Positions 1-64,000 of a DNA stretch of 64,000 nucleotides are shown piece after piece. Source of the DNA: Pararhodobacter sp. (GTDB lineage: Bacteria > Pseudomonadota > Alphaproteobacteria > Rhodobacterales > Rhodobacteraceae); assembly GCA_020832545.1 (NCBI GenBank), contig JAFIEK010000008.1, positions 62,001 through 126,000 of the forward strand, given 5' to 3'. Both the position numbers and the translations under genes were made by a program. The notes beneath the pieces are model-generated. The model was not told the DNA's origin. It worked only from the letters and a program-made list of their open reading frames with translations, and did not search any database. How positions within the stretch are numbered: the stretch's first letter is position 1; each line of letters opens with the position of its first letter.

Positions 1-581
1 AACGACGCCTCCTCGCCCTGCATGAACTCCTCGATCACCACGGTTGATCCGGCGGCATCGTAGTTGCCGCCGAACATGGCTTTGACGGCATCCAGCGCCT
101 CGTCAATCGTCTCGGGGATCACCACGCCCTTGCCCGCGGCCAACCCGTCGGCCTTGATCACCAACGGCAGACCCTTGTCGGTGATGTAGGATCGCGCATC
201 AGTGGCATTGTCGAAGCGCGCCCAGCCAGCGGTCGGCGCGCCCACCGCATCGCAGATTTCCTTGGTAAAGGCTTTAGATGCCTCCAGCCGCGCCGCCGCC
301 GCCGAGGGGCCAAAACAGGCGATCCCGGCGCCGCGCAAGGCGTCCGCGACACCCGCAGCCAAGGGGCCCTCAGGGCCGATCACCACAAAATCAATGGCGT
401 TTTCTTCGCAGAACCGCACCACCAGCGCACCGTTTTCGGCTTTCAGATCCGCGCATTCGGCGATCAGGGCGATCCCGGCATTGCCCGGCGCGACGATCAG
501 CCGGTCGCATTTGGGGTTCTGCTTGATCGCCCAAGCCAGCGCATGTTCGCGCCCGCCGCCGCCGAGAACCAGAATGTTCAT
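1..581 (-). CDS. purD: Phosphoribosylamine-glycine ligase (GAR synthetase), N-terminal part
   Basis: This gene encodes GAR synthetase, which uses ATP to join glycine to 5-phosphoribosylamine in the cytoplasm, the second step of purine synthesis. About 193 N-terminal residues are present and the C-terminus lies beyond the left edge. The translation opens with MNILVLGGGGREHALAWAI, the N-terminal glycine-rich loop of PurD. VIGPEGPLAAGVADAL follows near residue 70, and the start of the ATP-grasp domain (VIKADGLAAGKGVVI) near residue 140. The ATG at 579-581 is chosen because the family starts immediately before this loop. The gene diverges from xseA with about 70 bp between starts, so a shared promoter region is likely. 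Confidence 0.96.
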   Translation of the reverse strand, partial: MNILVLGGGGREHALAWAIKQNPKCDRLIVAPGNAGIALIAECADLKAENGALVVRFCEENAIDFVVIGPEGPLAAGVADALRGAGIACFGPSAAAARLEASKAFTKEICDAVGAPTAGWARFDNATDARSYITDKGLPLVIKADGLAAGKGVVIPETIDEALDAVKAMFGGNYDAAGSTVVIEEFMQGEEAS

Positions 582-653
582 GTGCCTCACCCCTTGGCCA
601 CCGTTGCCCGGCGTTCTAAGGTCTGTTGTGCAGCGTGACAAGCCAGAGGGCTC

Positions 654-2222
654 ATGGACCTGATCGACGACAACGAGCCGGGCACAAACGCCCATGATTT
701 CACCGTGTCCGAAATTTCAGGGGCGGTGAAACGGGTGATTGAGGGTGAATTTGGCCGCGTTCGCGTGCGTGGCGAGGTGGGGCGCGTGGTGGTGGCGCGC
801 ACCGGGCACATGTATTTCGACCTCAAGGATGACCGCGCGGTGATCGCGGCAATCAGCTGGAAAGGGCAGGTCGCGCGCATGACCGTGCGGCCCGAAGAGG
901 GGATGGAGGTCATCGCCACCGGGCGCCTGACCACCTTCGCACCGCAGTCGAAATACCAGTTGCAGGTCGAAAACGTCGAACCGGCGGGCGCGGGCGCGCT
1001 GATGGCGATGCTGGAGGCGCGTAAGGCAAAGCTTGCCGCCGAGGGGCTGTTCGATACGGCGCGCAAACGGCCCATTCCGTATCTTCCGCAGGTCGTCGGG
1101 GTCATCACCTCACCCACCGGCGCAGTAATCCGCGACATCCTGCACCGGCTGGCCGACCGCTTCCCGCGCCGGGTGATCGTCTGGCCGGTGGCAGTGCAGG
1201 GGGAGCGTTGCCCTGCCGATGTGGTGCGCGCCATCGAAGGGTTCAATGCATTGGTGCCCGGTGGGCCTGTACCCCGGCCTGATGTGCTGATCGTGGCGCG
1301 TGGCGGCGGCTCGATCGAGGATCTGTGGGGGTTCAACGACGAAGCGGTGGTGCGGGCAGCGGCGGCCAGTGATATCCCGCTGATTTCGGCAGTCGGACAT
1401 GAAACCGATACCACGCTGATCGATTTCGCATCAGATCTACGCGCCCCCACCCCCACGGCAGCCGCCGAACTGGCGGTGCCGGTGCGCGCCGACCTTCTGG
1501 CGCAAGTGGCCAATCTGGGCGCACGACTGGAGCGCGCGGGCAAGGGCGCGGTGCAGACGCGCGGCCAGCGGCTGCGCGACCTGGGCCGCGCCCTGCCCCG
1601 GCTGGAAGCGCTGCTTTCCGGCCCTGCACAGCGCTTTGATCTGGTCGCCGGGCGCTTTGCAGGATCTCTGCGCGCGCTGGCTGACCGCAAGCGGCTGGCG
1701 CTGGGGCAGGCATCGGCGGGGCTGCGGCCCGGCACGCTGACCAGCCGCGCCACCAGCCGATCCGAATCACTTGATCGCCTCGGCACCCGGCTGGCCCCGG
1801 CGCTGCAACGCGGGATTGACCGGCGTGGCGAAAGGCTGGCCGGGCTGCGGCTGAACCGTGCCCGGCTTCTGACCGATATCGCCCGCGCGCGGCCCGGGCT
1901 GACCACCCTGAACGCCCGCATCAGCGCTGCCGCCCATGCGCAACTGCAACGCACTCGCGACAAGCTTGGTGCGCTGGATCGCATGCACCAGTCGCTGGGA
2001 TACCGCGAAACGCTCGCGCGCGGCTTTGCCGTCCTGCGCGGCCCCGACAGCACGCCGCTCACCCGCACCGAAACTGCCCGGGCCCTTCCCCGCCTGACGA
2101 TTGAGCTGCGTGACGGCCAGTTTGACGCAGCCCCCCTTCAGTCTGATACCCCACCCGAACCACCCCGCAAGCCACGACGCGTCAAACCCGCCCCCCCTCC
2201 TGACCAAGGCTCACTTTTCTGA
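654..2222 (+). CDS. xseA: Exodeoxyribonuclease VII large subunit
   Basis: XseA is the catalytic large subunit of exonuclease VII, which cuts single-stranded DNA into oligonucleotides in both directions during repair and recombination. The 522-residue protein has the usual order. An N-terminal OB-fold lies around residues 15-110 (VRGEVGRV, HMYFDLKD). The catalytic region contains GVITSPTGAV near residue 148, RGGGSIEDLW near 205, and SAVGHETD shortly after. A long coiled-coil-rich C-terminal half ends in a basic, proline-rich tail. Length fits the family, which is somewhat longer in alphaproteobacteria than in E. coli. The small subunit gene xseB is not in the window. Confidence 0.96.
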   Translation: MDLIDDNEPGTNAHDFTVSEISGAVKRVIEGEFGRVRVRGEVGRVVVARTGHMYFDLKDDRAVIAAISWKGQVARMTVRPEEGMEVIATGRLTTFAPQSKYQLQVENVEPAGAGALMAMLEARKAKLAAEGLFDTARKRPIPYLPQVVGVITSPTGAVIRDILHRLADRFPRRVIVWPVAVQGERCPADVVRAIEGFNALVPGGPVPRPDVLIVARGGGSIEDLWGFNDEAVVRAAAASDIPLISAVGHETDTTLIDFASDLRAPTPTAAAELAVPVRADLLAQVANLGARLERAGKGAVQTRGQRLRDLGRALPRLEALLSGPAQRFDLVAGRFAGSLRALADRKRLALGQASAGLRPGTLTSRATSRSESLDRLGTRLAPALQRGIDRRGERLAGLRLNRARLLTDIARARPGLTTLNARISAAAHAQLQRTRDKLGALDRMHQSLGYRETLARGFAVLRGPDSTPLTRTETARALPRLTIELRDGQFDAAPLQSDTPPEPPRKPRRVKPAPPPDQGSLF

Positions 2223-2262
2223 TTTCATCTACTCAGAAATATCCTCGGGGGCAGGCGCGCAG
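2223..2262 (+). repeat. Degenerate copy of the dispersed intergenic repeat
   Basis: Directly after xseA the sequence has the pattern TTTCATCT...AAATATCC..CGGGGG. This matches the head of the better-preserved copies at 32001, 43806 and 45652. The hairpin-forming tail of those copies is absent or too diverged to recognise. The match is by eye and short. Confidence 0.4.
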
Positions 2263-2310
2263 CGACGGGGGGCAGACAGCTTCCCTCCGCCGACACCACA
2301 GCCGGAGCGG

Positions 2311-2339
2311 TTGCATCGCAGCAAGCACAAAGGCATATA
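2311..2339 (+). promoter_or_regulatory. Possible sigma-70-type promoter for accA
   Basis: TTGCAT (2311-2316) and CATATA (2334-2339) are separated by 17 bp and lie about 40 bp before the accA start. The hexamers are imperfect, so this is a plausible but unproven promoter. Confidence 0.35.
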
Positions 2340-2376
2340 GAGCGCTCACGACAGCTGATCGGCGCAGGAGACGGGC

Positions 2377-3336
2377 ATGAACTATCTCGAATTCGAAAAA
2401 CCTCTGGCCGAGATCGAAGGCAAAGCCACTGAGCTGCGCGCGATGGCCCGCAACAATCCCGAGATGGATGTCGAAAAAGAGGCCGTGGCGCTGGATCGCA
2501 AGGCCGATCAATTGCTGAGCGAACTCTACCGCAACCTCACGCCGTGGCGCAAATGTCAGGTCGCGCGCCACCCCGACCGCCCACACTGCAAGGACTACAT
2601 CGAGGCGCTCTTTTCTGAATACACACCGCTGGCGGGTGATCGTAATTTCGCCGACGATCACGCGATCCTCGGAGGAATTGCCCGACTTGACGATAAGCCA
2701 GTGGTCGTGATGGGGCAGGAAAAGGGCTGGGATACCAAGTCACGCATCGCCCACAACTTCGGCATGGCCCGGCCCGAGGGATACCGCAAGGCGATCCGCC
2801 TGATGGACCTCGCGCATCGCTTCAAGCTGCCGGTGATCACGCTGGTGGACACGCCGGGCGCTTATCCGGGCAAGGGCGCGGAAGAACGTGGGCAGGCCGA
2901 AGCCATTGCCCGTTCGACCCAAAAATGCCTGGAGATCGGGGTGCCCTTGGTGTCAGTGGTGATCGGCGAGGGCGGCTCGGGCGGGGCGGTGGCGCTGGCC
3001 ACGGCAAACCGGGTTCTGATGCTGGAGCATTCGGTCTATTCGGTCATCTCGCCCGAAGGCTGCGCCTCGATCCTGTGGAAGGATTCCGACAAGATGCGCG
3101 AGGCCGCCGAGGCGTTGCGGCTGACGCCTCAGGACCTGCTGAAACTGGGCGTGATCGACGCCATCATCCCCGAACCGCGCGGCGGTGCACAGCGCGACCG
3201 TGCCGCCGCGATCGGGGCGGTGGGCACGGCGCTGCGCGATACGCTGGGCAAGCTGTCCGGCATGGATGGTGCGGCGCTGATTGATCAACGGCGGCGGAAA
3301 TTTCTGGACATGGGCAAGAAGGGGCTGGCGGCCTGA
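2377..3336 (+). CDS. accA: Acetyl-CoA carboxylase carboxyltransferase subunit alpha
   Basis: AccA forms the carboxyltransferase with AccD and moves the carboxyl group from biotin on AccB to acetyl-CoA, giving malonyl-CoA for fatty acid synthesis. The 319-residue protein has the family N-terminus ([14 protein letters not shown]), [15 protein letters not shown] near residue 65, and the crotonase-fold signatures [18 protein letters not shown] (about 155) and [12 protein letters not shown] (about 195). [17 protein letters not shown] follows. Length is normal. A GGAGACGG ribosome binding site precedes the ATG. It stands alone here, as accA often does, apart from accBC and accD. Confidence 0.97.
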
Positions 3337-3360
3337 GCGGACTGGAGGCTTCAGTGAGGT

Positions 3361-3395
3361 GCCGCCCTCGGGGGCATCGAACCCCCGAGGGCGGC
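3361..3395. terminator. 14-bp perfect inverted repeat between convergent genes
   Basis: GCCGCCCTCGGGGG at 3361-3374 and its exact reverse complement at 3382-3395 enclose a 7-nt loop. It sits between accA and the convergent PPOX gene, where a bidirectional terminator would be expected. Neither side has a T-run, so it may stop transcription weakly or protect transcript 3' ends. Confidence 0.6.
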
Positions 3396-3439
3396 CCTGC
3401 CGGGAAGACCGGGCACCGATACCGCCACCGCTTGGCCCT

Positions 3440-4045
3440 TCACCACATTGTGCCCGCCGCCCTTCCGGGCCATTCGGCATCATAGGACGCCCCGTTTATC
3501 GCGCCCTCAGATATCTCGGCGAGCATCTGTCCCACACTGGGAAGCCCCTGCGCACAATCCCCGTCACGCCAAAGACCAGAGCGGATCAACGCCCGCGCGC
3601 ATTGGCTGTAGACTTCGTTCAGCGATATTACGACAACCAGTTTCGGCAGCGTTTCCTTGCGCGCGAACCGGGCCAGAAGCGCCGGATCGGTCGAAAGCCG
3701 GGCGTGGCCATTCACCCGCATCACTGTCGTAGAGCCAGCCACCATGAACGCCAGCGACATGCGCCCATCGCGCAGGATATTGCGAAGGCTGTCAATGCGG
3801 TTATTGCCGCGCCAGTCCGGCATCAAAAGTGTGCCCGGATCCAGCACCTGCACGACCGGGCCTTCATCGCCGCGCGGCGAGCAATCGGTCCCTTCAGGCC
3901 CGACGGTGGACAACAGGCAAAAGCGGCTGCGCTCGATCCAGGCCCGATAAGCCGGGGTCAGACGGCGCGCAACCTTGATCATCGCGGCCTCGGGCGGGGC
4001 GCCGTAGAGTGCCGCAAGGGCCGCTTCATTGTCGATCCAGTGCAT
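3440..4045 (-). CDS. Pyridoxamine 5'-phosphate oxidase-family FMN-binding protein
   Basis: A 201-residue split-barrel flavoprotein of the PPOX-like superfamily, in the subgroup of small FMN-dependent proteins of unknown substrate rather than true PdxH. Visible features are FCLLSTVGPEGTDCSPRGDE (about 43-62), LLMPDWRGNNRIDSLRNIL (about 73-91), where family members bind FMN phosphate, and a C-terminal GLWRDGD segment. It follows plsC by 38 bp on the same strand, so it is probably the last gene of the ftsE-ftsX-plsC transcript. Its reaction cannot be read from the sequence; reduction of a flavin, F420-like or heme-related substrate is possible. Confidence 0.85.
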   Translation of the reverse strand: MHWIDNEAALAALYGAPPEAAMIKVARRLTPAYRAWIERSRFCLLSTVGPEGTDCSPRGDEGPVVQVLDPGTLLMPDWRGNNRIDSLRNILRDGRMSLAFMVAGSTTVMRVNGHARLSTDPALLARFARKETLPKLVVVISLNEVYSQCARALIRSGLWRDGDCAQGLPSVGQMLAEISEGAINGASYDAEWPGRAAGTMW

Positions 4046-4083
4046 ATTTGCACCCCTCCCCGCTTTCGCCAGCGCATAATTCG

Positions 4084-4821
4084 TCAGTGCTTGGACACGT
4101 CGAACCCCGCCTCGGCCATCAACACATCCGACTGCGCTTCAACATCACCCTTGAGCTTGTTCATGAAATCGCGCAGCGGCAGGCCCGGCGGGATCACCGG
4201 CAGGAACTCAACCACGGCTAGCCCCGGTGCACGGTAGATCCGTCGGCGCGGCCAGAACAGGCCCACGTTGCAGGCCACAGGCACGCAGGGCACGCCCATC
4301 TCCTGATACAACACCCCGGTTCCGACCTTGTAGTCACGCTCGGCCCCCGGCGCCACGCGCGTGCCTTGCGGATAGATGATCAGTTGCCCCGGCTCCTGCT
4401 GGCCCGAAGCGACCCGCGCCAGCATCGCCTTGATCGCCGCGCCACGCCGCCCGCGATCAACAGGCACACAGCCGATCCGTTTGGCATACCAGCCCAGAAT
4501 CGGCGTCCAGATCAGCTCTTTTTTCATGATGAACTTGGGGCGCGGCAGTTCGCTGACCAAAATGATGATGTCAAAGAACGACTGATGCTTGGCGGCGATC
4601 ATCACCTCGCCTGTCGGAATTTCGCCACGCACCTCGGATCGCAGGCCGATCATCCAGCTTGCCGTCCATCGTACATAGCGGCACCAAGTGTGCACCCCCG
4701 CGAATGCCCCACGCCGGTCGATGATCGCCCAAGGGGTAAAAAAGACCGCCATGATCGCCATCATCGCATAGGCCTGCCCGGCAAAGACGATCGACCGCAG
4801 CCACTGGAATGCGTAGGCCAT
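4084..4821 (-). CDS. plsC: 1-acyl-sn-glycerol-3-phosphate acyltransferase
   Basis: PlsC transfers an acyl chain to lysophosphatidic acid to make phosphatidic acid at the inner membrane. The 245-residue protein has an N-terminal hydrophobic anchor (about 10-35) and the catalytic HX4D motif as HQSFFD near residue 79. GCVPVDRG follows (about 118), and the phosphate-binding motif reads PQGTR (about 150) instead of the usual EGTR. The ATG shares one base with the ftsX stop codon (TGATG at 4819-4823), so translation is likely coupled to ftsX. Several plsC paralogues are common in these bacteria, so its exact acyl preference is unknown. Confidence 0.9.
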   Translation of the reverse strand: MAYAFQWLRSIVFAGQAYAMMAIMAVFFTPWAIIDRRGAFAGVHTWCRYVRWTASWMIGLRSEVRGEIPTGEVMIAAKHQSFFDIIILVSELPRPKFIMKKELIWTPILGWYAKRIGCVPVDRGRRGAAIKAMLARVASGQQEPGQLIIYPQGTRVAPGAERDYKVGTGVLYQEMGVPCVPVACNVGLFWPRRRIYRAPGLAVVEFLPVIPPGLPLRDFMNKLKGDVEAQSDVLMAEAGFDVSKH

Positions 4822-5711
4822 CAGCTATCCCTTTTCAGAACACGCTGCGCAGAGGCCAGAGTTGCCGCCCAGGCCACTGCTGCCGCCAGCAGCGGAATGA
4901 CCAGCGGCACCAGCCAACCCACGCCCTGAAAGCCCAGTCCGGTCAGAAACCCGCCCGCCTGTTGCACCGTCGGCATCAGCGCCACCGCAGCCATCCCCAG
5001 CGCCGTTCCTGCCGCTGCACCGGCAAAGCCGCGCAAAGTAAAACGGCGGACGAAAGCGCGGGCGATAAAGCGGTCCTGCGCCCCGACCAGCCGCAGCACG
5101 CGGATCACCTGCGCATTGGCCGCCAGCGAGAAACTTGCCGCAAGGGCAATCATTGCCGCCATCGCAGCCATGATCAGCACGATCGACAACACTGCCAGCC
5201 CCCGCAACACGCCCGCAGCCTGCACCAAGGGGCGGCGCCAGCGGTTGTGGTCATCAAGCACCGCGCCAGGGGCCTCGGCGGACAGGCGCATCCGCAGGCC
5301 AACCGCGTCAAAACCATCAGGCGCCTCGATGATCTCGATCAGGCGCGGCAAGGTCAGTGCCTCCACCGGCAGATCTGGCCCGAACCAGGGCTCCAGCAGC
5401 GCGCGCTGTTCGTCTGCCTCCAGCACCCGGGTCGAGGCAATGCCGGGCGTGGTGCGCAAGACCTCCAGCGCCGTGGCGGTCTGTTCAGCGATCTGGCCCG
5501 GCGGCGCGGACAGCCGCAAGGTGGCGGTTTGCGCCAGCGTTTGCGACCAGCGGTCGGCCAACTGGCCCGAGGCCATGGACAGTGCCAGTGCAAAAACCGC
5601 CAGGAAGGCCATCGCCGCCGCCGTGACACTGGTCAGCACAGCGGTGAAACCTGAAGAAGGCACCACCCGTGCCGGATCATCGAATGCGCTGCGCTGCTTG
5701 CGGGCCATCAC
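4821..5711 (-). CDS. ftsX: Cell division protein FtsX
   Basis: FtsX is the membrane subunit of the FtsEX complex, an ABC-transporter-like machine that activates peptidoglycan hydrolases at the division site and does not transport a substrate. The 296-residue protein has a cytoplasmic N-terminus, a first membrane segment around 25-48, a periplasmic loop of roughly 110 residues, and three C-terminal membrane segments (about 165-190, 220-245 and 260-285). It is divergent in sequence, as alphaproteobacterial FtsX proteins are. It is assigned mainly from topology and from overlapping ftsE by 4 bp (ATGA at 5708-5711). Confidence 0.9.
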   Translation of the reverse strand: MMARKQRSAFDDPARVVPSSGFTAVLTSVTAAAMAFLAVFALALSMASGQLADRWSQTLAQTATLRLSAPPGQIAEQTATALEVLRTTPGIASTRVLEADEQRALLEPWFGPDLPVEALTLPRLIEIIEAPDGFDAVGLRMRLSAEAPGAVLDDHNRWRRPLVQAAGVLRGLAVLSIVLIMAAMAAMIALAASFSLAANAQVIRVLRLVGAQDRFIARAFVRRFTLRGFAGAAAGTALGMAAVALMPTVQQAGGFLTGLGFQGVGWLVPLVIPLLAAAVAWAATLASAQRVLKRDS

Positions 5712-6379
5712 AGATCGGCCCCCGCTGCCTGCAACCGCCGCTCGGAAATGCGCAGCACCCGCGCCGACACCTGCGGCTTGGCCACGCGGATCAGATTCAG
5801 ATCATGGGTGGCAATCATCACCGCCGTGCCCATCTTGTTCAACTCGATCAGCAGGGCCAGCAGACGCATCGACATCTCCCAGTCAATATTGCCCGTCGGC
5901 TCGTCGGCCAACACCACGTCAGGCGACATGATCACCGCCCGCGCCAACGCCGCGCGTTGCCGTTCACCGCCTGACAGCGTAGGCGGCAAGGCATCGGCAT
6001 GGCTTTCCAGCCCAACCCAGGTCAGCAATTCGCCAAGGTCGTTCTTGGGCACAGGTCGACCGGCCACAAGAAAGGGCAGCGCGATGTTTTCGGCAACGCT
6101 CAGATGATCCAGAAACCGGCAATCCTGATGGATCACCCCGATCCGGCGGCGGATATCGGCAAGTCCGTCGCGCCCGATCTTTCGCCGGTCCTCGCCAAAA
6201 AGTTCCACCCGGCCGCTGCTGGGCACCAGTTCTCCGTAGCACAGCTTCAAAAGCGTGGTCTTGCCCGCGCCGGAAGGGCCGGTCAGGAAATGGAAAGCAC
6301 CGGGTGCAATGCTCATTTCAACCCCGGTCAGCAATTCGCGGTCGCCGTAGCCATGTGCAACATTTGTAAGCTTGATCAC
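5708..6379 (-). CDS. ftsE: Cell division ATP-binding protein FtsE
   Basis: FtsE is the ATPase of FtsEX and drives conformational signals across the membrane to cell-wall hydrolases. The 223-residue protein has a full ABC domain: Walker A GPSGAGKTT (about 34-42), Q-loop HQD near 84, signature LSGGERQ (about 135), Walker B VVLADEPTGN (about 155) and H-loop THD (about 190). The first gene of the leftward ftsE-ftsX-plsC-PPOX run, it diverges from the zinc-ribbon gene across about 145 bp that must hold both promoters. Confidence 0.95.
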   Translation of the reverse strand: MIKLTNVAHGYGDRELLTGVEMSIAPGAFHFLTGPSGAGKTTLLKLCYGELVPSSGRVELFGEDRRKIGRDGLADIRRRIGVIHQDCRFLDHLSVAENIALPFLVAGRPVPKNDLGELLTWVGLESHADALPPTLSGGERQRAALARAVIMSPDVVLADEPTGNIDWEMSMRLLALLIELNKMGTAVMIATHDLNLIRVAKPQVSARVLRISERRLQAAGADL

Positions 6380-6525
6380 GCGACCCCCACATCCCGCAGC
6401 AAACCGTGCGCGCCCTCGCGGCTCCGGCCTTGGAACTTGACTGAGTGCTTGCTACAACAGCAAGACAGCAGAGCCAATGGCCGAGGCGTGCGACCGGAAC
6501 AAAACCGGCGGGATTTGGGGGTAGG

Positions 6526-7239
6526 ATGCGACTGACCTGTCCGAACTGCAAGGCGCAGTATGAAATCGACGGCAGCGCCATCCCCGAAACGGGCCGCGAT
6601 GTCCAGTGTTCGGCCTGTGGAACCACGTGGTTCCAATACCCTGAAACTCATGACGGCTCCTCGACCGCAGAGGACGATGAGCCAGTTGACGGGTCTGCCA
6701 GCACACCGACAGCACCGCCGCGCATTGACCAGTCGGTGCTCGATGTGCTGCGCGAAGAGGCGGAACGCGAACTTGCTGAGCGGCGGCGCGGCACCCCCTC
6801 GACGCTGGAAATTCAGGGAGATCTGGGCCTGGTGTCGCGCCCACGCCCATCAGGCACCGGCGAGAGCGTTGACGGTGGCACCGCTGATGACTCCGGTGCC
6901 GCGCCCACCGCACCCAGCCGCCGCAACCTTTTGCCCGATATCGAGGAACTCAGCTCCACCCTTCAGCCGGGCAATGCGCCGCGCCGCATGGGCAACGCCG
7001 AAGCCGCCCTGCCGCCGGTCGAGCCCGATGATCGCGCGGGATTCCGGCAAGGGCTGTCGCTGGTACTTCTGGTCGCGATTCTGCTGGTGGGCCTTTATGC
7101 GCTGGCCCCCATGATTGCGCAGTATGTCCCGGCGCTGGCCGATCCGTTGGCTGGGTATGTGGCCATGCTGGACAGCCTGCGGGCCTGGCTCGCCGACAGC
7201 ATGCGGGGTCTGATCGCGCGGGTTTCTGCGGGTGGCTGA
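6526..7239 (+). CDS. MJ0042-type zinc-ribbon membrane protein
   Basis: A 237-residue protein with an N-terminal zinc ribbon of the MJ0042/zinc_ribbon_4-5 type. CPNC (residues 5-8) and CSAC (about 29-32) give four zinc-binding cysteines in the first 35 residues. A long acidic, low-complexity stretch follows to about residue 165. A single membrane helix (LVLLVAILLVGLYALAP) lies near 180-200, followed by a short extracytoplasmic tail. The ATG at 6526 is chosen because the zinc ribbon begins immediately after it. Homologues are widespread in Rhodobacterales, usually beside ftsE. Function is unknown; a role linked to division is an inference from position only. Confidence 0.85.
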   Translation: MRLTCPNCKAQYEIDGSAIPETGRDVQCSACGTTWFQYPETHDGSSTAEDDEPVDGSASTPTAPPRIDQSVLDVLREEAERELAERRRGTPSTLEIQGDLGLVSRPRPSGTGESVDGGTADDSGAAPTAPSRRNLLPDIEELSSTLQPGNAPRRMGNAEAALPPVEPDDRAGFRQGLSLVLLVAILLVGLYALAPMIAQYVPALADPLAGYVAMLDSLRAWLADSMRGLIARVSAGG

Positions 7240-7353
7240 ATTCCGCCGGGCGGGTGCGACCATGTTACGAGGAATCTTACGCGAGTTTCATGTGACAATT
7301 GGATGAAGATGTGTTGCAATACATGTGTTCAATGCGTTTAGAGGAGGACATCC

Positions 7354-7521
7354 ATGTCGCTGACTTCCCATCTTGCCGAACTGCGCCGCAAGCACGAACT
7401 TCTCTCTGACAAAGTAGTCGAGGCGCAGCGCGCGCCAGGGACTGATGACCTGGCAATTGCCGAGATGAAGAAGCAGAAACTGCGCCTCAAGGAAGAGATT
7501 GGCCGTCTTTCGACCGCCTGA
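7354..7521 (+). CDS. DUF465 (YdcH-like) small coiled-coil protein
   Basis: A 55-residue protein, very likely real: a strong GAGGAGG ribosome binding site sits 6 bases before its ATG. The sequence (MSLTSHLAELRRKHELLSDK, then a KKQKLRLKEEI segment) fits the DUF465 family of short charged helical hairpins. No biochemical function is established for the family. Its last 35 bases overlap the end of the convergent DMT transporter gene. Confidence 0.88.
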   Translation: MSLTSHLAELRRKHELLSDKVVEAQRAPGTDDLAIAEMKKQKLRLKEEIGRLSTA

Positions 7522-8380
7522 CAGGCTTCCTCCCGGCGCGCGCGGCCAAAACCGCGCCGCCGGCAATCAAGGCAGCAGAAATGGCCAGCGTCGGCGTTGC
7601 CCTTGCGACCCCGGCCACCACCAGCACCAGCGTTGACAGCAGGGGTGCCGCATACGAGGCGGTGCCTAGAAGCTGGATATCCCCGCGCTTCACGCCGATA
7701 TCCCACGTGAAGAACGCCAATCCCACCGGGCCCAGCCCCAACGCCAGCACAGCGCCCCATCCCAGCGCACTCTCAGGCCATTGCGGCGTCTCTAGGAAGA
7801 GATGTGCGATGCCCGCAAGCACGCTTGAGGCCAGACAAAACACCGTGACAGCTGCCGTCGGCACATGACCCAGACGACGCGATATCAGTGAGTAGCTGGA
7901 CCATGTCAGCGCGGCCAGAAAGGCCAGTGCATACCCGGCCCCCGTGCCTTCCAGCGCGCCGATCCCTCCTGACACAATCAGCGCGGCCCCGGAAAAAGCC
8001 AGGAGGGCGCCAGCGACATGGCCCAAACGCAGCCGCTCGCCCGGCAACAGCCCCGAAAACAGCACGATCAGCAGCGGCCAGAGATAAGCGATTAACCCGG
8101 CCTCGGCGGGCGGTGCCAGACGCAAGGCGCTGAAATAGAGAAAGTGGTAACCGAAAAGCCCTGCTGTGCCGAAGGCGTAGACGGAAACCGGCACACCGCG
8201 CAGCTGCCGCAAACCGCCCGTGAACGCCAGCCAGACCAGCCCCACCCCGCCACCGATGGCGAAACAGAGCGCGTTCAGCAGAAGCGGCGGCACCGGGGCC
8301 GAGGCTACAGTGAACAACGCCAGAAGCGCCCAAAGCGCGACGGCCGAAAAACCGATCAATGATGCAGCATTGCGGGTCAT
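7487..8380 (-). CDS. DMT-family (EamA) transporter, YddG-like
   Basis: A 297-residue inner-membrane protein with about ten hydrophobic segments arranged as two EamA repeats, typical of drug/metabolite exporters. The N-terminal part (IGFSAVALWALLALFTVAS) and the ISRRLGHVPT region between repeats resemble the YddG aromatic-amino-acid exporter branch, so export of an amino acid or related metabolite is likely but not proved. It lies downstream of the phaB terminator on the same strand, and its 3' end overlaps the convergent DUF465 gene. Confidence 0.85.
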   Translation of the reverse strand: MTRNAASLIGFSAVALWALLALFTVASAPVPPLLLNALCFAIGGGVGLVWLAFTGGLRQLRGVPVSVYAFGTAGLFGYHFLYFSALRLAPPAEAGLIAYLWPLLIVLFSGLLPGERLRLGHVAGALLAFSGAALIVSGGIGALEGTGAGYALAFLAALTWSSYSLISRRLGHVPTAAVTVFCLASSVLAGIAHLFLETPQWPESALGWGAVLALGLGPVGLAFFTWDIGVKRGDIQLLGTASYAAPLLSTLVLVVAGVARATPTLAISAALIAGGAVLAARAGRKPVRRSKDGQSLP

Positions 8381-8419
8381 CGGCGGTTCATGCGTCAGCG
8401 CCGCGCAAGGCGCAACGAA

Positions 8420-8447
8420 AAAAGCCCGGGAAACATCCCGGGCTTTT
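8420..8447 (-). terminator. Intrinsic terminator of phaB
   Basis: A perfect 12-bp stem (AAAAGCCCGGGA, 4-nt loop, exact complement) lies 20 bp after the phaB stop. Read on the minus strand it ends in a run of six T, a textbook Rho-independent terminator that separates phaB from the downstream DMT gene. Confidence 0.9.
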
Positions 8448-8466
8448 GACTGGCATGGCGCCTTGG

Positions 8467-9189
8467 TCAGGCGAAATATTGCCCGCCATTCGCGCTGATC
8501 GTCGAACCGGTGATGAAGCCCGCGTCATCCGAGGCCAGGAAGACGACGCTGCGGGCGATCTCCTCAGGCGCACCCAGGCGGCCCACCGGGATCTGCCCGA
8601 TGATCGCCTCACGCACTTTTTCTGGCACGGCCATCACCATGTCGGTGCCGATGTAACCGGGGCAGACTGCGTTCACCGTGATCCCGGCGCGCGCACCCTC
8701 CTGGGCCAGCGCCTTGGTGAACCCCAGATCGCCCGCCTTGGCCGACGAGTAATTGACCTGGCCAAACTGACCCTTTTGTCCGTTGATCGACGAGATATTG
8801 ATGATGCGCCCGAACTTGCGCTCACGCATTCCGGGCCAGAGCGGGTGGGTCATGTTGAACACGCCCGTCAGGTTGGTGTCGATCACCTCTTTCCATTGCT
8901 GGGGTGACATTTTGTGGAAGGGTGCGTCGCGGGTAATCCCGGCGTTGTTGACCAGCACTTCGACCGGGCCCAGATCACTCTCGACCTTGGCGATACCATC
9001 GGCACAGGCGTCATATTCGGCGACAGACCATTTGAAGGTGGAAATGCCTGTTTCTTTGGTGAATTTGGCGGCGGCTTCGTCGTTGCCGGCATAGTTCGCC
9101 GCGACAGTATAACCCGCGTCTTTCAGCGCAATCGAAATTGCTGCGCCAATGCCGCGCGTGCCGCCCGTAACCAATGCAACCCGTCCCAT
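8467..9189 (-). CDS. phaB: Acetoacetyl-CoA reductase (NADPH)
   Basis: PhaB reduces acetoacetyl-CoA to (R)-3-hydroxybutyryl-CoA for polyhydroxybutyrate synthesis. The 240-residue SDR protein has the cofactor loop TGGTRGIG (about 8-15), NNAG (about 86) and catalytic Ser in NISSINGQKG (about 137). The YSSAK (YxxxK) motif follows near 151, and the C-terminus is GSTISANGGQYFA. Length and motifs match PhaB closely. It follows phaA by 107 bp on the same strand, the common phaAB order. The polymer synthase phaC is not in the window. Confidence 0.94.
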   Translation of the reverse strand: MGRVALVTGGTRGIGAAISIALKDAGYTVAANYAGNDEAAAKFTKETGISTFKWSVAEYDACADGIAKVESDLGPVEVLVNNAGITRDAPFHKMSPQQWKEVIDTNLTGVFNMTHPLWPGMRERKFGRIINISSINGQKGQFGQVNYSSAKAGDLGFTKALAQEGARAGITVNAVCPGYIGTDMVMAVPEKVREAIIGQIPVGRLGAPEEIARSVVFLASDDAGFITGSTISANGGQYFA

Positions 9190-9238
9190 GATTCCTCCTT
9201 GGATTAATAGGTATTGAAATTCTGTTACCGAATTGAAA

Positions 9239-9267
9239 ATGCGGACGCAACATTATTGCGCCCGCAT
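9239..9267 (-). terminator. Hairpin between phaA and phaB
   Basis: ATGCGG-x-CGCAA and TTGCG-x-CCGCAT form a stem with one mismatch and a 5-nt loop. On the minus strand it is followed by TTTTC. It may be a partial terminator that lowers phaB relative to phaA, or an mRNA-stability element. Confidence 0.5.
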
Positions 9268-9296
9268 CGGTTGTATTTACAGAAAAATACTGAAGA

Positions 9297-10469
9297 TCAG
9301 CGTTCCAGGCACATAGCCACGCCCATTCCACCGCCGATGCACAGCGTTGCCAGGCCCTTTTTAGCATCCCGGCGCTGCATCTCAAAGATCAGCGTGTTCA
9401 GAATTCGAGCGCCGGAGGCACCGATCGGATGGCCGATGGCAATGGCCCCGCCGTTGACATTCACGTTGTCAGGGTTCCAGCCCATGTCCTTGTTCACCGC
9501 ACAGGCTTGGGCAGCAAACGCCTCATTGGCCTCAACAAGGTCCAGATCCTCAGGCTTCCAGCCAGCCTTTTCCAATGCCTTGCGGCTGGCGTGAATCGGC
9601 CCTACGCCCATGATGGCCGGGTCCAGCCCTGCGGTTGCGTAGCTGGCGATGCGGGCGAGGGGTGTAAGGCCACGCTTCTCGGCCTCCTCGGCTGACATCA
9701 GCATCACCGCCGCCGCGCCATCGTTAAGCCCCGATGCGTTGGCCGCCGTAACCGAACCGTCGCGGGCAAAAGCCGGACGCAGTTTTTGCATCGCCTCCAT
9801 CGTAGCACCGTGGCGGATGTATTCGTCAGCGTCCATCACCACCTCACCCTTCCGGGTCTTGATGGTAAAGGCAATGATCTCGTCAGCGAACCTGCCCGCC
9901 TTCTGTGCGGCTTCGGCCTTGTTCTGGCTGGCGACGGCGAATTCATCCTGCATCTCGCGGCTGATCTGCCATTTCTCTGCGACATTCTCGGCGGTCTGAC
10001 CCATGTGGTAACCATTGAAGGCATCCCACAGACCGTCCTTGATCATCGAATCGATAAATTTGGTGTCACCCATCTTGGTACCTGCGCGCAGATGCGCGAC
10101 ATGAGGGCTGAGAGACATGTTCTCTTGCCCGCCCGCGATGACAATCGCGGCGTCACCCAACTGGATGTGCTGCGCACCCAATGCCACTGCCCTGAGCCCC
10201 GAACCACAGACCTGGTTAATCCCCCAGGCTGAGCTTTCCTGCGGCAGGCCGGCCAGGATATGCGCCTGGCGCGCCGGGTTCTGGCCCTGACCTGCGGTCA
10301 GCACCTGGCCAAGAATGGTTTCTGACACCTCTGCCTTGTCGACGCCGGCGCGCGCCACCACAGCTTCGATCACAGCCGCGCCCAGTTCATGCGCGGGGGT
10401 GTTGGCAAAAGAGCCGTTGAACGCGCCGACAGCGGTGCGTGCGGCGGAAACGATCACGACATTGGTCAT
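9297..10469 (-). CDS. phaA: Acetyl-CoA acetyltransferase (beta-ketothiolase)
   Basis: PhaA condenses two acetyl-CoA to acetoacetyl-CoA, the first step of polyhydroxybutyrate synthesis, and also runs the reverse reaction. From the ATG at 10467-10469 the protein is 390 residues. The longer frame is rejected because family members begin [17 protein letters not shown] and a GAGGAGCACC ribosome binding site precedes this ATG. The nucleophilic Cys is in NQVCGSG (C88), the catalytic His in [10 protein letters not shown] near 348, and the second catalytic Cys in LCIGGGMG near 378. It is upstream of and co-directional with phaB. Confidence 0.95.
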
Positions 10470-10637
10470 TGGTGCTCCTCTCACATGACGGTGCGCCGAC
10501 AGCAAAAGGCGCGCTCCCGTCAGATTTCTACGCGCGATGGAGGGACAAGGCAATGCTGCACTGCGGAACGACGGGCCGCCTGCGGGTGGTGGCCAAGGGC
10601 AAAATGCCGCACCTACAAGCGAGCGTTCGTTGCCCGC

Positions 10638-11474
10638 TCAAGCCAACTTTGCCAGTTTTGAGGTTTTCCACGGCGCTTGCGTTGTCGGAACGCCGAAGTA
10701 GTACCCCTGCAGACAGTCCATGCCGATATCGACCAGATAGCGCGCATCTTCGGCACTTTCGACCGATTCTGCGACGGTGAACATGTCGAAATGGCGTGCA
10801 ATGGAGACCAGAGCCTGCGCCAGCACCTGATTGTCGGGGTTTGAACTGATGCCACGGATGAAGGTGCCATCAATCTTGATGATGTCGAAATAGAAATCCT
10901 TGAGATAGCGGAATGCTGTGTACCCCGATCCAAAATCATCCAGCGCGAAACAGATGCCTCGACTTTGCATTTCAACCATGAAGACCGTCACCAGGTCAGG
11001 CATCAGCATGGCCGATGATTCCGTGATTTCGAGAATCAACCGCTCGGCAATTGTCGCATCATGGCGCAATCCCCGTTCAAGCGTGGCAAGCCAGGCCGGA
11101 TACCCGATGGAACGCGCCGACATGTTTACCGATAGCCTTAGCCCCGGCTCCTCGGCCAGCGCAGCGAGGCTTAGTTCCAGCGCCAGGCAATCTATCTTGC
11201 GCCCGGTTTCATTGGTTTCGACCGCATGCATGAAATCCCGCGCAGGCAGAACGCGGCCCTGCGGGTCCATGATCCGGATGAACCCTTCATAGAAGGCGGT
11301 GCGGTTGGTCATGCGCGACTGCACCACGGGCTGAAACGCCAGCATCGCGCGACGTTCATCCAGCGCGGTGCGCACCATGTCCAGCGTTTCGCGGGTACGC
11401 AGATCCTCGGCCACCACAAACGGGCTTTCCAGCCCGTCAACGGAGGGATTGCGCGGGGGAACATATGCGGTCAT
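10638..11474 (-). CDS. EAL-domain protein (possible c-di-GMP phosphodiesterase)
   Basis: A 278-residue, stand-alone EAL domain with no GGDEF, PAS or membrane segment. EAL phosphodiesterases hydrolyse cyclic di-GMP. Signature sites can be followed: YEGF near residue 62 (canonical E-A-L, here E-G-F), NMSARS (about 130), LEITES (about 165), the metal-binding DDFGSGYT (about 187), KIDGTF (about 207), AESVES (about 243) and QGYYFG (about 266). Acidic metal ligands are retained, so activity is possible despite the altered EAL triplet. The ATG at 11474 is preferred because GGAGA lies 6 bases upstream. It diverges from argH. Confidence 0.82.
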
Positions 11475-11622
11475 CGGCATTCTCCGCTCGGTTTCGGCAA
11501 GTCTGCGTCGAAAGACGTTAACAGCCCGTGAACCTGCGCCGGATTTTCTGCCCGGCAGCGCCAATTGCGTGCGCTACAGCAAGCGCGTATACGGTCGCCA
11601 ACGCCAGATCGAGGGACAAAAC

Positions 11623-13014
11623 ATGACGGACAACAGTGCCAACAGCATGTGGGGCGGGCGGTTCGCAGGCGGTGTCGATGCGATCATGGAGGCGATCAAT
11701 GCCTCCATCGGGTTCGACCGCAGGCTGTATGCGCAAGACGTTGCAGGCTCGCGCGCGCATGCCGCGATGCTGGCGACAACCGGTATCATCACCGAAGGAG
11801 ACGCCCGCGCCATCGACCAGGGACTGGCCCAGGTCAAGGATGAGATCGAAGCGGGCAATTTCCCCTTTCGCACCGCGCTGGAAGATATTCACATGAATAT
11901 CGAGGCCCGGCTGAAGGAGATCATCGGCGAGCCCGCCGGGCGGCTGCACACAGCGCGCTCGCGCAATGATCAGGTGGCGGTTGATTTCCGGCTTTGGGTG
12001 CGCGCGCAATGCGATGCAGCTATCACCGGGATCGAGGCATTGATGCGGGCCTTTCTTGGCCAGGCAGAGGCCGGGGCCGATTGGGTGATGCCCGGCTTTA
12101 CCCACCTGCAAACCGCTCAGCCCGTGACCTGGGGCCATCATATGCTGGCCTATGTGGAGATGCTGGCGCGCGACCGGGGTCGCTTTATCGATGCGCGCGC
12201 ACGGATGAACGAATGCCCCTTGGGAGCGGCGGCGCTGGCGGGCACGTCCTTTCCGATCGACCGTCACATGACCGCTGCGGCGCTGGGGTTCGACCGGCCC
12301 ACGGCCAACAGCCTCGACAGCGTATCAGACCGCGATTTCGCGCTGGAGTTCCTTGGCGCGGCCTCGATCTGCGCGATGCATCTGTCGCGGTTCGCCGAAG
12401 AGCTGGTGATCTGGTCCTCGGCGCAGTTCCGCTTCGTGCGGCTGTCGGATGCCTTCACCACCGGCTCATCAATCATGCCGCAAAAGAAAAACCCTGATGC
12501 GGCTGAGCTGTTGCGCGCCAAGCTGGGGCGCATTCTGGGGGCGAATGTGGCGCTGTTCACGGTGATGAAGGGGCTGGCGCTGACGTATTCAAAGGACATG
12601 CAGGAAGACAAGGAACTGACCTTTGACGCCGCCGACAACCTGATGCTGGGCCTTGCCGCGATGGAGGGCATGGTGCGCGACATGACCGCCAACCGTGAGG
12701 CGCTGGCACTGGCGGCAGCCTCGGGCTTTTCCACAGCCACCGATCTGGCCGACTGGCTGGTACGCGCACTGAACCTGCCGTTCCGCGATGCTCATCACAT
12801 CACCGGCAGTCTGGTAAAAATGGCCGAAGATGCGGGCATCGACCTGCCGGATCTGACGCTGGAACAGATGCAATCGGTTCATGAGGGCATAACAGACGCG
12901 GTTTTCGAGGTGCTCGGGGTGGACAATTCGGTCCGCTCACGCATTTCATATGGGGGCACCGCGCCTGATCAGGTGCGCACCCAGGTCGCCCGCTGGCAGG
13001 AGGTCTTGCAATGA
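11623..13014 (+). CDS. argH: Argininosuccinate lyase
   Basis: ArgH splits argininosuccinate into arginine and fumarate, the last step of arginine synthesis. The 463-residue protein begins [14 protein letters not shown] from an ATG preceded by GAGGGACAAA. It has [17 protein letters not shown] (about 108-124) and the fumarase/aspartase superfamily signature [12 protein letters not shown] (about 281-292), which carries the catalytic serine loop. Its stop codon overlaps the next start (ATGA at 13011-13014), starting the argH - lipoprotein - DUF2834 - lysA block. Confidence 0.96.
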
Positions 13015-13130
13015 ACCGGCTTTACCCGCTGATGCTTCTGGCCGCGCTCGTCGCCCTAGCGGCCTGCGGCGCGTCTGACGCGCCCTCGGTCGATGGCGGG
13101 ACCGACCTGAGCGACTTCTGGCGGCGCTGA
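13011..13130 (+). CDS. 39-residue LptM/YifL-like lipoprotein
   Basis: A tiny predicted outer-membrane lipoprotein. The sequence opens [20 protein letters not shown], a positively charged n-region, a hydrophobic core and a lipobox LAAC with Cys19. About 20 mostly polar residues follow. It overlaps argH by 4 bp (ATGA), so coupling to argH is likely. Small proteins at this position in alphaproteobacteria are usually assigned to the LptM/LPS-assembly lipoprotein group, which helps oxidative maturation of LptD in E. coli. Similarity beyond the lipobox is too short to prove that role here. Confidence 0.85.
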
Positions 13131-13133
13131 GCG

Positions 13134-13472
13134 ATGACCGCGTTGCGCCCGGTTTTTCTGGTTCTCGCCATCTGGGGGACCGTGCATCCGATGTACTGGT
13201 TCGTCAGCTGGTTCATGGAAAACGGCTGGTCGCTGATGGCGATGGTCGACGCCTGGCATGCCAATGCCGCCACCTCGGGGCTCGTCTGGGATCTGACGAT
13301 AGCCGCCGTCGCGCTGACGCTCTGGGTGCTGGCAGAGAGCATTCGCAGCGGCAACTGGCGCGGGCTCTGGGCGATACCGGCGACTTTCTGTATCGGCGTC
13401 AGCTGTGGCCTGCCGCTCTATCTGTTCCTGCGACGCCCGGTGGCTGAACCCGGCAGCAGGTTGAATTTCTGA
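13134..13472 (+). CDS. DUF2834 membrane protein
   Basis: A 112-residue protein with three hydrophobic segments (about 5-27, 48-67 and 75-98) fitting the DUF2834 family. FVLAIWGT-like and GLPLYLFLR ends are typical of the family. It lies 3 bp after the lipoprotein gene and 29 bp before lysA, so it belongs to the argH-lysA operon. No function is known; its constant place beside argH and lysA in Rhodobacterales suggests only co-transcription. Confidence 0.85.
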   Translation: MTALRPVFLVLAIWGTVHPMYWFVSWFMENGWSLMAMVDAWHANAATSGLVWDLTIAAVALTLWVLAESIRSGNWRGLWAIPATFCIGVSCGLPLYLFLRRPVAEPGSRLNF

Positions 13473-13501
13473 CAGCGACACTCGCGACACCGGGGGACGG
13501 C

Positions 13502-14767
13502 TTGGACCATTTTCTATACAAGAACGGGCATCTGCATGCCGAAGACGTGCCGCTGCGCGATATCGCCGCCTCTGTGGGCACGCCGTTTTATTGCTATTCC
13601 TCCGCCACGCTGAAGCGCCACTTCGCGCTGTTCACCGAGGCGCTGTCACCGCTGCCGCATCTAGTCTGCTTTGCGGTCAAGGCCAATTCCAATGTCGCGG
13701 TCCTGAAGCTGCTGGGTGACCTGGGTGCGGGGATGGATGTGGTCTCTGGCGGGGAATACCTGCGCGCCAAAGCAGCAGGCGTGCCGGGAGAACGGATCGT
13801 CTTTTCCGGCGTTGGCAAGACGCGCGAAGAAATGGGGTTGGCGCTTGGCGGCGGCGTCCGGCAGTTCAACGTTGAATCGGAACCTGAGCTTGAGGCACTG
13901 TCTGAGGTCGCCACTACCATGGGGATCGAAGCACCGATCGCCCTGCGCCTCAACCCCGATGTTGACGCCAAAACCCATGACAAAATCTCGACCGGACGCA
14001 AGGAAGACAAGTTCGGCATCCCCATCGCACGCGCCAGCGAGATCTATGCCCGCGCCGCCCAGCTTCCGGGTATCCGCGTCGTAGGGATCGACATGCATAT
14101 CGGTAGCCAGTTGACCGATCTCGCCCCGTTCGAGGCCGCTTATACCAAAATGGCCGACCTGACGCGCCAGTTGCGCGCCGAGGGGCATTTTATCGAGCGG
14201 CTGGATCTGGGCGGCGGCCTTGGCATCCCCTACACCCGCTCGAACGAGGCCCCGCCCCTGCCGTCGGATTATGGAGCGATGATCCACAGGGTTCTGGGTG
14301 ATCTTGGCTGCGAGATCGAGATCGAGCCAGGACGGCTGATCGCGGGCAACGCCGGGCTTCTGGTCTCGCAGGTGATCTACCGTAAGGCGGGCGATGAGCG
14401 CGAATTTCTGATTATCGATGCCGCAATGAACGACCTGATGCGACCGGCAATGTATGCGGCGCATCATGACATTGTCCCCGTCAGCGAACCTGCCCCGGGC
14501 GACGATATTGCGCCGGTCGATATTGTCGGGCCGGTCTGCGAATCAGGCGACACCTTTGCCCGCCAGCGCGACATGCCGCTACTGGTGGCTGGCGATCTGG
14601 TCGCCTTTCGCTCTGCCGGGGCTTACGGGGCAGTGATGGCGTCGGAATATAACTCGCGACCCCTTATCCCTGAGGTGCTGGTCAATGAGGATCAATTCGC
14701 AGTTATCCGGCCCCGCCCCGGGTTTGATGAAATGATTGCCCGCGATAGGATCCCCGACTGGATGTAA
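13502..14767 (+). CDS. lysA: Diaminopimelate decarboxylase
   Basis: LysA decarboxylates meso-diaminopimelate to L-lysine with PLP. The 421-residue alanine-racemase-fold enzyme has the PLP lysine in CFAVKANSN (about 57-65), the phosphate loop LDLGGGLGIPY (about 237) and EPGR (about 277). The substrate site CESGDTFA follows near 345. Translation most likely starts at TTG (13502-13504): homologues begin with DHFLYKNG-like sequence, a GGGGGA Shine-Dalgarno lies just upstream, and no ATG is closer. It closes the argH operon, directly before the TIGR02302 gene. Confidence 0.95.
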   Translation: MDHFLYKNGHLHAEDVPLRDIAASVGTPFYCYSSATLKRHFALFTEALSPLPHLVCFAVKANSNVAVLKLLGDLGAGMDVVSGGEYLRAKAAGVPGERIVFSGVGKTREEMGLALGGGVRQFNVESEPELEALSEVATTMGIEAPIALRLNPDVDAKTHDKISTGRKEDKFGIPIARASEIYARAAQLPGIRVVGIDMHIGSQLTDLAPFEAAYTKMADLTRQLRAEGHFIERLDLGGGLGIPYTRSNEAPPLPSDYGAMIHRVLGDLGCEIEIEPGRLIAGNAGLLVSQVIYRKAGDEREFLIIDAAMNDLMRPAMYAAHHDIVPVSEPAPGDDIAPVDIVGPVCESGDTFARQRDMPLLVAGDLVAFRSAGAYGAVMASEYNSRPLIPEVLVNEDQFAVIRPRPGFDEMIARDRIPDWM

Positions 14768-14778
14768 AAGGAAGGCCC

Positions 14779-17262
14779 ATGCCGCGCGCCGCCATCGACC
14801 TGCCCGCCTCGGCCCCGCTCAGACGGGCGCTGTCGCTGACCCGCGCGGGGATGGTGGCAGAGCGGACAGCGCGTGCCTTCTGGTTGCCGCTGTCGCTGGC
14901 GCTGCTGACCGCAACCGCCGTGGCCTTTAACCTCTTTGGTCACCTGCCAGTCGGTTGGGCCTTTTGGGCGCTTGTAAGCGCGGCTCTCGCCATTGCGGGA
15001 ACCTTTCTGTGGGGTCTGCGTCGCCTGCGCTGGCCGTCGCGGGCCGAAGCCGCGCAGCGGCTGGACCGCACCTTGCATGGTCGCCCGCTGGCTGCGATTG
15101 CCGATGCGCAGGCGATCGGTGCCAGTGATCCGGCCTCGGCTGCGCTCTGGGCCGCGCACCGTGCGCGAATGCAGGGGCTTGCCGCCAGCGCCCGCCCGGT
15201 GTCCCCTGATCTGCACCTCGCCCGTCAGGACCCCTACGCGCTGCGGCTCATCGCCCTGACCGCCGCCGTTGTTGCCCTGCTTTTTGGTGCGCCGCAGCGG
15301 ATGGGCGAGATCGCAGGCCTGTCCACCCCGGCAGGCGCGGCCATCGGCCCCAGTTGGGAAGGCTGGATCACTCCACCCAGCTATACCGGGCGTCCGGGGC
15401 TCTATCTGAATGAAATCACCCGCGAGGATTTTGAGGTTCCGCAGGGGGCACGCGTGATCTTGCGGTTCTATGGTCCGCCCGGCAGCCATGAGTACTCGCA
15501 GGGGCTGGGCGATGAGGCCCAGAGCGACGAGACCGGCCAGTCGGTGCAGTTCGCCGCCCTCCAGCCCGGGCGGCTGACAATCGACGGCCCCGGCGGACGC
15601 AGCTGGTATGTCGTCGTTTTGCCCGATGCCGCACCTGAAATCTCCGCCACCGGCCCGGTACGGCGCGCGCGCGGCGGGGTGATGGAACTGCCGTTCCACG
15701 CCTCGGACGATCACGGCGTCACTGGCGGCGAGGCCGAAATCACGCTGGACCTGTCGGCCGTGGACCGTCGCCACGGCCTGACCTCAGAGCCTGAGGACCG
15801 TGAGTCGCTGCAACTGGACCTGCCGTTGCCGATGTCAGGCAACCGTGCCGAGTTTGACGACATTCTGCGCGAAGACCTGTCAAAGCACCCGTGGGCGCAT
15901 TTGCCGGTGCAGGTGGTGTTGCGCGCCACCGATGCCGCCGGACAGACGGGCGAAAGCGAGACCATCACCGCAATCCTGCCGGGCCGCCGGTTTTTTGAGC
16001 CTTCTGCGCAGGCTGTGGCCGAGATCCGCCGTGATCTGCTTTGGAATATCGACAATGCGCCGCGCGCCGCACAGTTGATGCGGGCCATGCTGCATTTGTC
16101 CGAGGGCGCCTTTCGTGCCGAGGCCGCGCCCGGCATCCTGCGCGAATCGGTACGCGCGATCGAGGCGCGGCTGGACAGCGGACGCTGGACACCCGAGGCC
16201 CGTGATGAGGTCGCCACCAAGCTCTGGGATCTGGCGCTCCTGATCGAAGAAGGCGAACTGGCCAACGCCCGCGAGCGCCTGCGTCGCATTCAGGACCAGC
16301 TTGACGAGGCAATGCGCAGCGGGGCCAGCCGCGAGGAAATCGAAGACCTGATGGAAGAACTGCGCGAGGCAATGCGCGACTACATGCGCATGCTGGCCGA
16401 ACAGCCCCGCGAACGCGGCGAGCGCCAGCCCGGCGAACAGATGGAGGTCACCGGCAACCAGATCCAGGAACTGATGAACCGCATTCAGGAACTGATGGAA
16501 GAGGGCCGTATGGACGAGGCTGCCGAGCTTATGGCGCGCCTCAACGAGCTTCTGGAGAACCTTCAGGTTACCGAGGGTGAAGGCGGCGAGCCCATGCCCG
16601 GATCAGAGGCGATGGAGGGTTTGGGGGACACGCTGGGTGATCAGCAATCGCTGGCCGATGACACGTTCCGCGAACTGCAGGAACAGTTCAACCGCAACTG
16701 GCAAGACCAGGACGGCGATAACGGACAGGGCCCGGGCCAAAGCGAGAGTGGCAGCGACCGGATGGACGATCTGGCCGAACGCCAGCAGGCCCTGCGCGAA
16801 CGCCTGCGCGAGCAGCAACTGCAAATCCTGCCCGGCGAAGGCACGCCAGAGGGCGAGGGCGCGCTGGATGCGCTGGAAGAAGCCGAGCGCGCCATGGACG
16901 AGGCCGCCGAGGCCCTGCGCGAGGGCGATGCCCGTGGCTCGCTCGAACGTCAGGCCGAGGCCATGGACGCGCTACGCGAGGGTCTGCGCCAGTTCAATGA
17001 CGCCATGCGCCAGGACCGCGCAGAGCGCGCAGATGGTGATGACGGGCAAGAGGGGCTGGCACAGGGCGAGGGTCGTGACCCGCTGGGCCGCCAGCGCCGG
17101 GGCGATTCGGCCTCGAGCGGCGATATCGGGTCGGTCGTTCCGGGCGAAGACCCGCGACAGCGTGCCCAGGACCTGATGGATGAGATCCGCCGCCGCTCGG
17201 CCGAACGCGAGCGCCCTGAAAGCGAACGCGATTACCTCAACCGCCTAATTGACCGCTTCTGA
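14779..17262 (+). CDS. TIGR02302 / DUF4175-type large membrane protein
   Basis: An 827-residue protein of the alphaproteobacteria-restricted TIGR02302 family, function unknown. The N-terminus has two close membrane segments (about 35-52 and 58-76) and a third near 150-170. An extracytoplasmic beta-rich part follows, including WEGWITPPSYTGRPGLYL around 195. The C-terminal half is long, helical and extremely rich in Glu, Gln, Arg and Met (about 470-760), with heptad-like blocks such as QIQELMNRIQELMEEGRMDE. It starts 11 bp after lysA and is probably in the same transcript. The layout suggests a membrane-anchored coiled-coil scaffold, which is inference. Confidence 0.88.
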   Translation: MPRAAIDLPASAPLRRALSLTRAGMVAERTARAFWLPLSLALLTATAVAFNLFGHLPVGWAFWALVSAALAIAGTFLWGLRRLRWPSRAEAAQRLDRTLHGRPLAAIADAQAIGASDPASAALWAAHRARMQGLAASARPVSPDLHLARQDPYALRLIALTAAVVALLFGAPQRMGEIAGLSTPAGAAIGPSWEGWITPPSYTGRPGLYLNEITREDFEVPQGARVILRFYGPPGSHEYSQGLGDEAQSDETGQSVQFAALQPGRLTIDGPGGRSWYVVVLPDAAPEISATGPVRRARGGVMELPFHASDDHGVTGGEAEITLDLSAVDRRHGLTSEPEDRESLQLDLPLPMSGNRAEFDDILREDLSKHPWAHLPVQVVLRATDAAGQTGESETITAILPGRRFFEPSAQAVAEIRRDLLWNIDNAPRAAQLMRAMLHLSEGAFRAEAAPGILRESVRAIEARLDSGRWTPEARDEVATKLWDLALLIEEGELANARERLRRIQDQLDEAMRSGASREEIEDLMEELREAMRDYMRMLAEQPRERGERQPGEQMEVTGNQIQELMNRIQELMEEGRMDEAAELMARLNELLENLQVTEGEGGEPMPGSEAMEGLGDTLGDQQSLADDTFRELQEQFNRNWQDQDGDNGQGPGQSESGSDRMDDLAERQQALRERLREQQLQILPGEGTPEGEGALDALEEAERAMDEAAEALREGDARGSLERQAEAMDALREGLRQFNDAMRQDRAERADGDDGQEGLAQGEGRDPLGRQRRGDSASSGDIGSVVPGEDPRQRAQDLMDEIRRRSAERERPESERDYLNRLIDRF

Positions 17263-17282
17263 TAGCTGCTGGGCACTGTGTG

Positions 17283-17303
17283 TTCATCTTGCGCCAAATA
17301 CGC
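17283..17303 (+). repeat. Short remnant of the dispersed intergenic repeat
   Basis: TTCATCTTGCGCCAAATACG matches the head of the repeats at 32001 and 43806. It lies between the convergent TIGR02302 and methyltransferase genes. The GC-rich hairpin tail is missing. Confidence 0.6.
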
Positions 17304-17345
17304 ACGAAGACACCTCTTTGCAGGTAAAACCTGAGGCGGCGCGGC

Positions 17346-18104
17346 TTACACCCAGTCCAATGCGCAAGCGTCTCGCAAGATCGCCTGTGCGGCCGACGTG
17401 AAATCGTCGCCGTCTTCCAGATGTGTGGCACCCTCATGCATGACCAGCGGTGCCAGCAGGCGAAACGGGGTGCGCGCACCCTTTCTGGCTTGCACCAGCA
17501 CACGCCCCGCCGCGCGCCCCGCGCGAGGGCAGAGCGGGCGCGCGGCCACCGCCCCTGCCCGCCCGCCGAGGGCTGCAAGAATATCGGGCAATCGCTCGGC
17601 CAGATGGATCATGGTCAACCATCCGCCGTCCTTCAGCCGCCGCAGCCCGGCATCGACCCAGGCAGCCAGCGGCGTTTCCTCCCGCAAAGCAGCCGCGCGG
17701 CCGGGGTCATGTGCTGCGGGCGCGCGCGGCGAATAGTAGGGCGGATTGGCCAGAACCTGATCAAAGCTCTGCCCCCGCACCTCTTGCGGCATCTGCACAA
17801 GGTCGCCGGTCACGATCGTCGCCTCCAACCCGTTGGCCGCGGCATTGCGTCGCGCAAGGTCGGCATAGGCCGCCTGCCGTTCCAGCCCCGAAAGTCGCAG
17901 CCCCGGCACCCGCTGACCCAGCGCCAGCAGCGCCACCCCTGTACCGCAGCCCAGCTCCAGCACCCCTTGCCCCGGCTCTGCCGCCACCGAAGCCGCCAGC
18001 AACACCGGGTCCGTCGCGGCGCGGTAGCCGCGCAATGGCTGCCAAATCGCCAGCCGCCCGCCCAGAAACACATCGCGGCTCAGATCCGTGTCAGCGAACC
18101 TCAT
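17346..18104 (-). CDS. SAM-dependent methyltransferase, TrmN6-like
   Basis: A class I methyltransferase of about 252 residues, similar to TrmN6/YfiC, which methylates N6 of A37 in tRNA1(Val). It has the SAM loop VLELGCGTGVALLAL (motif I, about residue 47) and the catalytic ANPPYYSP motif (about 120). NPPY is diagnostic of N6-adenine or glutamine methylation. The start at 18104 (MRFADTDLS) suits homologues; in-frame ATGs at 18125 and 18167 also exist and would overlap the upstream DUF2007 gene. The two genes are on the same strand and almost touching. Confidence 0.85.
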   Translation of the reverse strand: MRFADTDLSRDVFLGGRLAIWQPLRGYRAATDPVLLAASVAAEPGQGVLELGCGTGVALLALGQRVPGLRLSGLERQAAYADLARRNAAANGLEATIVTGDLVQMPQEVRGQSFDQVLANPPYYSPRAPAAHDPGRAAALREETPLAAWVDAGLRRLKDGGWLTMIHLAERLPDILAALGGRAGAVAARPLCPRAGRAAGRVLVQARKGARTPFRLLAPLVMHEGATHLEDGDDFTSAAQAILRDACALDWV

Positions 18105-18117
18105 GCGCGCCCCGGCT

Positions 18118-18321
18118 TCATCCATCAACCGGCAAACCATGTTCACGCAAGACGGCGCGTGCGACAAAGAAATCCTCGCGCCGGACCATCAGCCGCTGCG
18201 GCATGATACCCAGCCCGCTCATATGGACGTCCAGCGCAAAGACCTCTATACCCTCGCCCTCAAGAAGGACTGTTGCGAATGGAATGATCGTCGGATCGGA
18301 TGTGCGCAGAAGTTCTTTCAT
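18118..18321 (-). CDS. DUF2007 putative signal-transducing protein
   Basis: A 67-residue protein of the DUF2007 family, named a putative signal-transducing protein but of unknown role. From ATG 18321 it reads MKELLRTSDPTIIPFATVLL, and the later LMVRREDFFVARAVL is also typical of the family. The frame is open to 18393, but that longer start would add 24 non-family residues and overlap the divergent polyprenyl synthase start, so the shorter start is preferred. It is followed closely by the methyltransferase gene. Confidence 0.85.
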   Translation of the reverse strand: MKELLRTSDPTIIPFATVLLEGEGIEVFALDVHMSGLGIMPQRLMVRREDFFVARAVLREHGLPVDG

Positions 18322-18380
18322 TTCTTCACTAAACGGCAAGCGCTCCAGCTTGTCGAGCCTATCCAGAGGCCCCGCCACCG

Positions 18381-19373
18381 ATGCAATCCACAACGCACCC
18401 TCATGACCACCTCGCTGACTGGCTCGCCGGTGATCTGGCGCGTGTCAACGCGCTGATCCGCGCGCGCATGGCATCTGAGCACGCTCCCCGCATCCCCGAA
18501 GTGACCGCCCATCTGGTTGAAGCAGGCGGCAAGCGCATCCGCCCGATGCTGACCCTCGCCGCCGCCCGCCTGTGCGGATACGAGGGAGAGAATCACATCC
18601 GGCTGGCTGCGACAGTGGAGTTCATTCATACCGCGACCTTGCTGCATGACGATGTTGTGGACGAAAGCACGAAGCGGCGCGGGAGGCCGACAGCGAACCT
18701 GTTGTGGGACAACAAATCAAGTGTGCTGGTGGGTGACTACCTCTTTGCCCGCGCATTTCAGTTGATGGTTGCCACCGAAAACCTGCGTGTGCTCGACATA
18801 TTGTCAAATGCCGCAGCCGTTATCGCCGAGGGCGAGGTGCTGCAATTGACCGCTGCGCAGAACCTCGCAACAGATGAAACCATCTATCTACAGGTGATCC
18901 GGGGCAAAACCGCCGCGCTGTTCTCCGCCGCGACCGAGTCGGGCGGGGTGATCGCAGGCGCCCCGGAAGAGGTGATTCGCGCGCTGTTTGCCTATGGCGA
19001 GGCGCTGGGGATCGGATTTCAGATTGTCGATGATTTTCTTGACTACGGCGGTGCAGGCGATGCGATCGGCAAGAACCTGGGCGACGATTTCCGGGAACGC
19101 AAGCTTACCTTACCAGTGATCCGCGCACTGGCGCAGGCCGATGCCGGGGAACGCGTGTTTTGGGAACGTGTGATCGCGCGCGGCACGCAGGAAGCCGGTG
19201 ATCTGGAGCAGGCCATCGACATCCTTAACCGGCGTGGCACGTTGGCCAGCACCCGCGAGACAGCGCTGGACTGGGCCCGGACCGCACGCGAAGCCCTGAC
19301 AGTGCTGCCTGACCATCCGCTGCGCGACATGCTTGCCGATCTGGCGGATTATGTGGTGGCGCGCGTCAACTGA
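18381..19373 (+). CDS. Long-chain polyprenyl diphosphate synthase (ubiquinone side chain)
   Basis: A trans-polyprenyl synthase of 330 residues that elongates farnesyl or geranylgeranyl diphosphate with isopentenyl diphosphate. In this group it probably makes the decaprenyl tail of ubiquinone-10. It has the substrate-binding GGKRIRPML (about 49), the first aspartate-rich motif DDVVDES (about 90), RGKTAALF (about 175) and the second motif DDFLDY (about 217). Chain length cannot be fixed from motifs alone. It faces the DUF2007 gene head to head and pairs functionally with ispE nearby in isoprenoid supply. Confidence 0.92.
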   Translation: MQSTTHPHDHLADWLAGDLARVNALIRARMASEHAPRIPEVTAHLVEAGGKRIRPMLTLAAARLCGYEGENHIRLAATVEFIHTATLLHDDVVDESTKRRGRPTANLLWDNKSSVLVGDYLFARAFQLMVATENLRVLDILSNAAAVIAEGEVLQLTAAQNLATDETIYLQVIRGKTAALFSAATESGGVIAGAPEEVIRALFAYGEALGIGFQIVDDFLDYGGAGDAIGKNLGDDFRERKLTLPVIRALAQADAGERVFWERVIARGTQEAGDLEQAIDILNRRGTLASTRETALDWARTAREALTVLPDHPLRDMLADLADYVVARVN

Positions 19374-19416
19374 AACGCTTGCTAGCGCGTTTTGCGGCGG
19401 CGACAGGTGAAAGCCG

Positions 19417-20277
19417 TCAGCATGGTGTGTGGGCGCTTACCGCAGCAGTGGTAAAGCGACCGGGGCGTGCAAGCGCTGTGCTTGCGGCTTCGGCCTGCGC
19501 GAAATCCGCAAAAATGCCGAAACAAGTCGCCCCCGATCCCGTCATCCGGGCCAGAAGGCAGCCGGGCTGGCGGGCGATGTCAGTGATCACCGTTCGGATG
19601 TCCGGCAGCAGGGTGCAGGCCGCCCCCTCCAGATCATTGCGCATGTTCGCCAACCAGTCGCTGAACCGCGCAACATCAGGCCAAGGGGGCAAGTGATCCG
19701 GCATCGGGGGGTTATTGCGTTGGCTGAGGGCCTTGAACACCGCCGGTGTGGCAAGTGGAATGCCCGGATTGACGATCGCAAGCGCCAGATCCGGCACACC
19801 GGAAAGCGGGGTGATCACTTCGCCCAGCCCGCGCATCCGGCAGGGTTGTGGCGCGGCCAAGCAAACTGGAAGATCTGCCCCCAGCCGTATCAGTGCGTCC
19901 GTCCCCGGCAGCGCCAGCCCGTGTTCATGCGCCAGCAGCCGCAGTGTGGCCGCCGCATCGGCACTGCCGCCGCCCATGCCCGCAGCCACCGGCAGGCGCT
20001 TGTCCAGCCGGATCGCCACATTGCGCGCGCCGATCAGCCGAGCGGCGCGCAGCACCAGATTGTCCGCGCCCGGCGGCAGATCGCCCCCATAAGGGCCGGT
20101 GGTTTGCAGCGTTACATCGCCCTGCGCCGCCCTGATGCTCAGCCGATCCCCGATATCGGCAAAAATCACCAGCGAATCGAGCAAATGATATCCATCGGCA
20201 CGCTGCCCGGTCACATGAAGTGTCAGGTTCAGCTTGGCCGGTGCAAGCGCAATCCGCTCCTCTACAGCAGGCATCAC
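19417..20277 (-). CDS. ispE: 4-diphosphocytidyl-2-C-methyl-D-erythritol kinase
   Basis: IspE phosphorylates CDP-methylerythritol in the non-mevalonate isoprenoid pathway. The 286-residue GHMP kinase has the N-terminal APAKLNLTLHV (about 12-22) and the ATP-binding glycine loop VAAGMGGGSADAA (about 98-110). A C-terminal MTGSGATCFGIF follows near 249. The start overlaps the stop of the upstream TPR gene by 4 bp (20274-20277), so translation is probably coupled. Confidence 0.95.
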   Translation of the reverse strand: MMPAVEERIALAPAKLNLTLHVTGQRADGYHLLDSLVIFADIGDRLSIRAAQGDVTLQTTGPYGGDLPPGADNLVLRAARLIGARNVAIRLDKRLPVAAGMGGGSADAAATLRLLAHEHGLALPGTDALIRLGADLPVCLAAPQPCRMRGLGEVITPLSGVPDLALAIVNPGIPLATPAVFKALSQRNNPPMPDHLPPWPDVARFSDWLANMRNDLEGAACTLLPDIRTVITDIARQPGCLLARMTGSGATCFGIFADFAQAEAASTALARPGRFTTAAVSAHTPC

Positions 20278-22010
20278 TCGTCCGGGTGCAGCGGCTGCGC
20301 GCCTTCGTCAGCGCGCACCTGATCCAGCCCGACCTCAAGCTTGCGCCGCACGCGATCCATATCCAGATCATCATGCGGGCCATAAGACAGCGCGCGCCGC
20401 CACTGAAACTGCGCCTCGCGCTGGCGGCCCACAGCCCAGTAGACATCACCCAGGTGGTCGTTGAGGATGGGATCGGTTGGCAACAGCTCGACCGCGCGTT
20501 CCATATGCGGCAGCGCCTCGTCATAGCGGCCCAGCCGGTAGAGCGCCCAGGCCAGACTGTCGACGATATAGCCGGAATCCGGCTCGCCCGCGACAGCGCG
20601 TTCGATCATTTCCAGCGCCTCTTCCAGCTTTTCCTGACGCTCGACCAGCGAATAGCCCAGATAGTTGAGCACGGTGGGCTGATCAGGTTCGATGGCCAGT
20701 GCGGCGCGGAAATCGGCCTCGGCCTGCGCCCACTGATCCGTGCGTTCATGCGACACAGCACGCGAGAAATAGGCGCGCCAGTCAGGTTCAAGCCCGCGCT
20801 CTTCCATCATCTCCATCGCGCGGTCATAGGCTGCGACCGCTTCTTCGTGGCGATTGGCCCGGCGCAGGAAATCGCCCAACACCTGCCCGGCGGCAATGGA
20901 ATCAGGGTTCTGCGCGACCAGCCGCTCCAGCACCGCAATCGCTTCATCCATCTGACCGAGGGTTTCCAGCACCTGAGCCTGCCCCATGCCTGCGGCCATG
21001 CCGAACACATCATCTTCGGGGATCTGGCCATAGGCCTCGGCGGCAAGCTCGGGCTGGTCCATATCCTCAAACAGCTGCCCTATCTGCAGCAACGCATCGG
21101 TCAGTTCCGGGTTGATCCATTCTGCGCCGCGCGCATAAAGCAGCGCATCATGCTGGTTCTGGCCCGTACGCATGGCCGAAGCCATGACAGCAAAAACCTC
21201 GGCCATACCCTCGGCCGGATCAGAGATCAGACTGAAGGGCAGCGGCTGACCCTCAGTGTAGGCGGCCCGCATGGCCACGATCAGCGGATCATTCACGCCG
21301 GCGAAAATATCGTCGATCAGCGCAAGCGCATCATCGAAGCGCTCCAGTTGGCCCAACACCTGAGCATAGGTAATCATCCCCCGCCGACTGAGCGCACCCA
21401 GAACGTTGTAGCGTTCATCCTCCATGATGTCCGCTGCACTTTCGACATCGCCGACCAGTGCCAGCGCCAGTGCGCGGCAATACTGGGCAAAGGCCAGCAT
21501 ACCCTCCTGCGCCGCCACGTCATCAAGCGCAGCCAGCGCCTCGGTCATGCGGCCCTGGCCCAGGTGCGCCCATGCCAGCCCCAGCCCGTCGATCATCGGC
21601 AGCGTGCGCGCGCCGGTTTCCAGCAGATCAAGCGCGGTTTCATAGTCACGCCGGGCAAAGGCATCGGCCAGAAGTGTCAGCGCCGCCGCGTGGTTCTCAG
21701 GCATCATGACAATCAGATCGCGGGCGCGATCAGCTGCACGCTCATGATGCGCCAGCACAAGGTAGGAAACCGTCAGGCTTTCCAGTATGCGCGCGCTCTC
21801 GGGCTCAATCTGCAGCATCCGCTCCAGATACTGTGGCGCAGAGGCAAAGTCGTTCTGCGCCCCGGCCTCGCGTGCCGCCAGAAAGGCGCCGGAATAGCCG
21901 TCGCCGGGAAAATCGCTCTGTGCAGAGACCGGAGCGGCAAGCGCCGCCAGTGTTCCCGCCATGACGAACGCACGAAGGGAATGTGATCGAAACCTGAAGG
22001 CTACGGGCAA
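20274..22010 (-). CDS. Exported tetratricopeptide-repeat protein
   Basis: A protein of about 578 residues built largely of TPR helices from roughly residue 40 to the end, with clear units such as AALAIEPDQPTVLNYLGY and ALPHMERAVELLPTDPILND near the C-terminus. Starting at TTG 22010, behind a GGAGCAGG ribosome binding site, gives a signal peptide of about 30 residues ending PVSAQS; the in-frame ATG upstream at 22091 would not. It is therefore probably periplasmic. It overlaps ispE and follows the ETF-QO gene on the same strand. TPR proteins of this size next to ispE are conserved in the group; the partner is unknown. Confidence 0.86.
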   Translation of the reverse strand: MPVAFRFRSHSLRAFVMAGTLAALAAPVSAQSDFPGDGYSGAFLAAREAGAQNDFASAPQYLERMLQIEPESARILESLTVSYLVLAHHERAADRARDLIVMMPENHAAALTLLADAFARRDYETALDLLETGARTLPMIDGLGLAWAHLGQGRMTEALAALDDVAAQEGMLAFAQYCRALALALVGDVESAADIMEDERYNVLGALSRRGMITYAQVLGQLERFDDALALIDDIFAGVNDPLIVAMRAAYTEGQPLPFSLISDPAEGMAEVFAVMASAMRTGQNQHDALLYARGAEWINPELTDALLQIGQLFEDMDQPELAAEAYGQIPEDDVFGMAAGMGQAQVLETLGQMDEAIAVLERLVAQNPDSIAAGQVLGDFLRRANRHEEAVAAYDRAMEMMEERGLEPDWRAYFSRAVSHERTDQWAQAEADFRAALAIEPDQPTVLNYLGYSLVERQEKLEEALEMIERAVAGEPDSGYIVDSLAWALYRLGRYDEALPHMERAVELLPTDPILNDHLGDVYWAVGRQREAQFQWRRALSYGPHDDLDMDRVRRKLEVGLDQVRADEGAQPLHPDE

Positions 22011-22157
22011 AACCTGCTCCCGGTAAGGATTGAGGGGGGCCGCAACGTCCGAAAACGCACAACCAGGACTTTCCCCAGATGTAGCGGGCATGGGCCGTCA
22101 GGGCAATCCACCCCCGGCATTGCCCCCATCCGCATCGATCATCACCGCGTGATCCGC

Positions 22158-23804
22158 TTACATATTGGGGTAATTCGGCCCGTCGCCCCCCTGCGGCGTC
22201 ACCCAGTTGATATTCTGGCTGGGGTCCTTGATGTCGCAGGTCTTGCAATGCACGCAGTTCTGGAAGTTGATGACGAAGCGCGGGTCCTTGCCCTCTTCCT
22301 CGACCACCTCATACACCCCGGCCGGGCAGTAGCGCTGCGCCGGTTCCGCGTATTTCGGCAGGTTCACGGCGATTGGGACTGACGGGTCTTTCAGCGTCAG
22401 GTGGCAGGGCTGGCTTTCTTCATGGTTGGTGAAGGAAAACGCCACATTGGTCAGCCGGTCGAAAGACAGCACGCCATCGGGGCGCGGGTAGTCGATCGGC
22501 TTGAACTTCGACGCCTCGCCAGTGGCGGCAGCGTCCGTCTTGCCGTGTTTCAGCGTGCCGAACAGCGAAAAGCCCATCGTGTTGGTCCACATGTCCAGCC
22601 CGCCCAGGCCCAACCCGGCCATCAGCCCCCATTTGGACCACATCGGCTTGACGTTGCGCACCTTTCTCAGGTCCTTGCCCACCACGCCGGTGCGCAGCGC
22701 GGTCTCGTAAGCGGTCAGCTCGTCGCCCTCACGCCCCTCCTGGATGGCGGCAAAGGCTGCCTCGGCAGCCTCGATGCCGGAATGCATGGCGTTGTGGTTG
22801 CCCTTGATGCGCGGCACGTTCACCAGCCCCGCCGAACATCCCAAAAGCGCGCCGCCGGGGAACACAACCTTGGGGATGGACTGATAACCACCCTCGCTGA
22901 TCGCCCGCGCGCCATATGCCACGCGTTTGCCGCCCTTCAGCAGTTCGGCCACCATCGGATGATGCTTGAAGCGCTGATACTCCATGTAAGGGTAGAGATA
23001 GGGGTTTTCATAGTTCAGATGGACCACAAAGCCGACCAGCACCTGATTGTTGTCCATGTGATAAATGAACGAGCCGCCCCCGGCAGCCGACCCCAGCGGC
23101 CAGCCCATCGTATGGGTGACCGTGCCTTCACGGTGCTTTTCGGGATCGATCTCCCAGATCTCCTTCATGCCAAGGCCGAACTTCTGCGGTTCCTTGCCCG
23201 ATGCAAGCGCGAATTTCGACATGACCTCCTTGGACAGCGAGCCGCGCACGCCTTCAGACAAGAGCACATACTTGCCATGCAGCTCCATCCCCGGCTCATA
23301 GGCATCGCCCATGCTGCCATCAGGGTTCTTGCCGAACTCACCCGCAACAACACCCTTGACCCGGTCGCCATCATACACCAGCTCGGATGCTGCCATGCCC
23401 GCAAAGACCTCTACCCCCAGCGCCTCAGCCTGTTCGGCCATCCAGCGGCAGACATTGGCCATGGAAACGATGTAGCTGCCATGGTTGTTCATCAGGGGCG
23501 GCATCGGCCAGTTCGGCACCCGGATCTGCCCGGCCTGTCCCAGCATGTAGAAATTGTCGTGCTTCACCGGCACGGTGACCGGTGCGCCCTTGTCCGCCCA
23601 GTCCGGAATCAGCCGGTTCAGGCCTGACGGATCCAGTACCGCGCCCGACAAGATATGCGCGCCCACTTCCGAGCCCTTCTCCAGCACCACCACATTCAGA
23701 TCGGCATCTAGCTGTTTCAAGCGGATCGCAGCCGACAGGCCCGCCGGGCCTGCGCCAACAATCACGACGTCATATTCCATGGATTCGCGTTCAATACCGG
23801 ACAT
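22158..23804 (-). CDS. Electron-transfer flavoprotein:ubiquinone oxidoreductase
   Basis: ETF-QO passes electrons from ETF, reduced by acyl-CoA dehydrogenases and by dimethylglycine or sarcosine dehydrogenases, into the ubiquinone pool. The 548-residue membrane-bound flavoprotein has an N-terminal FAD loop VIVGAGPAGLSAAI (about 13-26). The C-terminal 4Fe-4S domain contains CPAGVYE (about 495) and NCVHCKTCDIKDPSQN (about 521). The length equals the family norm. The window carries several enzymes likely to depend on it: two acyl-CoA dehydrogenases and possibly the DMGDH-like protein. Confidence 0.96.
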   Translation of the reverse strand: MSGIERESMEYDVVIVGAGPAGLSAAIRLKQLDADLNVVVLEKGSEVGAHILSGAVLDPSGLNRLIPDWADKGAPVTVPVKHDNFYMLGQAGQIRVPNWPMPPLMNNHGSYIVSMANVCRWMAEQAEALGVEVFAGMAASELVYDGDRVKGVVAGEFGKNPDGSMGDAYEPGMELHGKYVLLSEGVRGSLSKEVMSKFALASGKEPQKFGLGMKEIWEIDPEKHREGTVTHTMGWPLGSAAGGGSFIYHMDNNQVLVGFVVHLNYENPYLYPYMEYQRFKHHPMVAELLKGGKRVAYGARAISEGGYQSIPKVVFPGGALLGCSAGLVNVPRIKGNHNAMHSGIEAAEAAFAAIQEGREGDELTAYETALRTGVVGKDLRKVRNVKPMWSKWGLMAGLGLGGLDMWTNTMGFSLFGTLKHGKTDAAATGEASKFKPIDYPRPDGVLSFDRLTNVAFSFTNHEESQPCHLTLKDPSVPIAVNLPKYAEPAQRYCPAGVYEVVEEEGKDPRFVINFQNCVHCKTCDIKDPSQNINWVTPQGGDGPNYPNM

Positions 23805-24040
23805 GGCTGTTCCTTATCTGGCGTGGGTCCCGGCCGTATGGGCAATTTTGTTGCGCGCAAGCGATAGCGCAGGCAGGGCCGCAGGGTCAATCACTACGCA
23901 GCGAAAGCGTTCACGGAAAAGCGGGCTGGGGGGCGCGGGCGTGGGGCTTGCATTTGGCGCGGCACTGGTATCAGGTGGTGGCTGACACGAAGCGCTGCCC
24001 CGGTCTAGGCCGTGGGCGTTTTTATTGATGGTGAAGGCCG

Positions 24041-24511
24041 ATGGAAAAAATCCCCATGACCCGCCGCGGTTGCGATGCTCTGGAGCAGGAGCTGAAACAG
24101 CTCAAAAGCACAGAGCGCCCTGCGGTCATCCGTGCCATTGCCGAGGCGCGCGAGCACGGCGACCTGTCAGAGAACGCCGAGTACCATGCCGCGCGCGAAA
24201 AGCAGAGCTTCATCGAGGGCCGGATCAAGGAAATCGAAAGCATCATGGGCCGCGCCGAGGTGATTGACCCGGCGCGCCTGTCCGGGGCGATCAAGTTCGG
24301 CGCGACGGTCACTCTGATCGACGAGGATACCGAGGAAGAGCGCACTTATCAGATTGTCGGCGAGGCCGAGGCTGATATCGAAAACGGACTTCTGAACATC
24401 AGATCACCCCTCGCCCGCTCACTGATCGGCAAGGAACCCGGCGACTCCGTCGAGGTTCGCACACCGGGCGGCCAGCGCGGCTACGAGGTGGTGCGCGTCG
24501 AATACCGCTGA
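24041..24511 (+). CDS. greA: Transcription elongation factor GreA
   Basis: GreA rescues backtracked RNA polymerase by stimulating cleavage of the nascent RNA. The 156-residue protein has the N-terminal coiled coil with the tip sequence [16 protein letters not shown] (about 38-54), whose acidic residues act in the polymerase channel. A C-terminal FKBP-like domain ends in GYEVVRVEY. The start [15 protein letters not shown] is typical. It is followed after 18 bp by the membrane protein gene, so co-transcription is possible. Confidence 0.96.
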
Positions 24512-24529
24512 CAACCGGAGGCCGGCGCC

Positions 24530-25540
24530 ATGGCCGGGGACGTTCCCGACACCGAGACACCCGCCCCTCGCCGTGCGGCAAGGCTTTCGGCCGAACTGCT
24601 GGCCTTTGTGCTGTCGCTGGCCTGGTTCGGGCTGCTGGTTGCGGCTTTTGTTGTGCTGGGCGGGCGCGGTCTGCAAATCGCTGATGCGCTGGGGTTGGTG
24701 GTTGTGGCGCTGGCGGTGTTCCTGCCGGTGGCGCTGATCTGGCTGGCGGTGCTGGTGCTGCGCGCAGCCCGGCAGATGCGCGACGAATCAGCCCGCCTTG
24801 AACAAACCGTCGAGGCGATGCGCCGCGGCTGGCTGCGCGAACAGCAGGCGGCGGGGCTGGCGCTGAAACCCACGGTCGAGGCCAAACTGGACGCGATCGC
24901 CGAGGCGCAGCGCAAGACCGACAGCACGCTGACCATGTTCACCACCCGCCGCAGCGCCTCGCCCGTCCAGCCCGGGGGATCAGCAGCCCGGTCCGGGCAG
25001 GCCCGGCCTGATCATCCGGGCGAGGCGCAACCGGTTCTGGCGCTCGAAAACCCCTTGCCCGCCACTGACCCGCTTGAGGTGGATGATTTCATCCGCGCGC
25101 TCAATTTCCCCGACAATGCCCAGGACGAGGCCGGGTTCGCCGCGCTGCGCCGCGCGCTGGCCGACCATTCCACAGCCGAACTGGTGCGCGCGGCGCAGAC
25201 CGTGCTGACCGCATTGTCGCAAGAAGGCATCTATATGGATGACCTGCGCCCAGACCGGGCGCGCCCCGATGTCTGGCGCGCTTTCGCGCAGGGTGCGCGG
25301 GGCGCGGCGGTGGCGGGGCTGGGGGGCGTGCGCGACCGGTCTTGCCTGGCGCTCACCATTGGCCGGATGCGCGCCGATCCGGATTTTCGCGATGCTGCGC
25401 ATCGCTTCCTGCGCGCTTTCGACCGCTGCTTCACCGAATTCGAGATCCAGGCCTCGGACGGTGAAATTGCCCGCTTTGGCGAAACCCGCAGCGCGCGTGC
25501 CTTCATGCTACTGGGCCGGGTGACCGGCGTTTTCGGATGA
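24530..25540 (+). CDS. Unknown two-helix membrane protein with coiled coil
   Basis: I do not recognise a named family. The 336-residue protein has a charged N-terminus and two hydrophobic helices (about 22-45 and 52-80). A coiled-coil-like stretch rich in Arg, Glu and Gln follows (about 83-130), then a Pro/Gly/Ser-rich linker and a helical C-terminal domain (about 175-335). Proteins like this are widely conserved as hypotheticals in Rhodobacterales. It has a good GGAGG site, follows greA by 18 bp and precedes azlC by 7 bp. It may share a transcript with azlCD, but nothing ties it to transport. Confidence 0.75.
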   Translation: MAGDVPDTETPAPRRAARLSAELLAFVLSLAWFGLLVAAFVVLGGRGLQIADALGLVVVALAVFLPVALIWLAVLVLRAARQMRDESARLEQTVEAMRRGWLREQQAAGLALKPTVEAKLDAIAEAQRKTDSTLTMFTTRRSASPVQPGGSAARSGQARPDHPGEAQPVLALENPLPATDPLEVDDFIRALNFPDNAQDEAGFAALRRALADHSTAELVRAAQTVLTALSQEGIYMDDLRPDRARPDVWRAFAQGARGAAVAGLGGVRDRSCLALTIGRMRADPDFRDAAHRFLRAFDRCFTEFEIQASDGEIARFGETRSARAFMLLGRVTGVFG

Positions 25541-25547
25541 TTCCCAA

Positions 25548-26273
25548 ATGACCCCTTCTTCTGAGCTTTCGACCTATCAGGGTTGGCTTCAGGGCCTGCG
25601 CGCGGGCACGCCCTTTGTGCTGGTGGTTACGCCCTTTGGAATGGTGTTCGGCGTGGTCGCCACCGAGGCCGGGCTGAACGTGTTAGAGACCATGGCCTTT
25701 TCGGTCGTGGTGATCGCCGGCGCAGCGCAGCTAGCCGCGATCCAGCTGATGACCGAGAATGCGCCGGTGCTGGTGGTGCTGGCCACCGGGCTGGCGGTCA
25801 ATCTGCGCATGGCGATGTATTCGGCAGCCCTTGCCCCACATCTGGGCGCAGCCCCGGTCTGGCAACGGGCGCTGGTGGCCTATCTGATGGTTGATCAGGC
25901 CTATGCCACCGCCCATACCCGTTTCGAAGAAACGCCCGAAATGCCGCTGAGCGCCAAAGTGGGCTATTACTTCGGGGCCGTGACGCTGGTCATTCCGTTC
26001 TGGTATCTGGCAACGCTGGTCGGCGCGCTGGTCGGCAACCAGATCCCGGCGGGCCTGCCCATCGAATTTGCTGTGCCCGCCACCTTCATCGCCATTATTG
26101 CGCCGATGCTGCGCACGCTGGCCCATGTCGCCGCCGCGCTGGTCTCGGTGGTGGTAACGCTGGCACTGGCCTTTGTCCCCTATAACCTTGGCCTGCTGGT
26201 CGCCGCCATTCTGGCGATGATGACCGGTGCGCAGCTTGAACGCATGGCGGCGCGCAGGCGGGCGGGGCTGTGA
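25548..26273 (+). CDS. azlC: AzlC-family branched-chain amino acid exporter subunit
   Basis: A 241-residue membrane protein of the AzlC family (large subunit of AzlCD, like YgaZ), which exports branched-chain amino acids. It begins GLRAGTPFVLVVTPFGMVFGV, and there are about six to seven hydrophobic segments through the protein. The stop overlaps the start of azlD. The pair is the usual two-gene exporter. The exact substrate is inferred from the family. Confidence 0.9.
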   Translation: MTPSSELSTYQGWLQGLRAGTPFVLVVTPFGMVFGVVATEAGLNVLETMAFSVVVIAGAAQLAAIQLMTENAPVLVVLATGLAVNLRMAMYSAALAPHLGAAPVWQRALVAYLMVDQAYATAHTRFEETPEMPLSAKVGYYFGAVTLVIPFWYLATLVGALVGNQIPAGLPIEFAVPATFIAIIAPMLRTLAHVAAALVSVVVTLALAFVPYNLGLLVAAILAMMTGAQLERMAARRRAGL

Positions 26274-26605
26274 TGGATTATTCGCAGCTACAGATCTGGG
26301 CGATCATTCTGGGACTGGGCGTCGGCACGGTGACGCTGCGATTCTCTTTTCTGGGGCTGATCGGACGGCGGCACCTGCCCGAATGGGTGCTGCGGCATCT
26401 GCGCTATACACCGGTGGCCGTGCTACCCGGGCTGGTCGCGCCGCAAGTATTCTTTCCAGCCGCAACCGGCGGCGAAACCGACCCGGCACGGCTGGCCGCA
26501 GCGGCGGTAACGCTGGCAGTCGGTTACTTTACCAAAAGCGTGCTCTGGGCCATCGCCGCGGGTTTTGCCACGCTCATGGGGCTGATGGCGCTGGCGGGCG
26601 GCTGA
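26273..26605 (+). CDS. azlD: AzlD-domain protein, small exporter subunit
   Basis: The small partner of AzlC (like YgaH), about 110 residues with three to four membrane segments. Recognisable pieces are GVGTVTLRFSFL (about 17) and LRYTPVAVLPGLVAPQVFF (about 44-62), where AzlD proteins carry the conserved YxPxAVL-type motif. The ATG at 26273 shares a base with the azlC stop (TGATG), and an in-frame GTG lies one codon earlier. Translation is coupled to azlC. Confidence 0.9.
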   Translation: MDYSQLQIWAIILGLGVGTVTLRFSFLGLIGRRHLPEWVLRHLRYTPVAVLPGLVAPQVFFPAATGGETDPARLAAAAVTLAVGYFTKSVLWAIAAGFATLMGLMALAGG

Positions 26606-26611
26606 TCAGCC

Positions 26612-27211
26612 TCACCGCCCGGCGTATTGCTGGCGCTCGGTCGGTTCGCGGTCGCTTTCGATGCGCTCTTCGGTCACGCCGGGGATCTCGGCAAAGGCAT
26701 CGGACAGCCGGTTGGGGTAAAAGCTCAGCGGAATACCCTCGAACCCCGGGATCTCTCGCAAGATCGCAGCGATAGAGCGCGCGCAATAGGCATCAGGGAC
26801 CGGCCCGGCCTCTTTGGCCAGTTCCATGATGCGTTCGGCCACGTCAGGCGAAACCTGAAGTGTCTGAAGGCGCACATGGTGCGTGCGGCGCGCGTGGTAA
26901 TAGGTGTAGACATACACCATCCGGTCGTTCATGCCGTAATGCACATCATGCCGCTCAGGCGCTTCAGGGTGCTGCCAGGTGCCCGCTGGATCGAACAGAA
27001 CCCGCTCGCGACCGTTGATCAAAAGCGCCGCATGCTCACCGCGCCCGCTTTCATTGCTGACCACGTTGAACAGCCGTATCTCAGTCGGCCCGTCGTGGAC
27101 ATAGCGCGCGGCCAGTACGTCCTCATCCGGGGCATAGACCGCAGGCTTGACGCAGGCGGCCATAAAGGCAAGGGCCACTACGGCCAACACACGCGACAGG
27201 ATTGGCGGCAT
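26612..27211 (-). CDS. Putative lipoprotein with His/Cys papain-like signature (paralogue A)
   Basis: A 199-residue predicted lipoprotein: a hydrophobic signal with lipobox-like MAAC at Cys20. It shares with the gene at 27470-28069 the pattern RYxHDGP...H-x-x-L-L-I...VLFDPAGxW...ERxDV near the N-terminus and Cys-Ala...LREIPGFEG near the C-terminus. A His followed much later by a Cys before a helix is the arrangement of circularly permuted NlpC/P60 (papain-like) hydrolases. Catalytic function is therefore possible but inferred. The ATG at 27211 has GGGAGAG upstream. It is the last gene of the leftward run that includes the oxidase subunit IV gene. Confidence 0.75.
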   Translation of the reverse strand: MPPILSRVLAVVALAFMAACVKPAVYAPDEDVLAARYVHDGPTEIRLFNVVSNESGRGEHAALLINGRERVLFDPAGTWQHPEAPERHDVHYGMNDRMVYVYTYYHARRTHHVRLQTLQVSPDVAERIMELAKEAGPVPDAYCARSIAAILREIPGFEGIPLSFYPNRLSDAFAEIPGVTEERIESDREPTERQQYAGR

Positions 27212-27232
27212 GGACACTCTCCCGGCAAGTCA

Positions 27233-27266
27233 ACACCGCGCAGCCCGGGCAAGGGCTACGCGGTGT
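27233..27266 (-). terminator. Strong hairpin downstream of the oxidase subunit IV gene
   Basis: ACACCGCG-x-AGCCC and its complement form a 14-bp stem with one mismatch and a 6-nt loop, between the subunit IV stop and the start of paralogue A. No T-run follows on the minus strand, so it may stabilise the short upstream mRNA rather than end all transcription. Confidence 0.6.
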
Positions 27267-27279
27267 GGAGCGGCATTGG

Positions 27280-27414
27280 TCAGGCGTTGACCAGCGCCAG
27301 AAAAATCAGAATGCCGATGGAAATGCCCGTAACCCAGGCTGACATCTTCAGAAAGCCCGCAAAGGTCTTCTCCTGCTCAGTGGTGTCCATCGAACCGTGT
27401 TCATGCTTGGCCAT
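27280..27414 (-). CDS. aa3-type cytochrome c oxidase subunit IV
   Basis: A 44-residue protein, MAKHEHGSMDTTEQEKTFAG followed by a single membrane helix (about 22-42) ending LALVNA. This fits the bacterial aa3-type oxidase subunit IV family (COX4_pro_2), known from Paracoccus and Rhodobacter. In the Paracoccus structure this subunit is one helix packed against subunit I, and it is not essential for turnover. A GGAGG site sits 5 bases before the ATG. Genes for the other oxidase subunits are not in the window, so it is encoded apart from them, between two paralogous exported proteins. Confidence 0.9.
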   Translation of the reverse strand: MAKHEHGSMDTTEQEKTFAGFLKMSAWVTGISIGILIFLALVNA

Positions 27415-27469
27415 CTGTGCCTCCGTTTCAATCTTTTCCAAGCGTGCATAAACCAAGCCCGCAACGCTG

Positions 27470-28069
27470 TCACGCCTCTTGCTGCCCGCCGCCCAACTCT
27501 CGCGAGGAATACTGCATATCTGCGCGTGCGTGCAAGTACCGGACCAGATTGGCGGGGATAAGCGAGGTGCGGACACCCTCGAACCCCGGAAGCTCCCTGA
27601 GAAGCGACGAGACGCCATAGGCGCATCCGCCAAAGCAATAGGGTTCACGCGACTCGGCGATCTCGACGGCTTGCAGGGCGACCGCGTCCGGCACCTCGGT
27701 TTCCCACAGATGCAGCGTCCAGATATCGGCCGAGCTGAGCAGCGAAGAGCGTGAAAGATACGACGCCTCCAGCTCAGGACTGAACCCGCGGGTAACATCC
27801 AGTCGGCGAACCGCCCGCGGGTCGCGCCAGAACCCGCCCGGATCATACAGAACGCGATCATCTGGCGTGTAGATGATCAAGCCCGTGTGCATCATGAAAT
27901 CGATCGGTTCGACCTCGAACACCGCGATGCGCAATCGGCTTGGGCCATCATGCGTATAGCGCGGCGCGAAGGGGCCAGGCCGCCCGAATACCACGCCCGC
28001 ACATCCCGGTAGCGCAGCCATTCCCCCCAGCAAAAAACCGCGCCGGGTAACACCTGTCATGTCACTCAT
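27470..28069 (-). CDS. Putative Tat-exported lipoprotein with His/Cys signature (paralogue B)
   Basis: A 199-residue homologue of the protein at 26612-27211. The N-terminus TRRGFLLGGMAALPGC combines a twin-arginine-like RR motif with a lipobox ending at Cys23, so Tat export followed by lipid attachment is likely. Shared features are RYTHDGP, a conserved His in HTGLII, VLYDPGGFW, RRLDV, and a conserved Cys in GGCAYGV followed by LLRELPGFEG. The His-then-Cys order suggests a permuted NlpC/P60 fold. No function is established. It lies 30 bp after the MBL gene and 55 bp before the oxidase subunit IV gene. Confidence 0.75.
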   Translation of the reverse strand: MSDMTGVTRRGFLLGGMAALPGCAGVVFGRPGPFAPRYTHDGPSRLRIAVFEVEPIDFMMHTGLIIYTPDDRVLYDPGGFWRDPRAVRRLDVTRGFSPELEASYLSRSSLLSSADIWTLHLWETEVPDAVALQAVEIAESREPYCFGGCAYGVSSLLRELPGFEGVRTSLIPANLVRYLHARADMQYSSRELGGGQQEA

Positions 28070-28099
28070 CTCATGTACTCGTTACGCTGCTTCAGCAGA

Positions 28100-29152
28100 T
28101 CAGCACGCCTGCCAGAGCCAGGCGCCATCCTCACCCCGTTTACGGCTCACCCGGTTTGTCGCCAGAAGATGATTGAGATGTGCGATGGTCTCCACCAGCG
28201 CCAACCCATAGACACCCGGCCCGATGTCGCGCTTGAAGAGCGGCGCGAAGCATTCGGTGGCACGCTTGGGTGCGTCAAGATGTGCCACCAACCGGTCCAG
28301 CCCGCTGACATGATTCTCGATCATCTGCCGCAACCGCGTAGGCAGCCCGGTGAACGGCATCTTGTGACCGGGCAGGACCAACTGGTCGTCGCGGGCAAAA
28401 GCCCCCAGCGCCGCGCAGCTTTCCAGCCAGTCGCCCACCGGGTCAGCCTCGGGTTCGGTCGCATAGACGCCCAGATTGGCGGAAATGCCGGGCAAAAGCT
28501 GATCCCCGCCGATCACCAGATTGTCGTCCAGGCTCCATAGCGTGACATGTTCAGGTGCGTGGCCATTGCCCATCCGCGCGACCCATTGCCGCCCGCCAAT
28601 GGCAACCTGCGCGCCCTCGATCAAACGGTGGAACCCCAGCGGCATCGGTGCGACGACATCGGCAAAATTGAAAGGCCGCTCCTCGGCGCGTTGCGCCAGC
28701 AAATCGGCCTCCATCCCTGCCGCGCGCCAGAAGGCAAGCGATTCTGGCGCAGCGCGCTCCTGTTCATCGAGAACCAACATGCGCGCGAATAGCCAGGCGG
28801 TGCGCGAGGTCCACAACTCGGCGCCGTGTTCGGCCTGAAACCAACCGGCAAGGCCAATATGATCCGGATGGTGATGCGTCGCCAGAACCCGGGTCACCGG
28901 TCGCCCGGCCAGCGGGCCTGCCAGCAGCGCCTGCCACATCTCGCGCGTTTTTGAGGTGTTGAAGCCCGTGTCGATCACGGTCCAGCCGGGACCGTCATCA
29001 AGCGCATAGACATTCACATGATCGAGCGCCATAGGCAGCGGCAGACGCATCCAAAGCACGCCCGGCGCCACTTCGATGGCCGCGCCGGGTTCTGGCGGGG
29101 TATCGAACGGATACCTGATCAGGCCCGGCGGTTCATTATCCAACATACTCAC
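28100..29152 (-). CDS. MBL-fold metallo-hydrolase
   Basis: A 350-residue metallo-beta-lactamase-fold hydrolase. The zinc motif reads THHHPDHIG near residue 91, with further ligands at GNGHAPEH (about 197) and a C-terminal LVETIAHLNHLL. Family members hydrolyse thioesters, lactones or phosphoesters. The start overlaps the acyl-CoA dehydrogenase stop by 4 bp (29149-29152), so a role in acyl-CoA metabolism, such as thioester hydrolysis, is a reasonable guess. Substrate unknown. Confidence 0.87.
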   Translation of the reverse strand: MSMLDNEPPGLIRYPFDTPPEPGAAIEVAPGVLWMRLPLPMALDHVNVYALDDGPGWTVIDTGFNTSKTREMWQALLAGPLAGRPVTRVLATHHHPDHIGLAGWFQAEHGAELWTSRTAWLFARMLVLDEQERAAPESLAFWRAAGMEADLLAQRAEERPFNFADVVAPMPLGFHRLIEGAQVAIGGRQWVARMGNGHAPEHVTLWSLDDNLVIGGDQLLPGISANLGVYATEPEADPVGDWLESCAALGAFARDDQLVLPGHKMPFTGLPTRLRQMIENHVSGLDRLVAHLDAPKRATECFAPLFKRDIGPGVYGLALVETIAHLNHLLATNRVSRKRGEDGAWLWQAC

Positions 29153-30858
29153 GCGACGTCCAGATCCTCCGGGGACAGATCATACAGCCCCGCCTCTCCG
29201 GCGCGCACCTGGGCCAGCAGCCCTTCATGCTCGGGCAGAATACGGGTGACATAGACCCGTGCCAGCTTTTCGCGCACGCCGTCCGGTGCGGCAATGGCGG
29301 CGCGAAGATGATAATGCGCTCCAAGCACGCGGGCAAAGGCGCGCAGATAAGGCACCGCCCCGGCGAAACGCGCATTCATTTCCTGCCCCAGAAGCCACTC
29401 GGTTGCCTCGCGCAGTGATTCGGCGGCCGACCAGACGGATTCAGCCAGTTCGGACTGGCTGGCGCGCGCGGTCTCGGCATGATCCTCGATTTCCTGCAGC
29501 AGGCGAAACGCCTCCTCGCCGCCATCCATCATCTTGCGCCCCACCAGATCCATGGCCTGAATACCGTTGGTGCCCTCATAGATGGGCGTGATGCGGGCAT
29601 CGCGGAAAAACTGCGCCGCACCGGTTTCCTCGATAAAGCCCATCCCGCCATAGACCTGCACACCCTGGCTGGACACCTCGCAACCAATATCGGTGCCATG
29701 CGCCTTGGCTATCGGCGTCAGAAACGCGGCGCGCGCTTTCCACGCCTGCGCCCCCGTGGCGCGGCCCATGTCGATCGCCACGCCGCAATCCAGCGCAATT
29801 GCGCGCGCGGCAAAAATCTCGGCGCGCATCATGGCCAGCATCCGGCGTACATCAGCATGATCGATGATCGCCCCATCGCCCAGCGGTGTGCGGCCCTGCC
29901 TGCGATCGCGCGCATAGGCCAGCGCATGCTGATACGCGGCCTCGGCCACGCCGATGCCTTGCGCCCCGACACCAAGGCGCGCGTTGTTCATCATGGTAAA
30001 CATCGCGGCCATGCCGCCATGCGGCTTACCCACCATCCAGCCTTTTGCCCCGTCATACTCCATCACAGCCGTGGGCGAGCCATGGATACCCAGTTTGTGC
30101 TCCAGTGAAACCACGCGCAGGCTGTTGCGCTCGCCCGGGTTGCCCTCGGCGTCCGGGATCAACTTGGGCACCATGAACAGGCTGATGCCGCGCGTGCCTG
30201 CCGCGCCGTCAGGCAGCCGCGCCAGAACCAGATGGCACACGTTTTCCGCCACGTCATGATCGCCCCAGGTGATGTAGATCTTCTGCCCGGTGATCGCATA
30301 GGTGCCGTCGTCATTGGGCGTGGCCCTGGTGCGCAACGCCCCAACGTCCGAGCCCGCCTGCGGTTCGGTCAGGTTCATCGTGCCGGTCCATTCGCCCGAG
30401 GTCAGCCTGGGCAGATAGAGCGCCTTCAGCGTGTCATCGCCGTGATGCTCCAGCGCCTCGATCTGGCCCTGCGTCAGCAACGGGCACAATTGCAGTGACA
30501 GACAAGCCCCGCTCATCATGTCGTTCACGGCGGTGTTGAGCGCCAGCGGCAGGCCCATCCCGCCATACTCCGTCCCCGCAGCCAGACCGATCCACCCCCC
30601 CTCGGCAATGGCACGATATCCGGCGGCAAAGCCGGGCGATGTGCGCACAATCCCGTTCTCCAGCCTGGCCGGGGTCAGATCACCGGCACGGTTCAAGGGC
30701 GCCAACACCTCAGAGGACAAGCGCCCTGCTTCGGTCAGGATCTGCTCGGTAACATCCGGACCCGCCTCGGCGAACAGCTCCGTCGCAGAGAGTTGGGCGT
30801 AGTCCACAACATGATCGAACAGAAAACGGAAATCGCTGACGGGGGCCTTGTAAGACAT
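29149..30858 (-). CDS. Large acyl-CoA dehydrogenase (DmdC-like)
   Basis: A 569-residue acyl-CoA dehydrogenase of the long subtype with an extra C-terminal domain, the same architecture as DmdC (3-methylmercaptopropionyl-CoA dehydrogenase). Visible sites are GGMGLPLALN (about 98), the flavin-binding MNLTEPQAGSDVGALRT (about 165), YITWGDHD (about 200) and QVYGGMGFIEETGAAQFFRDARITPIYEGTNG-type sequence near 405-435, which holds the FAD loop and the catalytic glutamate region. The ATG at 30858 is chosen because homologues start MSYKAPVSDFRFL. dmdB and dmdD are absent, so the DMSP pathway is not proved. It heads the leftward ACAD-MBL-B-subunit IV-A run. Confidence 0.88.
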   Translation of the reverse strand: MSYKAPVSDFRFLFDHVVDYAQLSATELFAEAGPDVTEQILTEAGRLSSEVLAPLNRAGDLTPARLENGIVRTSPGFAAGYRAIAEGGWIGLAAGTEYGGMGLPLALNTAVNDMMSGACLSLQLCPLLTQGQIEALEHHGDDTLKALYLPRLTSGEWTGTMNLTEPQAGSDVGALRTRATPNDDGTYAITGQKIYITWGDHDVAENVCHLVLARLPDGAAGTRGISLFMVPKLIPDAEGNPGERNSLRVVSLEHKLGIHGSPTAVMEYDGAKGWMVGKPHGGMAAMFTMMNNARLGVGAQGIGVAEAAYQHALAYARDRRQGRTPLGDGAIIDHADVRRMLAMMRAEIFAARAIALDCGVAIDMGRATGAQAWKARAAFLTPIAKAHGTDIGCEVSSQGVQVYGGMGFIEETGAAQFFRDARITPIYEGTNGIQAMDLVGRKMMDGGEEAFRLLQEIEDHAETARASQSELAESVWSAAESLREATEWLLGQEMNARFAGAVPYLRAFARVLGAHYHLRAAIAAPDGVREKLARVYVTRILPEHEGLLAQVRAGEAGLYDLSPEDLDVA

Positions 30859-31019
30859 GCTGGGTTCTCCGGTCGGGCGGGTCTGCCCCTGAGTGCAACG
30901 AATGGACGCCGCTTGGCAAGCCCGCCATGGGGCGGTATTGGCCCAAGATAGCGTCACAGGGCGGCGCAACAAACCTGAACGCGACGTCACAACCTCCGCC
31001 CCGAGCCCCGGAACCTGAG

Positions 31020-31979
31020 ATGACGAAGACCCTCATACTCCCTGCAGACGACACCGGGCTGGCGCAAGCCGCAGCCATTCTGCGGGCGGGCGAGTTGGTG
31101 GCCATGCCCACGGAAACGGTCTACGGGCTGGCGGGGGACGCATGCAACGACCGGGCTGTGGCGCGCATTTTTGACGCCAAGAACCGGCCACACTTCAACC
31201 CGCTGATCGTGCATCTGTCGCAACTGGATCAAGTGGCGCAGATCGCGCGCCTGACGCAGCTGGCCGGGCGCCTGGCCCACGCGTTCTGGCCCGGCCCGCT
31301 GACGCTGGTCCTGCCGCTCGCCCCCGGTCACGGCCTGTCGCCGCTGGTCACGGCGGGGCTGGAGACGGTGGCGCTGCGCATGCCCGCTCATCCGATCGCC
31401 CGCGCCCTGCTCGAACGCTTCAACGGGCCACTGGCCGCACCCTCTGCCAATCCGTCTGGCCGGATCAGCCCGGTCAGCACAGCGCATGTTCTGGCCGGGC
31501 TGGACGGACGCATCGCTGCGGTGATCGATGGCGGGGATTGCGCGGTGGGGCTGGAATCAACCATCCTTGATGCCACGGGCCCTGCGCCGCGACTGCTGCG
31601 CGAAGGGGGGCTGGCGCGAGAAACGATCGAGGATGTGCTGGGCCTCGAAATCGCAACCCCGTCGCCGTCGGATACCATTTCAGCGCCGGGTCAGCTCCGC
31701 TCGCATTACGCCCCGCGCGGCAGCCTGCGGCTGAACGCCCATACGCCGGAAAAGGGCGAGATATGGATAGGCTTTGGCCCTGACACCCCCGGCACCGAGG
31801 GGCTGACCCTTTCAGCCAAAGCCGACCTTACCGAAGCCGCGGCCAGCCTTTTCCATATGCTCCACAAGGCCGATGCGCTGGCAGGCCCCACAGGCCGGAT
31901 CGCGGTAGCCCCGGTCCCCGAAACCGGCCTCGGCCGGGCCATCAACGACCGCCTGCGCCGCGCTGCCGCGCCGCGCTGA
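31020..31979 (+). CDS. L-threonylcarbamoyladenylate synthase (Sua5/YrdC family)
   Basis: This enzyme makes threonylcarbamoyl-AMP from threonine, bicarbonate and ATP, the donor for t6A37 in ANN-decoding tRNAs. The 319-residue protein is the long Sua5 type. The YrdC domain (about 10-190) includes MPTETVYGLAGDA (about 31) and KNRPHFNPLIVH (about 55). The C-terminal Sua5 domain follows a linker with SPSDTISAPGQLRSHYAPR (about 215). The ATG at 31020 is preferred over upstream in-frame starts because family members begin just before this domain. It diverges from the ACAD gene. Confidence 0.93.
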   Translation: MTKTLILPADDTGLAQAAAILRAGELVAMPTETVYGLAGDACNDRAVARIFDAKNRPHFNPLIVHLSQLDQVAQIARLTQLAGRLAHAFWPGPLTLVLPLAPGHGLSPLVTAGLETVALRMPAHPIARALLERFNGPLAAPSANPSGRISPVSTAHVLAGLDGRIAAVIDGGDCAVGLESTILDATGPAPRLLREGGLARETIEDVLGLEIATPSPSDTISAPGQLRSHYAPRGSLRLNAHTPEKGEIWIGFGPDTPGTEGLTLSAKADLTEAAASLFHMLHKADALAGPTGRIAVAPVPETGLGRAINDRLRRAAAPR

Positions 31980-32000
31980 GCGCCATTCACCCTCCGCCGG

Positions 32001-32110
32001 CTTCATCTTGCCCCAAATACGCTGGGGGTGAATGGCCGAAGGCCAGAGGGGGCGACGCCCCCTTTCCGCGTGGCGCAGCCACGCGGCCCGGCCCAACAAA
32101 CGAAGCGGGC
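32001..32110 (+). repeat. Dispersed intergenic palindromic repeat, long copy
   Basis: The copy begins CTTCATCTTGCCCCAAATAC, then GGGGGTGAA, then small palindromes GGCC-GAA-GGCC and AGGGGGC-GAC-GCCCCCT. A perfect 9-bp hairpin CCGCGTGGC-GCA-GCCACGCGG follows near 32067-32087. It lies between the convergent Sua5 and SDR genes. The same head and hairpins recur at 36061 and 43806. Confidence 0.85.
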
Positions 32111-32162
32111 GGGCGTCAGCCCGGGCGCGACGCTTTGGCGGGAGCCGCCACCGGTTGCGCCG

Positions 32163-32945
32163 CTATTGCCCCGCCGGGCGCGGCGCGAAAGGCAGACTGC
32201 TGGACAGGCCGCCATCAACCACAAGCACTTGCCCGTTGACATACGAGGCCGCATCCGACGCCAGAAACGCCACCACCTCGGCGACTTCCTCCGCCTCGCC
32301 GCCACGCCTTAACGGGTTGAGCTGCCCAATCCGATCTTCCCGGCCCCGCTCGCGAGCTGCCGCATAAAGCGGCGCGGTCATCGGCGTCTCGATCAGCCCC
32401 GGCGCAACCGCATTCACCCGAATGCCGGTGCCCGCAAGCGCGTTGGCGGTGGTCTGAACCAGATTGATGACCCCCGCTTTCGAGGCCGAATAGGGTATTC
32501 CCCCCGCCCCCGCCCGCACCCCCGCCACCGAGGCCGTGCAGATGATCGACGCCCCGGCCCCCAGATGCGGCAAGGCGGCAGTGATCGCCAGCCAGGGGCC
32601 AATCAAATTGATCCGCAGGATCTCGGCGAATTCCGCCGCGCCGGTCGTGAGGCTGGGCACCAGCGGCCCCGATATCCCGGCATTGGCATGCAGGATGTCG
32701 AGCCGCCCGAAGCTTGCAATGACACTGGCGATGACGGCCTCGACCCCTGCTGCCGTGGCACAATCGCACACCACCGCCTCGGCCTGTCCACCTGCCTCGC
32801 GGATCAGATCGGCAGTCGCACCCACGTCAGGGTTCATATCCGCCACCACCACCGATGCCCCGCGTACGGCCAGCAACCGGGCACTGGCCCGGCCAATCCC
32901 GCCCGCCGCACCAGTGACGATGGCGGCTTTTCCGCCGAGGCTCAC
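32163..32945 (-). CDS. SDR-family oxidoreductase
   Basis: A 260-residue NAD(P)-dependent short-chain dehydrogenase. It has the cofactor loop [11 protein letters not shown] (about 12-22), an acidic VVVADM after beta-2 that favours [11 protein letters not shown] (about 88), and the catalytic Ser and Tyr in CTASVAGV and YSASK (about 150). The stop of the upstream acyl-CoA dehydrogenase overlaps its start by 4 bp (32942-32945), so the two are translationally coupled. In context it could oxidise a 3-hydroxyacyl-CoA produced downstream of the dehydrogenase and kinase, as LvaD does in the levulinate pathway. Confidence 0.9.
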
Positions 32946-34201
32946 CCCGGCAGCCCCCGGGAGGTGACCATCGGCTTCCAGCCAGTATGGTTCAGCCCCT
33001 TGCGCTTCTTGATCTCCATGCGCGCCAGCTGATCGCGATGCACCTCGTCCGGCCCGTCAGCCAACCGCAGCACACGCGCAATGGCATAGGCGATCGCGGT
33101 ACCGAAATCATTGCCGGTGCCGCCGCCGCCGAACACCTGAATCGCCCAGTCCGACACCTGACACAGCATGTTCGGCACAGCGATCTTGATCATGGCGATC
33201 TCGGCGCGGGCTTCCTTGTTGCCCACGGTATCCATCCGGTGCGCGGCATGCAGCGTCAGCAGGCGGCATTGGTCGATCATGATCCGCGCCTCGGCAATGC
33301 GCTCACGCGTGACGCCCTGTTCCGCAACCGGCTTGCCAAAAGCCACCCTCTGCAAGGCGCGATCAATCATCAGTTCCAGCATCCGTTCGGCCATGCCGAT
33401 CGAGCGCATGCAATGGTGAATGCGCCCCGGGCCAAGCCGTCCCTGTGCAATTTCGAACCCTCGACCCGGTCCCAACAGCATATTCGAGGCCGGAACCCGC
33501 ACATTTTCAAACAATACCTCAGATGCCCGGTCCGGCACGCCGTAATAGCCAAAAACTGGCAACGAGCGGGTGACGGTCACGCCCGGCGCATCCATCGGCA
33601 CCAGAATCATGCTTTGCTGCTTGTGGCGATCAGGGTTGTCGGGGTCGGTCTTGCCCATGAAGATGCAGATCTTGCACGCCGGGTTCGAGGCGCCTGTGGT
33701 ATACCACTTGCGCGCATTGATGACATACTCATCGCCATCGCGGCGGATCTGGCCCTGAATATTGGTCGCGTCCGACGAGGCCACATCAGGCTCGGTCATG
33801 GCAAAGCACGAGCGGATCTCGCCTGCTAGCAGCGGCTCCAGCCATTGTGCCTTGTGCGCGTCGGTGCCGTAGCGCTCAATCACCTCCATGTTGCCGGTAT
33901 CGGGCGCGTTGCAGTTGAACACTTCCGGCGCCAGAAGCGAGCGGCCCATGATTTCGCACAGATATCCGTACTCAGTGTTGCTCAGCCCTGCCCCGCGCTC
34001 GCTTTCGGGCAGGAACAGGTTCCACAACCCGGCCTCGCGGGCCAATGGCTTCAGGTCGTCCATCACCGGATAGACCTTGAATGGCCCCAGCTCCTCGGCC
34101 TCGCGAAAATAGCGGGCCTCGTTGGGATAGATGTGCTGGTCCATGAAGTCCTTCAACCGGACCTCCAGATCCAGAACGCGGGCGGACTTTTCGGGGATCA
34201 T
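32942..34201 (-). CDS. Acyl-CoA dehydrogenase of the ACAD10/11-like group
   Basis: A 419-residue acyl-CoA dehydrogenase-fold protein. Key pieces are [17 protein letters not shown] (about 133-149), which binds flavin and substrate, and [19 protein letters not shown] (about 164). [13 protein letters not shown] (about 353) and the C-terminal [17 protein letters not shown] (about 378) follow; the latter is typical of the branch that includes human ACAD10/ACAD11 and bacterial LvaC. Members of that branch act with an APH-type kinase on 4-hydroxyacyl-CoA. A kinase of that type lies divergently 137 bp away, which supports the assignment, but the substrate is inferred. Confidence 0.88.
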
Positions 34202-34252
34202 GGCAGCCTCCTCTTTTGCCCCAGCCTAGCGGGTGAATTCACATCTGACAAG

Positions 34253-34265
34253 ATCGTCTGACGAT
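34253..34265. promoter_or_regulatory. GntR-type operator between divergent ACAD and kinase genes
   Basis: ATCGTC-T-GACGAT is a perfect 13-bp palindrome whose core TCGTCTGACGA fits the FadR/FCD-type pattern TNGTNNNACNA. It is centred in the 137-bp divergent region and surrounded by imperfect arms AAGAT and ATCTT. The GntR gene at 35356 encodes the likely binder and could control both directions. Confidence 0.65.
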
Positions 34266-34338
34266 TAATCTTGCCTTCCCCCGCCCCGCCGGGCATCCTG
34301 AGCCACAAGCAAGACGGGCACAAACGCGGGAGGGCAGG

Positions 34339-35349
34339 ATGGCCGAGGCGGAACTCAACAACTGGATGGCCGCGCATGTGCCCGGCTATCAGGGACCTCT
34401 GACCCTGAACCGTCTGGCAGGCGGGCAGTCCAACCCCACATGGCGCGTCGACGCCGCCAGCGGGCGCTATGTTCTGCGCCAGAAGCCGGTCGGCGATGTG
34501 CTTCCCTCAGCTCATGCGGTTGATCGTGAGTACCGGGTGATGAAGGCATTGTCCGACACCCAGGTGCCCGTGCCAAAAGTCCTGGCGCTCTGCGAGGACG
34601 TGACGGTGATGGGCTCCATCTTTTTCGTGATGGAATATCTGGAAGGGCGCACCCTGTTCGACCCGCGCCTGCCCGGGTTGTCGCAAGACGACCGCGCAGC
34701 AATCTTTGATCAGATGAACGCCACCATAGCCGCCATCAGCATGGTTGATCCGGTGGCGGTAGGTCTGGGCGACTACGGGCGACAGGGCGGCTATGTTGAG
34801 CGCCAGATCAGGCGCTGGTCCAAACAATACCGCGCCAGCGAAACCCGGTCGATCCCGGCCATGGATGCGTTGATCGACTGGCTGCCCCAGAACATGCCCG
34901 ACACGCCGGAAGAGGTGCGCCTGGCGCATGGCGACTTCCGGCTGGACAACCTGATCCTGCACCCGACCGAGCCACGTGTTCTGGCAGTGGTGGACTGGGA
35001 GCTTTCCACCCTCGGCTGCCCCTATGCCGATTTCGCCTATAACGTGATGGCCTGGCGGATCGAACCATCGCTGTTTCGCGGGCTCGGCGGGGTCGATCTG
35101 ACGGGCACCGGAATCCCCTCAGAGGATCAGTATATCAACCTTTGGTGCCAGCGAACCGGGCGCAAACGGCCCGATAACTTCGACTTTTACGTCATTCTGA
35201 GCATGTTCCGCATCGCCGCTATCGTGCAGGGTATTGCCCGCCGCGCGCTTGATGGCACCGCCGCAGACCCCAACGCAACCGAAATGGGCGCCAAGGCCGC
35301 CCCGCTTGCGGACATCGCCTGGAATATGGCGCGGCAGATGAAAGGGTAG
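34339..35349 (+). CDS. APH-family phosphotransferase (ACAD10/11 kinase-domain or LvaA-like)
   Basis: A 336-residue small-molecule kinase of the aminoglycoside phosphotransferase fold. It has GGQSNPTWRV (about 28-37) in place of the glycine loop, the catalytic Brenner motif HGDFRLDN (about 197), and the metal-binding VVDWELSTLG (about 217). FFVMEYLEGRTLFDP near 95 is shared with the N-terminal kinase domains of ACAD10/11. Proteins of this clade are not drug-resistance enzymes; LvaA phosphorylates the 4-hydroxyl of 4-hydroxyvaleryl-CoA. The neighbouring dehydrogenase, SDR and GntR gene fit such a pathway. A GGGAGGG site precedes the ATG. Confidence 0.87.
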   Translation: MAEAELNNWMAAHVPGYQGPLTLNRLAGGQSNPTWRVDAASGRYVLRQKPVGDVLPSAHAVDREYRVMKALSDTQVPVPKVLALCEDVTVMGSIFFVMEYLEGRTLFDPRLPGLSQDDRAAIFDQMNATIAAISMVDPVAVGLGDYGRQGGYVERQIRRWSKQYRASETRSIPAMDALIDWLPQNMPDTPEEVRLAHGDFRLDNLILHPTEPRVLAVVDWELSTLGCPYADFAYNVMAWRIEPSLFRGLGGVDLTGTGIPSEDQYINLWCQRTGRKRPDNFDFYVILSMFRIAAIVQGIARRALDGTAADPNATEMGAKAAPLADIAWNMARQMKG

Positions 35350-35355
35350 TCTTCG

Positions 35356-36009
35356 GTGAACACGCAACCGCCGAGATCCTCCCCGTCTGGCCCCGAGGCC
35401 ATCGTGCGCGATATCCTGCACGGGCTGTCCGAGGGGCGGTTTGCCCCGGGGCAACGGCTGGTCGAGCCTGATCTGATGGCGCGCTACGGCGTCGGCCGCT
35501 CGACGGTGCGCGAGGCGCTGGGGCGGCTGGCCGCCGGCGGCGTGGTGGTGCAGCCCCCTCATCGCGGCGCGCAGATCCGGCTGCTGACCCGGCGCGCCAC
35601 ACGCGATCTGTTGCGCGTGACCGAATATCTGCTTGGCCTCGCCGCCCGGCAGGCCGCCGAGGCAGTGGCGTGCGGCGCGGACCCCGCGCCCCTGATAGAC
35701 GCGGCAGCACGCTATGCGCAGTCTGACCCTGAAACTGAAACCCGCGCCCGTGCCCGTTACTACCGCGCACTGATCGCCCTGAGCGGCAATGATGAACTCG
35801 AACGCCTTTTGCCGACCCTGCAGGTCCATCTGATCCGCGCCCAGTTGCGCGCGGCCCGCCCCCGCGCTGCTGATGAACGCACCATCCTGATCGCGGCCAT
35901 CAGCGCCGCCCGGCCCGACGCTGCTGAAACCGCCGCGCGCACCCCGCTCAGCCACCTGATCGCCAGCCTTGACGCCCTGCCAGACAGCGCCTTCGCCCCA
36001 GACCCCTGA
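35356..36009 (+). CDS. GntR-family (FCD-type) transcriptional regulator
   Basis: A 217-residue regulator with an N-terminal winged helix (IVRDILHGLSEGRFAPGQRL about 16-35, and VGRSTVREALGRLAAGGVV about 47-65). A C-terminal helical effector domain fits FCD but is somewhat short. It starts at GTG 35356, only 6 bp after the kinase gene, so it belongs to the same transcript. The GntR-like palindrome at 34253-34265, upstream of that transcript and of the divergent ACAD-SDR pair, is its probable site. The effector is likely an acyl-CoA or organic acid intermediate. Confidence 0.88.
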   Translation: MNTQPPRSSPSGPEAIVRDILHGLSEGRFAPGQRLVEPDLMARYGVGRSTVREALGRLAAGGVVVQPPHRGAQIRLLTRRATRDLLRVTEYLLGLAARQAAEAVACGADPAPLIDAAARYAQSDPETETRARARYYRALIALSGNDELERLLPTLQVHLIRAQLRAARPRAADERTILIAAISAARPDAAETAARTPLSHLIASLDALPDSAFAPDP

Positions 36010-36060
36010 GCCGCCCGGCTGGGCGGGGCGGGCGGTCACCAACTCAGGCAGCGCCCCATT

Positions 36061-36137
36061 CATCTGCTCACAAATGTCCCCCCGGGGGGGTGAATTGGCC
36101 GAAGGCCAAGAGGGGGCCGCGCAGGCCCCCTTTCTGC
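36061..36137 (+). repeat. Dispersed intergenic palindromic repeat
   Basis: The copy has CATCT...CAAATGTCCCCCCGG, then GGTGAATTGGCC-GAA-GGCC and AGGGGGCC-GCGCA-GGCCCCCT. It lies between the convergent GntR and dctM genes and ends at the dctM stop. The same modules occur at 32001 and 43806. Confidence 0.8.
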
Positions 36138-36141
36138 CGGT

Positions 36142-37653
36142 TCAGAACAACAGCCAGACCAGCCCCAGCGTGATCGGCGGTGCGGCCACCAGAATTCCGG
36201 TCCGGATCATGTCCGAGACCACGAAGGGCAGCACCCCGCGATAGGTTTCCATCATCGTGACCCCGCGCGCCATCGAGTTGATGATGAACAAGTTCATCCC
36301 CACTGGCGGAGTTATCAGCCCCACCTCGACGACAATCAGCACCAGTATGCCAAACCAGATCGCCGTTTCCTCGGGGGTCATGCCGAAATCCAGCCGCATG
36401 ATGATCGGGAAGAAGATGGGGATCGTCAGCAAGATCATCGACAGCGAATCCATCACGCAGCCAAAGACCAGATAGATCAGCAGGATCGCGAACAATACCA
36501 GGAAGGGCGAGGTACTGAGCCCCTCCACCCAGTCGGCGGCGAAATAGGGCAGCCGGGTGAAGCCGAGGAAAGAGTTGAACACCGCAGCGCCCAGCACAAT
36601 GAAAAAGATCATGCCCGTCGACACAGCGGTGGAGCGGAAGCAGTCCAGAAGCGCCGCCCAGCCCAGTTTGCCGCGCACAAAGGCCACCAACCCGGTTCCG
36701 GCAGCCCCGACCGCCGCGCCCTCGGTCGGGGTGAAGATGCCGATGTTCATGCCACCGATCATCACCACGAAGATCACCACAACGGGCCAGATCTCGCTCA
36801 GTGCGCGGAACCGGTCCAGTATGCTCAGGCGCGGCGTGCGCACAGCGTCCTTGGGGTTCAGGCGCACCATCACCGCCACTGTCAGCATGTAGCCCAGCGC
36901 GGCCAGAAAGCCCGGCACCATGGCTGCGACGAACAGCTTGGCGATATTCTGCTCGGCCAGTATTGCGTAGATCACCAGCACGATCGACGGCGGGATCAGA
37001 ATGCCCAGCGTCCCGCCTGCGGCCAGCGAGCCCGTCGCCAGCGCGCCGGAATAGCCGTGGCGACGCAACTCGGGCAGGGCCACCCGGCCCATCGTTGCGG
37101 CGGTCGCCAGCGACGAGCCGCAGATCGCCCCAAACCCCGCCGAGGCCCCCACGCCCGCCATCGCAACGCCGCCCCGCAGATGCCCCAGCCAGCCGGCGGC
37201 GGCGCGAAACAGCGCCTCGGACAACCCGCCCTTCATGGCAAACGCACCCATCAGCAGAAACAGTGGCACAACCGACAGCGAGTAGCTGGAGAAGGTCTCG
37301 ACCGCGACATGCTTGAGTTGGTTGAGCACCGGCGGCCAGCGCCCGCGCACCACATACAGGCCCAGAATACCGCAGACTAGCATCGCCAGTCCGATCGGCA
37401 TACGCAACGCGATCAGCAAGAGAAGAACGCCAAAGAAGATCGTGGCGATCTGCAACCCGGCCATACCCGCAAAAGCCGCACGCAGTCCGTCTGCCAGATA
37501 CACCAGCCCGATTTCGACCGCAAACCACACCAGCACCGGCACCAGAACGACCGCCACCGCCGACAGCGCCGCGCGACCGGTGGGCATGCCCTGCACAAAA
37601 CGCAAAAGGACGAAAAGGGCCAGCCCCAGCCCGGCAATCACCAGCCAGATCAT
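36142..37653 (-). CDS. TRAP transporter large permease (DctM type)
   Basis: The 12-helix subunit of a tripartite ATP-independent periplasmic transporter, which moves carboxylate-type substrates using an ion gradient. From ATG 37653 it has 503 residues, with many hydrophobic segments and the family stretches GASAGFGAICGSSLATAAT (about 133), AAGGTLGILIPPSI (about 173), and PTEGAAVGAAGTG (about 310). It overlaps dctQ by 4 bp (ATGA at 37650-37653). The longer open frame to 37773 is rejected because it runs inside dctQ. Confidence 0.93.
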   Translation of the reverse strand: MIWLVIAGLGLALFVLLRFVQGMPTGRAALSAVAVVLVPVLVWFAVEIGLVYLADGLRAAFAGMAGLQIATIFFGVLLLLIALRMPIGLAMLVCGILGLYVVRGRWPPVLNQLKHVAVETFSSYSLSVVPLFLLMGAFAMKGGLSEALFRAAAGWLGHLRGGVAMAGVGASAGFGAICGSSLATAATMGRVALPELRRHGYSGALATGSLAAGGTLGILIPPSIVLVIYAILAEQNIAKLFVAAMVPGFLAALGYMLTVAVMVRLNPKDAVRTPRLSILDRFRALSEIWPVVVIFVVMIGGMNIGIFTPTEGAAVGAAGTGLVAFVRGKLGWAALLDCFRSTAVSTGMIFFIVLGAAVFNSFLGFTRLPYFAADWVEGLSTSPFLVLFAILLIYLVFGCVMDSLSMILLTIPIFFPIIMRLDFGMTPEETAIWFGILVLIVVEVGLITPPVGMNLFIINSMARGVTMMETYRGVLPFVVSDMIRTGILVAAPPITLGLVWLLF

Positions 37654-38258
37654 ACACCCGTTCCCTTCGGCTCGCCTGCGCCCAGCGCCTCGTTCAGGCT
37701 GCGCCAGACGGTATAGCCGCTGACCAGCGCAAAGCTGTAAAGGCCGATCATCCCGCCGACATAACTGTACCACAGCGGAATCTGCAAAATCAGCGATGTC
37801 TCGGCAAAGCGGCGCTTGTCCTCCAGACCCAGGCCCAGTTGCCGCGCCAGCACCACGACAGCCACCGTCAGCACCAGATTGGTGATGACCGCCAACACCG
37901 CAAGCCCGCGCTCGCCCAGAAGCGAGACAAAGATATCCACCGTCACATGACCACGGTTGAACTGTGCCCAGGCCAGAAAGCAGAAGATCGCCATGCCCGC
38001 ACCGATCGAGACAATCTCAAAATCACCCGGTATTGGACCCAGCTTCCCGAACCCAAGACCCGCGCGGGCCAGTCCGCGGCCGATGATCGAAACCACGGCG
38101 GTCAGCATCACACCGGTCAGGATGAACCCACCCACCAAAGCCAACAGATTGGCGAACCGGCCGATCCAAAGGCCGACAAAGGCCTCAGCCTCAGGCAGAA
38201 TCCCGGTGTTCGGCGCAGGTGGCGGCGCAGGGTCATGGTCGGTTCCGGCGCCGGTCAT
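37650..38258 (-). CDS. TRAP transporter small permease (DctQ type)
   Basis: The four-helix small membrane subunit, about 202 residues. A Pro-rich cytoplasmic N-terminus precedes helices near 40-65, 85-105, 120-142 and 165-188. ICFLAWAQFNRGHVTVDIF near 100 is the family's conserved region. The ATG at 38258 is preferred to a TTG two codons upstream. It lies between dctP and dctM, separated from dctP by an intergenic hairpin. Confidence 0.9.
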   Translation of the reverse strand: MTGAGTDHDPAPPPAPNTGILPEAEAFVGLWIGRFANLLALVGGFILTGVMLTAVVSIIGRGLARAGLGFGKLGPIPGDFEIVSIGAGMAIFCFLAWAQFNRGHVTVDIFVSLLGERGLAVLAVITNLVLTVAVVVLARQLGLGLEDKRRFAETSLILQIPLWYSYVGGMIGLYSFALVSGYTVWRSLNEALGAGEPKGTGV

Positions 38259-38354
38259 GGGCAATTTCTCATATCGGGGAGTTCCACGGCTTGGCGTTTT
38301 CGGATTGCTGCCACCGGGGACGGCGCCTTGCCGCCCGGCAGCCAGCCAGTTGAT

Positions 38355-38381
38355 GCCGGGGCATGGTTGACATGCCCCGGC
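38355..38381 (-). terminator. Perfect hairpin between dctP and dctQ
   Basis: GCCGGGGCATG and its exact complement form an 11-bp stem around the 5-nt loop GTTGA. It follows the dctP stop by 16 bp and has no T-run. It probably protects the dctP message or partly terminates, giving more binding protein than permease. Confidence 0.65.
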
Positions 38382-38396
38382 GGTCGGCGTGCGTGA

Positions 38397-39437
38397 TCAG
38401 CGCGCCAGTTCTTCTTCGAGAAGCGCCTCGAAATCGGCGATCAGGGCCGCGCCGTCGATCCCGCGCTCATCCATCTCGGTGATCCAGCCCGCGCGCACCG
38501 GTGCCGCAGCGTCGCGCCAGGCATCCAGCGCATCGCCGTCAACGGTGATGATGGTATTGCCGCGTTCCACCGCGATATCCCGCGCCGGGGCGTCGGCCTC
38601 ATGCATCACGCGGCCCACCCAACCCGAGGTTTCGATGCCCGAGTTGGCGTCGATCACCGCGCGCAGGTCTTCGGGCAGGGCCTCGTAGCTGTCAGGGTTC
38701 ATGCCGAAGATGAAGAAGGTGGTGTAGAGCGAACGATCACCCCCGAACTCTGTATGCGTATCCACCAGTTCTGCCACACGCAGCGAGGTCGTTACTTCCC
38801 ACGGGATCACCGTGCCCTCGATCACGTTGCGTGACAACGACTCGGGCACCTGCGGCACGGGCATGCCAACGGCAGTGCCGCCCAGCGTTTCAATCAGCCG
38901 TGTCACAAGCCGGGTCGGGCCGCGCACGGTGCGCCCCTGCATGTCGTCCGGTGTCTCGATCGCCGGGGCACGCATATGCATCTGGCCCGGCCCATGGACA
39001 TGCATGGCAATCGGGCGCACGCCTTCGAATTCGTCCTGCATATGCATCTCATAGAAGCGCCACGCGGCACGCGAGGTTGCCTCGGCATCACCGCCGATAA
39101 ACGGCAGGTCAAGCACTTCGGCACGCAGGAAACGGCCCGGCGTATAGCCCGTCAGCGTCCAGACAATATCGACAACACCGTCGCGCGCCTGATCAAAGAG
39201 CGAGGGTGGACCACCTCCCAACGACATGGCCGGATACACCTCGACCGCGATGCGGCCATCGGATTCGTCCATGACCTTTTGTGCCCAGGGCTCGATGAAC
39301 TGCGAGGGCACCGGCGCCTGCGGCGGCAGAAAATGGTGCACGCGCAATGTGACCTCCTGCGCCTGCGCCGCCGTCAGCGCGCCCCCTGCAGCCATGACAC
39401 CAGCCAGACCGGCCGCGACAACTATTCTTTTCAGCAT
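38397..39437 (-). CDS. TRAP transporter solute-binding protein (DctP type)
   Basis: A 346-residue periplasmic binding protein. The signal peptide covers about residues 1-26 and ends AAQAQ. Family features are VHHFLPPQAPVPSQF at the mature start, MSLGGGPPSLFDQ near 70 and VRGPTRL near 150; the last holds the conserved arginine that usually pairs with a substrate carboxylate. An organic acid substrate is therefore likely but unnamed. It is the first gene of dctP-dctQ-dctM. Confidence 0.92.
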   Translation of the reverse strand: MLKRIVVAAGLAGVMAAGGALTAAQAQEVTLRVHHFLPPQAPVPSQFIEPWAQKVMDESDGRIAVEVYPAMSLGGGPPSLFDQARDGVVDIVWTLTGYTPGRFLRAEVLDLPFIGGDAEATSRAAWRFYEMHMQDEFEGVRPIAMHVHGPGQMHMRAPAIETPDDMQGRTVRGPTRLVTRLIETLGGTAVGMPVPQVPESLSRNVIEGTVIPWEVTTSLRVAELVDTHTEFGGDRSLYTTFFIFGMNPDSYEALPEDLRAVIDANSGIETSGWVGRVMHEADAPARDIAVERGNTIITVDGDALDAWRDAAAPVRAGWITEMDERGIDGAALIADFEALLEEELAR

Positions 39438-39562
39438 TTCTTCCTCCCGTTAAGCATGGTCGGCTGACCCCACCCTGGCCACCCGTTCATTGCAAGCGCA
39501 ACAATATGCGGCACCAATTTCGAGTCAAGGCCTCATCTTTTTTCGCGCATTGTGCCCACACC

Positions 39563-40168
39563 TTAGCGCAAGGACGGCACGAATGTCTTGAGGATGATCG
39601 CCAGATCAAGGCACAAACTCTGACGCGCTTGATATATCAGATCCAGCCGTGCCTTGCGCGGAACACAGGCGCGGCAATAGATCGCATCGGTTTCCTCGGC
39701 CGACCGCGATTTGGCCAGCAGCCATTCCTCATGCCGGTTGAAATGGACGGTGGCCAGCCCGGTGATACCCGGGCGCGAGCGCAAGACCTGCTCATATATG
39801 TCCGGGAACCGCTCGACATATTCGCGCAGCGGCGGGCGGGGGCCGACCGCCGAGATATCGCCGCGAAACAGGTTGAACAGCTGCGGCAGCTCGTCCAGCC
39901 GGGTGCGGCGCAAAAACGCGCCAACCCGCGTGATCCGGTCTGCCTTGTCGCCGCCTGAAACCCCGCTGTCATTTGGGTCCGGGCGCATGGTGCGGAACTT
40001 ATAGAAGCGAAAACCCTGAGTCGGGGTCTTCATCCGCTCTCCTGTGTGAAAAACCGGCCCGCCCTCGGTCAACCAGATTACCAGTGCGATCACGCCAATG
40101 ATCGGCAGCACAATGACCGACAGAACGCAGGCCGTGAACAGATCGAACAGGCGTTTTTGGAAAGTCAT
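39563..40168 (-). CDS. Sugar transferase (polyprenyl-phosphate phosphoglycosyltransferase)
   Basis: A 201-residue monotopic phosphoglycosyltransferase of the small PglC/WcaJ-C-terminal type. It moves a sugar phosphate from a UDP-sugar to undecaprenyl phosphate at the start of surface glycan assembly. It has the N-terminal membrane hairpin (about 10-32), FYKFRTMRPD (about 62), the catalytic Asp-Glu in RLDELPQLFN (about 93), DISAVGPRP (about 106) and PGITGLATV (about 131). The start overlaps the stop of the upstream epimerase gene (ATGA at 40165-40168). No polymerase or flippase genes are nearby. Confidence 0.9.
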   Translation of the reverse strand: MTFQKRLFDLFTACVLSVIVLPIIGVIALVIWLTEGGPVFHTGERMKTPTQGFRFYKFRTMRPDPNDSGVSGGDKADRITRVGAFLRRTRLDELPQLFNLFRGDISAVGPRPPLREYVERFPDIYEQVLRSRPGITGLATVHFNRHEEWLLAKSRSAEETDAIYCRACVPRKARLDLIYQARQSLCLDLAIILKTFVPSLR

Positions 40169-41046
40169 GCGGCGCTCCGGCAGGTTGTCCATTGCGCCAC
40201 GATGTCAGCAGCGGTGCTTTCGGTTTCCGCAAGGGGCACAAGTTTCGTCAATGCACTGCAATCAAGGGTCAGTCGCTGAATCGCCGCCTTGGGGGCGGGT
40301 TGCCAGCGCCAGTCCAGCTTCGCCGCATGGGCCAGATCGGCCATGCCCACAGCACGAGGGGCGGCGATGTTGAGCACCTGCGGCAACCTGTCAGGGAGCC
40401 GCGCGAGCGCCAGCACCACCCGTGCCAGGCTTTTCGGCCCGATATACGAGCGCAGCGGCCCCCCGCCGTCAGCGAAACGATCGATTGTCAGTGGCGCATC
40501 TGTCGCGGCATTGAGCAAAAGCGCATCGGCGCCCGCGACGTTGCCGATGCGCAGACAACACACCTCCAGCCCGCGCGCCCGCGCCTGCGCACAGGCGGCT
40601 TCCAGTTCCAGCTTGGCACGCCCGTAAGGTGCAGTGGGCTCCGCCTTGTCGCTCTCATGCCACGGCTGATCGCGCCCCTTGCCATACACGGCCGAGGACG
40701 AGGCCACCAGCAGCCGGGTGATCCCAGCTTCGCGGGCAGCGTTCAGGCAGGCCTCAGCCAGCTGGCGATTGAGCGCAAGGTCGCGCCCGGTGCCTGGCGT
40801 CGCCCCGGCCAACACCAGCATGGCGCGCGGCACGCCGTGGTCCGTGACCCAATTGCACAGGGGCGCGGCCCCATCCAACGGCGACCAATGCAGCTCCGCA
40901 AGCGAAGTGGTCAGCGCCGCAGGTCCGCGCCGTTGCAGCACAACCGAAGCGCCGGTGCCTTCCCAGACCCGGGCCAGCAACCGGCCCACGCGGCCACTTG
41001 CGCCAGTAACTATCAGGTCAGGGTGGGTCAGATTCTCGGCTGGCAT
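40165..41046 (-). CDS. NAD-dependent epimerase/dehydratase
   Basis: A 293-residue extended SDR protein of the sugar-nucleotide epimerase/reductase kind. The NAD loop is VTGASGRVGRLLA (about 13-25); the active site has SSSAVYGKG (about 116) and YGRAK (about 135, the YxxxK pair). It is coupled by a 4-bp overlap to the sugar transferase, so it probably makes or modifies the UDP-sugar that enzyme uses, as WbpV-like reductases do beside WbpL-type transferases. Substrate not determined. Confidence 0.87.
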   Translation of the reverse strand: MPAENLTHPDLIVTGASGRVGRLLARVWEGTGASVVLQRRGPAALTTSLAELHWSPLDGAAPLCNWVTDHGVPRAMLVLAGATPGTGRDLALNRQLAEACLNAAREAGITRLLVASSSAVYGKGRDQPWHESDKAEPTAPYGRAKLELEAACAQARARGLEVCCLRIGNVAGADALLLNAATDAPLTIDRFADGGGPLRSYIGPKSLARVVLALARLPDRLPQVLNIAAPRAVGMADLAHAAKLDWRWQPAPKAAIQRLTLDCSALTKLVPLAETESTAADIVAQWTTCRSAA

Positions 41047-41143
41047 GGGGCTTTCGGCTGGCTTTTCCCTTCCATGCCACGCCGGCCCGAAAGACGCCAG
41101 TATCCAGTCGGTCCGGTCGGCACAGGCGCGGCAAAAATGTTTG

Positions 41144-41157
41144 ACTGACCGGTCGGT
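41144..41157. promoter_or_regulatory. Likely PaaR (TetR) operator upstream of paaG
   Basis: ACTGACCGGTCGGT is a near-palindrome centred on GACCGGTC, about 57 bp before the paaG start. A TetR-family gene lies at the end of the same cluster. Sites of this ACYGACCGGTCRGT type are known for PaaR regulators of phenylacetate genes. Confidence 0.65.
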
Positions 41158-41214
41158 GTATGTAACTCAATCTCCGCACGCTGCCCCATTTGCGGCGTAT
41201 GAGGGGGACAATCC

Positions 41215-42006
41215 ATGACTGATTCCGACACCATCCTTACGGATGTGTCCGGCGGGTTGATGCGGATCACGCTCAACCGCCCTGACCGGCTGAATGCCTT
41301 TGTGCCTGCGATGCATCTGGCGCTGCGCACTGCCCTTGAGCGGGCACAGGACGACCCTGCGATCCGCGCGGTCCTGCTGACCGGCGCAGGGCGCGGCTTT
41401 TGTGCCGGGCAGGATCTGGGCGCACGCGATCCGGCCAAGGGAGAGCGCGTCGATCTGGGCGATACAATCGGTACCTACTACAATCCCCTGATCCGCCAGA
41501 TCCGCAGCCTGGAAAAACCCGTGATCTGCGCCGTCAATGGCGTTGCGGCGGGGGCTGGCGCCTCGATCGCGCTGGCCTGCGACATTGTCCTGGCGGCGCA
41601 ATCGGCGCGCTTCATTCAGGCCTTCTCCAAACTGGGGCTGGTGCCGGATGCCGGTGGCAGTTGGACGCTTGCCCGCCTTGTGGGCGAGGCGCGCGCCAAA
41701 GCGCTTGCCCTGACCGCCGAGCCACTGGATGCCGACACCGCCGCCAGTTGGGGCCTGATCTGGAAGGCGTGGCCCGATGATCAACTGATGCCCGAGGCCG
41801 AGGCCCTCGCCCGCCGACTGGCAGCAGGCCCCACGCTGGGTCTGGGCCTGACCAAACGCGCTATCCAGGCCGCCGCCAGCCAGTCGCTGGATCAGCAGCT
41901 TGATCTGGAACGTGACCTTCAGCGTCAGGCCGGGCTCTCGGACGATTACGCCGAGGGCGTCAGCGCCTTCCTTGAGAAACGCCAACCCGTCTTCAGGGGC
42001 CACTGA
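41215..42006 (+). CDS. paaG: Phenylacetate pathway enoyl-CoA hydratase/isomerase
   Basis: PaaG isomerises the ring-1,2-epoxide of phenylacetyl-CoA to the oxepin-CoA. The 263-residue crotonase-fold protein has GAGRGFCAGQDLGARD (about 58-73), VNGVAAGAGASIALACDI (about 107) and KLGLVPDAGGSW (about 140), which holds the catalytic Asp found in PaaG. A GAGGGGGAC site precedes the ATG. It is followed within 2 bp by paaI. The multicomponent oxygenase genes paaABCDE are not in the window. Confidence 0.92.
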   Translation: MTDSDTILTDVSGGLMRITLNRPDRLNAFVPAMHLALRTALERAQDDPAIRAVLLTGAGRGFCAGQDLGARDPAKGERVDLGDTIGTYYNPLIRQIRSLEKPVICAVNGVAAGAGASIALACDIVLAAQSARFIQAFSKLGLVPDAGGSWTLARLVGEARAKALALTAEPLDADTAASWGLIWKAWPDDQLMPEAEALARRLAAGPTLGLGLTKRAIQAAASQSLDQQLDLERDLQRQAGLSDDYAEGVSAFLEKRQPVFRGH

Positions 42007-42008
42007 CC

Positions 42009-42479
42009 ATGACACCTCAGGAACGCGCCGAAGCCAGTGCCCGGTCGATGTATGAACGCGATGCGGCCTCGCAGGGGCTGGGCATGTCGATCGAGGCCAC
42101 ATCACCCGGTGCGGCAACCCTGTTCATGACCGTGACCGAGGCCATGACCAACGGCCACAAGACCTGTCATGGCGGGTTCATCTTCACTTTGGCTGACAGC
42201 GCTTTCGCCTTCGCCTGCAACAGCTACAACCAGAACGCCGTGGCACAGATGGCCTCGATCACCTATCTCGCACCGGCCTATGCCAACGACCGGCTGAAGG
42301 CCGAGGCGCGCGAGATTGCGCGGGTCGGGCGATCTGGCATCTACGATGTCCGTGTCACCAATCAGGCGGGCACGCAGATCGCCGAGTTCCGGGGCCATTC
42401 GCGCATCATCCGGGGCAGCCATTTTACCGAGCCGGGCGAAAGTGCTGACGAAACCGACCCCCAAACCCCAACCGCGTGA
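42009..42479 (+). CDS. paaI: Phenylacetate pathway hotdog thioesterase
   Basis: PaaI is a hotdog-fold thioesterase that hydrolyses dead-end phenylacetyl-type CoA esters, freeing CoA. The 156-residue protein has HGGFIFTLADSAFAFACNSY (about 49-68), with the HGG and the catalytic Asp of the family, and VAQMASITYLAPA (about 78). It sits between paaG and paaK, separated by 2 and 7 bp. Confidence 0.93.
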   Translation: MTPQERAEASARSMYERDAASQGLGMSIEATSPGAATLFMTVTEAMTNGHKTCHGGFIFTLADSAFAFACNSYNQNAVAQMASITYLAPAYANDRLKAEAREIARVGRSGIYDVRVTNQAGTQIAEFRGHSRIIRGSHFTEPGESADETDPQTPTA

Positions 42480-42486
42480 GGCTCGC

Positions 42487-43800
42487 ATGGAAGATCTGTC
42501 CCCCCGCCCCGGCGATCTGGAACCTGTTGAGACCGCCTCGCGCGATGAAATATCGGCGCTGCAACTGGAGCGCATGAAATGGTCGCTGCGCCACGCCTAT
42601 GACAATTCGTCCTTCTACCGCGCCCGTTTCGATGCGCATGGCGTGCACCCGGATGATCTGAAGACCCTGTCCGATCTGGCGAAGTTCCCCTTCACCCAAA
42701 AGACCGATCTGCGCGACACCTACCCGTTCGGCATGTTTGCCACCCCGCGCGAACAACTGGTGCGGCTGCATGCCTCATCAGGCACCACCGGCAAGCCCAC
42801 GGTGGTGGGCTATACAAAACGCGATATCGACACTTGGGCCCATCTGGTTGCGCGCTCGATGCGGGCCTCGGGCGTGCGGGCAGGTGATATCGTGCATGTC
42901 GCCTATGGCTACGGGCTGTTCACCGGAGGGCTGGGCGCGCACTACGGAGCGGAAAAGCTGGGCTGTACGGTGGTGCCCGTGTCCGGCGGAATGACCGAAC
43001 GGCAGGTAACGCTGATCACCGATTTCAAACCGCGGGTGATCATGGTCACGCCCAGCTACATGCTGTCGATCCTCGATGAATGCCGCCGCGTGGGCATTGA
43101 TCCGCGCGACACCTCGCTGGCGGTGGGCATCTTTGGCGCAGAACCCTGGACCAACGCCATGCGCGGCGAGATCGAGGAGGCCTTTGACATGCACGCCGTC
43201 GATATCTACGGCCTCAGCGAAGTGATGGGGCCGGGTGTGGCCAATGAATGCGTGGAAACCAAGGACGGGCTTCACCTGTGGGAGGATCACTTTTACCCTG
43301 AGATCATTGACCCGCAAACCGGCGCGGTGCTGCCTGATGGAGAGATGGGCGAACTGGTCTTCACCACGCTGACCAAAGAGGGTCTGCCGATCATCCGCTA
43401 CCGAACCCGTGACCTGACGCGGCTGCTGCCCGGTACCGCGCGCTCGATGCGGCGGATGGAAAAGATCACCGGGCGCTCGGATGACATGATCATCTTGCGC
43501 GGGGTCAATGTCTTTCCCACCCAGATCGAGGAACAGATCCTGAAATGCGCAGGCCTTGCCCCGCATTTCCAGATCGAACTCACGCGCGACGGTCGGATGG
43601 ATGCGATGTGCGTCAACGCCGAGGCCACGCAGGCCGCTGCCACCGAAGACGCGCGCAAAGCCTCGGCAAAGGAACTGGCCCACCACATCAAGAGCGTGAT
43701 CGGCATTTCCACCCGGATCACCGTCCATCCGCCGGGCGGCGCGCCGCGCTCTGAAGGCAAGGCCCGGCGCGTCGTCGACAACCGCCCGAAAGAGGGCTGA
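42487..43800 (+). CDS. paaK: Phenylacetate-CoA ligase
   Basis: PaaK activates phenylacetate to phenylacetyl-CoA with ATP, the first step of the pathway. The 437-residue adenylate-forming enzyme has the P-loop-like HASSGTTGKPTVVGYT (about 93-108), IFGAEPWT (about 217), DIYGLSEVMGPGVA (about 238) and the hinge TGRSDDMIILRGVNVFPTQIE-type region near 330-350. The ATG at 42487 is used because the upstream in-frame extension lies inside paaI. It ends the paaGIK group. Confidence 0.94.
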   Translation: MEDLSPRPGDLEPVETASRDEISALQLERMKWSLRHAYDNSSFYRARFDAHGVHPDDLKTLSDLAKFPFTQKTDLRDTYPFGMFATPREQLVRLHASSGTTGKPTVVGYTKRDIDTWAHLVARSMRASGVRAGDIVHVAYGYGLFTGGLGAHYGAEKLGCTVVPVSGGMTERQVTLITDFKPRVIMVTPSYMLSILDECRRVGIDPRDTSLAVGIFGAEPWTNAMRGEIEEAFDMHAVDIYGLSEVMGPGVANECVETKDGLHLWEDHFYPEIIDPQTGAVLPDGEMGELVFTTLTKEGLPIIRYRTRDLTRLLPGTARSMRRMEKITGRSDDMIILRGVNVFPTQIEEQILKCAGLAPHFQIELTRDGRMDAMCVNAEATQAAATEDARKASAKELAHHIKSVIGISTRITVHPPGGAPRSEGKARRVVDNRPKEG

Positions 43801-43805
43801 TCGCC

Positions 43806-43876
43806 CTTCATCTTGCCAAAAATACGCCGGGGGTGAGGGCCGCAGGCCCGAGGGGGCAGCGCCCCCTTCCCCGCCA
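43806..43876 (+). repeat. Dispersed intergenic palindromic repeat
   Basis: CTTCATCTTGCCAAAAATAC is followed by GCCGGGGGTGA, GGGCC-GCA-GGCCC and AGGGGGC-AGC-GCCCCCT. It lies between paaK and the TetR gene, which run in the same direction, and may separate their transcripts. Confidence 0.85.
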
Positions 43877-43893
43877 ACCGAAAGCCCCCCAGC

Positions 43894-44490
43894 ATGGCCC
43901 GCACCCGCGCCGCCGATTTCAAGGACAAGCAACGCGCAATCCTGACCTGCGCAGCGGCGGTGCTGGCCGAACAGGGTATGGACAAGGCTTCGATGGCGCA
44001 GATCGCGGCGCATGCGCAGGTGTCGAAATCGCTGCTCTATCACTACTACCCCGGCAAGGATGCGCTCATCTTTGCCATCATCCGAAGTCATTTGCGCACA
44101 CTCGAAGCGGCCATACTCGCCACTGAAAATCCCGCGCTGGCGCCGCCCGAACAGCTCCGCGCCATGGTCCATGTCGTGCTGGAAACCTACCGAAACGCCG
44201 ATTGCGAGCACAAGGTGCAGCTTGGCGGCACCCCCGGCCTGTCCGCAGAGCAGCGCGCCGAGATCCATGCGATCGAGCGCCGGATCGTGCGGAAGTTCGC
44301 GGGCGTGTTGCAAAAGATCAACCCGGCGCTGGACGACCGGGGCGCACGCCTGATGCCTGCCACGATGTCGCTGTTTGGCATGATGAACTGGGTCTATATG
44401 TGGTTTCGCGAGGAGGGCCCGATCTCGCGCGCTGACTACGCCGATCTTGCCACCGATCTTGTTCTGGGCGGAGTGCGCGGCCTTTCCTGA
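43894..44490 (+). CDS. TetR/AcrR-family regulator, probable PaaR
   Basis: A 198-residue TetR-type repressor. The N-terminal helix-turn-helix covers about 10-55 (AAAVLAEQGMDKASMAQIAAH, then SKSLLYHYYPGKDAL), followed by a helical ligand domain containing MMNWVYMWFREEGPIS near 165. Its place after paaGIK, and the GACCGGTC palindrome before paaG, suggest a phenylacetyl-CoA-responsive repressor of the paa genes. The specificity is inferred from context. Confidence 0.85.
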   Translation: MARTRAADFKDKQRAILTCAAAVLAEQGMDKASMAQIAAHAQVSKSLLYHYYPGKDALIFAIIRSHLRTLEAAILATENPALAPPEQLRAMVHVVLETYRNADCEHKVQLGGTPGLSAEQRAEIHAIERRIVRKFAGVLQKINPALDDRGARLMPATMSLFGMMNWVYMWFREEGPISRADYADLATDLVLGGVRGLS

Positions 44491-44567
44491 CAGATCGAAT
44501 CAGTTACCGCTGGCCTTGCAAGTCTTTTTTTGATAATTCTGCGAAAAATAAGAAGAACAGGCAGAAT

Positions 44568-45620
44568 ATGGGCAGGTTACCGGGGTTTCGCGGCGTCTAC
44601 GCTGTGGCGTGGTCACAGACCGAGTTGGGCGACGAACGCGCGCTGCCGCCTGAGTTCATGAGCATTGGCATGACCTGGTCCTGGCACGGGCGGGCCTGGC
44701 GGCTGGATAATGCCACCGAAATGCTCTGGCTGGACCGCCCGGTGCAACCCGCCGATCCGCGCGGGCGTGCGCGCAGCCGCCTGAGGCGTCTGGCGCTGGC
44801 CCCTGCCCCGCCCCACATCGCCGAGCCGCAGCCCGATGCGCTTGACGATCTGCCGTCAGACAGCTTTACCCTGACCGACGCTCATCGGCTTTACCATGCC
44901 CGCATCCTGCGCCAGCCGGGCCGCCTGCTGGCCATATTCGATCCGTTGATGCCGCCGCCCGGACGCGTGCTCTGGGTGAGTGCGCTCAACCTTCGCCCCG
45001 GCCCTCCGCGCTCTCGCGCCGGGGTGATCTGCTTCTTTCCCGGCACCCGCATCGACACGCCCAATGGGCCGCGCCCGGTGGAACAGCTGGAACCGGGCGC
45101 GCTGGTGTCCACGCGCGACAACGGGGCACAGCCGGTGGTGTGGCGCGAGGCAACACAGTTGACGGGGGCAGAACTGTATCTGCACCCTCATCTGCGCCCG
45201 ATCCGGGTCTGCAGCGGCGCGCTGGGGGGCGAACGCCCGGATGCCGATCTTCTGGTTTCACCCGGCCACCGGCTGCTTCTGCGCGGCAACAGCGCTGTGT
45301 TTGGCACACCCGAAGTTCTGGTCGCCGCCGCGGATCTGGAAGACGGGCGTATGATCCGGCGTGATTTCAGCCTGGGTGCAGTGACCTATGTGCATCTGAT
45401 GTTCGCCCGCCACGAGATCATTACCGCCAATGGATTGCCCTGCGAAAGTTTTCATCCGGCCCTTGCCGGGCACGACGTGCTGAAATGGCACGCCCGCGCG
45501 ATCGAACGGGCATCCCCCGGTCTGGTGACTGACCCTGCGCGTTTGGGCCCCGTGGCCCGGCGCTGTCTTGACACCGCCGAAGCCCGGATCTTGCTGCACG
45601 AGAGCGGCCGGACACCCTGA
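44568..45620 (+). CDS. Hint (hedgehog/intein)-domain protein
   Basis: A 350-residue protein with a C-terminal Hint_2-type domain. Block A starts at Cys155 (VICFFPGTRIDTPNGPRPVE), block B has LVSPGHRLLLRG with His234, and the domain closes with HEIITANGLPCESFHPA near 282-297. Hint domains cut the peptide bond before their first Cys, so self-cleavage could release the first 154 residues. That segment has no family I recognise. There is no signal peptide. Similar proteins are multiplied in Rhodobacterales, often with calcium-binding repeats, but none is seen here. Confidence 0.82.
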   Translation: MGRLPGFRGVYAVAWSQTELGDERALPPEFMSIGMTWSWHGRAWRLDNATEMLWLDRPVQPADPRGRARSRLRRLALAPAPPHIAEPQPDALDDLPSDSFTLTDAHRLYHARILRQPGRLLAIFDPLMPPPGRVLWVSALNLRPGPPRSRAGVICFFPGTRIDTPNGPRPVEQLEPGALVSTRDNGAQPVVWREATQLTGAELYLHPHLRPIRVCSGALGGERPDADLLVSPGHRLLLRGNSAVFGTPEVLVAAADLEDGRMIRRDFSLGAVTYVHLMFARHEIITANGLPCESFHPALAGHDVLKWHARAIERASPGLVTDPARLGPVARRCLDTAEARILLHESGRTP

Positions 45621-45651
45621 CCCCCGACCGTACCACCTGCGGCACCGTCGG

Positions 45652-45706
45652 AATCGGGGGTTTCACACCCCCGGACCCCCGTGGCGTATTGTTGGCAAGA
45701 TGAAAG
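45652..45706 (-). repeat. Dispersed intergenic repeat, reverse orientation
   Basis: Read on the minus strand it gives CTTTCATCTTGCCAACAATA, CGCCACGGGGG and a CGGGGGTG-TGAAA-CACCCCCG-like stem. It lies between the Hint gene and the rpsD promoter. It is the only clear copy in this orientation. Confidence 0.75.
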
Positions 45707-45743
45707 GGACGGCAGAATGAAGAAGCGGGCGCGCGGGTTGCGG

Positions 45744-45771
45744 TTGACTCTGCTGACGGCTGGCGTATAAG
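45744..45771 (+). promoter_or_regulatory. Strong promoter of rpsD
   Basis: TTGACT (45744-45749) and TATAAG (45766-45771) with a 16-bp spacer make one of the best sigma-70-like promoters in the window. A start near 45778 would give a leader of about 220 nt before the rpsD ATG. Confidence 0.7.
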
Positions 45772-45779
45772 CCGCCCGT

Positions 45780-45803
45780 CCCGGGTGCACGCCCGGGGCT
45801 TTT
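45780..45803 (+). terminator. Attenuator-like hairpin at the start of the rpsD leader
   Basis: CCCGGG and CCCGGG (self-complementary) around TGCACG form a 6-bp stem followed by GGCTTTTC. It begins only a few bases after the predicted transcription start, so it could be a stabilising 5' hairpin or an attenuator rather than a terminator of an earlier gene. Confidence 0.45.
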
Positions 45804-45814
45804 CATTGGTGTTG

Positions 45815-45902
45815 GTGGACCCCGCAAGGGGAAGCCTGTCGCCGGGGTAACCCGGAAAGGACAACGCCCTTCTGTCCCGCCTTGGCCGGGACCGGAGTCC
45901 AC
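45815..45902 (+). promoter_or_regulatory. Predicted multibranched RNA structure in the rpsD leader
   Basis: GTGGAC (45815-45820) pairs with GTCCAC (45897-45902) and encloses three hairpins: CCC-GCAA-GGG (45821-45830), CCGGG-GTAA-CCCGG (45842-45855), and GTCCCG with CGGGAC (45874-45879 and 45887-45892). Two loops are GNRA tetraloops. GGAC at 45859-45862 could also pair with GTCC at 45874-45877, giving an alternative fold. Ribosomal protein S4 represses its own synthesis through leader RNA in other bacteria, so this may be an S4-binding autoregulatory element. That role is inferred from position and fold only. Confidence 0.55.
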
Positions 45903-45925
45903 AGGAGAACGGCGCGTCGCAGGGC

Positions 45926-45965
45926 GATCCGAGACCCGAAAAGTGGGAGCCGGTTTTCGGGTAAG
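45926..45965 (+). repeat. CCCGAAAA / TTTTCGGG palindromic element
   Basis: CCCGAAAA (45935-45942) and TTTTCGGG (45954-45961) flank GTGGGAGCCGG. Elements with AAAAGTGGG...CCGGTTTTCGG are widely scattered in alphaproteobacterial intergenic regions. Here it lies just before the rpsD ribosome binding site. Confidence 0.6.
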
Positions 45966-45997
45966 TCGAGGACGAATACAATAGAAGGAGATCAGCG

Positions 45998-46618
45998 ATG
46001 ACCAAACGCACCGCTGCCAAGTACAAGCTCGACCGCCGCATGGGCGAAAACATCTGGGGCCGCGCCAAATCGCCGGTGAACCGCCGCGAATACGGCCCCG
46101 GCCAGCACGGCCAGCGCCGCAAGCAGAAGCTGTCGGATTTCGGCACCCAGCTGCGCGCCAAGCAGAAGCTGAAGGGTTACTACGGTGACCTGACCGAGAA
46201 GCAGTTCAAGCGCATTTACGCCGAAGCCGCCCGCGTCAAGGGTGACACCGGCGAGAACCTTGTGGGTCTGCTGGAGCGCCGCCTGGACGCGGTCATCTAC
46301 CGCGCCAAGTTCGTGCCCACCATTTTCGCCGCCCGCCAGTTCGTCAACCACGGCCATATCACCGTCAACGGTGGCCGGGTGAACATCGCCTCGTACCGTG
46401 TCAAGGAAGGCGATGTGATCGCCGTGCGCGACCGCTCGAAGCAACTGGCGATCGTGCTGGAATCGGTTGGCCTGACAGAACGTGATGTGCCCGATTATAT
46501 CGACGTTGATCACTCCAAACTGACCGCGACCTATGTGCGCACGCCGTCGCTGGCGGATGTGCCCTATGCGGTTCAGATGGAACCCAACCTCGTTGTCGAA
46601 TATTACGCCAAGAACTGA
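45998..46618 (+). CDS. rpsD: 30S ribosomal protein S4
   Basis: S4 is a primary 16S rRNA-binding protein that nucleates 30S assembly and contributes to decoding fidelity. The 206-residue protein has the N-terminal [15 protein letters not shown], the S4 domain around 95-155 ([33 protein letters not shown]), and ends VEYYAKN. The N-terminus has no cysteine zinc finger. An AAGGAG site lies 8 bases before the ATG. It stands alone, outside the alpha operon, with its own promoter and leader. Confidence 0.98.
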
Positions 46619-46653
46619 TCCGGCCCTGGCCTGACGGTTTCTTGCACGATTGC

Positions 46654-46686
46654 GGGCCGCGCCGGGGAAACCCGGGCGGCCCTTTT
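46654..46686 (+). terminator. Intrinsic terminator of rpsD
   Basis: GGGCCGCGCCGGG and CCCGGGCGGCCC form a GC-rich stem with one bulge and a GAAA loop, followed by TTTTC. It lies 36 bp after the rpsD stop. Confidence 0.88.
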
Positions 46687-46755
46687 CTTATGTTCCGGCC
46701 CCAGCGGGCGCGGCTTTTTTACGAAAACGGGCCCGGCGCGGGCCAAGGAGGGACC

Positions 46756-47859
46756 ATGAGCGACGTTATCCGCCCCCAGCCGGGTATTATGGAGATCGCG
46801 CTTTATGAAGGTGGCAAGGCCAAGCTAGAGGGCCATGCCGAAGTGCTGAAACTCAGCTCGAACGAGAACCCGCTGGGCGCCGGCCCCGCCGCACTGGATG
46901 CGTTGCGCGCGCTGGTCAGCGGCAATGGCGGCGCCGAGCTGCACCGCTACCCTTCGACCGACCACGCCGGGCTGCGCGCCGCCATTGCCGAGGTGCATGG
47001 CCTGGACCCGGCGCGGGTGATCTGCGGAGTCGGCTCGGACGAGGTGATCGCCCTTCTTTGCCAAGCCTATGCCGGGCCGGGGGATGAGGTGCTCTACAGC
47101 GAATACGGGTTCCTGATGTACAAGATCTCGGCGCTGGCTGCCGGGGCCACGCCCGTCATCGCCCCGGAAGATGAGCGCCACACCGATGTCGATGCCCTGC
47201 TGGCAAATTCTACCGAGCGCACGCGCCTGGTGTTCGTCGCCAACCCCAACAACCCAACCGGCACCATGATCCCGATGTCCGAGATCGAGCGGCTGGCCGA
47301 GGGGCTGCCGGAACAGGCGCTGCTGGTGCTCGATGGCGCCTATGCCGAGTATATCGAGGAGTTCGATGGCGGGCTGGCACTGGTGGAGGCGCGCGAAAAC
47401 GTGGTGATGACGCGCACCATGTCAAAGATCTACGGGCTGGGCGGGCTGCGCGTGGGCTGGGGCTACGGACCGAAATCTGTGATCGACGTTCTGAACCGGG
47501 TGCGCGGGCCGTTCAACCTGTCGGCGATGCAGCAGGATATCGCCAGCGCTGCGCTGAGCGATCAGGGCCATGTCGCGCGTTCGCGCGCCGCGAATGCTGA
47601 GGCCCGGCGCTGGCTGACCGATGCCCTGCGCGAAGCGGGTGTAGGCGTCGATGAGAGCTTTGGCAATTTCGTGTTGGCACGTTTCGACAGCCCGGAAACC
47701 GCAGATACGGTGGATGGTGCGCTGCAGGCTGACGGTATTCTGGTGCGCAAGATGGGTGGCTATGGCATGCCTCATGCACTGCGCATCACCGTTGGCACCA
47801 TGCCTGATTGTCGGCGACTGGCCACAGTCATCGCCCGCGCTCTGGGATCAGACGCATGA
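46756..47859 (+). CDS. hisC: Histidinol-phosphate aminotransferase
   Basis: HisC transfers an amino group from glutamate to imidazole acetol phosphate in histidine synthesis; in this setting it may also serve tyrosine or phenylalanine. The 367-residue fold-type I PLP enzyme has LSSNENPLG (about 33), [14 protein letters not shown] (about 160-173), DGAYAEY (about 195) and the PLP lysine in [18 protein letters not shown] (about 219-236). A GGAGGGACC site precedes the ATG. It overlaps the prephenate dehydrogenase gene by 4 bp, which suggests use in aromatic amino acid synthesis. Confidence 0.93.
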
Positions 47860-48773
47860 GCCGGATCTACAACAAGGTCGCACTGATCGGACTGGGGCTG
47901 ATCGCCGGGTCAATGGCGCATGCGATGCGCAGGCATGGGCTGGCGGGCACGATCACCGGCTATGCGCGCAGCGCTGAGACACGCGCGGCGGCGCGTGACA
48001 TCGGGCTGGTAGACCAAGTTTGCGACAGTTCCGCCGAGGCTGTGATCGATGCCGATCTGGTGGTGCTGGCCGTGCCGGTGGGCGCGATGGGCGCTGTCGC
48101 GCGCGAGATCGCACCGCATCTGAAGCCCGGCTGCACACTCACTGATGTCGGCTCGGTCAAGCAGGCGGTGATCGAGGCCGTGGCACCGCATCTGCCGAAC
48201 AGTGTGCATTTCATCCCCGGCCACCCGCTGGCCGGAACCGAGCATTCAGGCCCCTATTCGGGCTTTGCCACTCTCTTTGAGAACCGCTGGTGGCTGATCA
48301 CGCCGCAGCCCGATGCTGACGCTGAAGCCGTGACAAAGCTGCGCGCCTTGTGCGAGGGGATGGGCGCGAATGTTGATGAAATGGACGCCGCGCATCACGA
48401 CCTTGTGCTGGCCGTTGTCTCGCATACCCCGCACCTGATCGCCTATACAATGGTGGGCGTGGCGGACCATCTGCGCCGCGTGTCGCAGTCTGAGGTGATC
48501 AAGTATTCGGCTTCAGGCTTTCGGGATTTCACACGGATTGCGGCGTCGGATCCGACGATGTGGCGCGATGTGTTCCTGACCAACAAAGAGGCCACGCTGG
48601 ATATTCTGGGCCGGTTCACCGAGGAATTGTTCATGTTGCAGCGCGCGATACGGATGGAGGATGGCGAGCAGTTGTTCGACTATTTCACCCGCACCCGCGC
48701 AATCCGGCGCGGGATTATCGAAGCGGGGCAGGATACCGATGCGCCCGATTTCGGGCGCTCAAAGGTAACCTGA
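47856..48773 (+). CDS. Prephenate/arogenate (cyclohexadienyl) dehydrogenase
   Basis: This enzyme oxidatively decarboxylates prephenate or arogenate toward tyrosine with NAD(P). The 305-residue protein has the Rossmann loop [17 protein letters not shown] (about 8-24), [10 protein letters not shown] (about 98), and [16 protein letters not shown] (about 117-132), which holds catalytic-site residues of the TyrA family. ATG 47856 overlaps the hisC stop (ATGA). No chorismate mutase or ACT domain is fused. Confidence 0.93.
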
Positions 48774-48774
48774 G

Positions 48775-49908
48775 GTGGCGGCAAGGTGGATCGTGCTGGT
48801 GTCTTTCGCGCTGGTTCTGCAAGCATCAGCCGTCGGCGCACAGGCACCCGAGCGCTCTCCGCTGCCGATGCCGCGACCGGCGGTAGGTGCCGCGCCCACC
48901 TCTGACGAACCCGCGCAAGCCCCACCCGGCCAGGTTGCCGGGCTGGGCATTGACCCCACCGGCGCGATGTTGCGCGCGCCGCCACCGGCACCGCGTCAGG
49001 AGTTCGACAGCGTTCAACTGCCTGAAAGCATGGTCCCCAGCCGCCCCGAAACGGCAGTGAGTCGTGCCGAGCCTCCCGCTTCATCCACGCAAGCCACGCC
49101 AGAGCAGATCCGGCCTGAGCCACGCCCGCCCGGCCTGCCCGCCGCGCCGCCAAGCACCGCCTTCGCCCGCAACGGTCAGGGGGTGGAGCTGCCGCCGGCA
49201 CCACTGACCCGGGCGGAGCTGGAAGCGGCGCAAAACATCAGCCCGCATGCCCCCGCCGCCAGTCTGCGCCCGCTGCGGCGCAGTCCCGCCGCCTTTGCCC
49301 GCCACACCGAAGCCATCCGCCGGACTGAGCGGACCCCGACTACGGTGGCCGCAGGCGGAAGCAGCGGCACGGGCCGGGTGACGGGCGGATTGTGCGGAGT
49401 CAGCACGCTGGAGGGGCGACGCCTGCCGCAGATCACCTCGCGCGTGCAGGGTTGCGGCGTGGCCGAGCCGGTCAGCGTGACCGCCGTGGCGGGGATTCGT
49501 CTGTCACATCCCGCAACACTGGATTGCGACACCGCCCGCGCCTTTGACCAGTGGGTGCGACAGATCATGCAGCCCGCGATGGGGCGCACCGGTGGCGGGG
49601 TCGCGCAGATCAGGGTGGCCGCGCATTACTCCTGCCGTCCCCGCAACAACCGCCCCGGCGCGCGGGTTTCTGAACATGGCCGCGGGCGGGCGATCGACGT
49701 GTCCGGCTTTCGTCTGGCCGATGGGCAGACCGTCTCGGTGCTGACCGATTGGCGGCGCGGACCCCATCGCAATGCTTTGCGTCAGATGCATGCGAATGCC
49801 TGCGGCATCTTCCGTACCACGCTGGGCCCCGGATCGGACGGGCACCATGAAGACCATTTCCACTATGACATGGCCCAGCGGCGCAACAACAGCACCTATT
49901 GCCGGTGA
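48775..49908 (+). CDS. Exported extensin-like protein with M15-type zinc motif
   Basis: A 377-residue secreted protein. A signal peptide (about 1-22, ending AVGAQ) is followed by a long Pro/Ala-rich disordered region (about 23-200). The C-terminal extensin-like domain (about 205-377) has four or more Cys, SEHGRGRAIDVSGF (about 299) and HHEDHFHYD (about 358). HxxxxxxD and HxH are the zinc ligands of M15 peptidases, so a peptidoglycan peptidase or binding role is plausible. Translation starts at GTG 48775, directly after the dehydrogenase stop. Plant extensin similarity is nominal. Confidence 0.85.
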   Translation: MAARWIVLVSFALVLQASAVGAQAPERSPLPMPRPAVGAAPTSDEPAQAPPGQVAGLGIDPTGAMLRAPPPAPRQEFDSVQLPESMVPSRPETAVSRAEPPASSTQATPEQIRPEPRPPGLPAAPPSTAFARNGQGVELPPAPLTRAELEAAQNISPHAPAASLRPLRRSPAAFARHTEAIRRTERTPTTVAAGGSSGTGRVTGGLCGVSTLEGRRLPQITSRVQGCGVAEPVSVTAVAGIRLSHPATLDCDTARAFDQWVRQIMQPAMGRTGGGVAQIRVAAHYSCRPRNNRPGARVSEHGRGRAIDVSGFRLADGQTVSVLTDWRRGPHRNALRQMHANACGIFRTTLGPGSDGHHEDHFHYDMAQRRNNSTYCR

Positions 49909-49909
49909 A

Positions 49910-50989
49910 TTACCGGTTCAGTATGGCGAGAATCTCGTCGCGGTGCTGATCACGGGCCGGGATTTCAGCCAACGGCGCGGCGCGGCCATCAAAGCGCGGT
50001 GCGGGCGCGGGCTGCAGTATATCCCCCCCGGCCCAACTGCCGCGCGCGGCCAGATGCGGGTCAGCCCCAGCCTCAGCCGGGGTCAGCACCGGGGCTACAC
50101 AGGCGTCTGACCCGGCAAACAGAGCCGCCCAGTGATCACGCGGATGGGCAGCAAAGATCGCCTCCAGCCGTGCGGCAAGTGCGCTCCACAAGGCGGGGTC
50201 ATATTGGCGGGTGAAATCAGGATCGCCTTCCAGCCCCAGCAGGCGCAGGAATGCTGCGTAGAACTTTGGCTCAAGGCATTGCACCGATAGCCAGCCTCCG
50301 TCCGCACATGCGTAGCAGCGCGACCAATGCGCCCCGTCGAGCAGGCTCTGCCCGCGCTCGGTGCGAAACATCCCGCCGGGCATCATCGAGGCAATCAGCG
50401 CCATCATGTGCGCCGAGCCGTCAACGATCGCTGCATCCACCACGGTGCCCTGCCCTGTGCGCCCGGCACGCAACAACCCCGCCAGCATGCCCGCCAACAG
50501 ATACATCGCCCCGCCGCCGATATCCCCCACCAGCGTCGGTGGGGTCTGCGGTGGTTGGCCGGGGGGCGAGGCATACCAAAGCGCGCCCGACAGTGCGATA
50601 TAGTTCAGGTCATGCCCGGCCTCCTGGGCGCGCGGGCCGCTTTGCCCCCAACCCGTCATGCGCCCGTAAACCAGTTGCGGGCGGATCGCGTGACATACAT
50701 CCGGCCCCAGCCCAAGACGCTCCATCACGCCGGGGCGCATCCCCTCGATCAACCCGTCAGCCGTGGCGATCAGCGCCTTGACGGTGGCCAGATCATCACC
50801 TGATTTCAGGTCCAGCGCGATAGTGCGCTTGCCACGGTCCATGAGGTTCGGCCCGGACATACCCGGCAGCGACGGCCCCTCGGGGCGTTGGATGCAGATC
50901 ACATCGGCCCCCATATCCGCCAGCCACATCGCAGCAAAGGGCCCCGGCCCGATCCCCTCGATCTCGATAATCCGCAACCCTTCCAGCAC
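49910..50989 (-). CDS. Alpha-methylacyl-CoA racemase (CaiB/BaiF family)
   Basis: A family III CoA-transferase-fold protein of about 359 residues, most like alpha-methylacyl-CoA racemase, which inverts the 2-methyl centre of branched acyl-CoAs before beta-oxidation. Features are LRIIEIEGIGPGPFAAMWLA at the start, LDLKSG (about 55), GHDLNYIALSGAL (about 121), and VGDIGGGAMYLLAGM (about 150). The His and Asp in the last two correspond to the racemase catalytic pair. GTG 50989 is preferred: GGGGAA lies 6 bases upstream and it starts just after the GDPD stop. ATG 51007 is an alternative overlapping that gene. Confidence 0.85.
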   Translation of the reverse strand: MLEGLRIIEIEGIGPGPFAAMWLADMGADVICIQRPEGPSLPGMSGPNLMDRGKRTIALDLKSGDDLATVKALIATADGLIEGMRPGVMERLGLGPDVCHAIRPQLVYGRMTGWGQSGPRAQEAGHDLNYIALSGALWYASPPGQPPQTPPTLVGDIGGGAMYLLAGMLAGLLRAGRTGQGTVVDAAIVDGSAHMMALIASMMPGGMFRTERGQSLLDGAHWSRCYACADGGWLSVQCLEPKFYAAFLRLLGLEGDPDFTRQYDPALWSALAARLEAIFAAHPRDHWAALFAGSDACVAPVLTPAEAGADPHLAARGSWAGGDILQPAPAPRFDGRAAPLAEIPARDQHRDEILAILNR

Positions 50990-50991
50990 GT

Positions 50992-51756
50992 TCAGTTCCC
51001 CGTCCATTCGCCACGATCTTCCAATATCTGCCGCAGCAACGTGGGGCAATCGGTCATGATCGCGTCCACACCCATATCCAGCAGCCGGACCATGGCATCG
51101 GCTTCGTTCACGGTCCAGACCTGCACGACAATCTCTGCACGATGCGCCGCGCGCACGAAACGTGGTGTCACAACCGGAATGCCTTTGTAGACCTCGGGCA
51201 CCTGCACCACAGGAAAGCGCCCCAACGGCGCCGGCAGTCCCCAGCCACGCAGCCACAAACAGGCGACCGGAACATGCGCGGGTGACCAGCACAGCCCCTC
51301 GCCCAGCAATGCCCTCAGCTGCGCCGTGCGAACCTGACGGAATGAACCCACAGCGATTCGCTCCAGCACGCCCATGCGCCGGATCAGCGCGGCCAGCGGT
51401 GCCGCAACGGCATCGGACTTGGCCTCTATGTTGACATACAGCGCGGGAAATTCCTCGAACAGCGCCTCCAACCGGGGGATTTCAGCACCGCCCAGCGTGC
51501 GGATGGCGCGCAATTCAGCCCAATCGAGATCGGCGATGGCGCGCGGATCGCCCGTCATGCGCACCAATGTGGGGTCATGATGGATCACCACCACCCCGTC
51601 GCGGGTGGCGTGCACATCCAGTTCAACATGGGTGTATCCCAGTTCCACGGCATGAGCGAAGGCGGGCAGCGTGTTCTCTTCACGCTCCTGCGCGCCGCCG
51701 CGATGGGCGATAGCCGTGGGCGTAGGGTGATCAAGGAACGCAAAACGTCTGGCCAT
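50992..51756 (-). CDS. Glycerophosphodiester phosphodiesterase
   Basis: This enzyme cleaves glycerophosphodiesters to glycerol-3-phosphate and an alcohol. The 254-residue TIM-barrel protein shows the GDPD catalytic set: [17 protein letters not shown] (about 17-33, with His, Arg and Glu), [11 protein letters not shown] (about 44, metal ligands) and HHDPTL (about 58, second catalytic His). No signal peptide is visible, so it is probably cytoplasmic (UgpQ-like). It lies upstream of and almost touching the racemase gene and diverges from trpC. Confidence 0.91.
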
Positions 51757-51866
51757 GCCGTATCATGCGAATATCCGCCGCCCTGTCGAGTGGCTGGTTG
51801 TCACCTTGGGCGCTTCCATTTCGCGACGCTCCGCGCTACTCAGGTCGGGCAAGGAGGCTCTCGCAC

Positions 51867-52676
51867 ATGTCCACCATCCTCGACCGTATCAAGGCTTACA
51901 AGCTGGAAGAGATCGCCGCCGCCAAGGCCGCAATCCCGCTTGCCGATCTGGAGGGTCAGGCCCGCAACGCACCCACTGTGCGTGCTTTCAAGGATGCCTT
52001 GCACCAAGCTGCGCGCAACGGCTACGGGTTGATTGCCGAAATCAAGAAGGCCAGCCCCTCCAAGGGCCTGATCCGCGCAGATTTTGATCCACCCGCCCTG
52101 GCGCAGGCCTATTCCGCAGGCGGCGCAACCTGCCTTTCGGTGCTGACGGATGCGCCAAGCTTTCAAGGGGCAGACAGTTATCTGACGGACGCGCGCGCCG
52201 CAGTCACCCTGCCCGCGCTGCGCAAGGATTTCCTCTATGATCCGTGGCAGGTGATTCAGTCGCGTGCGCTGGGGGCGGACTGCATCCTGATCATCATGGC
52301 CTCGGTGTCAGACACTCAGGCCGCCGAACTGGAAGAGGCTGCGATAGGCTGGGGTATGGATGTCCTGATCGAGGTGCATGACCGCGCTGAACTGGACCGC
52401 GCGGTGCTTCTGAAATCCCCCATGATCGGCATCAACAACCGCAACCTGAATACATTCGAGGTGACGCTGGACACCACCCGGCAGCTGGCCCGCCTTGTGC
52501 CCGATGACCGGATGATCGTCTGTGAAAGCGGCCTGCACACGCCAGCTGATCTGGCCGATATGGCGATGTATGGCGCGCGCAGCTTTCTGATCGGCGAAAG
52601 CCTGATGCGGCAGGACGATGTCGCCACCGCCACCCGCACGCTGCTGGCCAACCCGCTCACTGCAGACGGGGCCTGA
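51867..52676 (+). CDS. trpC: Indole-3-glycerol phosphate synthase
   Basis: TrpC closes the indole ring in tryptophan synthesis. The 269-residue TIM-barrel enzyme has [15 protein letters not shown] (about 54-68), with the catalytic Lys, and [11 protein letters not shown] (about 92). [12 protein letters not shown] (about 115), [12 protein letters not shown] (about 189) and [11 protein letters not shown] (about 217) follow. AAGGAGG precedes the ATG at 51867. It starts the trpC-moaC-moeA run, a conserved order in Rhodobacterales. trpD and trpG are not in the window. Confidence 0.96.
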
Positions 52677-52679
52677 CCC

Positions 52680-53165
52680 ATGCCGGATCTGACACATTTC
52701 GACGCCGAGGGCCGCGCGCAAATGGTCGATGTCGGCGCCAAGGCGGTGACGGCCCGTTCGGCCATTGCCTGCGGGCATGTCGTGATGAAGCCTGAGACGC
52801 TGGCCCATGTGATAAGCGGAACGGCGAAGAAGGGCGATGTTCTGGGCGTGGCGCGACTGGCCGGGATCATGGCCGCCAAGAAGTGCTCTGATCTCATCCC
52901 GCTCTGCCACCCGCTGCCGATTACCCATGTCTCGGTCGATCTGACGCCTGATCCGGCACTGCCCGGTGTGCGGATCACCGCCGAGGTGCGCACCACCGGC
53001 CAGACCGGGGTTGAGATGGAGGCGCTGACAGCCGCCTCGGTCGCAGCGCTGACCGTCTATGACATGCTCAAGGCGGTGGAGAAATCCATGGCCATCGGCG
53101 GGATTGAGGTCTTGCGCAAAGAGGGTGGCAAATCCGGCACCTATATCCGCGAGGATGAGACATGA
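52680..53165 (+). CDS. moaC: Cyclic pyranopterin monophosphate synthase
   Basis: MoaC converts the MoaA product to cyclic pyranopterin monophosphate in molybdenum cofactor synthesis. The 161-residue protein has [34 protein letters not shown] (about 71-84), and [19 protein letters not shown] (about 111-129), the main family signatures. It lies 3 bp after trpC and overlaps moeA by 4 bp. Confidence 0.96.
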
Positions 53166-54334
53166 TCGCGGTAGACGAGGCGCTGGCGCGGGTTTTTGAG
53201 CTGTGCCAGCCTTTGGGCCATGAGACCGTGCCCTTGGCACAAGCCGCAGGTCGCGTGCTGGCCGAACCCGCGCGCGCCCGGCGCGATCAGCCGCCCTTTC
53301 CCGCTTCGGCAATGGATGGCTACGCCTTGCGCGGACCGGCAGACACGGGCCAGCGCTTTCGCGTCATTGGCGAGGCGCCGGCAGGGCACGCTTTTGCCGG
53401 TCGGGTCGAAAAGGGCGAGGCCGTGCGCATATTCACCGGCGCGCCGATCCCCGAGGGCGCAGACCGGGTGATCATTCAGGAAGATGTCCAGCGCGACGGC
53501 GACGTGATCACGCTGCAAAAGGGGCTGGAAGCAGCGCGCCATATCCGCCCCGCCGGGTTGGATTTTCAGTACGGGGACGTGATGAGCGCCCCACGCCGGT
53601 TGCGCCCTGTCGATCTGGCAATGCTGGCGGCAATGAACATTGCTGAAATCTCCGTCGCCCGCCGCCCCGTGGTGGCAATCATCGCCACCGGTGATGAGCT
53701 TGTCATGCCCGGCGAGACCCCGCGTGCCGATCAGATTGTTGCCTCCAACAGCTTCGCGCTCAAGGCCATGGTCGAGGCCGAAGGCGCCATCGCCCGCTTG
53801 CTGCCCATTGCCCGCGACAGCGAACCCCGGCTGCGTGCGGTGCTGGAAATGGCGCGTGGGGCAGATGTGATTGTGACCATTGGCGGAGCTTCGGTCGGCG
53901 ATCATGACCTTGTCGCAGCCACCACGCAGGCGCTGGGGGCGGAACCCTCTTTCTACAAGATCGCCATGCGACCGGGAAAACCGTTGATGGCCGGGCGGCT
54001 GTTCGATGCGCTGATGCTGGGATTGCCGGGAAACCCGGTCTCTGCGATCGTCTGCGGGCATCTGTTCCTTCTGCCCGCGTTGCGCGCTCTGCAAGGGTTG
54101 GGCGCCTGGCCTGCCGCCACACGGACGGCCCATCTGGCCGCGCCAATCGCCGCCAATGGCCCGCGGGCACACTACATGCGGGCAAGACTGGAACCTGATG
54201 GGCAGATCCGCCCGTGCGACAATCAAGACAGCGCGCTTCTGAGCGTTCTAGCCGATGCTGATGCCCTTCTGATCCGGCCTGTGGGCGACCCGGAACGCCC
54301 GCAAGGACATGCGGTGCGCTATATCGCGCTCTGA
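53162..54334 (+). CDS. moeA: Molybdopterin molybdenumtransferase
   Basis: MoeA inserts molybdate into adenylated molybdopterin. The 390-residue protein has [13 protein letters not shown] (about 43), [19 protein letters not shown] (about 93-111), the molybdopterin-binding [13 protein letters not shown] (about 177), [11 protein letters not shown] (about 240) and [22 protein letters not shown] near 275. It overlaps moaC (ATGA at 53162-53165). The SOS-regulated lexA gene follows after its own promoter. Confidence 0.95.
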
Positions 54335-54339
54335 TTGCG

Positions 54340-54379
54340 TTGACACAGGCGCAGAACATGCGTAGAACTTAAGGTGAAC
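54340..54379 (+). promoter_or_regulatory. lexA promoter with triple GAAC SOS operator
   Basis: TTGACA (54340-54345), a 17-bp spacer and TAGAAC (54363-54368) form a good promoter. GAAC occurs at 54354, 54365 and 54376, each separated by exactly 7 bases, giving two overlapping copies of the alphaproteobacterial LexA box GAAC-N7-GAAC. The middle GAAC lies in the -10 element, so LexA binding would block RNA polymerase and the gene should be autorepressed. Confidence 0.85.
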
Positions 54380-54442
54380 TTCTCCACCCCGCCCCGAGCA
54401 TTCACCGGGGACGAATGCTTACCTTGAGGGAGACGAGCACGC

Positions 54443-55120
54443 ATGTTGACCCGCAAACAGCTGGAACTGCTGCAACTGATCGATACCTGTATGAAACGCG
54501 ATGGTGTGCCGCCGTCCTTCGATGAAATGAAGGATGCGCTGAACCTGCGTTCGAAATCAGGCATCCATCGGCTGATCACGGCGCTGGAAGAGCGCGGGTT
54601 CATCCGCCGACTGGCGCACCGCGCCCGCGCCATCGAAGTGCTGCGCATGCCAGAGGCTCTGGAAGCGCGCAACGCCCCGCGCGTGATCGACGGTGGCCGC
54701 GCCGTCGCGCCGCAAACCAGCGGGCAAGCGGTGCAGGCGATGGAATTGCCGGTCATGGGCCGCATCGCCGCCGGCACGCCGATCGAGGCAATCTCGGAAA
54801 TTTCGCATATGATGGCCGTGCCGGGCTCGATGCTGTCCGGGCAGGGTCAACATTACGCGCTGGAAGTGCGCGGCGATTCGATGATTGAGGCCGGGATCAA
54901 CGATGGCGATATCGTCGTGATCCGCGAACAGAACACAGCCAATAACGGCGATATCGTCGTTGCATTGGTTGAAGGGCAGGAAGCCACGCTCAAACGCTTT
55001 CGCCGCGTGCGCGGGATGATCGCGCTGGAGGCGGCGAATCCGGCCCACGAAACCCGCATCCTGCGCGATGATCAGGTCGAGGTGCAGGGCCGTCTGGTGG
55101 GGCTGATCCGCAGCTACTGA
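54443..55120 (+). CDS. lexA: SOS repressor LexA
   Basis: LexA represses DNA-damage genes and cleaves itself when stimulated by RecA filaments. The 225-residue protein has an N-terminal winged helix ([10 protein letters not shown] to about 68, with [20 protein letters not shown] as the recognition region). The cleavage bond Ala110-Gly111 is in GRIAAGTP. The peptidase S24 domain has Ser146 in RGDSMIEAG and Lys184 in ATLKRF as the catalytic dyad. A GAGGGAGACGAG site precedes the ATG. The GAAC triple site lies 63-89 bp upstream. Confidence 0.97.
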
Positions 55121-55294
55121 GGGGCAAGCCTTTGCTTGGCCGGAGCCTCCATGCACGCGGCCAAGCTGCGTGTTGACGGGTCGGCTTCTGCGCGGAGCAA
55201 TGGCACCAGCCCCTAGGTTACCTGGATGAACACGGGAAGTGGCGTGCCCACGGCGACCCGTTACCTTTTTGTGGCCAGCCTGAACAGTGCGCGC

Positions 55295-57796
55295 TTACCC
55301 GTCCATGCGGATCCGGGCGTTCGAGGGATCATAAGGGCTGTCTTCGGTCACCTGAGCATCCCAAAGCTGGCGCAGCATCCGCACCTTCAGCCGGGTTCCG
55401 GGTACTGCCAGATCGGGCTTCACATAACCCATACCGATCTGTTTTCCGAACGCCACCGAATACCCGCCCGAGGTCAGGCGACCGACCTTTTCATCACCCA
55501 GATAGAGCGCCTCCTTACCCCACGGATCGCTGTCATCCGGGCCGTCGATCAGCAGCGTGACGCATTTTGAACGAATACCCGTGGCCGCCATCGCCTCTTT
55601 GCCATGGAAGTTTTTCGACATATCCACAAACCGGGGCAGATCAGCTTCCAGTGGCGTGGCGTCGCGACCCAGTTCATTGCCGAACGCGCGATAGGACTTT
55701 TCCTGCCTTAGCCAGTTTTGCGCCCGCGCACCCACCAGCTTCAGCCCCACCCCTTCACCCGCCGCCATCAACTGGTCAAACAGGTAGTTCTGCATCTCGA
55801 CCGGATGATGCAGCTCCCACCCCAGCTCACCCGTATAGGCCACCCGCACCGCACGCACCGGGCACATCTTCAGCTCAATCTCGCGCATGCTCAGCCACGG
55901 TGAACGCTTGTTTGACAGCACCGTTTCCGGCGACGCATCGCGCACCAGCGGCGCCAGCAGTTCGCGAGATTTCGGCCCCGCCACGGCAAAGACCCCCCAT
56001 TGCGTGGTGGCATCGTGGATGTCCACCCAACTACCGGCATGCGCCATGAAATCTTCTGCTGCCTTGCGCAGATAATCGCCGTCATAGGCGGTCCAGGCCC
56101 CGGCCGAGACCAGATAGTATTCGTTCTCGCCCAGCCGGACGATGGTGTATTCGGTGCGCGTGGTGCCCGCCTCGGTCAGAGCATAGGTCAGGTTGATCCG
56201 CCCGACCTTTGGCAGTTTGTTGCAGGTGAACCAGTCCAGAAACGCCGTGGCCGCCGGTCCGCGAACCAGGTGCTTGGTGAAGGCCGTGGCATCAATCATG
56301 CCGACGCCCTCGCGGATCGCGCGCGCCTCGTCCACCGCGTGTTGCCACCAATCGCCACGGCGGAAGCTGCGGCTGTCGTGGTCGAAGCCATCGGGCGCAT
56401 CCAGCGGACCAAAGTAATTCGGCCGTTCCCAACCGTTCACCTGACCGAACTGCGCGCCCTGTGCCTTCATCCGGTCATAGCAAGGTGCTGTGCGCAGGGG
56501 ACGGCAGGCTTCGCGCTCCTCATCCGGGTGATGCAATATGAAGACATGCTCGTAACATTCCTCATTCTTGCGCGCGGCGTATTCCGTGGTTGTCCAGTTG
56601 CCATAGCGCCTGGGGTCCAGAGCTGCCATGTCGATCTCGGCCTCGCCAGACACCATCATCTGCGCCAGATAATAGCCGGTCCCGCCCGCCGCCGTGATGC
56701 CGAAACTGAAGCCTTCGGCCAGCCACATGTTGCGCAGGCCCGGCGCCGGGCCGACAAGCGGGTTGCCGTCAGGTGTGTAGCAGATGGGCCCGTTGAAATC
56801 ATCTTTCAGCCCCACAGTTTCCGAGCTGGGCAGGCGATGGATCATCGACATGTATTCGTCTTCGATCCGCTCCAGATCCAGCGGGAACAGGTCGGCGCGA
56901 AAGCTCTCTGGGACATCATAAAGAAAGCGCGCTGGTGCATTTCGCTCATAGGGGCCCAGAATCCAGCCGCCCCGCTCTTCGCGCACATACCATTTGGCAT
57001 CGGCGTCCCGCAGAACCGGGTGTTCGGGGTTGCCGGCCTTGCGCCATTCCTGAAGCATCGGGTCAGGTTCTGTCACGATATACTGGTGCTCAACGGGAAT
57101 AGCCGGGATCTTGATACCCAGCAGCCGCGCGGTGCGCTGCGCATGGTTGCCGGTGGCCGTGACCACATGCTCGGCCGTGATCTCAAATCGCTCCTCAGAT
57201 GGCACCAGATTGCCGCCACGTTCAACCATCTTCGTGCAACTGACCACCCACTCGCTGCCCGTCCAGCGAAAGCCATCAACCTGTGCGCGCCGCACAACCT
57301 CAACCCCCAGCTGGCGCGCGCCCTTGGCCATCGCCTGGGTCACATCGGCAGGGTTGATATAGCCGTCAGTCGGGTGAAACAGCGCGCCCTTAAGGTCTTC
57401 GCTGCGCACCAGTGGCCAGCGCGATCTGATCTGTGCGGGTGTCAGGAATTCATGCTCGATCCCCACGCATTCGGCGTTTGTGGAATAGAGCATGTATTCA
57501 TCCATCCGCGCGTCGGTCTGGGCCATGCGCAGGTTTCCGACAACATAGAAACCGGGGTTCAGGCCGGTCTCTTCCTCCAACGTCTTGTAGAACCGGACTG
57601 AATAGTCGTGGATGTGCGTGGTGGCGTAGCTCATGTTAAAAAGCGGCAGCAGCCCCGCCGCATGCCATGTGCTGCCTGAGGTCAGTTCATCACGCTCCAG
57701 CAGCATCGTGTCCCAGCCTGCCTTGGCCAGATGATAGGCAATGGAGGTTCCGACGGCGCCGCCGCCAATAACAAGGGCGCGAACATGGGTTTTCAT
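55295..57796 (-). CDS. Dimethylglycine dehydrogenase-like flavoprotein (FAD + GcvT)
   Basis: An 833-residue oxidative demethylase. The N-terminal DAO-type FAD domain has ALVIGGGAVGTSIAYHLAKAG (about 7-27) and STWHAAGLLP near 47, where the His is the residue that carries covalent FAD in dimethylglycine/sarcosine dehydrogenases. A middle FAO_M domain precedes a C-terminal GcvT-like folate-binding half (about 430-833, with AYTGELGWELH near 695). It probably removes methyl groups from dimethylglycine or a related N-methyl compound to tetrahydrofolate. The ATG at 57796 fits the family. The sarcosine oxidase genes 2.3 kb away support a methylamine role. Confidence 0.86.
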   Translation of the reverse strand: MKTHVRALVIGGGAVGTSIAYHLAKAGWDTMLLERDELTSGSTWHAAGLLPLFNMSYATTHIHDYSVRFYKTLEEETGLNPGFYVVGNLRMAQTDARMDEYMLYSTNAECVGIEHEFLTPAQIRSRWPLVRSEDLKGALFHPTDGYINPADVTQAMAKGARQLGVEVVRRAQVDGFRWTGSEWVVSCTKMVERGGNLVPSEERFEITAEHVVTATGNHAQRTARLLGIKIPAIPVEHQYIVTEPDPMLQEWRKAGNPEHPVLRDADAKWYVREERGGWILGPYERNAPARFLYDVPESFRADLFPLDLERIEDEYMSMIHRLPSSETVGLKDDFNGPICYTPDGNPLVGPAPGLRNMWLAEGFSFGITAAGGTGYYLAQMMVSGEAEIDMAALDPRRYGNWTTTEYAARKNEECYEHVFILHHPDEEREACRPLRTAPCYDRMKAQGAQFGQVNGWERPNYFGPLDAPDGFDHDSRSFRRGDWWQHAVDEARAIREGVGMIDATAFTKHLVRGPAATAFLDWFTCNKLPKVGRINLTYALTEAGTTRTEYTIVRLGENEYYLVSAGAWTAYDGDYLRKAAEDFMAHAGSWVDIHDATTQWGVFAVAGPKSRELLAPLVRDASPETVLSNKRSPWLSMREIELKMCPVRAVRVAYTGELGWELHHPVEMQNYLFDQLMAAGEGVGLKLVGARAQNWLRQEKSYRAFGNELGRDATPLEADLPRFVDMSKNFHGKEAMAATGIRSKCVTLLIDGPDDSDPWGKEALYLGDEKVGRLTSGGYSVAFGKQIGMGYVKPDLAVPGTRLKVRMLRQLWDAQVTEDSPYDPSNARIRMDG

Positions 57797-57932
57797 CGGG
57801 GCCTCCGGCTGCGGGGTTCGTGGCCTAAATTGCAGCAATCCCGGCTGTGCGGAGCCGTGAGGCCGACCGATCAGCGCGCGAAAACGACGCCGCACGCGTG
57901 GCACGCACCGTGGCGAGGGTTTTTACATTTGG

Positions 57933-58691
57933 TCAGGCTGGGATGGTCATCGCGCCGGTTGCTTGCCTTTGCGGCGGCGTCATCCCGCCAAAGCATCTGT
58001 GCATGATCGCTTGGTGCCAGTTTTCAAGCGCAGGCAGGGATTTGGCGTGGCTTGCGACCGGCGTCGCCATCGGCCAGGCCAGCAGTGGCGCCACCTGCCC
58101 CCAACAGGCAAAGTCAGCCAGTGCCGGTCCATCCTTGCCCAACCAGCCGCCGCCCTTGTCCAGACAGAGGGCCAGCGCATCAAGCTGCCGCCGCCCCATT
58201 GCCGCGATCTGTTCCGGCGCGTGGCGCCCGACACCGCGCGCCCGCAACTGATGCCGGAAATGGCGGCGCATCTGACGCAGGATCAGGCCGCCGATTACCG
58301 GTGGCGCCAGCGCGCTGATATAGCGCTGCATTCCGTCAAACCCCTCAGGATGCAGGAATAACTCCCATTCCAGAATCTGGTGGAAGCGCTCTTCGAAGGC
58401 CAGTTTCATCGCATCGCGGCAAGCGTCTTCTGCCGTGTAAATGCGAGTCGGGTCGGGCATTCCGTGCTTGAGCGCCAGATGGCTGATAATCGCATCACTG
58501 TCGCCCAGCGTCTGCGCGCCCTCAGTGATCCAGGGGCTTTTGCCCTGCGGGCCACGGTTCGGGCGGTTTTCGACAACTGCCTGGTAGGGGATGCCTGCGT
58601 GACTGAGCCATGCCAGCAATTTCAGGGCAAAAGGCCCGGATGAGGGCAGGCCCCAGGCCGGGGCGAAGATATACACGCGCAACGCTTCCAT
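57933..58691 (-). CDS. Glutathione S-transferase-family protein
   Basis: A 252-residue GST-like protein. The N-terminal thioredoxin-like domain includes FAPAWGLPSSGPFALKL (about 8-24), GKSPWITEGAQ (about 50) and LGDSDAIISHLA (about 62), whose SDAI corresponds to the glutathione-binding Ser/Asp site. A helical C-terminal domain follows. It resembles the metaxin/failed-axon-connection-like branch more than classical GSTs. It diverges from a TetR gene across a double palindrome, so it is probably repressed by that regulator and induced by an unknown compound. Confidence 0.83.
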   Translation of the reverse strand: MEALRVYIFAPAWGLPSSGPFALKLLAWLSHAGIPYQAVVENRPNRGPQGKSPWITEGAQTLGDSDAIISHLALKHGMPDPTRIYTAEDACRDAMKLAFEERFHQILEWELFLHPEGFDGMQRYISALAPPVIGGLILRQMRRHFRHQLRARGVGRHAPEQIAAMGRRQLDALALCLDKGGGWLGKDGPALADFACWGQVAPLLAWPMATPVASHAKSLPALENWHQAIMHRCFGGMTPPQRQATGAMTIPA

Positions 58692-58704
58692 GACGCCTTC
58701 CCGG

Positions 58705-58748
58705 TTGCTTACCATTGGTAAGTAAGGTAGCCTACCAATGGTAAGCAA
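58705..58748. promoter_or_regulatory. Double palindromic operator between GST and TetR genes
   Basis: TTACCATTGGTAA (58709-58721) and TACCAATGGTA (58733-58743) are each palindromes, 24 bp apart centre to centre. Together they form a larger inverted repeat with arms TTGCTTACCATTGGTA and TACCAATGGTAAGCAA. It fills the 74-bp divergent region, so the TetR protein very likely binds here and represses both genes. Confidence 0.85.
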
Positions 58749-58765
58749 TCAACCCAGAAAATGTG

Positions 58766-59347
58766 ATGCCCAGATCCCCCACGGAAACCAGCGCCCGCAT
58801 CCTTGACGCCGCCAGCGCCCTCATCCAGAGCGGCGGACCCTCGGCGCTGACCTTTGACGCCATCGCCAGGCGTATCGGCATGTCAAAACAGGCTGTGCTC
58901 TACTGGTTTCCCAATAAGATCACGCTGATTTCGGCCATTGCCCTGCCCTGCCTGCGTGCCGAAGCCGAGGCTGCCTCCGCCGCCGCCCGCACCGCCGAAA
59001 CCCCCGCAGATGCGCGCAAACGCATTGTGCTGGCACTGATCAGCTTTCATCTGGCTGATCTGCCGCGCTTTCGGTTGATGTATGTCTCGCAGCAGGTGGG
59101 CGGGCACACGGCCCTTGCCCCGGAGATGCTGAAACGAATCCACCCGGTGACCGATACAATGTATACCGCCATCACCGAAGCCTTGGGCAACAACCCCGAC
59201 GACCGCGCGCAGGCCGTTGCGCTGCACATGGCGGCACTGGGACATGTCCTGCTGATGAGCCTTGCTGATGCGGTGGGCGACCCGCTTAAGCACAAACCCG
59301 AAACACTTGCAGAGGTCCTCGCCAGTATGCTTGCAGGCCGCGACTGA
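58766..59347 (+). CDS. TetR/AcrR-family repressor
   Basis: A 193-residue regulator with an N-terminal helix-turn-helix (ARILDAASALIQ, then FDAIARRIGMSKQAVLYWFPNK, about 10-52) and a helical ligand-binding domain (about 60-190). ATG 58766 is chosen; a GTG one codon upstream is also in frame. It diverges from the GST-like gene with a double TTACCATTGGTAA-type operator, so autorepression and control of the GST gene are expected. The ligand is unknown. Confidence 0.88.
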   Translation: MPRSPTETSARILDAASALIQSGGPSALTFDAIARRIGMSKQAVLYWFPNKITLISAIALPCLRAEAEAASAAARTAETPADARKRIVLALISFHLADLPRFRLMYVSQQVGGHTALAPEMLKRIHPVTDTMYTAITEALGNNPDDRAQAVALHMAALGHVLLMSLADAVGDPLKHKPETLAEVLASMLAGRD

Positions 59348-59358
59348 CCGGCAATGAA

Positions 59359-59382
59359 AAAGGGGGGCCAAAGCCCCCCTTT
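59359..59382. terminator. Bidirectional terminator between TetR and sodB
   Basis: AAAGGGGGGC-CAAA-GCCCCCCTTT is a perfect 10-bp stem with a 4-nt loop. On the minus strand it ends in TTTTT, serving sodB; on the plus strand in TTT, serving the TetR gene. Confidence 0.9.
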
Positions 59383-59402
59383 CATCGGCTGCAGATGGCG
59401 TT

Positions 59403-60008
59403 TCAGCCCATCCGTGCGGCCACATTTTCCCAGTTCACCAGCTTGTCGAGGAAGTTCGACAGATAAGCCGGGCGCTTGTTGCGGAAGTCGATGTAATAGC
59501 TGTGTTCCCACACATCGCAGCCAAGAAGCGCGGTCTGGCCAAAGCAAAGAGGGTTCACGCCGTTTTCGGTTTTGGTGACCTTCAAGCTACCGTCCTTGTC
59601 CTTGACAAGCCAGCACCAGCCAGAGCCGAACTGGCCCGCGCCCGCTGCGGAAAAATCTTCCTTGAACTTGTCTACCGAGCCAAAGGACTCAACAATCGCC
59701 TTTTCCAGCGCGCCCGGCATCTTTTTGTTTTCGCCCGGTCCCATCATCTCCCAGAACTGGACATGGTTCCAGTGCTGGCTGGCGTTATTGAAGATCCCGT
59801 TCTGGGCCACGGAACCGGACTGATAGGTGCCGCGGATGATGTCCTCGACTGATTTGCCTTCCCACTCGGTCCCGGAAATCAGCTTGTTGCCGTTGTCGAC
59901 ATAAGCCTTGTGGTGGATATCGTGATGATACTCCATCGTCTCTCGGCTCATGCCAAGGGGGGCCAGTGCGTCATGGGCATAGGGAAGGTCGGGCAAAGTG
60001 AAAGCCAT
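59403..60008 (-). CDS. sodB: Superoxide dismutase (Fe/Mn family)
   Basis: This enzyme disproportionates superoxide in the cytoplasm. The 201-residue protein starts MAFTLPDLPYAHDALAP at an ATG far inside a longer open frame. It carries the metal ligands in YHHDIHHKAYVD (about 26-37), NHVQFWEMMGP (about 74), and DVWEHSYYIDFRNKR (about 158-172, Asp and His). GAGQFGSGWCWL near 120 holds the residues that differ between Fe and Mn enzymes; iron is more likely but not certain. Confidence 0.95.
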   Translation of the reverse strand: MAFTLPDLPYAHDALAPLGMSRETMEYHHDIHHKAYVDNGNKLISGTEWEGKSVEDIIRGTYQSGSVAQNGIFNNASQHWNHVQFWEMMGPGENKKMPGALEKAIVESFGSVDKFKEDFSAAGAGQFGSGWCWLVKDKDGSLKVTKTENGVNPLCFGQTALLGCDVWEHSYYIDFRNKRPAYLSNFLDKLVNWENVAARMG

Positions 60009-60120
60009 GGCAATCCTCATCTCTTTTTGTTTCGGTTGGGGCAAATAAGGGTTCTTGCGCGGCAAAGGTCAAGGGCTGGCGCGGCGATTGACCCCGATGA
60101 TGGCATCGCACTGCCGAGCG

Positions 60121-60687
60121 TCAGCGAGCGTAAAGCCCCACCTCGCCTCCCGGGGCTGACACAGTTGCCAGAAGATCAGCCATGTATTGCGCGACTGAGC
60201 GAAAGCAGATCAGCGTGAACGCCTCGTCACCGTCGCGGATCAGGGCGGCGGCTACCTGGGCTGCGCGGGTGCGGCGGATCTCATCTGTCTGGAAGGTGGC
60301 GAAATCGACCGGGCAGACCTTGGCCAGCACATCGCAGACCTGCGCGCCGGTCAGCGTGAAAACCGCGCGCGCGTCCGACACATCGGCAACCGTCACGAAT
60401 GCGCCCGCAAATACTGCTTCCAGCGCGGAGGTCAGGCGCGGAGCCTCGGCGTAGTCAACCATGAGCAGCAGTTCATCGGGCGACATCCATGCCACAGCCC
60501 CTCTCTGCCCACGCACCACCCGCCGCTGGCCCGGCACCGCCGCGCCAAGTTCGCGCTGCAGGGCTGCGGCCAATGCAGGCAACCCAAGGTCACCGCGCAG
60601 CGTGATCATGCCGCATGGCCCGGCCTCAGCCAGATCCACCAGACCATGCGCCTGAAAGCCCGGCAGGGCGCTGACAGGTTCAGACAT
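60121..60687 (-). CDS. soxG: Sarcosine oxidase gamma subunit
   Basis: The gamma subunit of heterotetrameric sarcosine oxidase, about 188 residues, structurally related to GcvT. Visible stretches are ITLRGDLGLPALAAAL (about 28), AWMSPDELLLMVDYA (about 65), and DVLAKVCPVDFATF near 117, all typical of SoxG. It overlaps soxA by 8 bp (60680-60687) and ends the leftward soxD-soxA-soxG run. The gamma subunit is non-catalytic but needed for the complex. Confidence 0.93.
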   Translation of the reverse strand: MSEPVSALPGFQAHGLVDLAEAGPCGMITLRGDLGLPALAAALQRELGAAVPGQRRVVRGQRGAVAWMSPDELLLMVDYAEAPRLTSALEAVFAGAFVTVADVSDARAVFTLTGAQVCDVLAKVCPVDFATFQTDEIRRTRAAQVAAALIRDGDEAFTLICFRSVAQYMADLLATVSAPGGEVGLYAR

Positions 60688-63600
60688 TCTGCTTCTCCCC
60701 GGCCTTGTCAAAGAACACCGGGTCGCAGACCCGTGCCTTGACCGGCTTGCCGTCCTCACCCAGAAAATCGATCACTTCATCCATGCGATCCGGCCCGTTA
60801 TGTACCAACCCCAGCGCGATCCCCTTGCCCAGCGTGGGCGAGAAGTAGGTGGAGGTCACGCGCCCCTGCGTCTGCCGCTGGCCGTTGGCATTCACGCTTT
60901 CCAGCGGGGCCAGCGCGCCATCTGGCAGGACCGATCCATCCAGCGTTTCCAGCCCCACCAGCTGCCAGCGGTCTGCCGAGGTCATGCCCGGGCGCTCCAT
61001 TCCGCGCTTGCCGAGGAAGTCTTCCTTTTTCTTGCTGATCGCCCAGTTCAGCCCCAGATCCTGCGGAATGACCGTGCCGTCGGTTTCATCGCCGATCATG
61101 ATGAACCCCTTTTCGGCACGCATGATATGCAACGCCTCGGTACCATAGGGCATGACACCGAATTCCGCCCCCGCCGCGATCAGTTTGTCCCACAAGGCGC
61201 GCGTCTGCCCGGCCGGGACGGCGATTTCATAGCTCAACTCGCCCGAGAACGAGATCCGGAAGACCCGCGCCGGGATACCGGCCAACACACCGTCACGCCA
61301 TTCCATGAAGGCCAGCGCCTCACACGACAGATCAATGTCGCTGCCCAGTGTTTCCAGAACCTTGCGCGCATTGGGGCCGACCACGGCGATCTGGCCGAAC
61401 TGTTCGGTCAGGTTCACCACATGCACCTGCCAGTTCCACCATTCGCATTGCAGCCAGTCTTCCATCCACGCATGGATACGGTCTGCCCCGCCGGAGGTGG
61501 TGTGGCATAGGAAGGCATCATCTGACAGGCGCGCAACCACGCCGTCATCCATCAGAAAACCGTTCTCGTTGCACATCAGCCCGTAGCGGCATTTGCCCGG
61601 CTTAAGACTGCTCATCATGTTGGTGTAAAGCATGTCCATGAAGCGGCCCGCATCCGGGCCTTTGACCAGCAGTTTCCCCAAGGTCGAAGCATCCAGCAGA
61701 CCTAGGCTGTCGCGCGTCTGTTTGACCTCGCGCATCACTGCGTCATGGCGGCTTTCGCCCGTGCGCGGGTAGCAATAGGGGCGGCGCCAGTGGCCTACGG
61801 GTTCCCAGGACGCGCCATTGGCCTCGTGCCAGTCATGCAGCGGGGTACGGCGCAGCGGCTGAAAAATCGCGCCGCGCGCCTCACCGCCGATGGCCCCCAT
61901 CGAAATCGGTGTATAGGGCGGACGGAACGTGGTGGTACCCACTTGCGGTATGGGGCGGCCCAGCGCATCGGCCAGAATGGCAAGACCGTTGATATTGCTC
62001 AGCTTCCCCTGATCGGTTGCCATGCCCAGCGTGGTGTAGCGCTTGGTGTGTTCAACCGATTCATAACCCTCGCGCGCGGCCAGTTGCACATCCGAGACCT
62101 TCACATCGTTCTGCGGGTCCAGCCACATTTTCATGCGCAGCGGATATTGCGCGCGAGCAGGCATCATCCAGACCGGGGCGAGCGGCCCCTCGGGCTCGGC
62201 CTCGATTGCTTGCCCAGGCAAGTCATCAGCCTCAGCCGGAAAGGCAGAGGCCGCATCGGCCAGTACATCGGTGGTCTGCATGGCGCCGTTGGCACTGCCA
62301 AGCGCGCGTACGAAGCCCTGCCCGTCATGGCCCAGCGGCGGGCGCGCGGGGTCAGGGCGGAAGAACGCACCGGCCTCATCCCAAAGGAGCTTGCCACCGC
62401 AATGGGACCACAGATGCACGACCGGCGACCACCCGCCTGACATACCAACCGCATCGCAGGCAATATGTTCGGAAATCGCACCGCCATCACCATCCTGACG
62501 GCACAGCGCCACGCCCGTCACGCGCTTGCCGCCCGCGACATGATGGATTGCCGTGCCCTCGATCACACGGATGCCCAACGCGCGAGCACGTGCAGGCAGC
62601 GCCCCGCGCGCTTCCGGGCGGGCGTCGATCACTGCGGCCACCGTGATCCCGGCCTCGTGCAACTGAATCGCGCTACGATAAGCATCATCATTATTGGTGA
62701 CAATCACCACACGCTTGCCGGGCACTACAGCCCAGTTGACAAGATAATCGCGCATCGCGCTGGCCAGCATCACGCCGGGGATGTCATTGCCTGCAAACGA
62801 CAGCGGGCGCTCGATCGCTCCGGTGGCATTGATGATCTGGCCTGCACGCACCCGCCACAGCCGGTGGCGCGGTTTGTCCGCGCCCGGCTCATGATCGGCG
62901 ACGCGCTGGTAGCCAAGCGCATAGCCATGATCATGCACACCGGCGACCATGGTGCGCGGCAGCAAGGTGACATTGGGCAGCGCCAGCAAGGCCGCCAGCA
63001 CATCTGCCAACCAGTCATCTGCGGCCCTGTCATCAATGCGGGCACCATCGACAACCACCCGGCCACCAAACTGCGCCTGCTCCATTAAGATCACGCGCTT
63101 GCCCTGCCGTGCGGCCCCCATCGCAGCGGTCAGCCCGGCCAGGCCGCCGCCCGCAACCAACACATCGCAAAAGGCATGGATCTGTTCATAGCGGTCCGCA
63201 TCGCGGGTTTCGGCATCCGGCGCACGCCCCAGCCCTGCTGTGCGGCGGATGAAGGGCTCGTAGACATGCTTCCAGAACGGACGGGGATGAATGAACATCT
63301 TGTAATAGAAACCGGCGCTCAGAAACCGCGCAAACCAGGTGTTCACCGCGCCGATGTCGAACTCAAGGCTGGGCCAGTGGTTCTGGCTGATGGCCTTGAG
63401 GCCCGCAAACAGCTCTGTCGTGGTGGCGCGCTGGTTCGGCTCGAACCGCTGGCCCTCGCCCAGTCCGACCAGCGCATTGGGCTCTTCCGCGCCCGAGGCG
63501 ACGATGCCGCGCGGGCGGTGATACTTGAACGACCGCCCGACAAGGAGCTGATCATTGGCCAGCAGGGCAGAGGCCAGTGTATCCCCGACATAGCCCTGCA

Positions 63601-63694
63601 ACGGTTTGCCGTTGAAGGTGAACTCCAGCGGTTTCGCGCGGTCGATCAAACGGCCACCATTTGGCTGACGGTTTTTCGGCAGACGGAGGCTCAT
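60680..63694 (-). CDS. soxA: Sarcosine oxidase alpha subunit
   Basis: The large subunit of heterotetrameric sarcosine oxidase, which oxidises sarcosine to glycine and, with folate, makes 5,10-methylene-tetrahydrofolate and hydrogen peroxide. The protein has 1004 residues. The N-terminal 2Fe-2S-like fold includes FTFNGKPLQGYVGDTLASAL (about 25). A dinucleotide-binding loop VLVAGGGLAGLTAAMGAARQGKRV lies near 165-188 (NAD site). The C-terminal GcvT-like half (about 600-1004) has YEIAVPAGQ near 835. The ATG at 63694 has GGGAGGG 6 bases upstream and overlaps the soxD stop. Confidence 0.95.
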   Translation of the reverse strand: MSLRLPKNRQPNGGRLIDRAKPLEFTFNGKPLQGYVGDTLASALLANDQLLVGRSFKYHRPRGIVASGAEEPNALVGLGEGQRFEPNQRATTTELFAGLKAISQNHWPSLEFDIGAVNTWFARFLSAGFYYKMFIHPRPFWKHVYEPFIRRTAGLGRAPDAETRDADRYEQIHAFCDVLVAGGGLAGLTAAMGAARQGKRVILMEQAQFGGRVVVDGARIDDRAADDWLADVLAALLALPNVTLLPRTMVAGVHDHGYALGYQRVADHEPGADKPRHRLWRVRAGQIINATGAIERPLSFAGNDIPGVMLASAMRDYLVNWAVVPGKRVVIVTNNDDAYRSAIQLHEAGITVAAVIDARPEARGALPARARALGIRVIEGTAIHHVAGGKRVTGVALCRQDGDGGAISEHIACDAVGMSGGWSPVVHLWSHCGGKLLWDEAGAFFRPDPARPPLGHDGQGFVRALGSANGAMQTTDVLADAASAFPAEADDLPGQAIEAEPEGPLAPVWMMPARAQYPLRMKMWLDPQNDVKVSDVQLAAREGYESVEHTKRYTTLGMATDQGKLSNINGLAILADALGRPIPQVGTTTFRPPYTPISMGAIGGEARGAIFQPLRRTPLHDWHEANGASWEPVGHWRRPYCYPRTGESRHDAVMREVKQTRDSLGLLDASTLGKLLVKGPDAGRFMDMLYTNMMSSLKPGKCRYGLMCNENGFLMDDGVVARLSDDAFLCHTTSGGADRIHAWMEDWLQCEWWNWQVHVVNLTEQFGQIAVVGPNARKVLETLGSDIDLSCEALAFMEWRDGVLAGIPARVFRISFSGELSYEIAVPAGQTRALWDKLIAAGAEFGVMPYGTEALHIMRAEKGFIMIGDETDGTVIPQDLGLNWAISKKKEDFLGKRGMERPGMTSADRWQLVGLETLDGSVLPDGALAPLESVNANGQRQTQGRVTSTYFSPTLGKGIALGLVHNGPDRMDEVIDFLGEDGKPVKARVCDPVFFDKAGEKQNV

Positions 63695-64000
63695 GCGTAG
63701 CCCTCCCATTCGGGGCGGCGGGCCTTTATCTGGTCAATCACATCGATCGGCGGTTCGGTAGTCTGGGCCGGGTAGGTGGCGAAGACCTCCAGCGTGACAG
63801 TGCAGCGCGCGGCGATGAACCACTTGCCGCAGCCATAGGCATGGCGCCAGCGCTCGAAATGGACGCCGCGCGGGTTTTTGCGGGCGAACATATAACCATC
63901 GAACTCTGCGTCACTCGCACCGGGGCCGAAGCGTGTCAGATGCGCCTCGCCACCATTGGCGAATTCGCTTTCCTCGGCGGTGACGCCGCAACAGGGGCAG
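63691..64000 (-). CDS. soxD: Sarcosine oxidase delta subunit, 5' end missing
   Basis: The small zinc-binding delta subunit. About 102 residues are present; only the first few are beyond the right edge. The sequence begins CPCCGVTAEESEFANGGEA and contains KNPRGVHFERWRHAYGCGKWF-type sequence (given here in part), so the two cysteines near the start and the later His and Cys that bind zinc are all present. It overlaps soxA by 4 bp. soxB, the catalytic covalent-flavin subunit, should lie just outside the window. Confidence 0.95.
   Translation of the reverse strand, partial: CPCCGVTAEESEFANGGEAHLTRFGPGASDAEFDGYMFARKNPRGVHFERWRHAYGCGKWFIAARCTVTLEVFATYPAQTTEPPIDVIDQIKARRPEWEGYA

What the first reader, a model, noticed from the sequence alone, without database searches (positions are those of the whole stretch)
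45815..45902. Multibranched RNA with two GNRA loops in the rpsD leader
A closing stem GTGGAC/GTCCAC encloses three hairpins, two with GNRA tetraloops (GCAA, GTAA). It sits in a leader of about 220 nt behind a strong promoter. S4 autoregulates through leader RNA in E. coli and Bacillus, but those leaders have different structures. This could be an alphaproteobacterial S4-binding element that mimics the S4 site on 16S rRNA.
Basis: partly seen in the sequence, partly recalled or inferred. Interest (0 to 1): 0.6.

Follow-up and report, generated by a model that had tools for sequence, protein, structure and literature searches.

The report
Ribosomal protein S4 mRNA leader switch
The messenger RNA for ribosomal protein S4 in the Rhodobacter group begins with a conserved folded RNA that can hide its own ribosome-binding site, very probably so that surplus S4 protein can shut off its own production.

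Summary
A conserved structured RNA leader lies upstream of rpsD (S4), but not in the shape first described. The element is window 45808-45872 plus the Shine-Dalgarno stretch 45984-45987: a three-way junction (P1 GGUGUUG/CAACGCC; P2 with an almost invariant GNRA loop; a variable hairpin P3b between invariant UGUC and nearly invariant ARAGGA), followed by a helix P4 that pairs CUUC with the GAAG of the Shine-Dalgarno sequence.

In the GTDB family 234 of 248 genomes have exactly one match and 240 have rpsD; 104 of 105 compared matches lie directly upstream of rpsD. Compensatory change is strong; folding energy alone shows nothing. Most likely this is an S4 autoregulatory leader acting on translation. 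Rfam 15 has no match, and my literature searches found no alphaproteobacterial S4 leader. Sequence mimicry of 16S rRNA is not supported. By-product: a second, different rpsD leader in 98 of 385 sampled genomes of the class. S4 binding and regulation are inferred, not shown.

The parts
45744..45771 (+). promoter-like TTGACT (45744-45749), 16-nt spacer, TATAAG (45766-45771)
   Evidence: read from sequence; a loose promoter pattern precedes 112 of 154 leaders, 45 of them 3-7 nt and 66 of them 23-43 nt from the motif; 0-2 of 182 in shuffled controls
45778..45799 (+). 5' hairpin followed by a U run, at the predicted transcript start; only in leaders with the longer promoter spacing
   Evidence: terminator-like site (2 found, 1.7 expected); role unknown
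45808..45814 (+). P1, 5' strand GGUGUUG
   Evidence: pairs with 45862-45868; 23 both-sided events that keep the pairing against 7 that break it
45815..45836 (+). joining strand GU, P2a GG/CC (45817-45818 with 45835-45836), P2b CCCC/GGGG (45820-45823 with 45828-45831), GCAA loop (45824-45827)
   Evidence: P2b: 4 of 4 pairs E<0.05 under a tree-aware null. P2a: 3 both-sided events, 2 to unpaired, not significant; 100% paired
45835..45841 (+). CCUGUCG, joining strand, UGUC invariant
   Evidence: invariant in A1 and A4
45842..45855 (+). P3b hairpin CCGGG-GUAA-CCCGG, variable in sequence, length and loop
   Evidence: 4 of 4 pairs tested E<0.05; 134 both-sided events, 53 to unpaired
45856..45861 (+). 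AAAGGA, joining strand; AGGA invariant in A1 and A4
45862..45868 (+). P1, 3' strand CAACGCC
   Evidence: as P1 5' strand
45869..45872 (+). P4, 5' strand CUUC (anti-Shine-Dalgarno)
   Evidence: 20 both-sided events against 4 that break the pairing; 2 of 4 pairs E<0.05
   Evidence: palindrome in 21 of 134 leaders, 20 of them among the 23 with long loops; one copy in the own genome at up to 3 mismatches; weak Rfam BASRCI408 match 45933-45967, E 0.0057, 19.2 bits against gathering 398
45984..45987 (+). P4, 3' strand GAAG, start of the Shine-Dalgarno sequence AAGGAG (45985-45990)
45998..46618 (+). rpsD, 30S ribosomal protein S4
   Evidence: NCBIfam NF003717 and TIGR01017 above cut-off

Best explanation
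The rpsD mRNA starts with an autoregulatory ribosomal-protein leader. A compact three-way junction (P1, P2, P3b) with conserved joining strands (GNGG, CCUGUCR, ARAGGA) is the likely S4 binding site. Directly 3' of P1 the strand CUUC pairs with the GAAG of the Shine-Dalgarno sequence (P4). When S4 exceeds free 16S rRNA it binds and stabilises the junction; P4, next to P1, then closes and ribosomes cannot start on rpsD. Shown by comparison: the element, helices P1, P2b, P3b and P4, its position at rpsD, and the Shine-Dalgarno pairing. Inferred: that the ligand is S4, that binding represses, and that translation initiation is the controlled step.
For: 234 of 248 family genomes have exactly one match and the 8 without detected rpsD have none; 104 of 105 compared matches directly upstream of rpsD. 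RNAalifold, given no structure, finds the same helices including CCUUC/GAAGG. 97.7% of cells paired, 11 of 22 pairs with double changes, 0 of 500 shuffles as high on the covariation score; with divergent leaders 95.8% and 15 of 17. Tree-aware null: P1 2 of 7, P2b 4 of 4, P3b 4 of 4, P4 2 of 4 pairs at E<0.05. P4 strand combinations change together: CUUC/GAAG 92, CUUU/AAAG 12, UUUC/GAAA 9 of 123. rpsD is followed by hisC, so S4 is the natural ligand; S4 is an established leader ligand elsewhere (PMC7247131, sections 7 and 10).
Against: No binding, transcript or expression data. Folding energy does not exceed shuffles (mean z -0.37, 93 leaders), and minimum-energy folds hold P1 in only 51 and P4 in 70 of 123. 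Some unpaired column pairs pass the tree-aware test, because certain clades change P1 and P4 together, so part of the P1 and P4 signal may be clade-linked. Both-sided changes also fail to keep pairs at times (53 events to unpaired in P3b, 12 in P2b). No sequence resemblance to the 16S site. One family genome with rpsD, G571, shows no element.
Confidence: 0.8

Rival explanations
1. The RNA is a real cis-regulator of rpsD but senses something other than S4, such as another ribosomal protein, a metabolite, an sRNA or temperature.
For: Ligand never tested; PMC7247131 (section 7) warns that a leader upstream of a ribosomal-protein gene need not bind that protein. No rRNA-like sequence.
Against: Matches lie upstream of rpsD, a gene whose product is an established leader ligand in other phyla, and no other ribosomal-protein gene follows here.
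Confidence: 0.13
2. The leader works by transcription attenuation or by RNA stability, and the Shine-Dalgarno pairing is secondary.
For: A terminator-like hairpin with a U run lies at 45778-45799.
Against: That hairpin precedes the conserved element and lies at the predicted transcript start; no terminator-like site was listed on the + strand between 45872 and rpsD (which found no more sites than shuffles). P4 with the Shine-Dalgarno sequence covaries.
Confidence: 0.05
3. The conservation is of DNA or of promoter and ribosome-binding sequence, with no functional RNA fold.
For: Much of the core is invariant, and folding energies are ordinary.
Against: Double compensatory changes in P1, P2b, P3b and P4, with shuffle, slide and tree-aware controls.
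Confidence: 0.02

Closest known systems
Firmicutes (Bacillus subtilis) rpsD leader
   Same: Free-standing rpsD; S4 represses its own translation from an untranslated leader, without a pseudoknot (PMC10931766, passage)
   Different: Conserved GUAA that mimics rRNA there (PMC7247131, section 10); here GUAA is in 2 of 134 P3b loops and 3 of 134 P2 loops. The structures were not aligned here
E. coli alpha-operon S4 leader (Alpha_RBS, RF00140; accession recalled)
   Same: S4 leader acting on translation
   Different: Pseudoknot and entrapment there (PMC10931766, passage, and recalled); no Rfam match at gathering threshold in the window
Predicted S4 leaders of Bacteroidia, Clostridia, Flavobacteria and Fusobacteriales (Eckert and Weinberg 2020)
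   Same: Predicted from conservation upstream of rpsD or its operon
   Different: Other lineages and gene contexts; the motif drawings were not available to me, so structures were not compared. Alphaproteobacteria has no S4 entry in their Table 1
Second alphaproteobacterial rpsD leader found here (type II, model R3)
   Same: Directly upstream of rpsD in 32 of 33 genomes compared by eye; order GNGG-[hairpin]-CCYGYC-[hairpin] as in GNGG-[P2]-CCUGUC-[P3b]; CCCGYC after GNGG in 18 of 27 against a shuffled mean of 2.85, maximum 9 of 300 shuffles
   Different: Closed by UCCCGR/YCGGGA instead of P1; third strand CUA instead of ARAGGA; none in the 5 family members sampled

Membership tests
Ribosomal-protein leader (r-leader), S4 type | Consistently upstream of the ribosomal-protein gene | tested here: met
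   104 of 105 compared matches; 234 of 240 family genomes with rpsD
Ribosomal-protein leader (r-leader), S4 type | Conserved RNA structure with compensatory changes | tested here: met
Ribosomal-protein leader (r-leader), S4 type | Lies in the transcribed 5' leader | tested here: inconclusive
   promoter-like sites at fixed distances; no transcript data
Ribosomal-protein leader (r-leader), S4 type | Means to control expression | tested here: met
   P4 covers part of the Shine-Dalgarno sequence and covaries; only the possibility is shown
Ribosomal-protein leader (r-leader), S4 type | Binds S4 and represses with excess S4 | not testable with these tools
   needs experiment
Firmicutes S4 leader | Conserved GUAA that mimics rRNA | tested here: not met
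   GUAA in 2 of 134 P3b loops and 3 of 134 P2 loops
E. coli Alpha_RBS and other Rfam 15 families | Covariance-model score at gathering threshold | tested here: not met
   0 matches in the window; none to this element in 15 related loci; best at E up to 10 is BASRCI408 in the P4 loop
Mimic of the S4 site on 16S rRNA | Conserved leader nucleotides shared with the S4 site | tested here: not met
   12 strings searched in E. coli 16S, only AGAGGA once at nt 298; sequence only, structural likeness not tested

The most novel reading that the evidence does not exclude
Alphaproteobacteria have at least two architectures of S4 leader, type I in the Rhodobacter group and a few other families, type II in many other lineages. 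Both descend from one S4-binding core (GNGG-[hairpin]-CCYGYC-[hairpin]) that arose when rpsD left the alpha operon, with the closing helix and third strand rebuilt later. That would be a traceable case of one RNA-protein contact moving between RNA scaffolds.
Probability: 0.25. Interest if true: 0.72.

Novelty: new variant of a known kind. Interest (0 to 1): 0.6.

Why it matters
S4 starts assembly of the small ribosomal subunit and is feedback-controlled in the best-studied bacteria (recalled). In alphaproteobacteria rpsD stands apart from the alpha operon, and a 2024 review calls the reason for such diversity an open question (PMC10931766, passage). This leader offers a concrete, covariation-backed control element for the Rhodobacter family, with a precise Shine-Dalgarno-blocking helix to mutate. 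With the second leader type it would make S4 a good case for how different or rebuilt RNAs come to bind one protein.

Tried and rejected
The UGUC/GACA pairing in the window's minimum-energy fold is broken in variants that read GGAAAGC (by eye). That the palindrome in the P4 loop is a dispersed repeat here: one copy in the genome. The two weak R1 matches outside the family lie, by my reading of L116 and L117, in coding sequence far from rpsD. Of the 22 genomes matched by R2 at E up to 0.1, 5 are family and 3 (G080, G032, G093) are directly upstream of rpsD; 7 more have rpsD elsewhere (compared by eye) and 7 are unknown. R2 missed G166, whose leader (L143) is nearly that of G032, so its sensitivity is limited.

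Literature: searches turned up no alphaproteobacterial S4 leader in their listings. Preprints and most subscription journals are not held, and supplements could not be opened. PMC7247131: outline, sections 7, 9, 10 and passages; PMC2704228, PMC2864571, PMC10931766: passages; other papers: listings only.

Rows dropped before counts: one search located 97 leaders, L079 without a parsed loop and one (L102) a chance match; 82 distinct ones had loops up to 75 nt, and A1 used 76 of these (left out: L102 and five others, L017, L023, L041, L046, L070); 14 with longer loops were not used in A1. One search kept 148 of 182 upstream sequences (the rest had no core or under 5 of 7 P1 pairs), 135 distinct; L136 then dropped as spurious (134), L121 from tree work (short gene; 133). 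The parser chose the best P1 pairing and so leans towards P1; A1 and A4 are plain MAFFT. A3 used 36 of 53 listed sequences; A4 dropped L102, L153, L074, L141 (P1 misaligned) and L169. A2 used 27 of 30 pattern hits (left out L203, L228, L241). Of 129 class genomes with rpsD, upstream DNA was fetched for most, not all; part of the print was cut.

Full report
What was checked. The window is part of a 4.37-Mb genome (G000:C66:62001-126000). Among the named loci fetched, its S4 is closest to Gemmobacter megaterium (91%), so it belongs to the Rhodobacter group. The gene at 45998-46618 is rpsD.

What relatives show. Upstream DNA of rpsD from the named loci and relatives gave 110 sequences, the window counted besides its own copy L001. 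98 hold a match to TTGGTGTTGGTGG with at most 3 changes (one, L102, by chance), among them 77 of the 80 named loci. Of the other three, L072 is cut by the contig end and L074 and L075 have divergent versions. The conserved text is TTGGTGTTGGTGG-CCCC-GCAA-GGGG-NNN-CCTGTCG-[variable hairpin]-ARAGGACAACGCCCTTC-[loop]-GAAGGAGATCAG-start.

Structure. On 76 leaders (A1) RNAalifold, given no structure, finds P1, P2b, P3b, a 3-pair CCU/AGG and the pairing of CCUUC with GAAGG. For the structure I named: 97.7% of cells paired, 11 of 22 pairs with changes on both sides, covariation score 0.232 against 0.075 in shuffles (0 of 500 as high) and at most 0.110 when partners are slid by 1-3 columns; one measure, further pair types, is reached by 31 of 500 shuffles. 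With 31 leaders including very divergent ones (A4) and GG/CC instead of CCU/AGG, 95.8% of cells are paired and 15 of 17 pairs have double changes. A null that evolves columns independently along a tree of the rpsD genes (133 tips, 60 simulations) gives E<0.05 for 2 of 7 P1 pairs, 4 of 4 P2b, 4 of 4 P3b and 2 of 4 P4; none for P2a or P3a. Some unpaired column pairs pass as well, because certain clades change P1 and P4 together. Events on the tree (both sides changed and paired / one side changed and paired / to unpaired): P1 23/24/7, P2a 3/1/2, P2b 37/6/12, P3a 0/4/0, P3b 134/21/53, P4 20/6/4. Energy is no guide: mean z -0.37 over 93 leaders; minimum-energy folds contain P1 in 51 and P4 in 70 of 123.

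P4 is the functional clue. Its 3' strand is the start of the Shine-Dalgarno sequence. Across 123 leaders the two strands read CUUC/GAAG in 92, CUUU/AAAG in 12, UUUC/GAAA in 9, and rarer forms. The divergent leaders L102, L143, L153 and L074 carry longer versions, for example GUUCCUC with GAGGAAC in L153 (by eye).

Distribution. Model R1 hits 234 of 248 genomes of the family (209 of 215 good-quality ones), once each. rpsD is found in 240 of the same 248, and the 8 without detected rpsD all lack the element. Of the 6 with rpsD but no hit, three genes sit at contig ends (L127, L131, L132), two have divergent versions by eye (L128, L129) and one, G571, shows none. For 105 genomes taken from the two capped position lists, 104 hits lie directly upstream of rpsD; in G461 hit and gene are on different contigs. 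In 385 genomes across the class R1 finds the 5 family members of the sample and two weak matches in coding sequence. The broader model R2 adds three hits upstream of rpsD in other families (G080, G032, G093; E 6e-4 to 2e-3). Of its 14 other genomes (E up to 0.1), 7 have rpsD elsewhere and 7 are unknown (one search compared by eye).

Leader ends. A loose promoter pattern (TTGAY, 16-20 nt, YWHMWN) precedes 112 of 154 leaders: 45 at 3-7 nt and 66 at 23-43 nt from the motif, one elsewhere; shuffled upstreams give 0-2 of 182. So the element probably begins the mRNA, with or without a short 5' hairpin; the window has the hairpin (45778-45799). The stretch from P4 to the start codon is 17-74 nt in 111 leaders and 98-135 nt in 23; the window has the long form.

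Mechanism. Shown: a conserved RNA structure, placed at rpsD, that includes part of the ribosome-binding site. Inferred: S4 binds the junction and favours the closed P4. The next gene in the window is hisC, so S4 is the only ribosomal protein of the unit here, and S4 is an established leader ligand elsewhere (PMC7247131, section 10). The joining strands GNGG, CCUGUCR and ARAGGA are the likely contact.

Known or not. Rfam 15: no match in the window. At E up to 10 the best is BASRCI408 in the P4 loop, E 0.0057, far below its gathering score. No match to this element in 15 related loci. Eckert and Weinberg 2020 list new S4 leaders for Bacteroidia, Clostridia, Flavobacteria and Fusobacteriales besides the older Gammaproteobacteria and Firmicutes ones, none for Alphaproteobacteria (PMC7247131, Table 1 and section 10). 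A 2024 review says that rpsD is placed apart in alpha-proteobacteria and, in the passages seen, names no leader there (PMC10931766). GUAA mimicry and 16S string sharing were tested and not met.

A second leader. Upstream of rpsD in many other alphaproteobacteria there is another conserved element: UCCCGR-GAAYGYGG-[hairpin]-CCCGYC-[hairpin]-CUA-YCGGGA-CA. In 27 sequences its closing stem changes on both sides in 4 of 6 pairs; the inner hairpins align poorly and were not tested. Model R3 hits 98 of 385 class genomes and none of the 5 family members. Of 33 hit genomes whose rpsD position is, 32 hits lie directly upstream and one (G058, E 0.008) does not (by eye; most of the 27 training sequences are among them). 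It shares the order GNGG-[hairpin]-CCYGYC-[hairpin] with the window's element; CCCGYC after GNGG is in 18 of 27 against 2.85 in shuffles, though only 9 of those 18 close the hairpin with 3 or more further pairs. Whether the two are related is open.

Verdict. A real, well-conserved cis-regulatory RNA, very probably the S4 autoregulatory leader of the Rhodobacter group, and a new structural class of a known kind.

Noticed in passing
L106, L107, L110, L152, L154, L156 and 21 of the loci L191-L262 (upstream of rpsD in other alphaproteobacteria): A second conserved rpsD leader (type II) of different architecture: 98 of 385 class genomes match model R3, no Rfam match in the 8 such loci scanned. It deserves a study of its own.
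   Followed up: partly
45937-45960 (P4 loop 45873-45983): Palindrome CGAAAAGTGGGANCCGGTTTTCGG is single copy in this genome yet occurs in the same loop of 21 of 134 rpsD leaders, 20 of the 23 with long loops. Its weak Rfam match is a Brucella sRNA. Why it is kept there is unexplained.
   Followed up: partly
45778-45799: GC-rich hairpin with a following U run at the predicted transcript start, looking like a terminator placed before the leader element; leaders come with about 5 or about 30 nt between promoter and motif.
   Followed up: partly
L095 1160-1249 (- strand): A TPP riboswitch (RF00059) about 150 nt before the rpsD leader, on the other strand, in genome G018.
   Followed up: no
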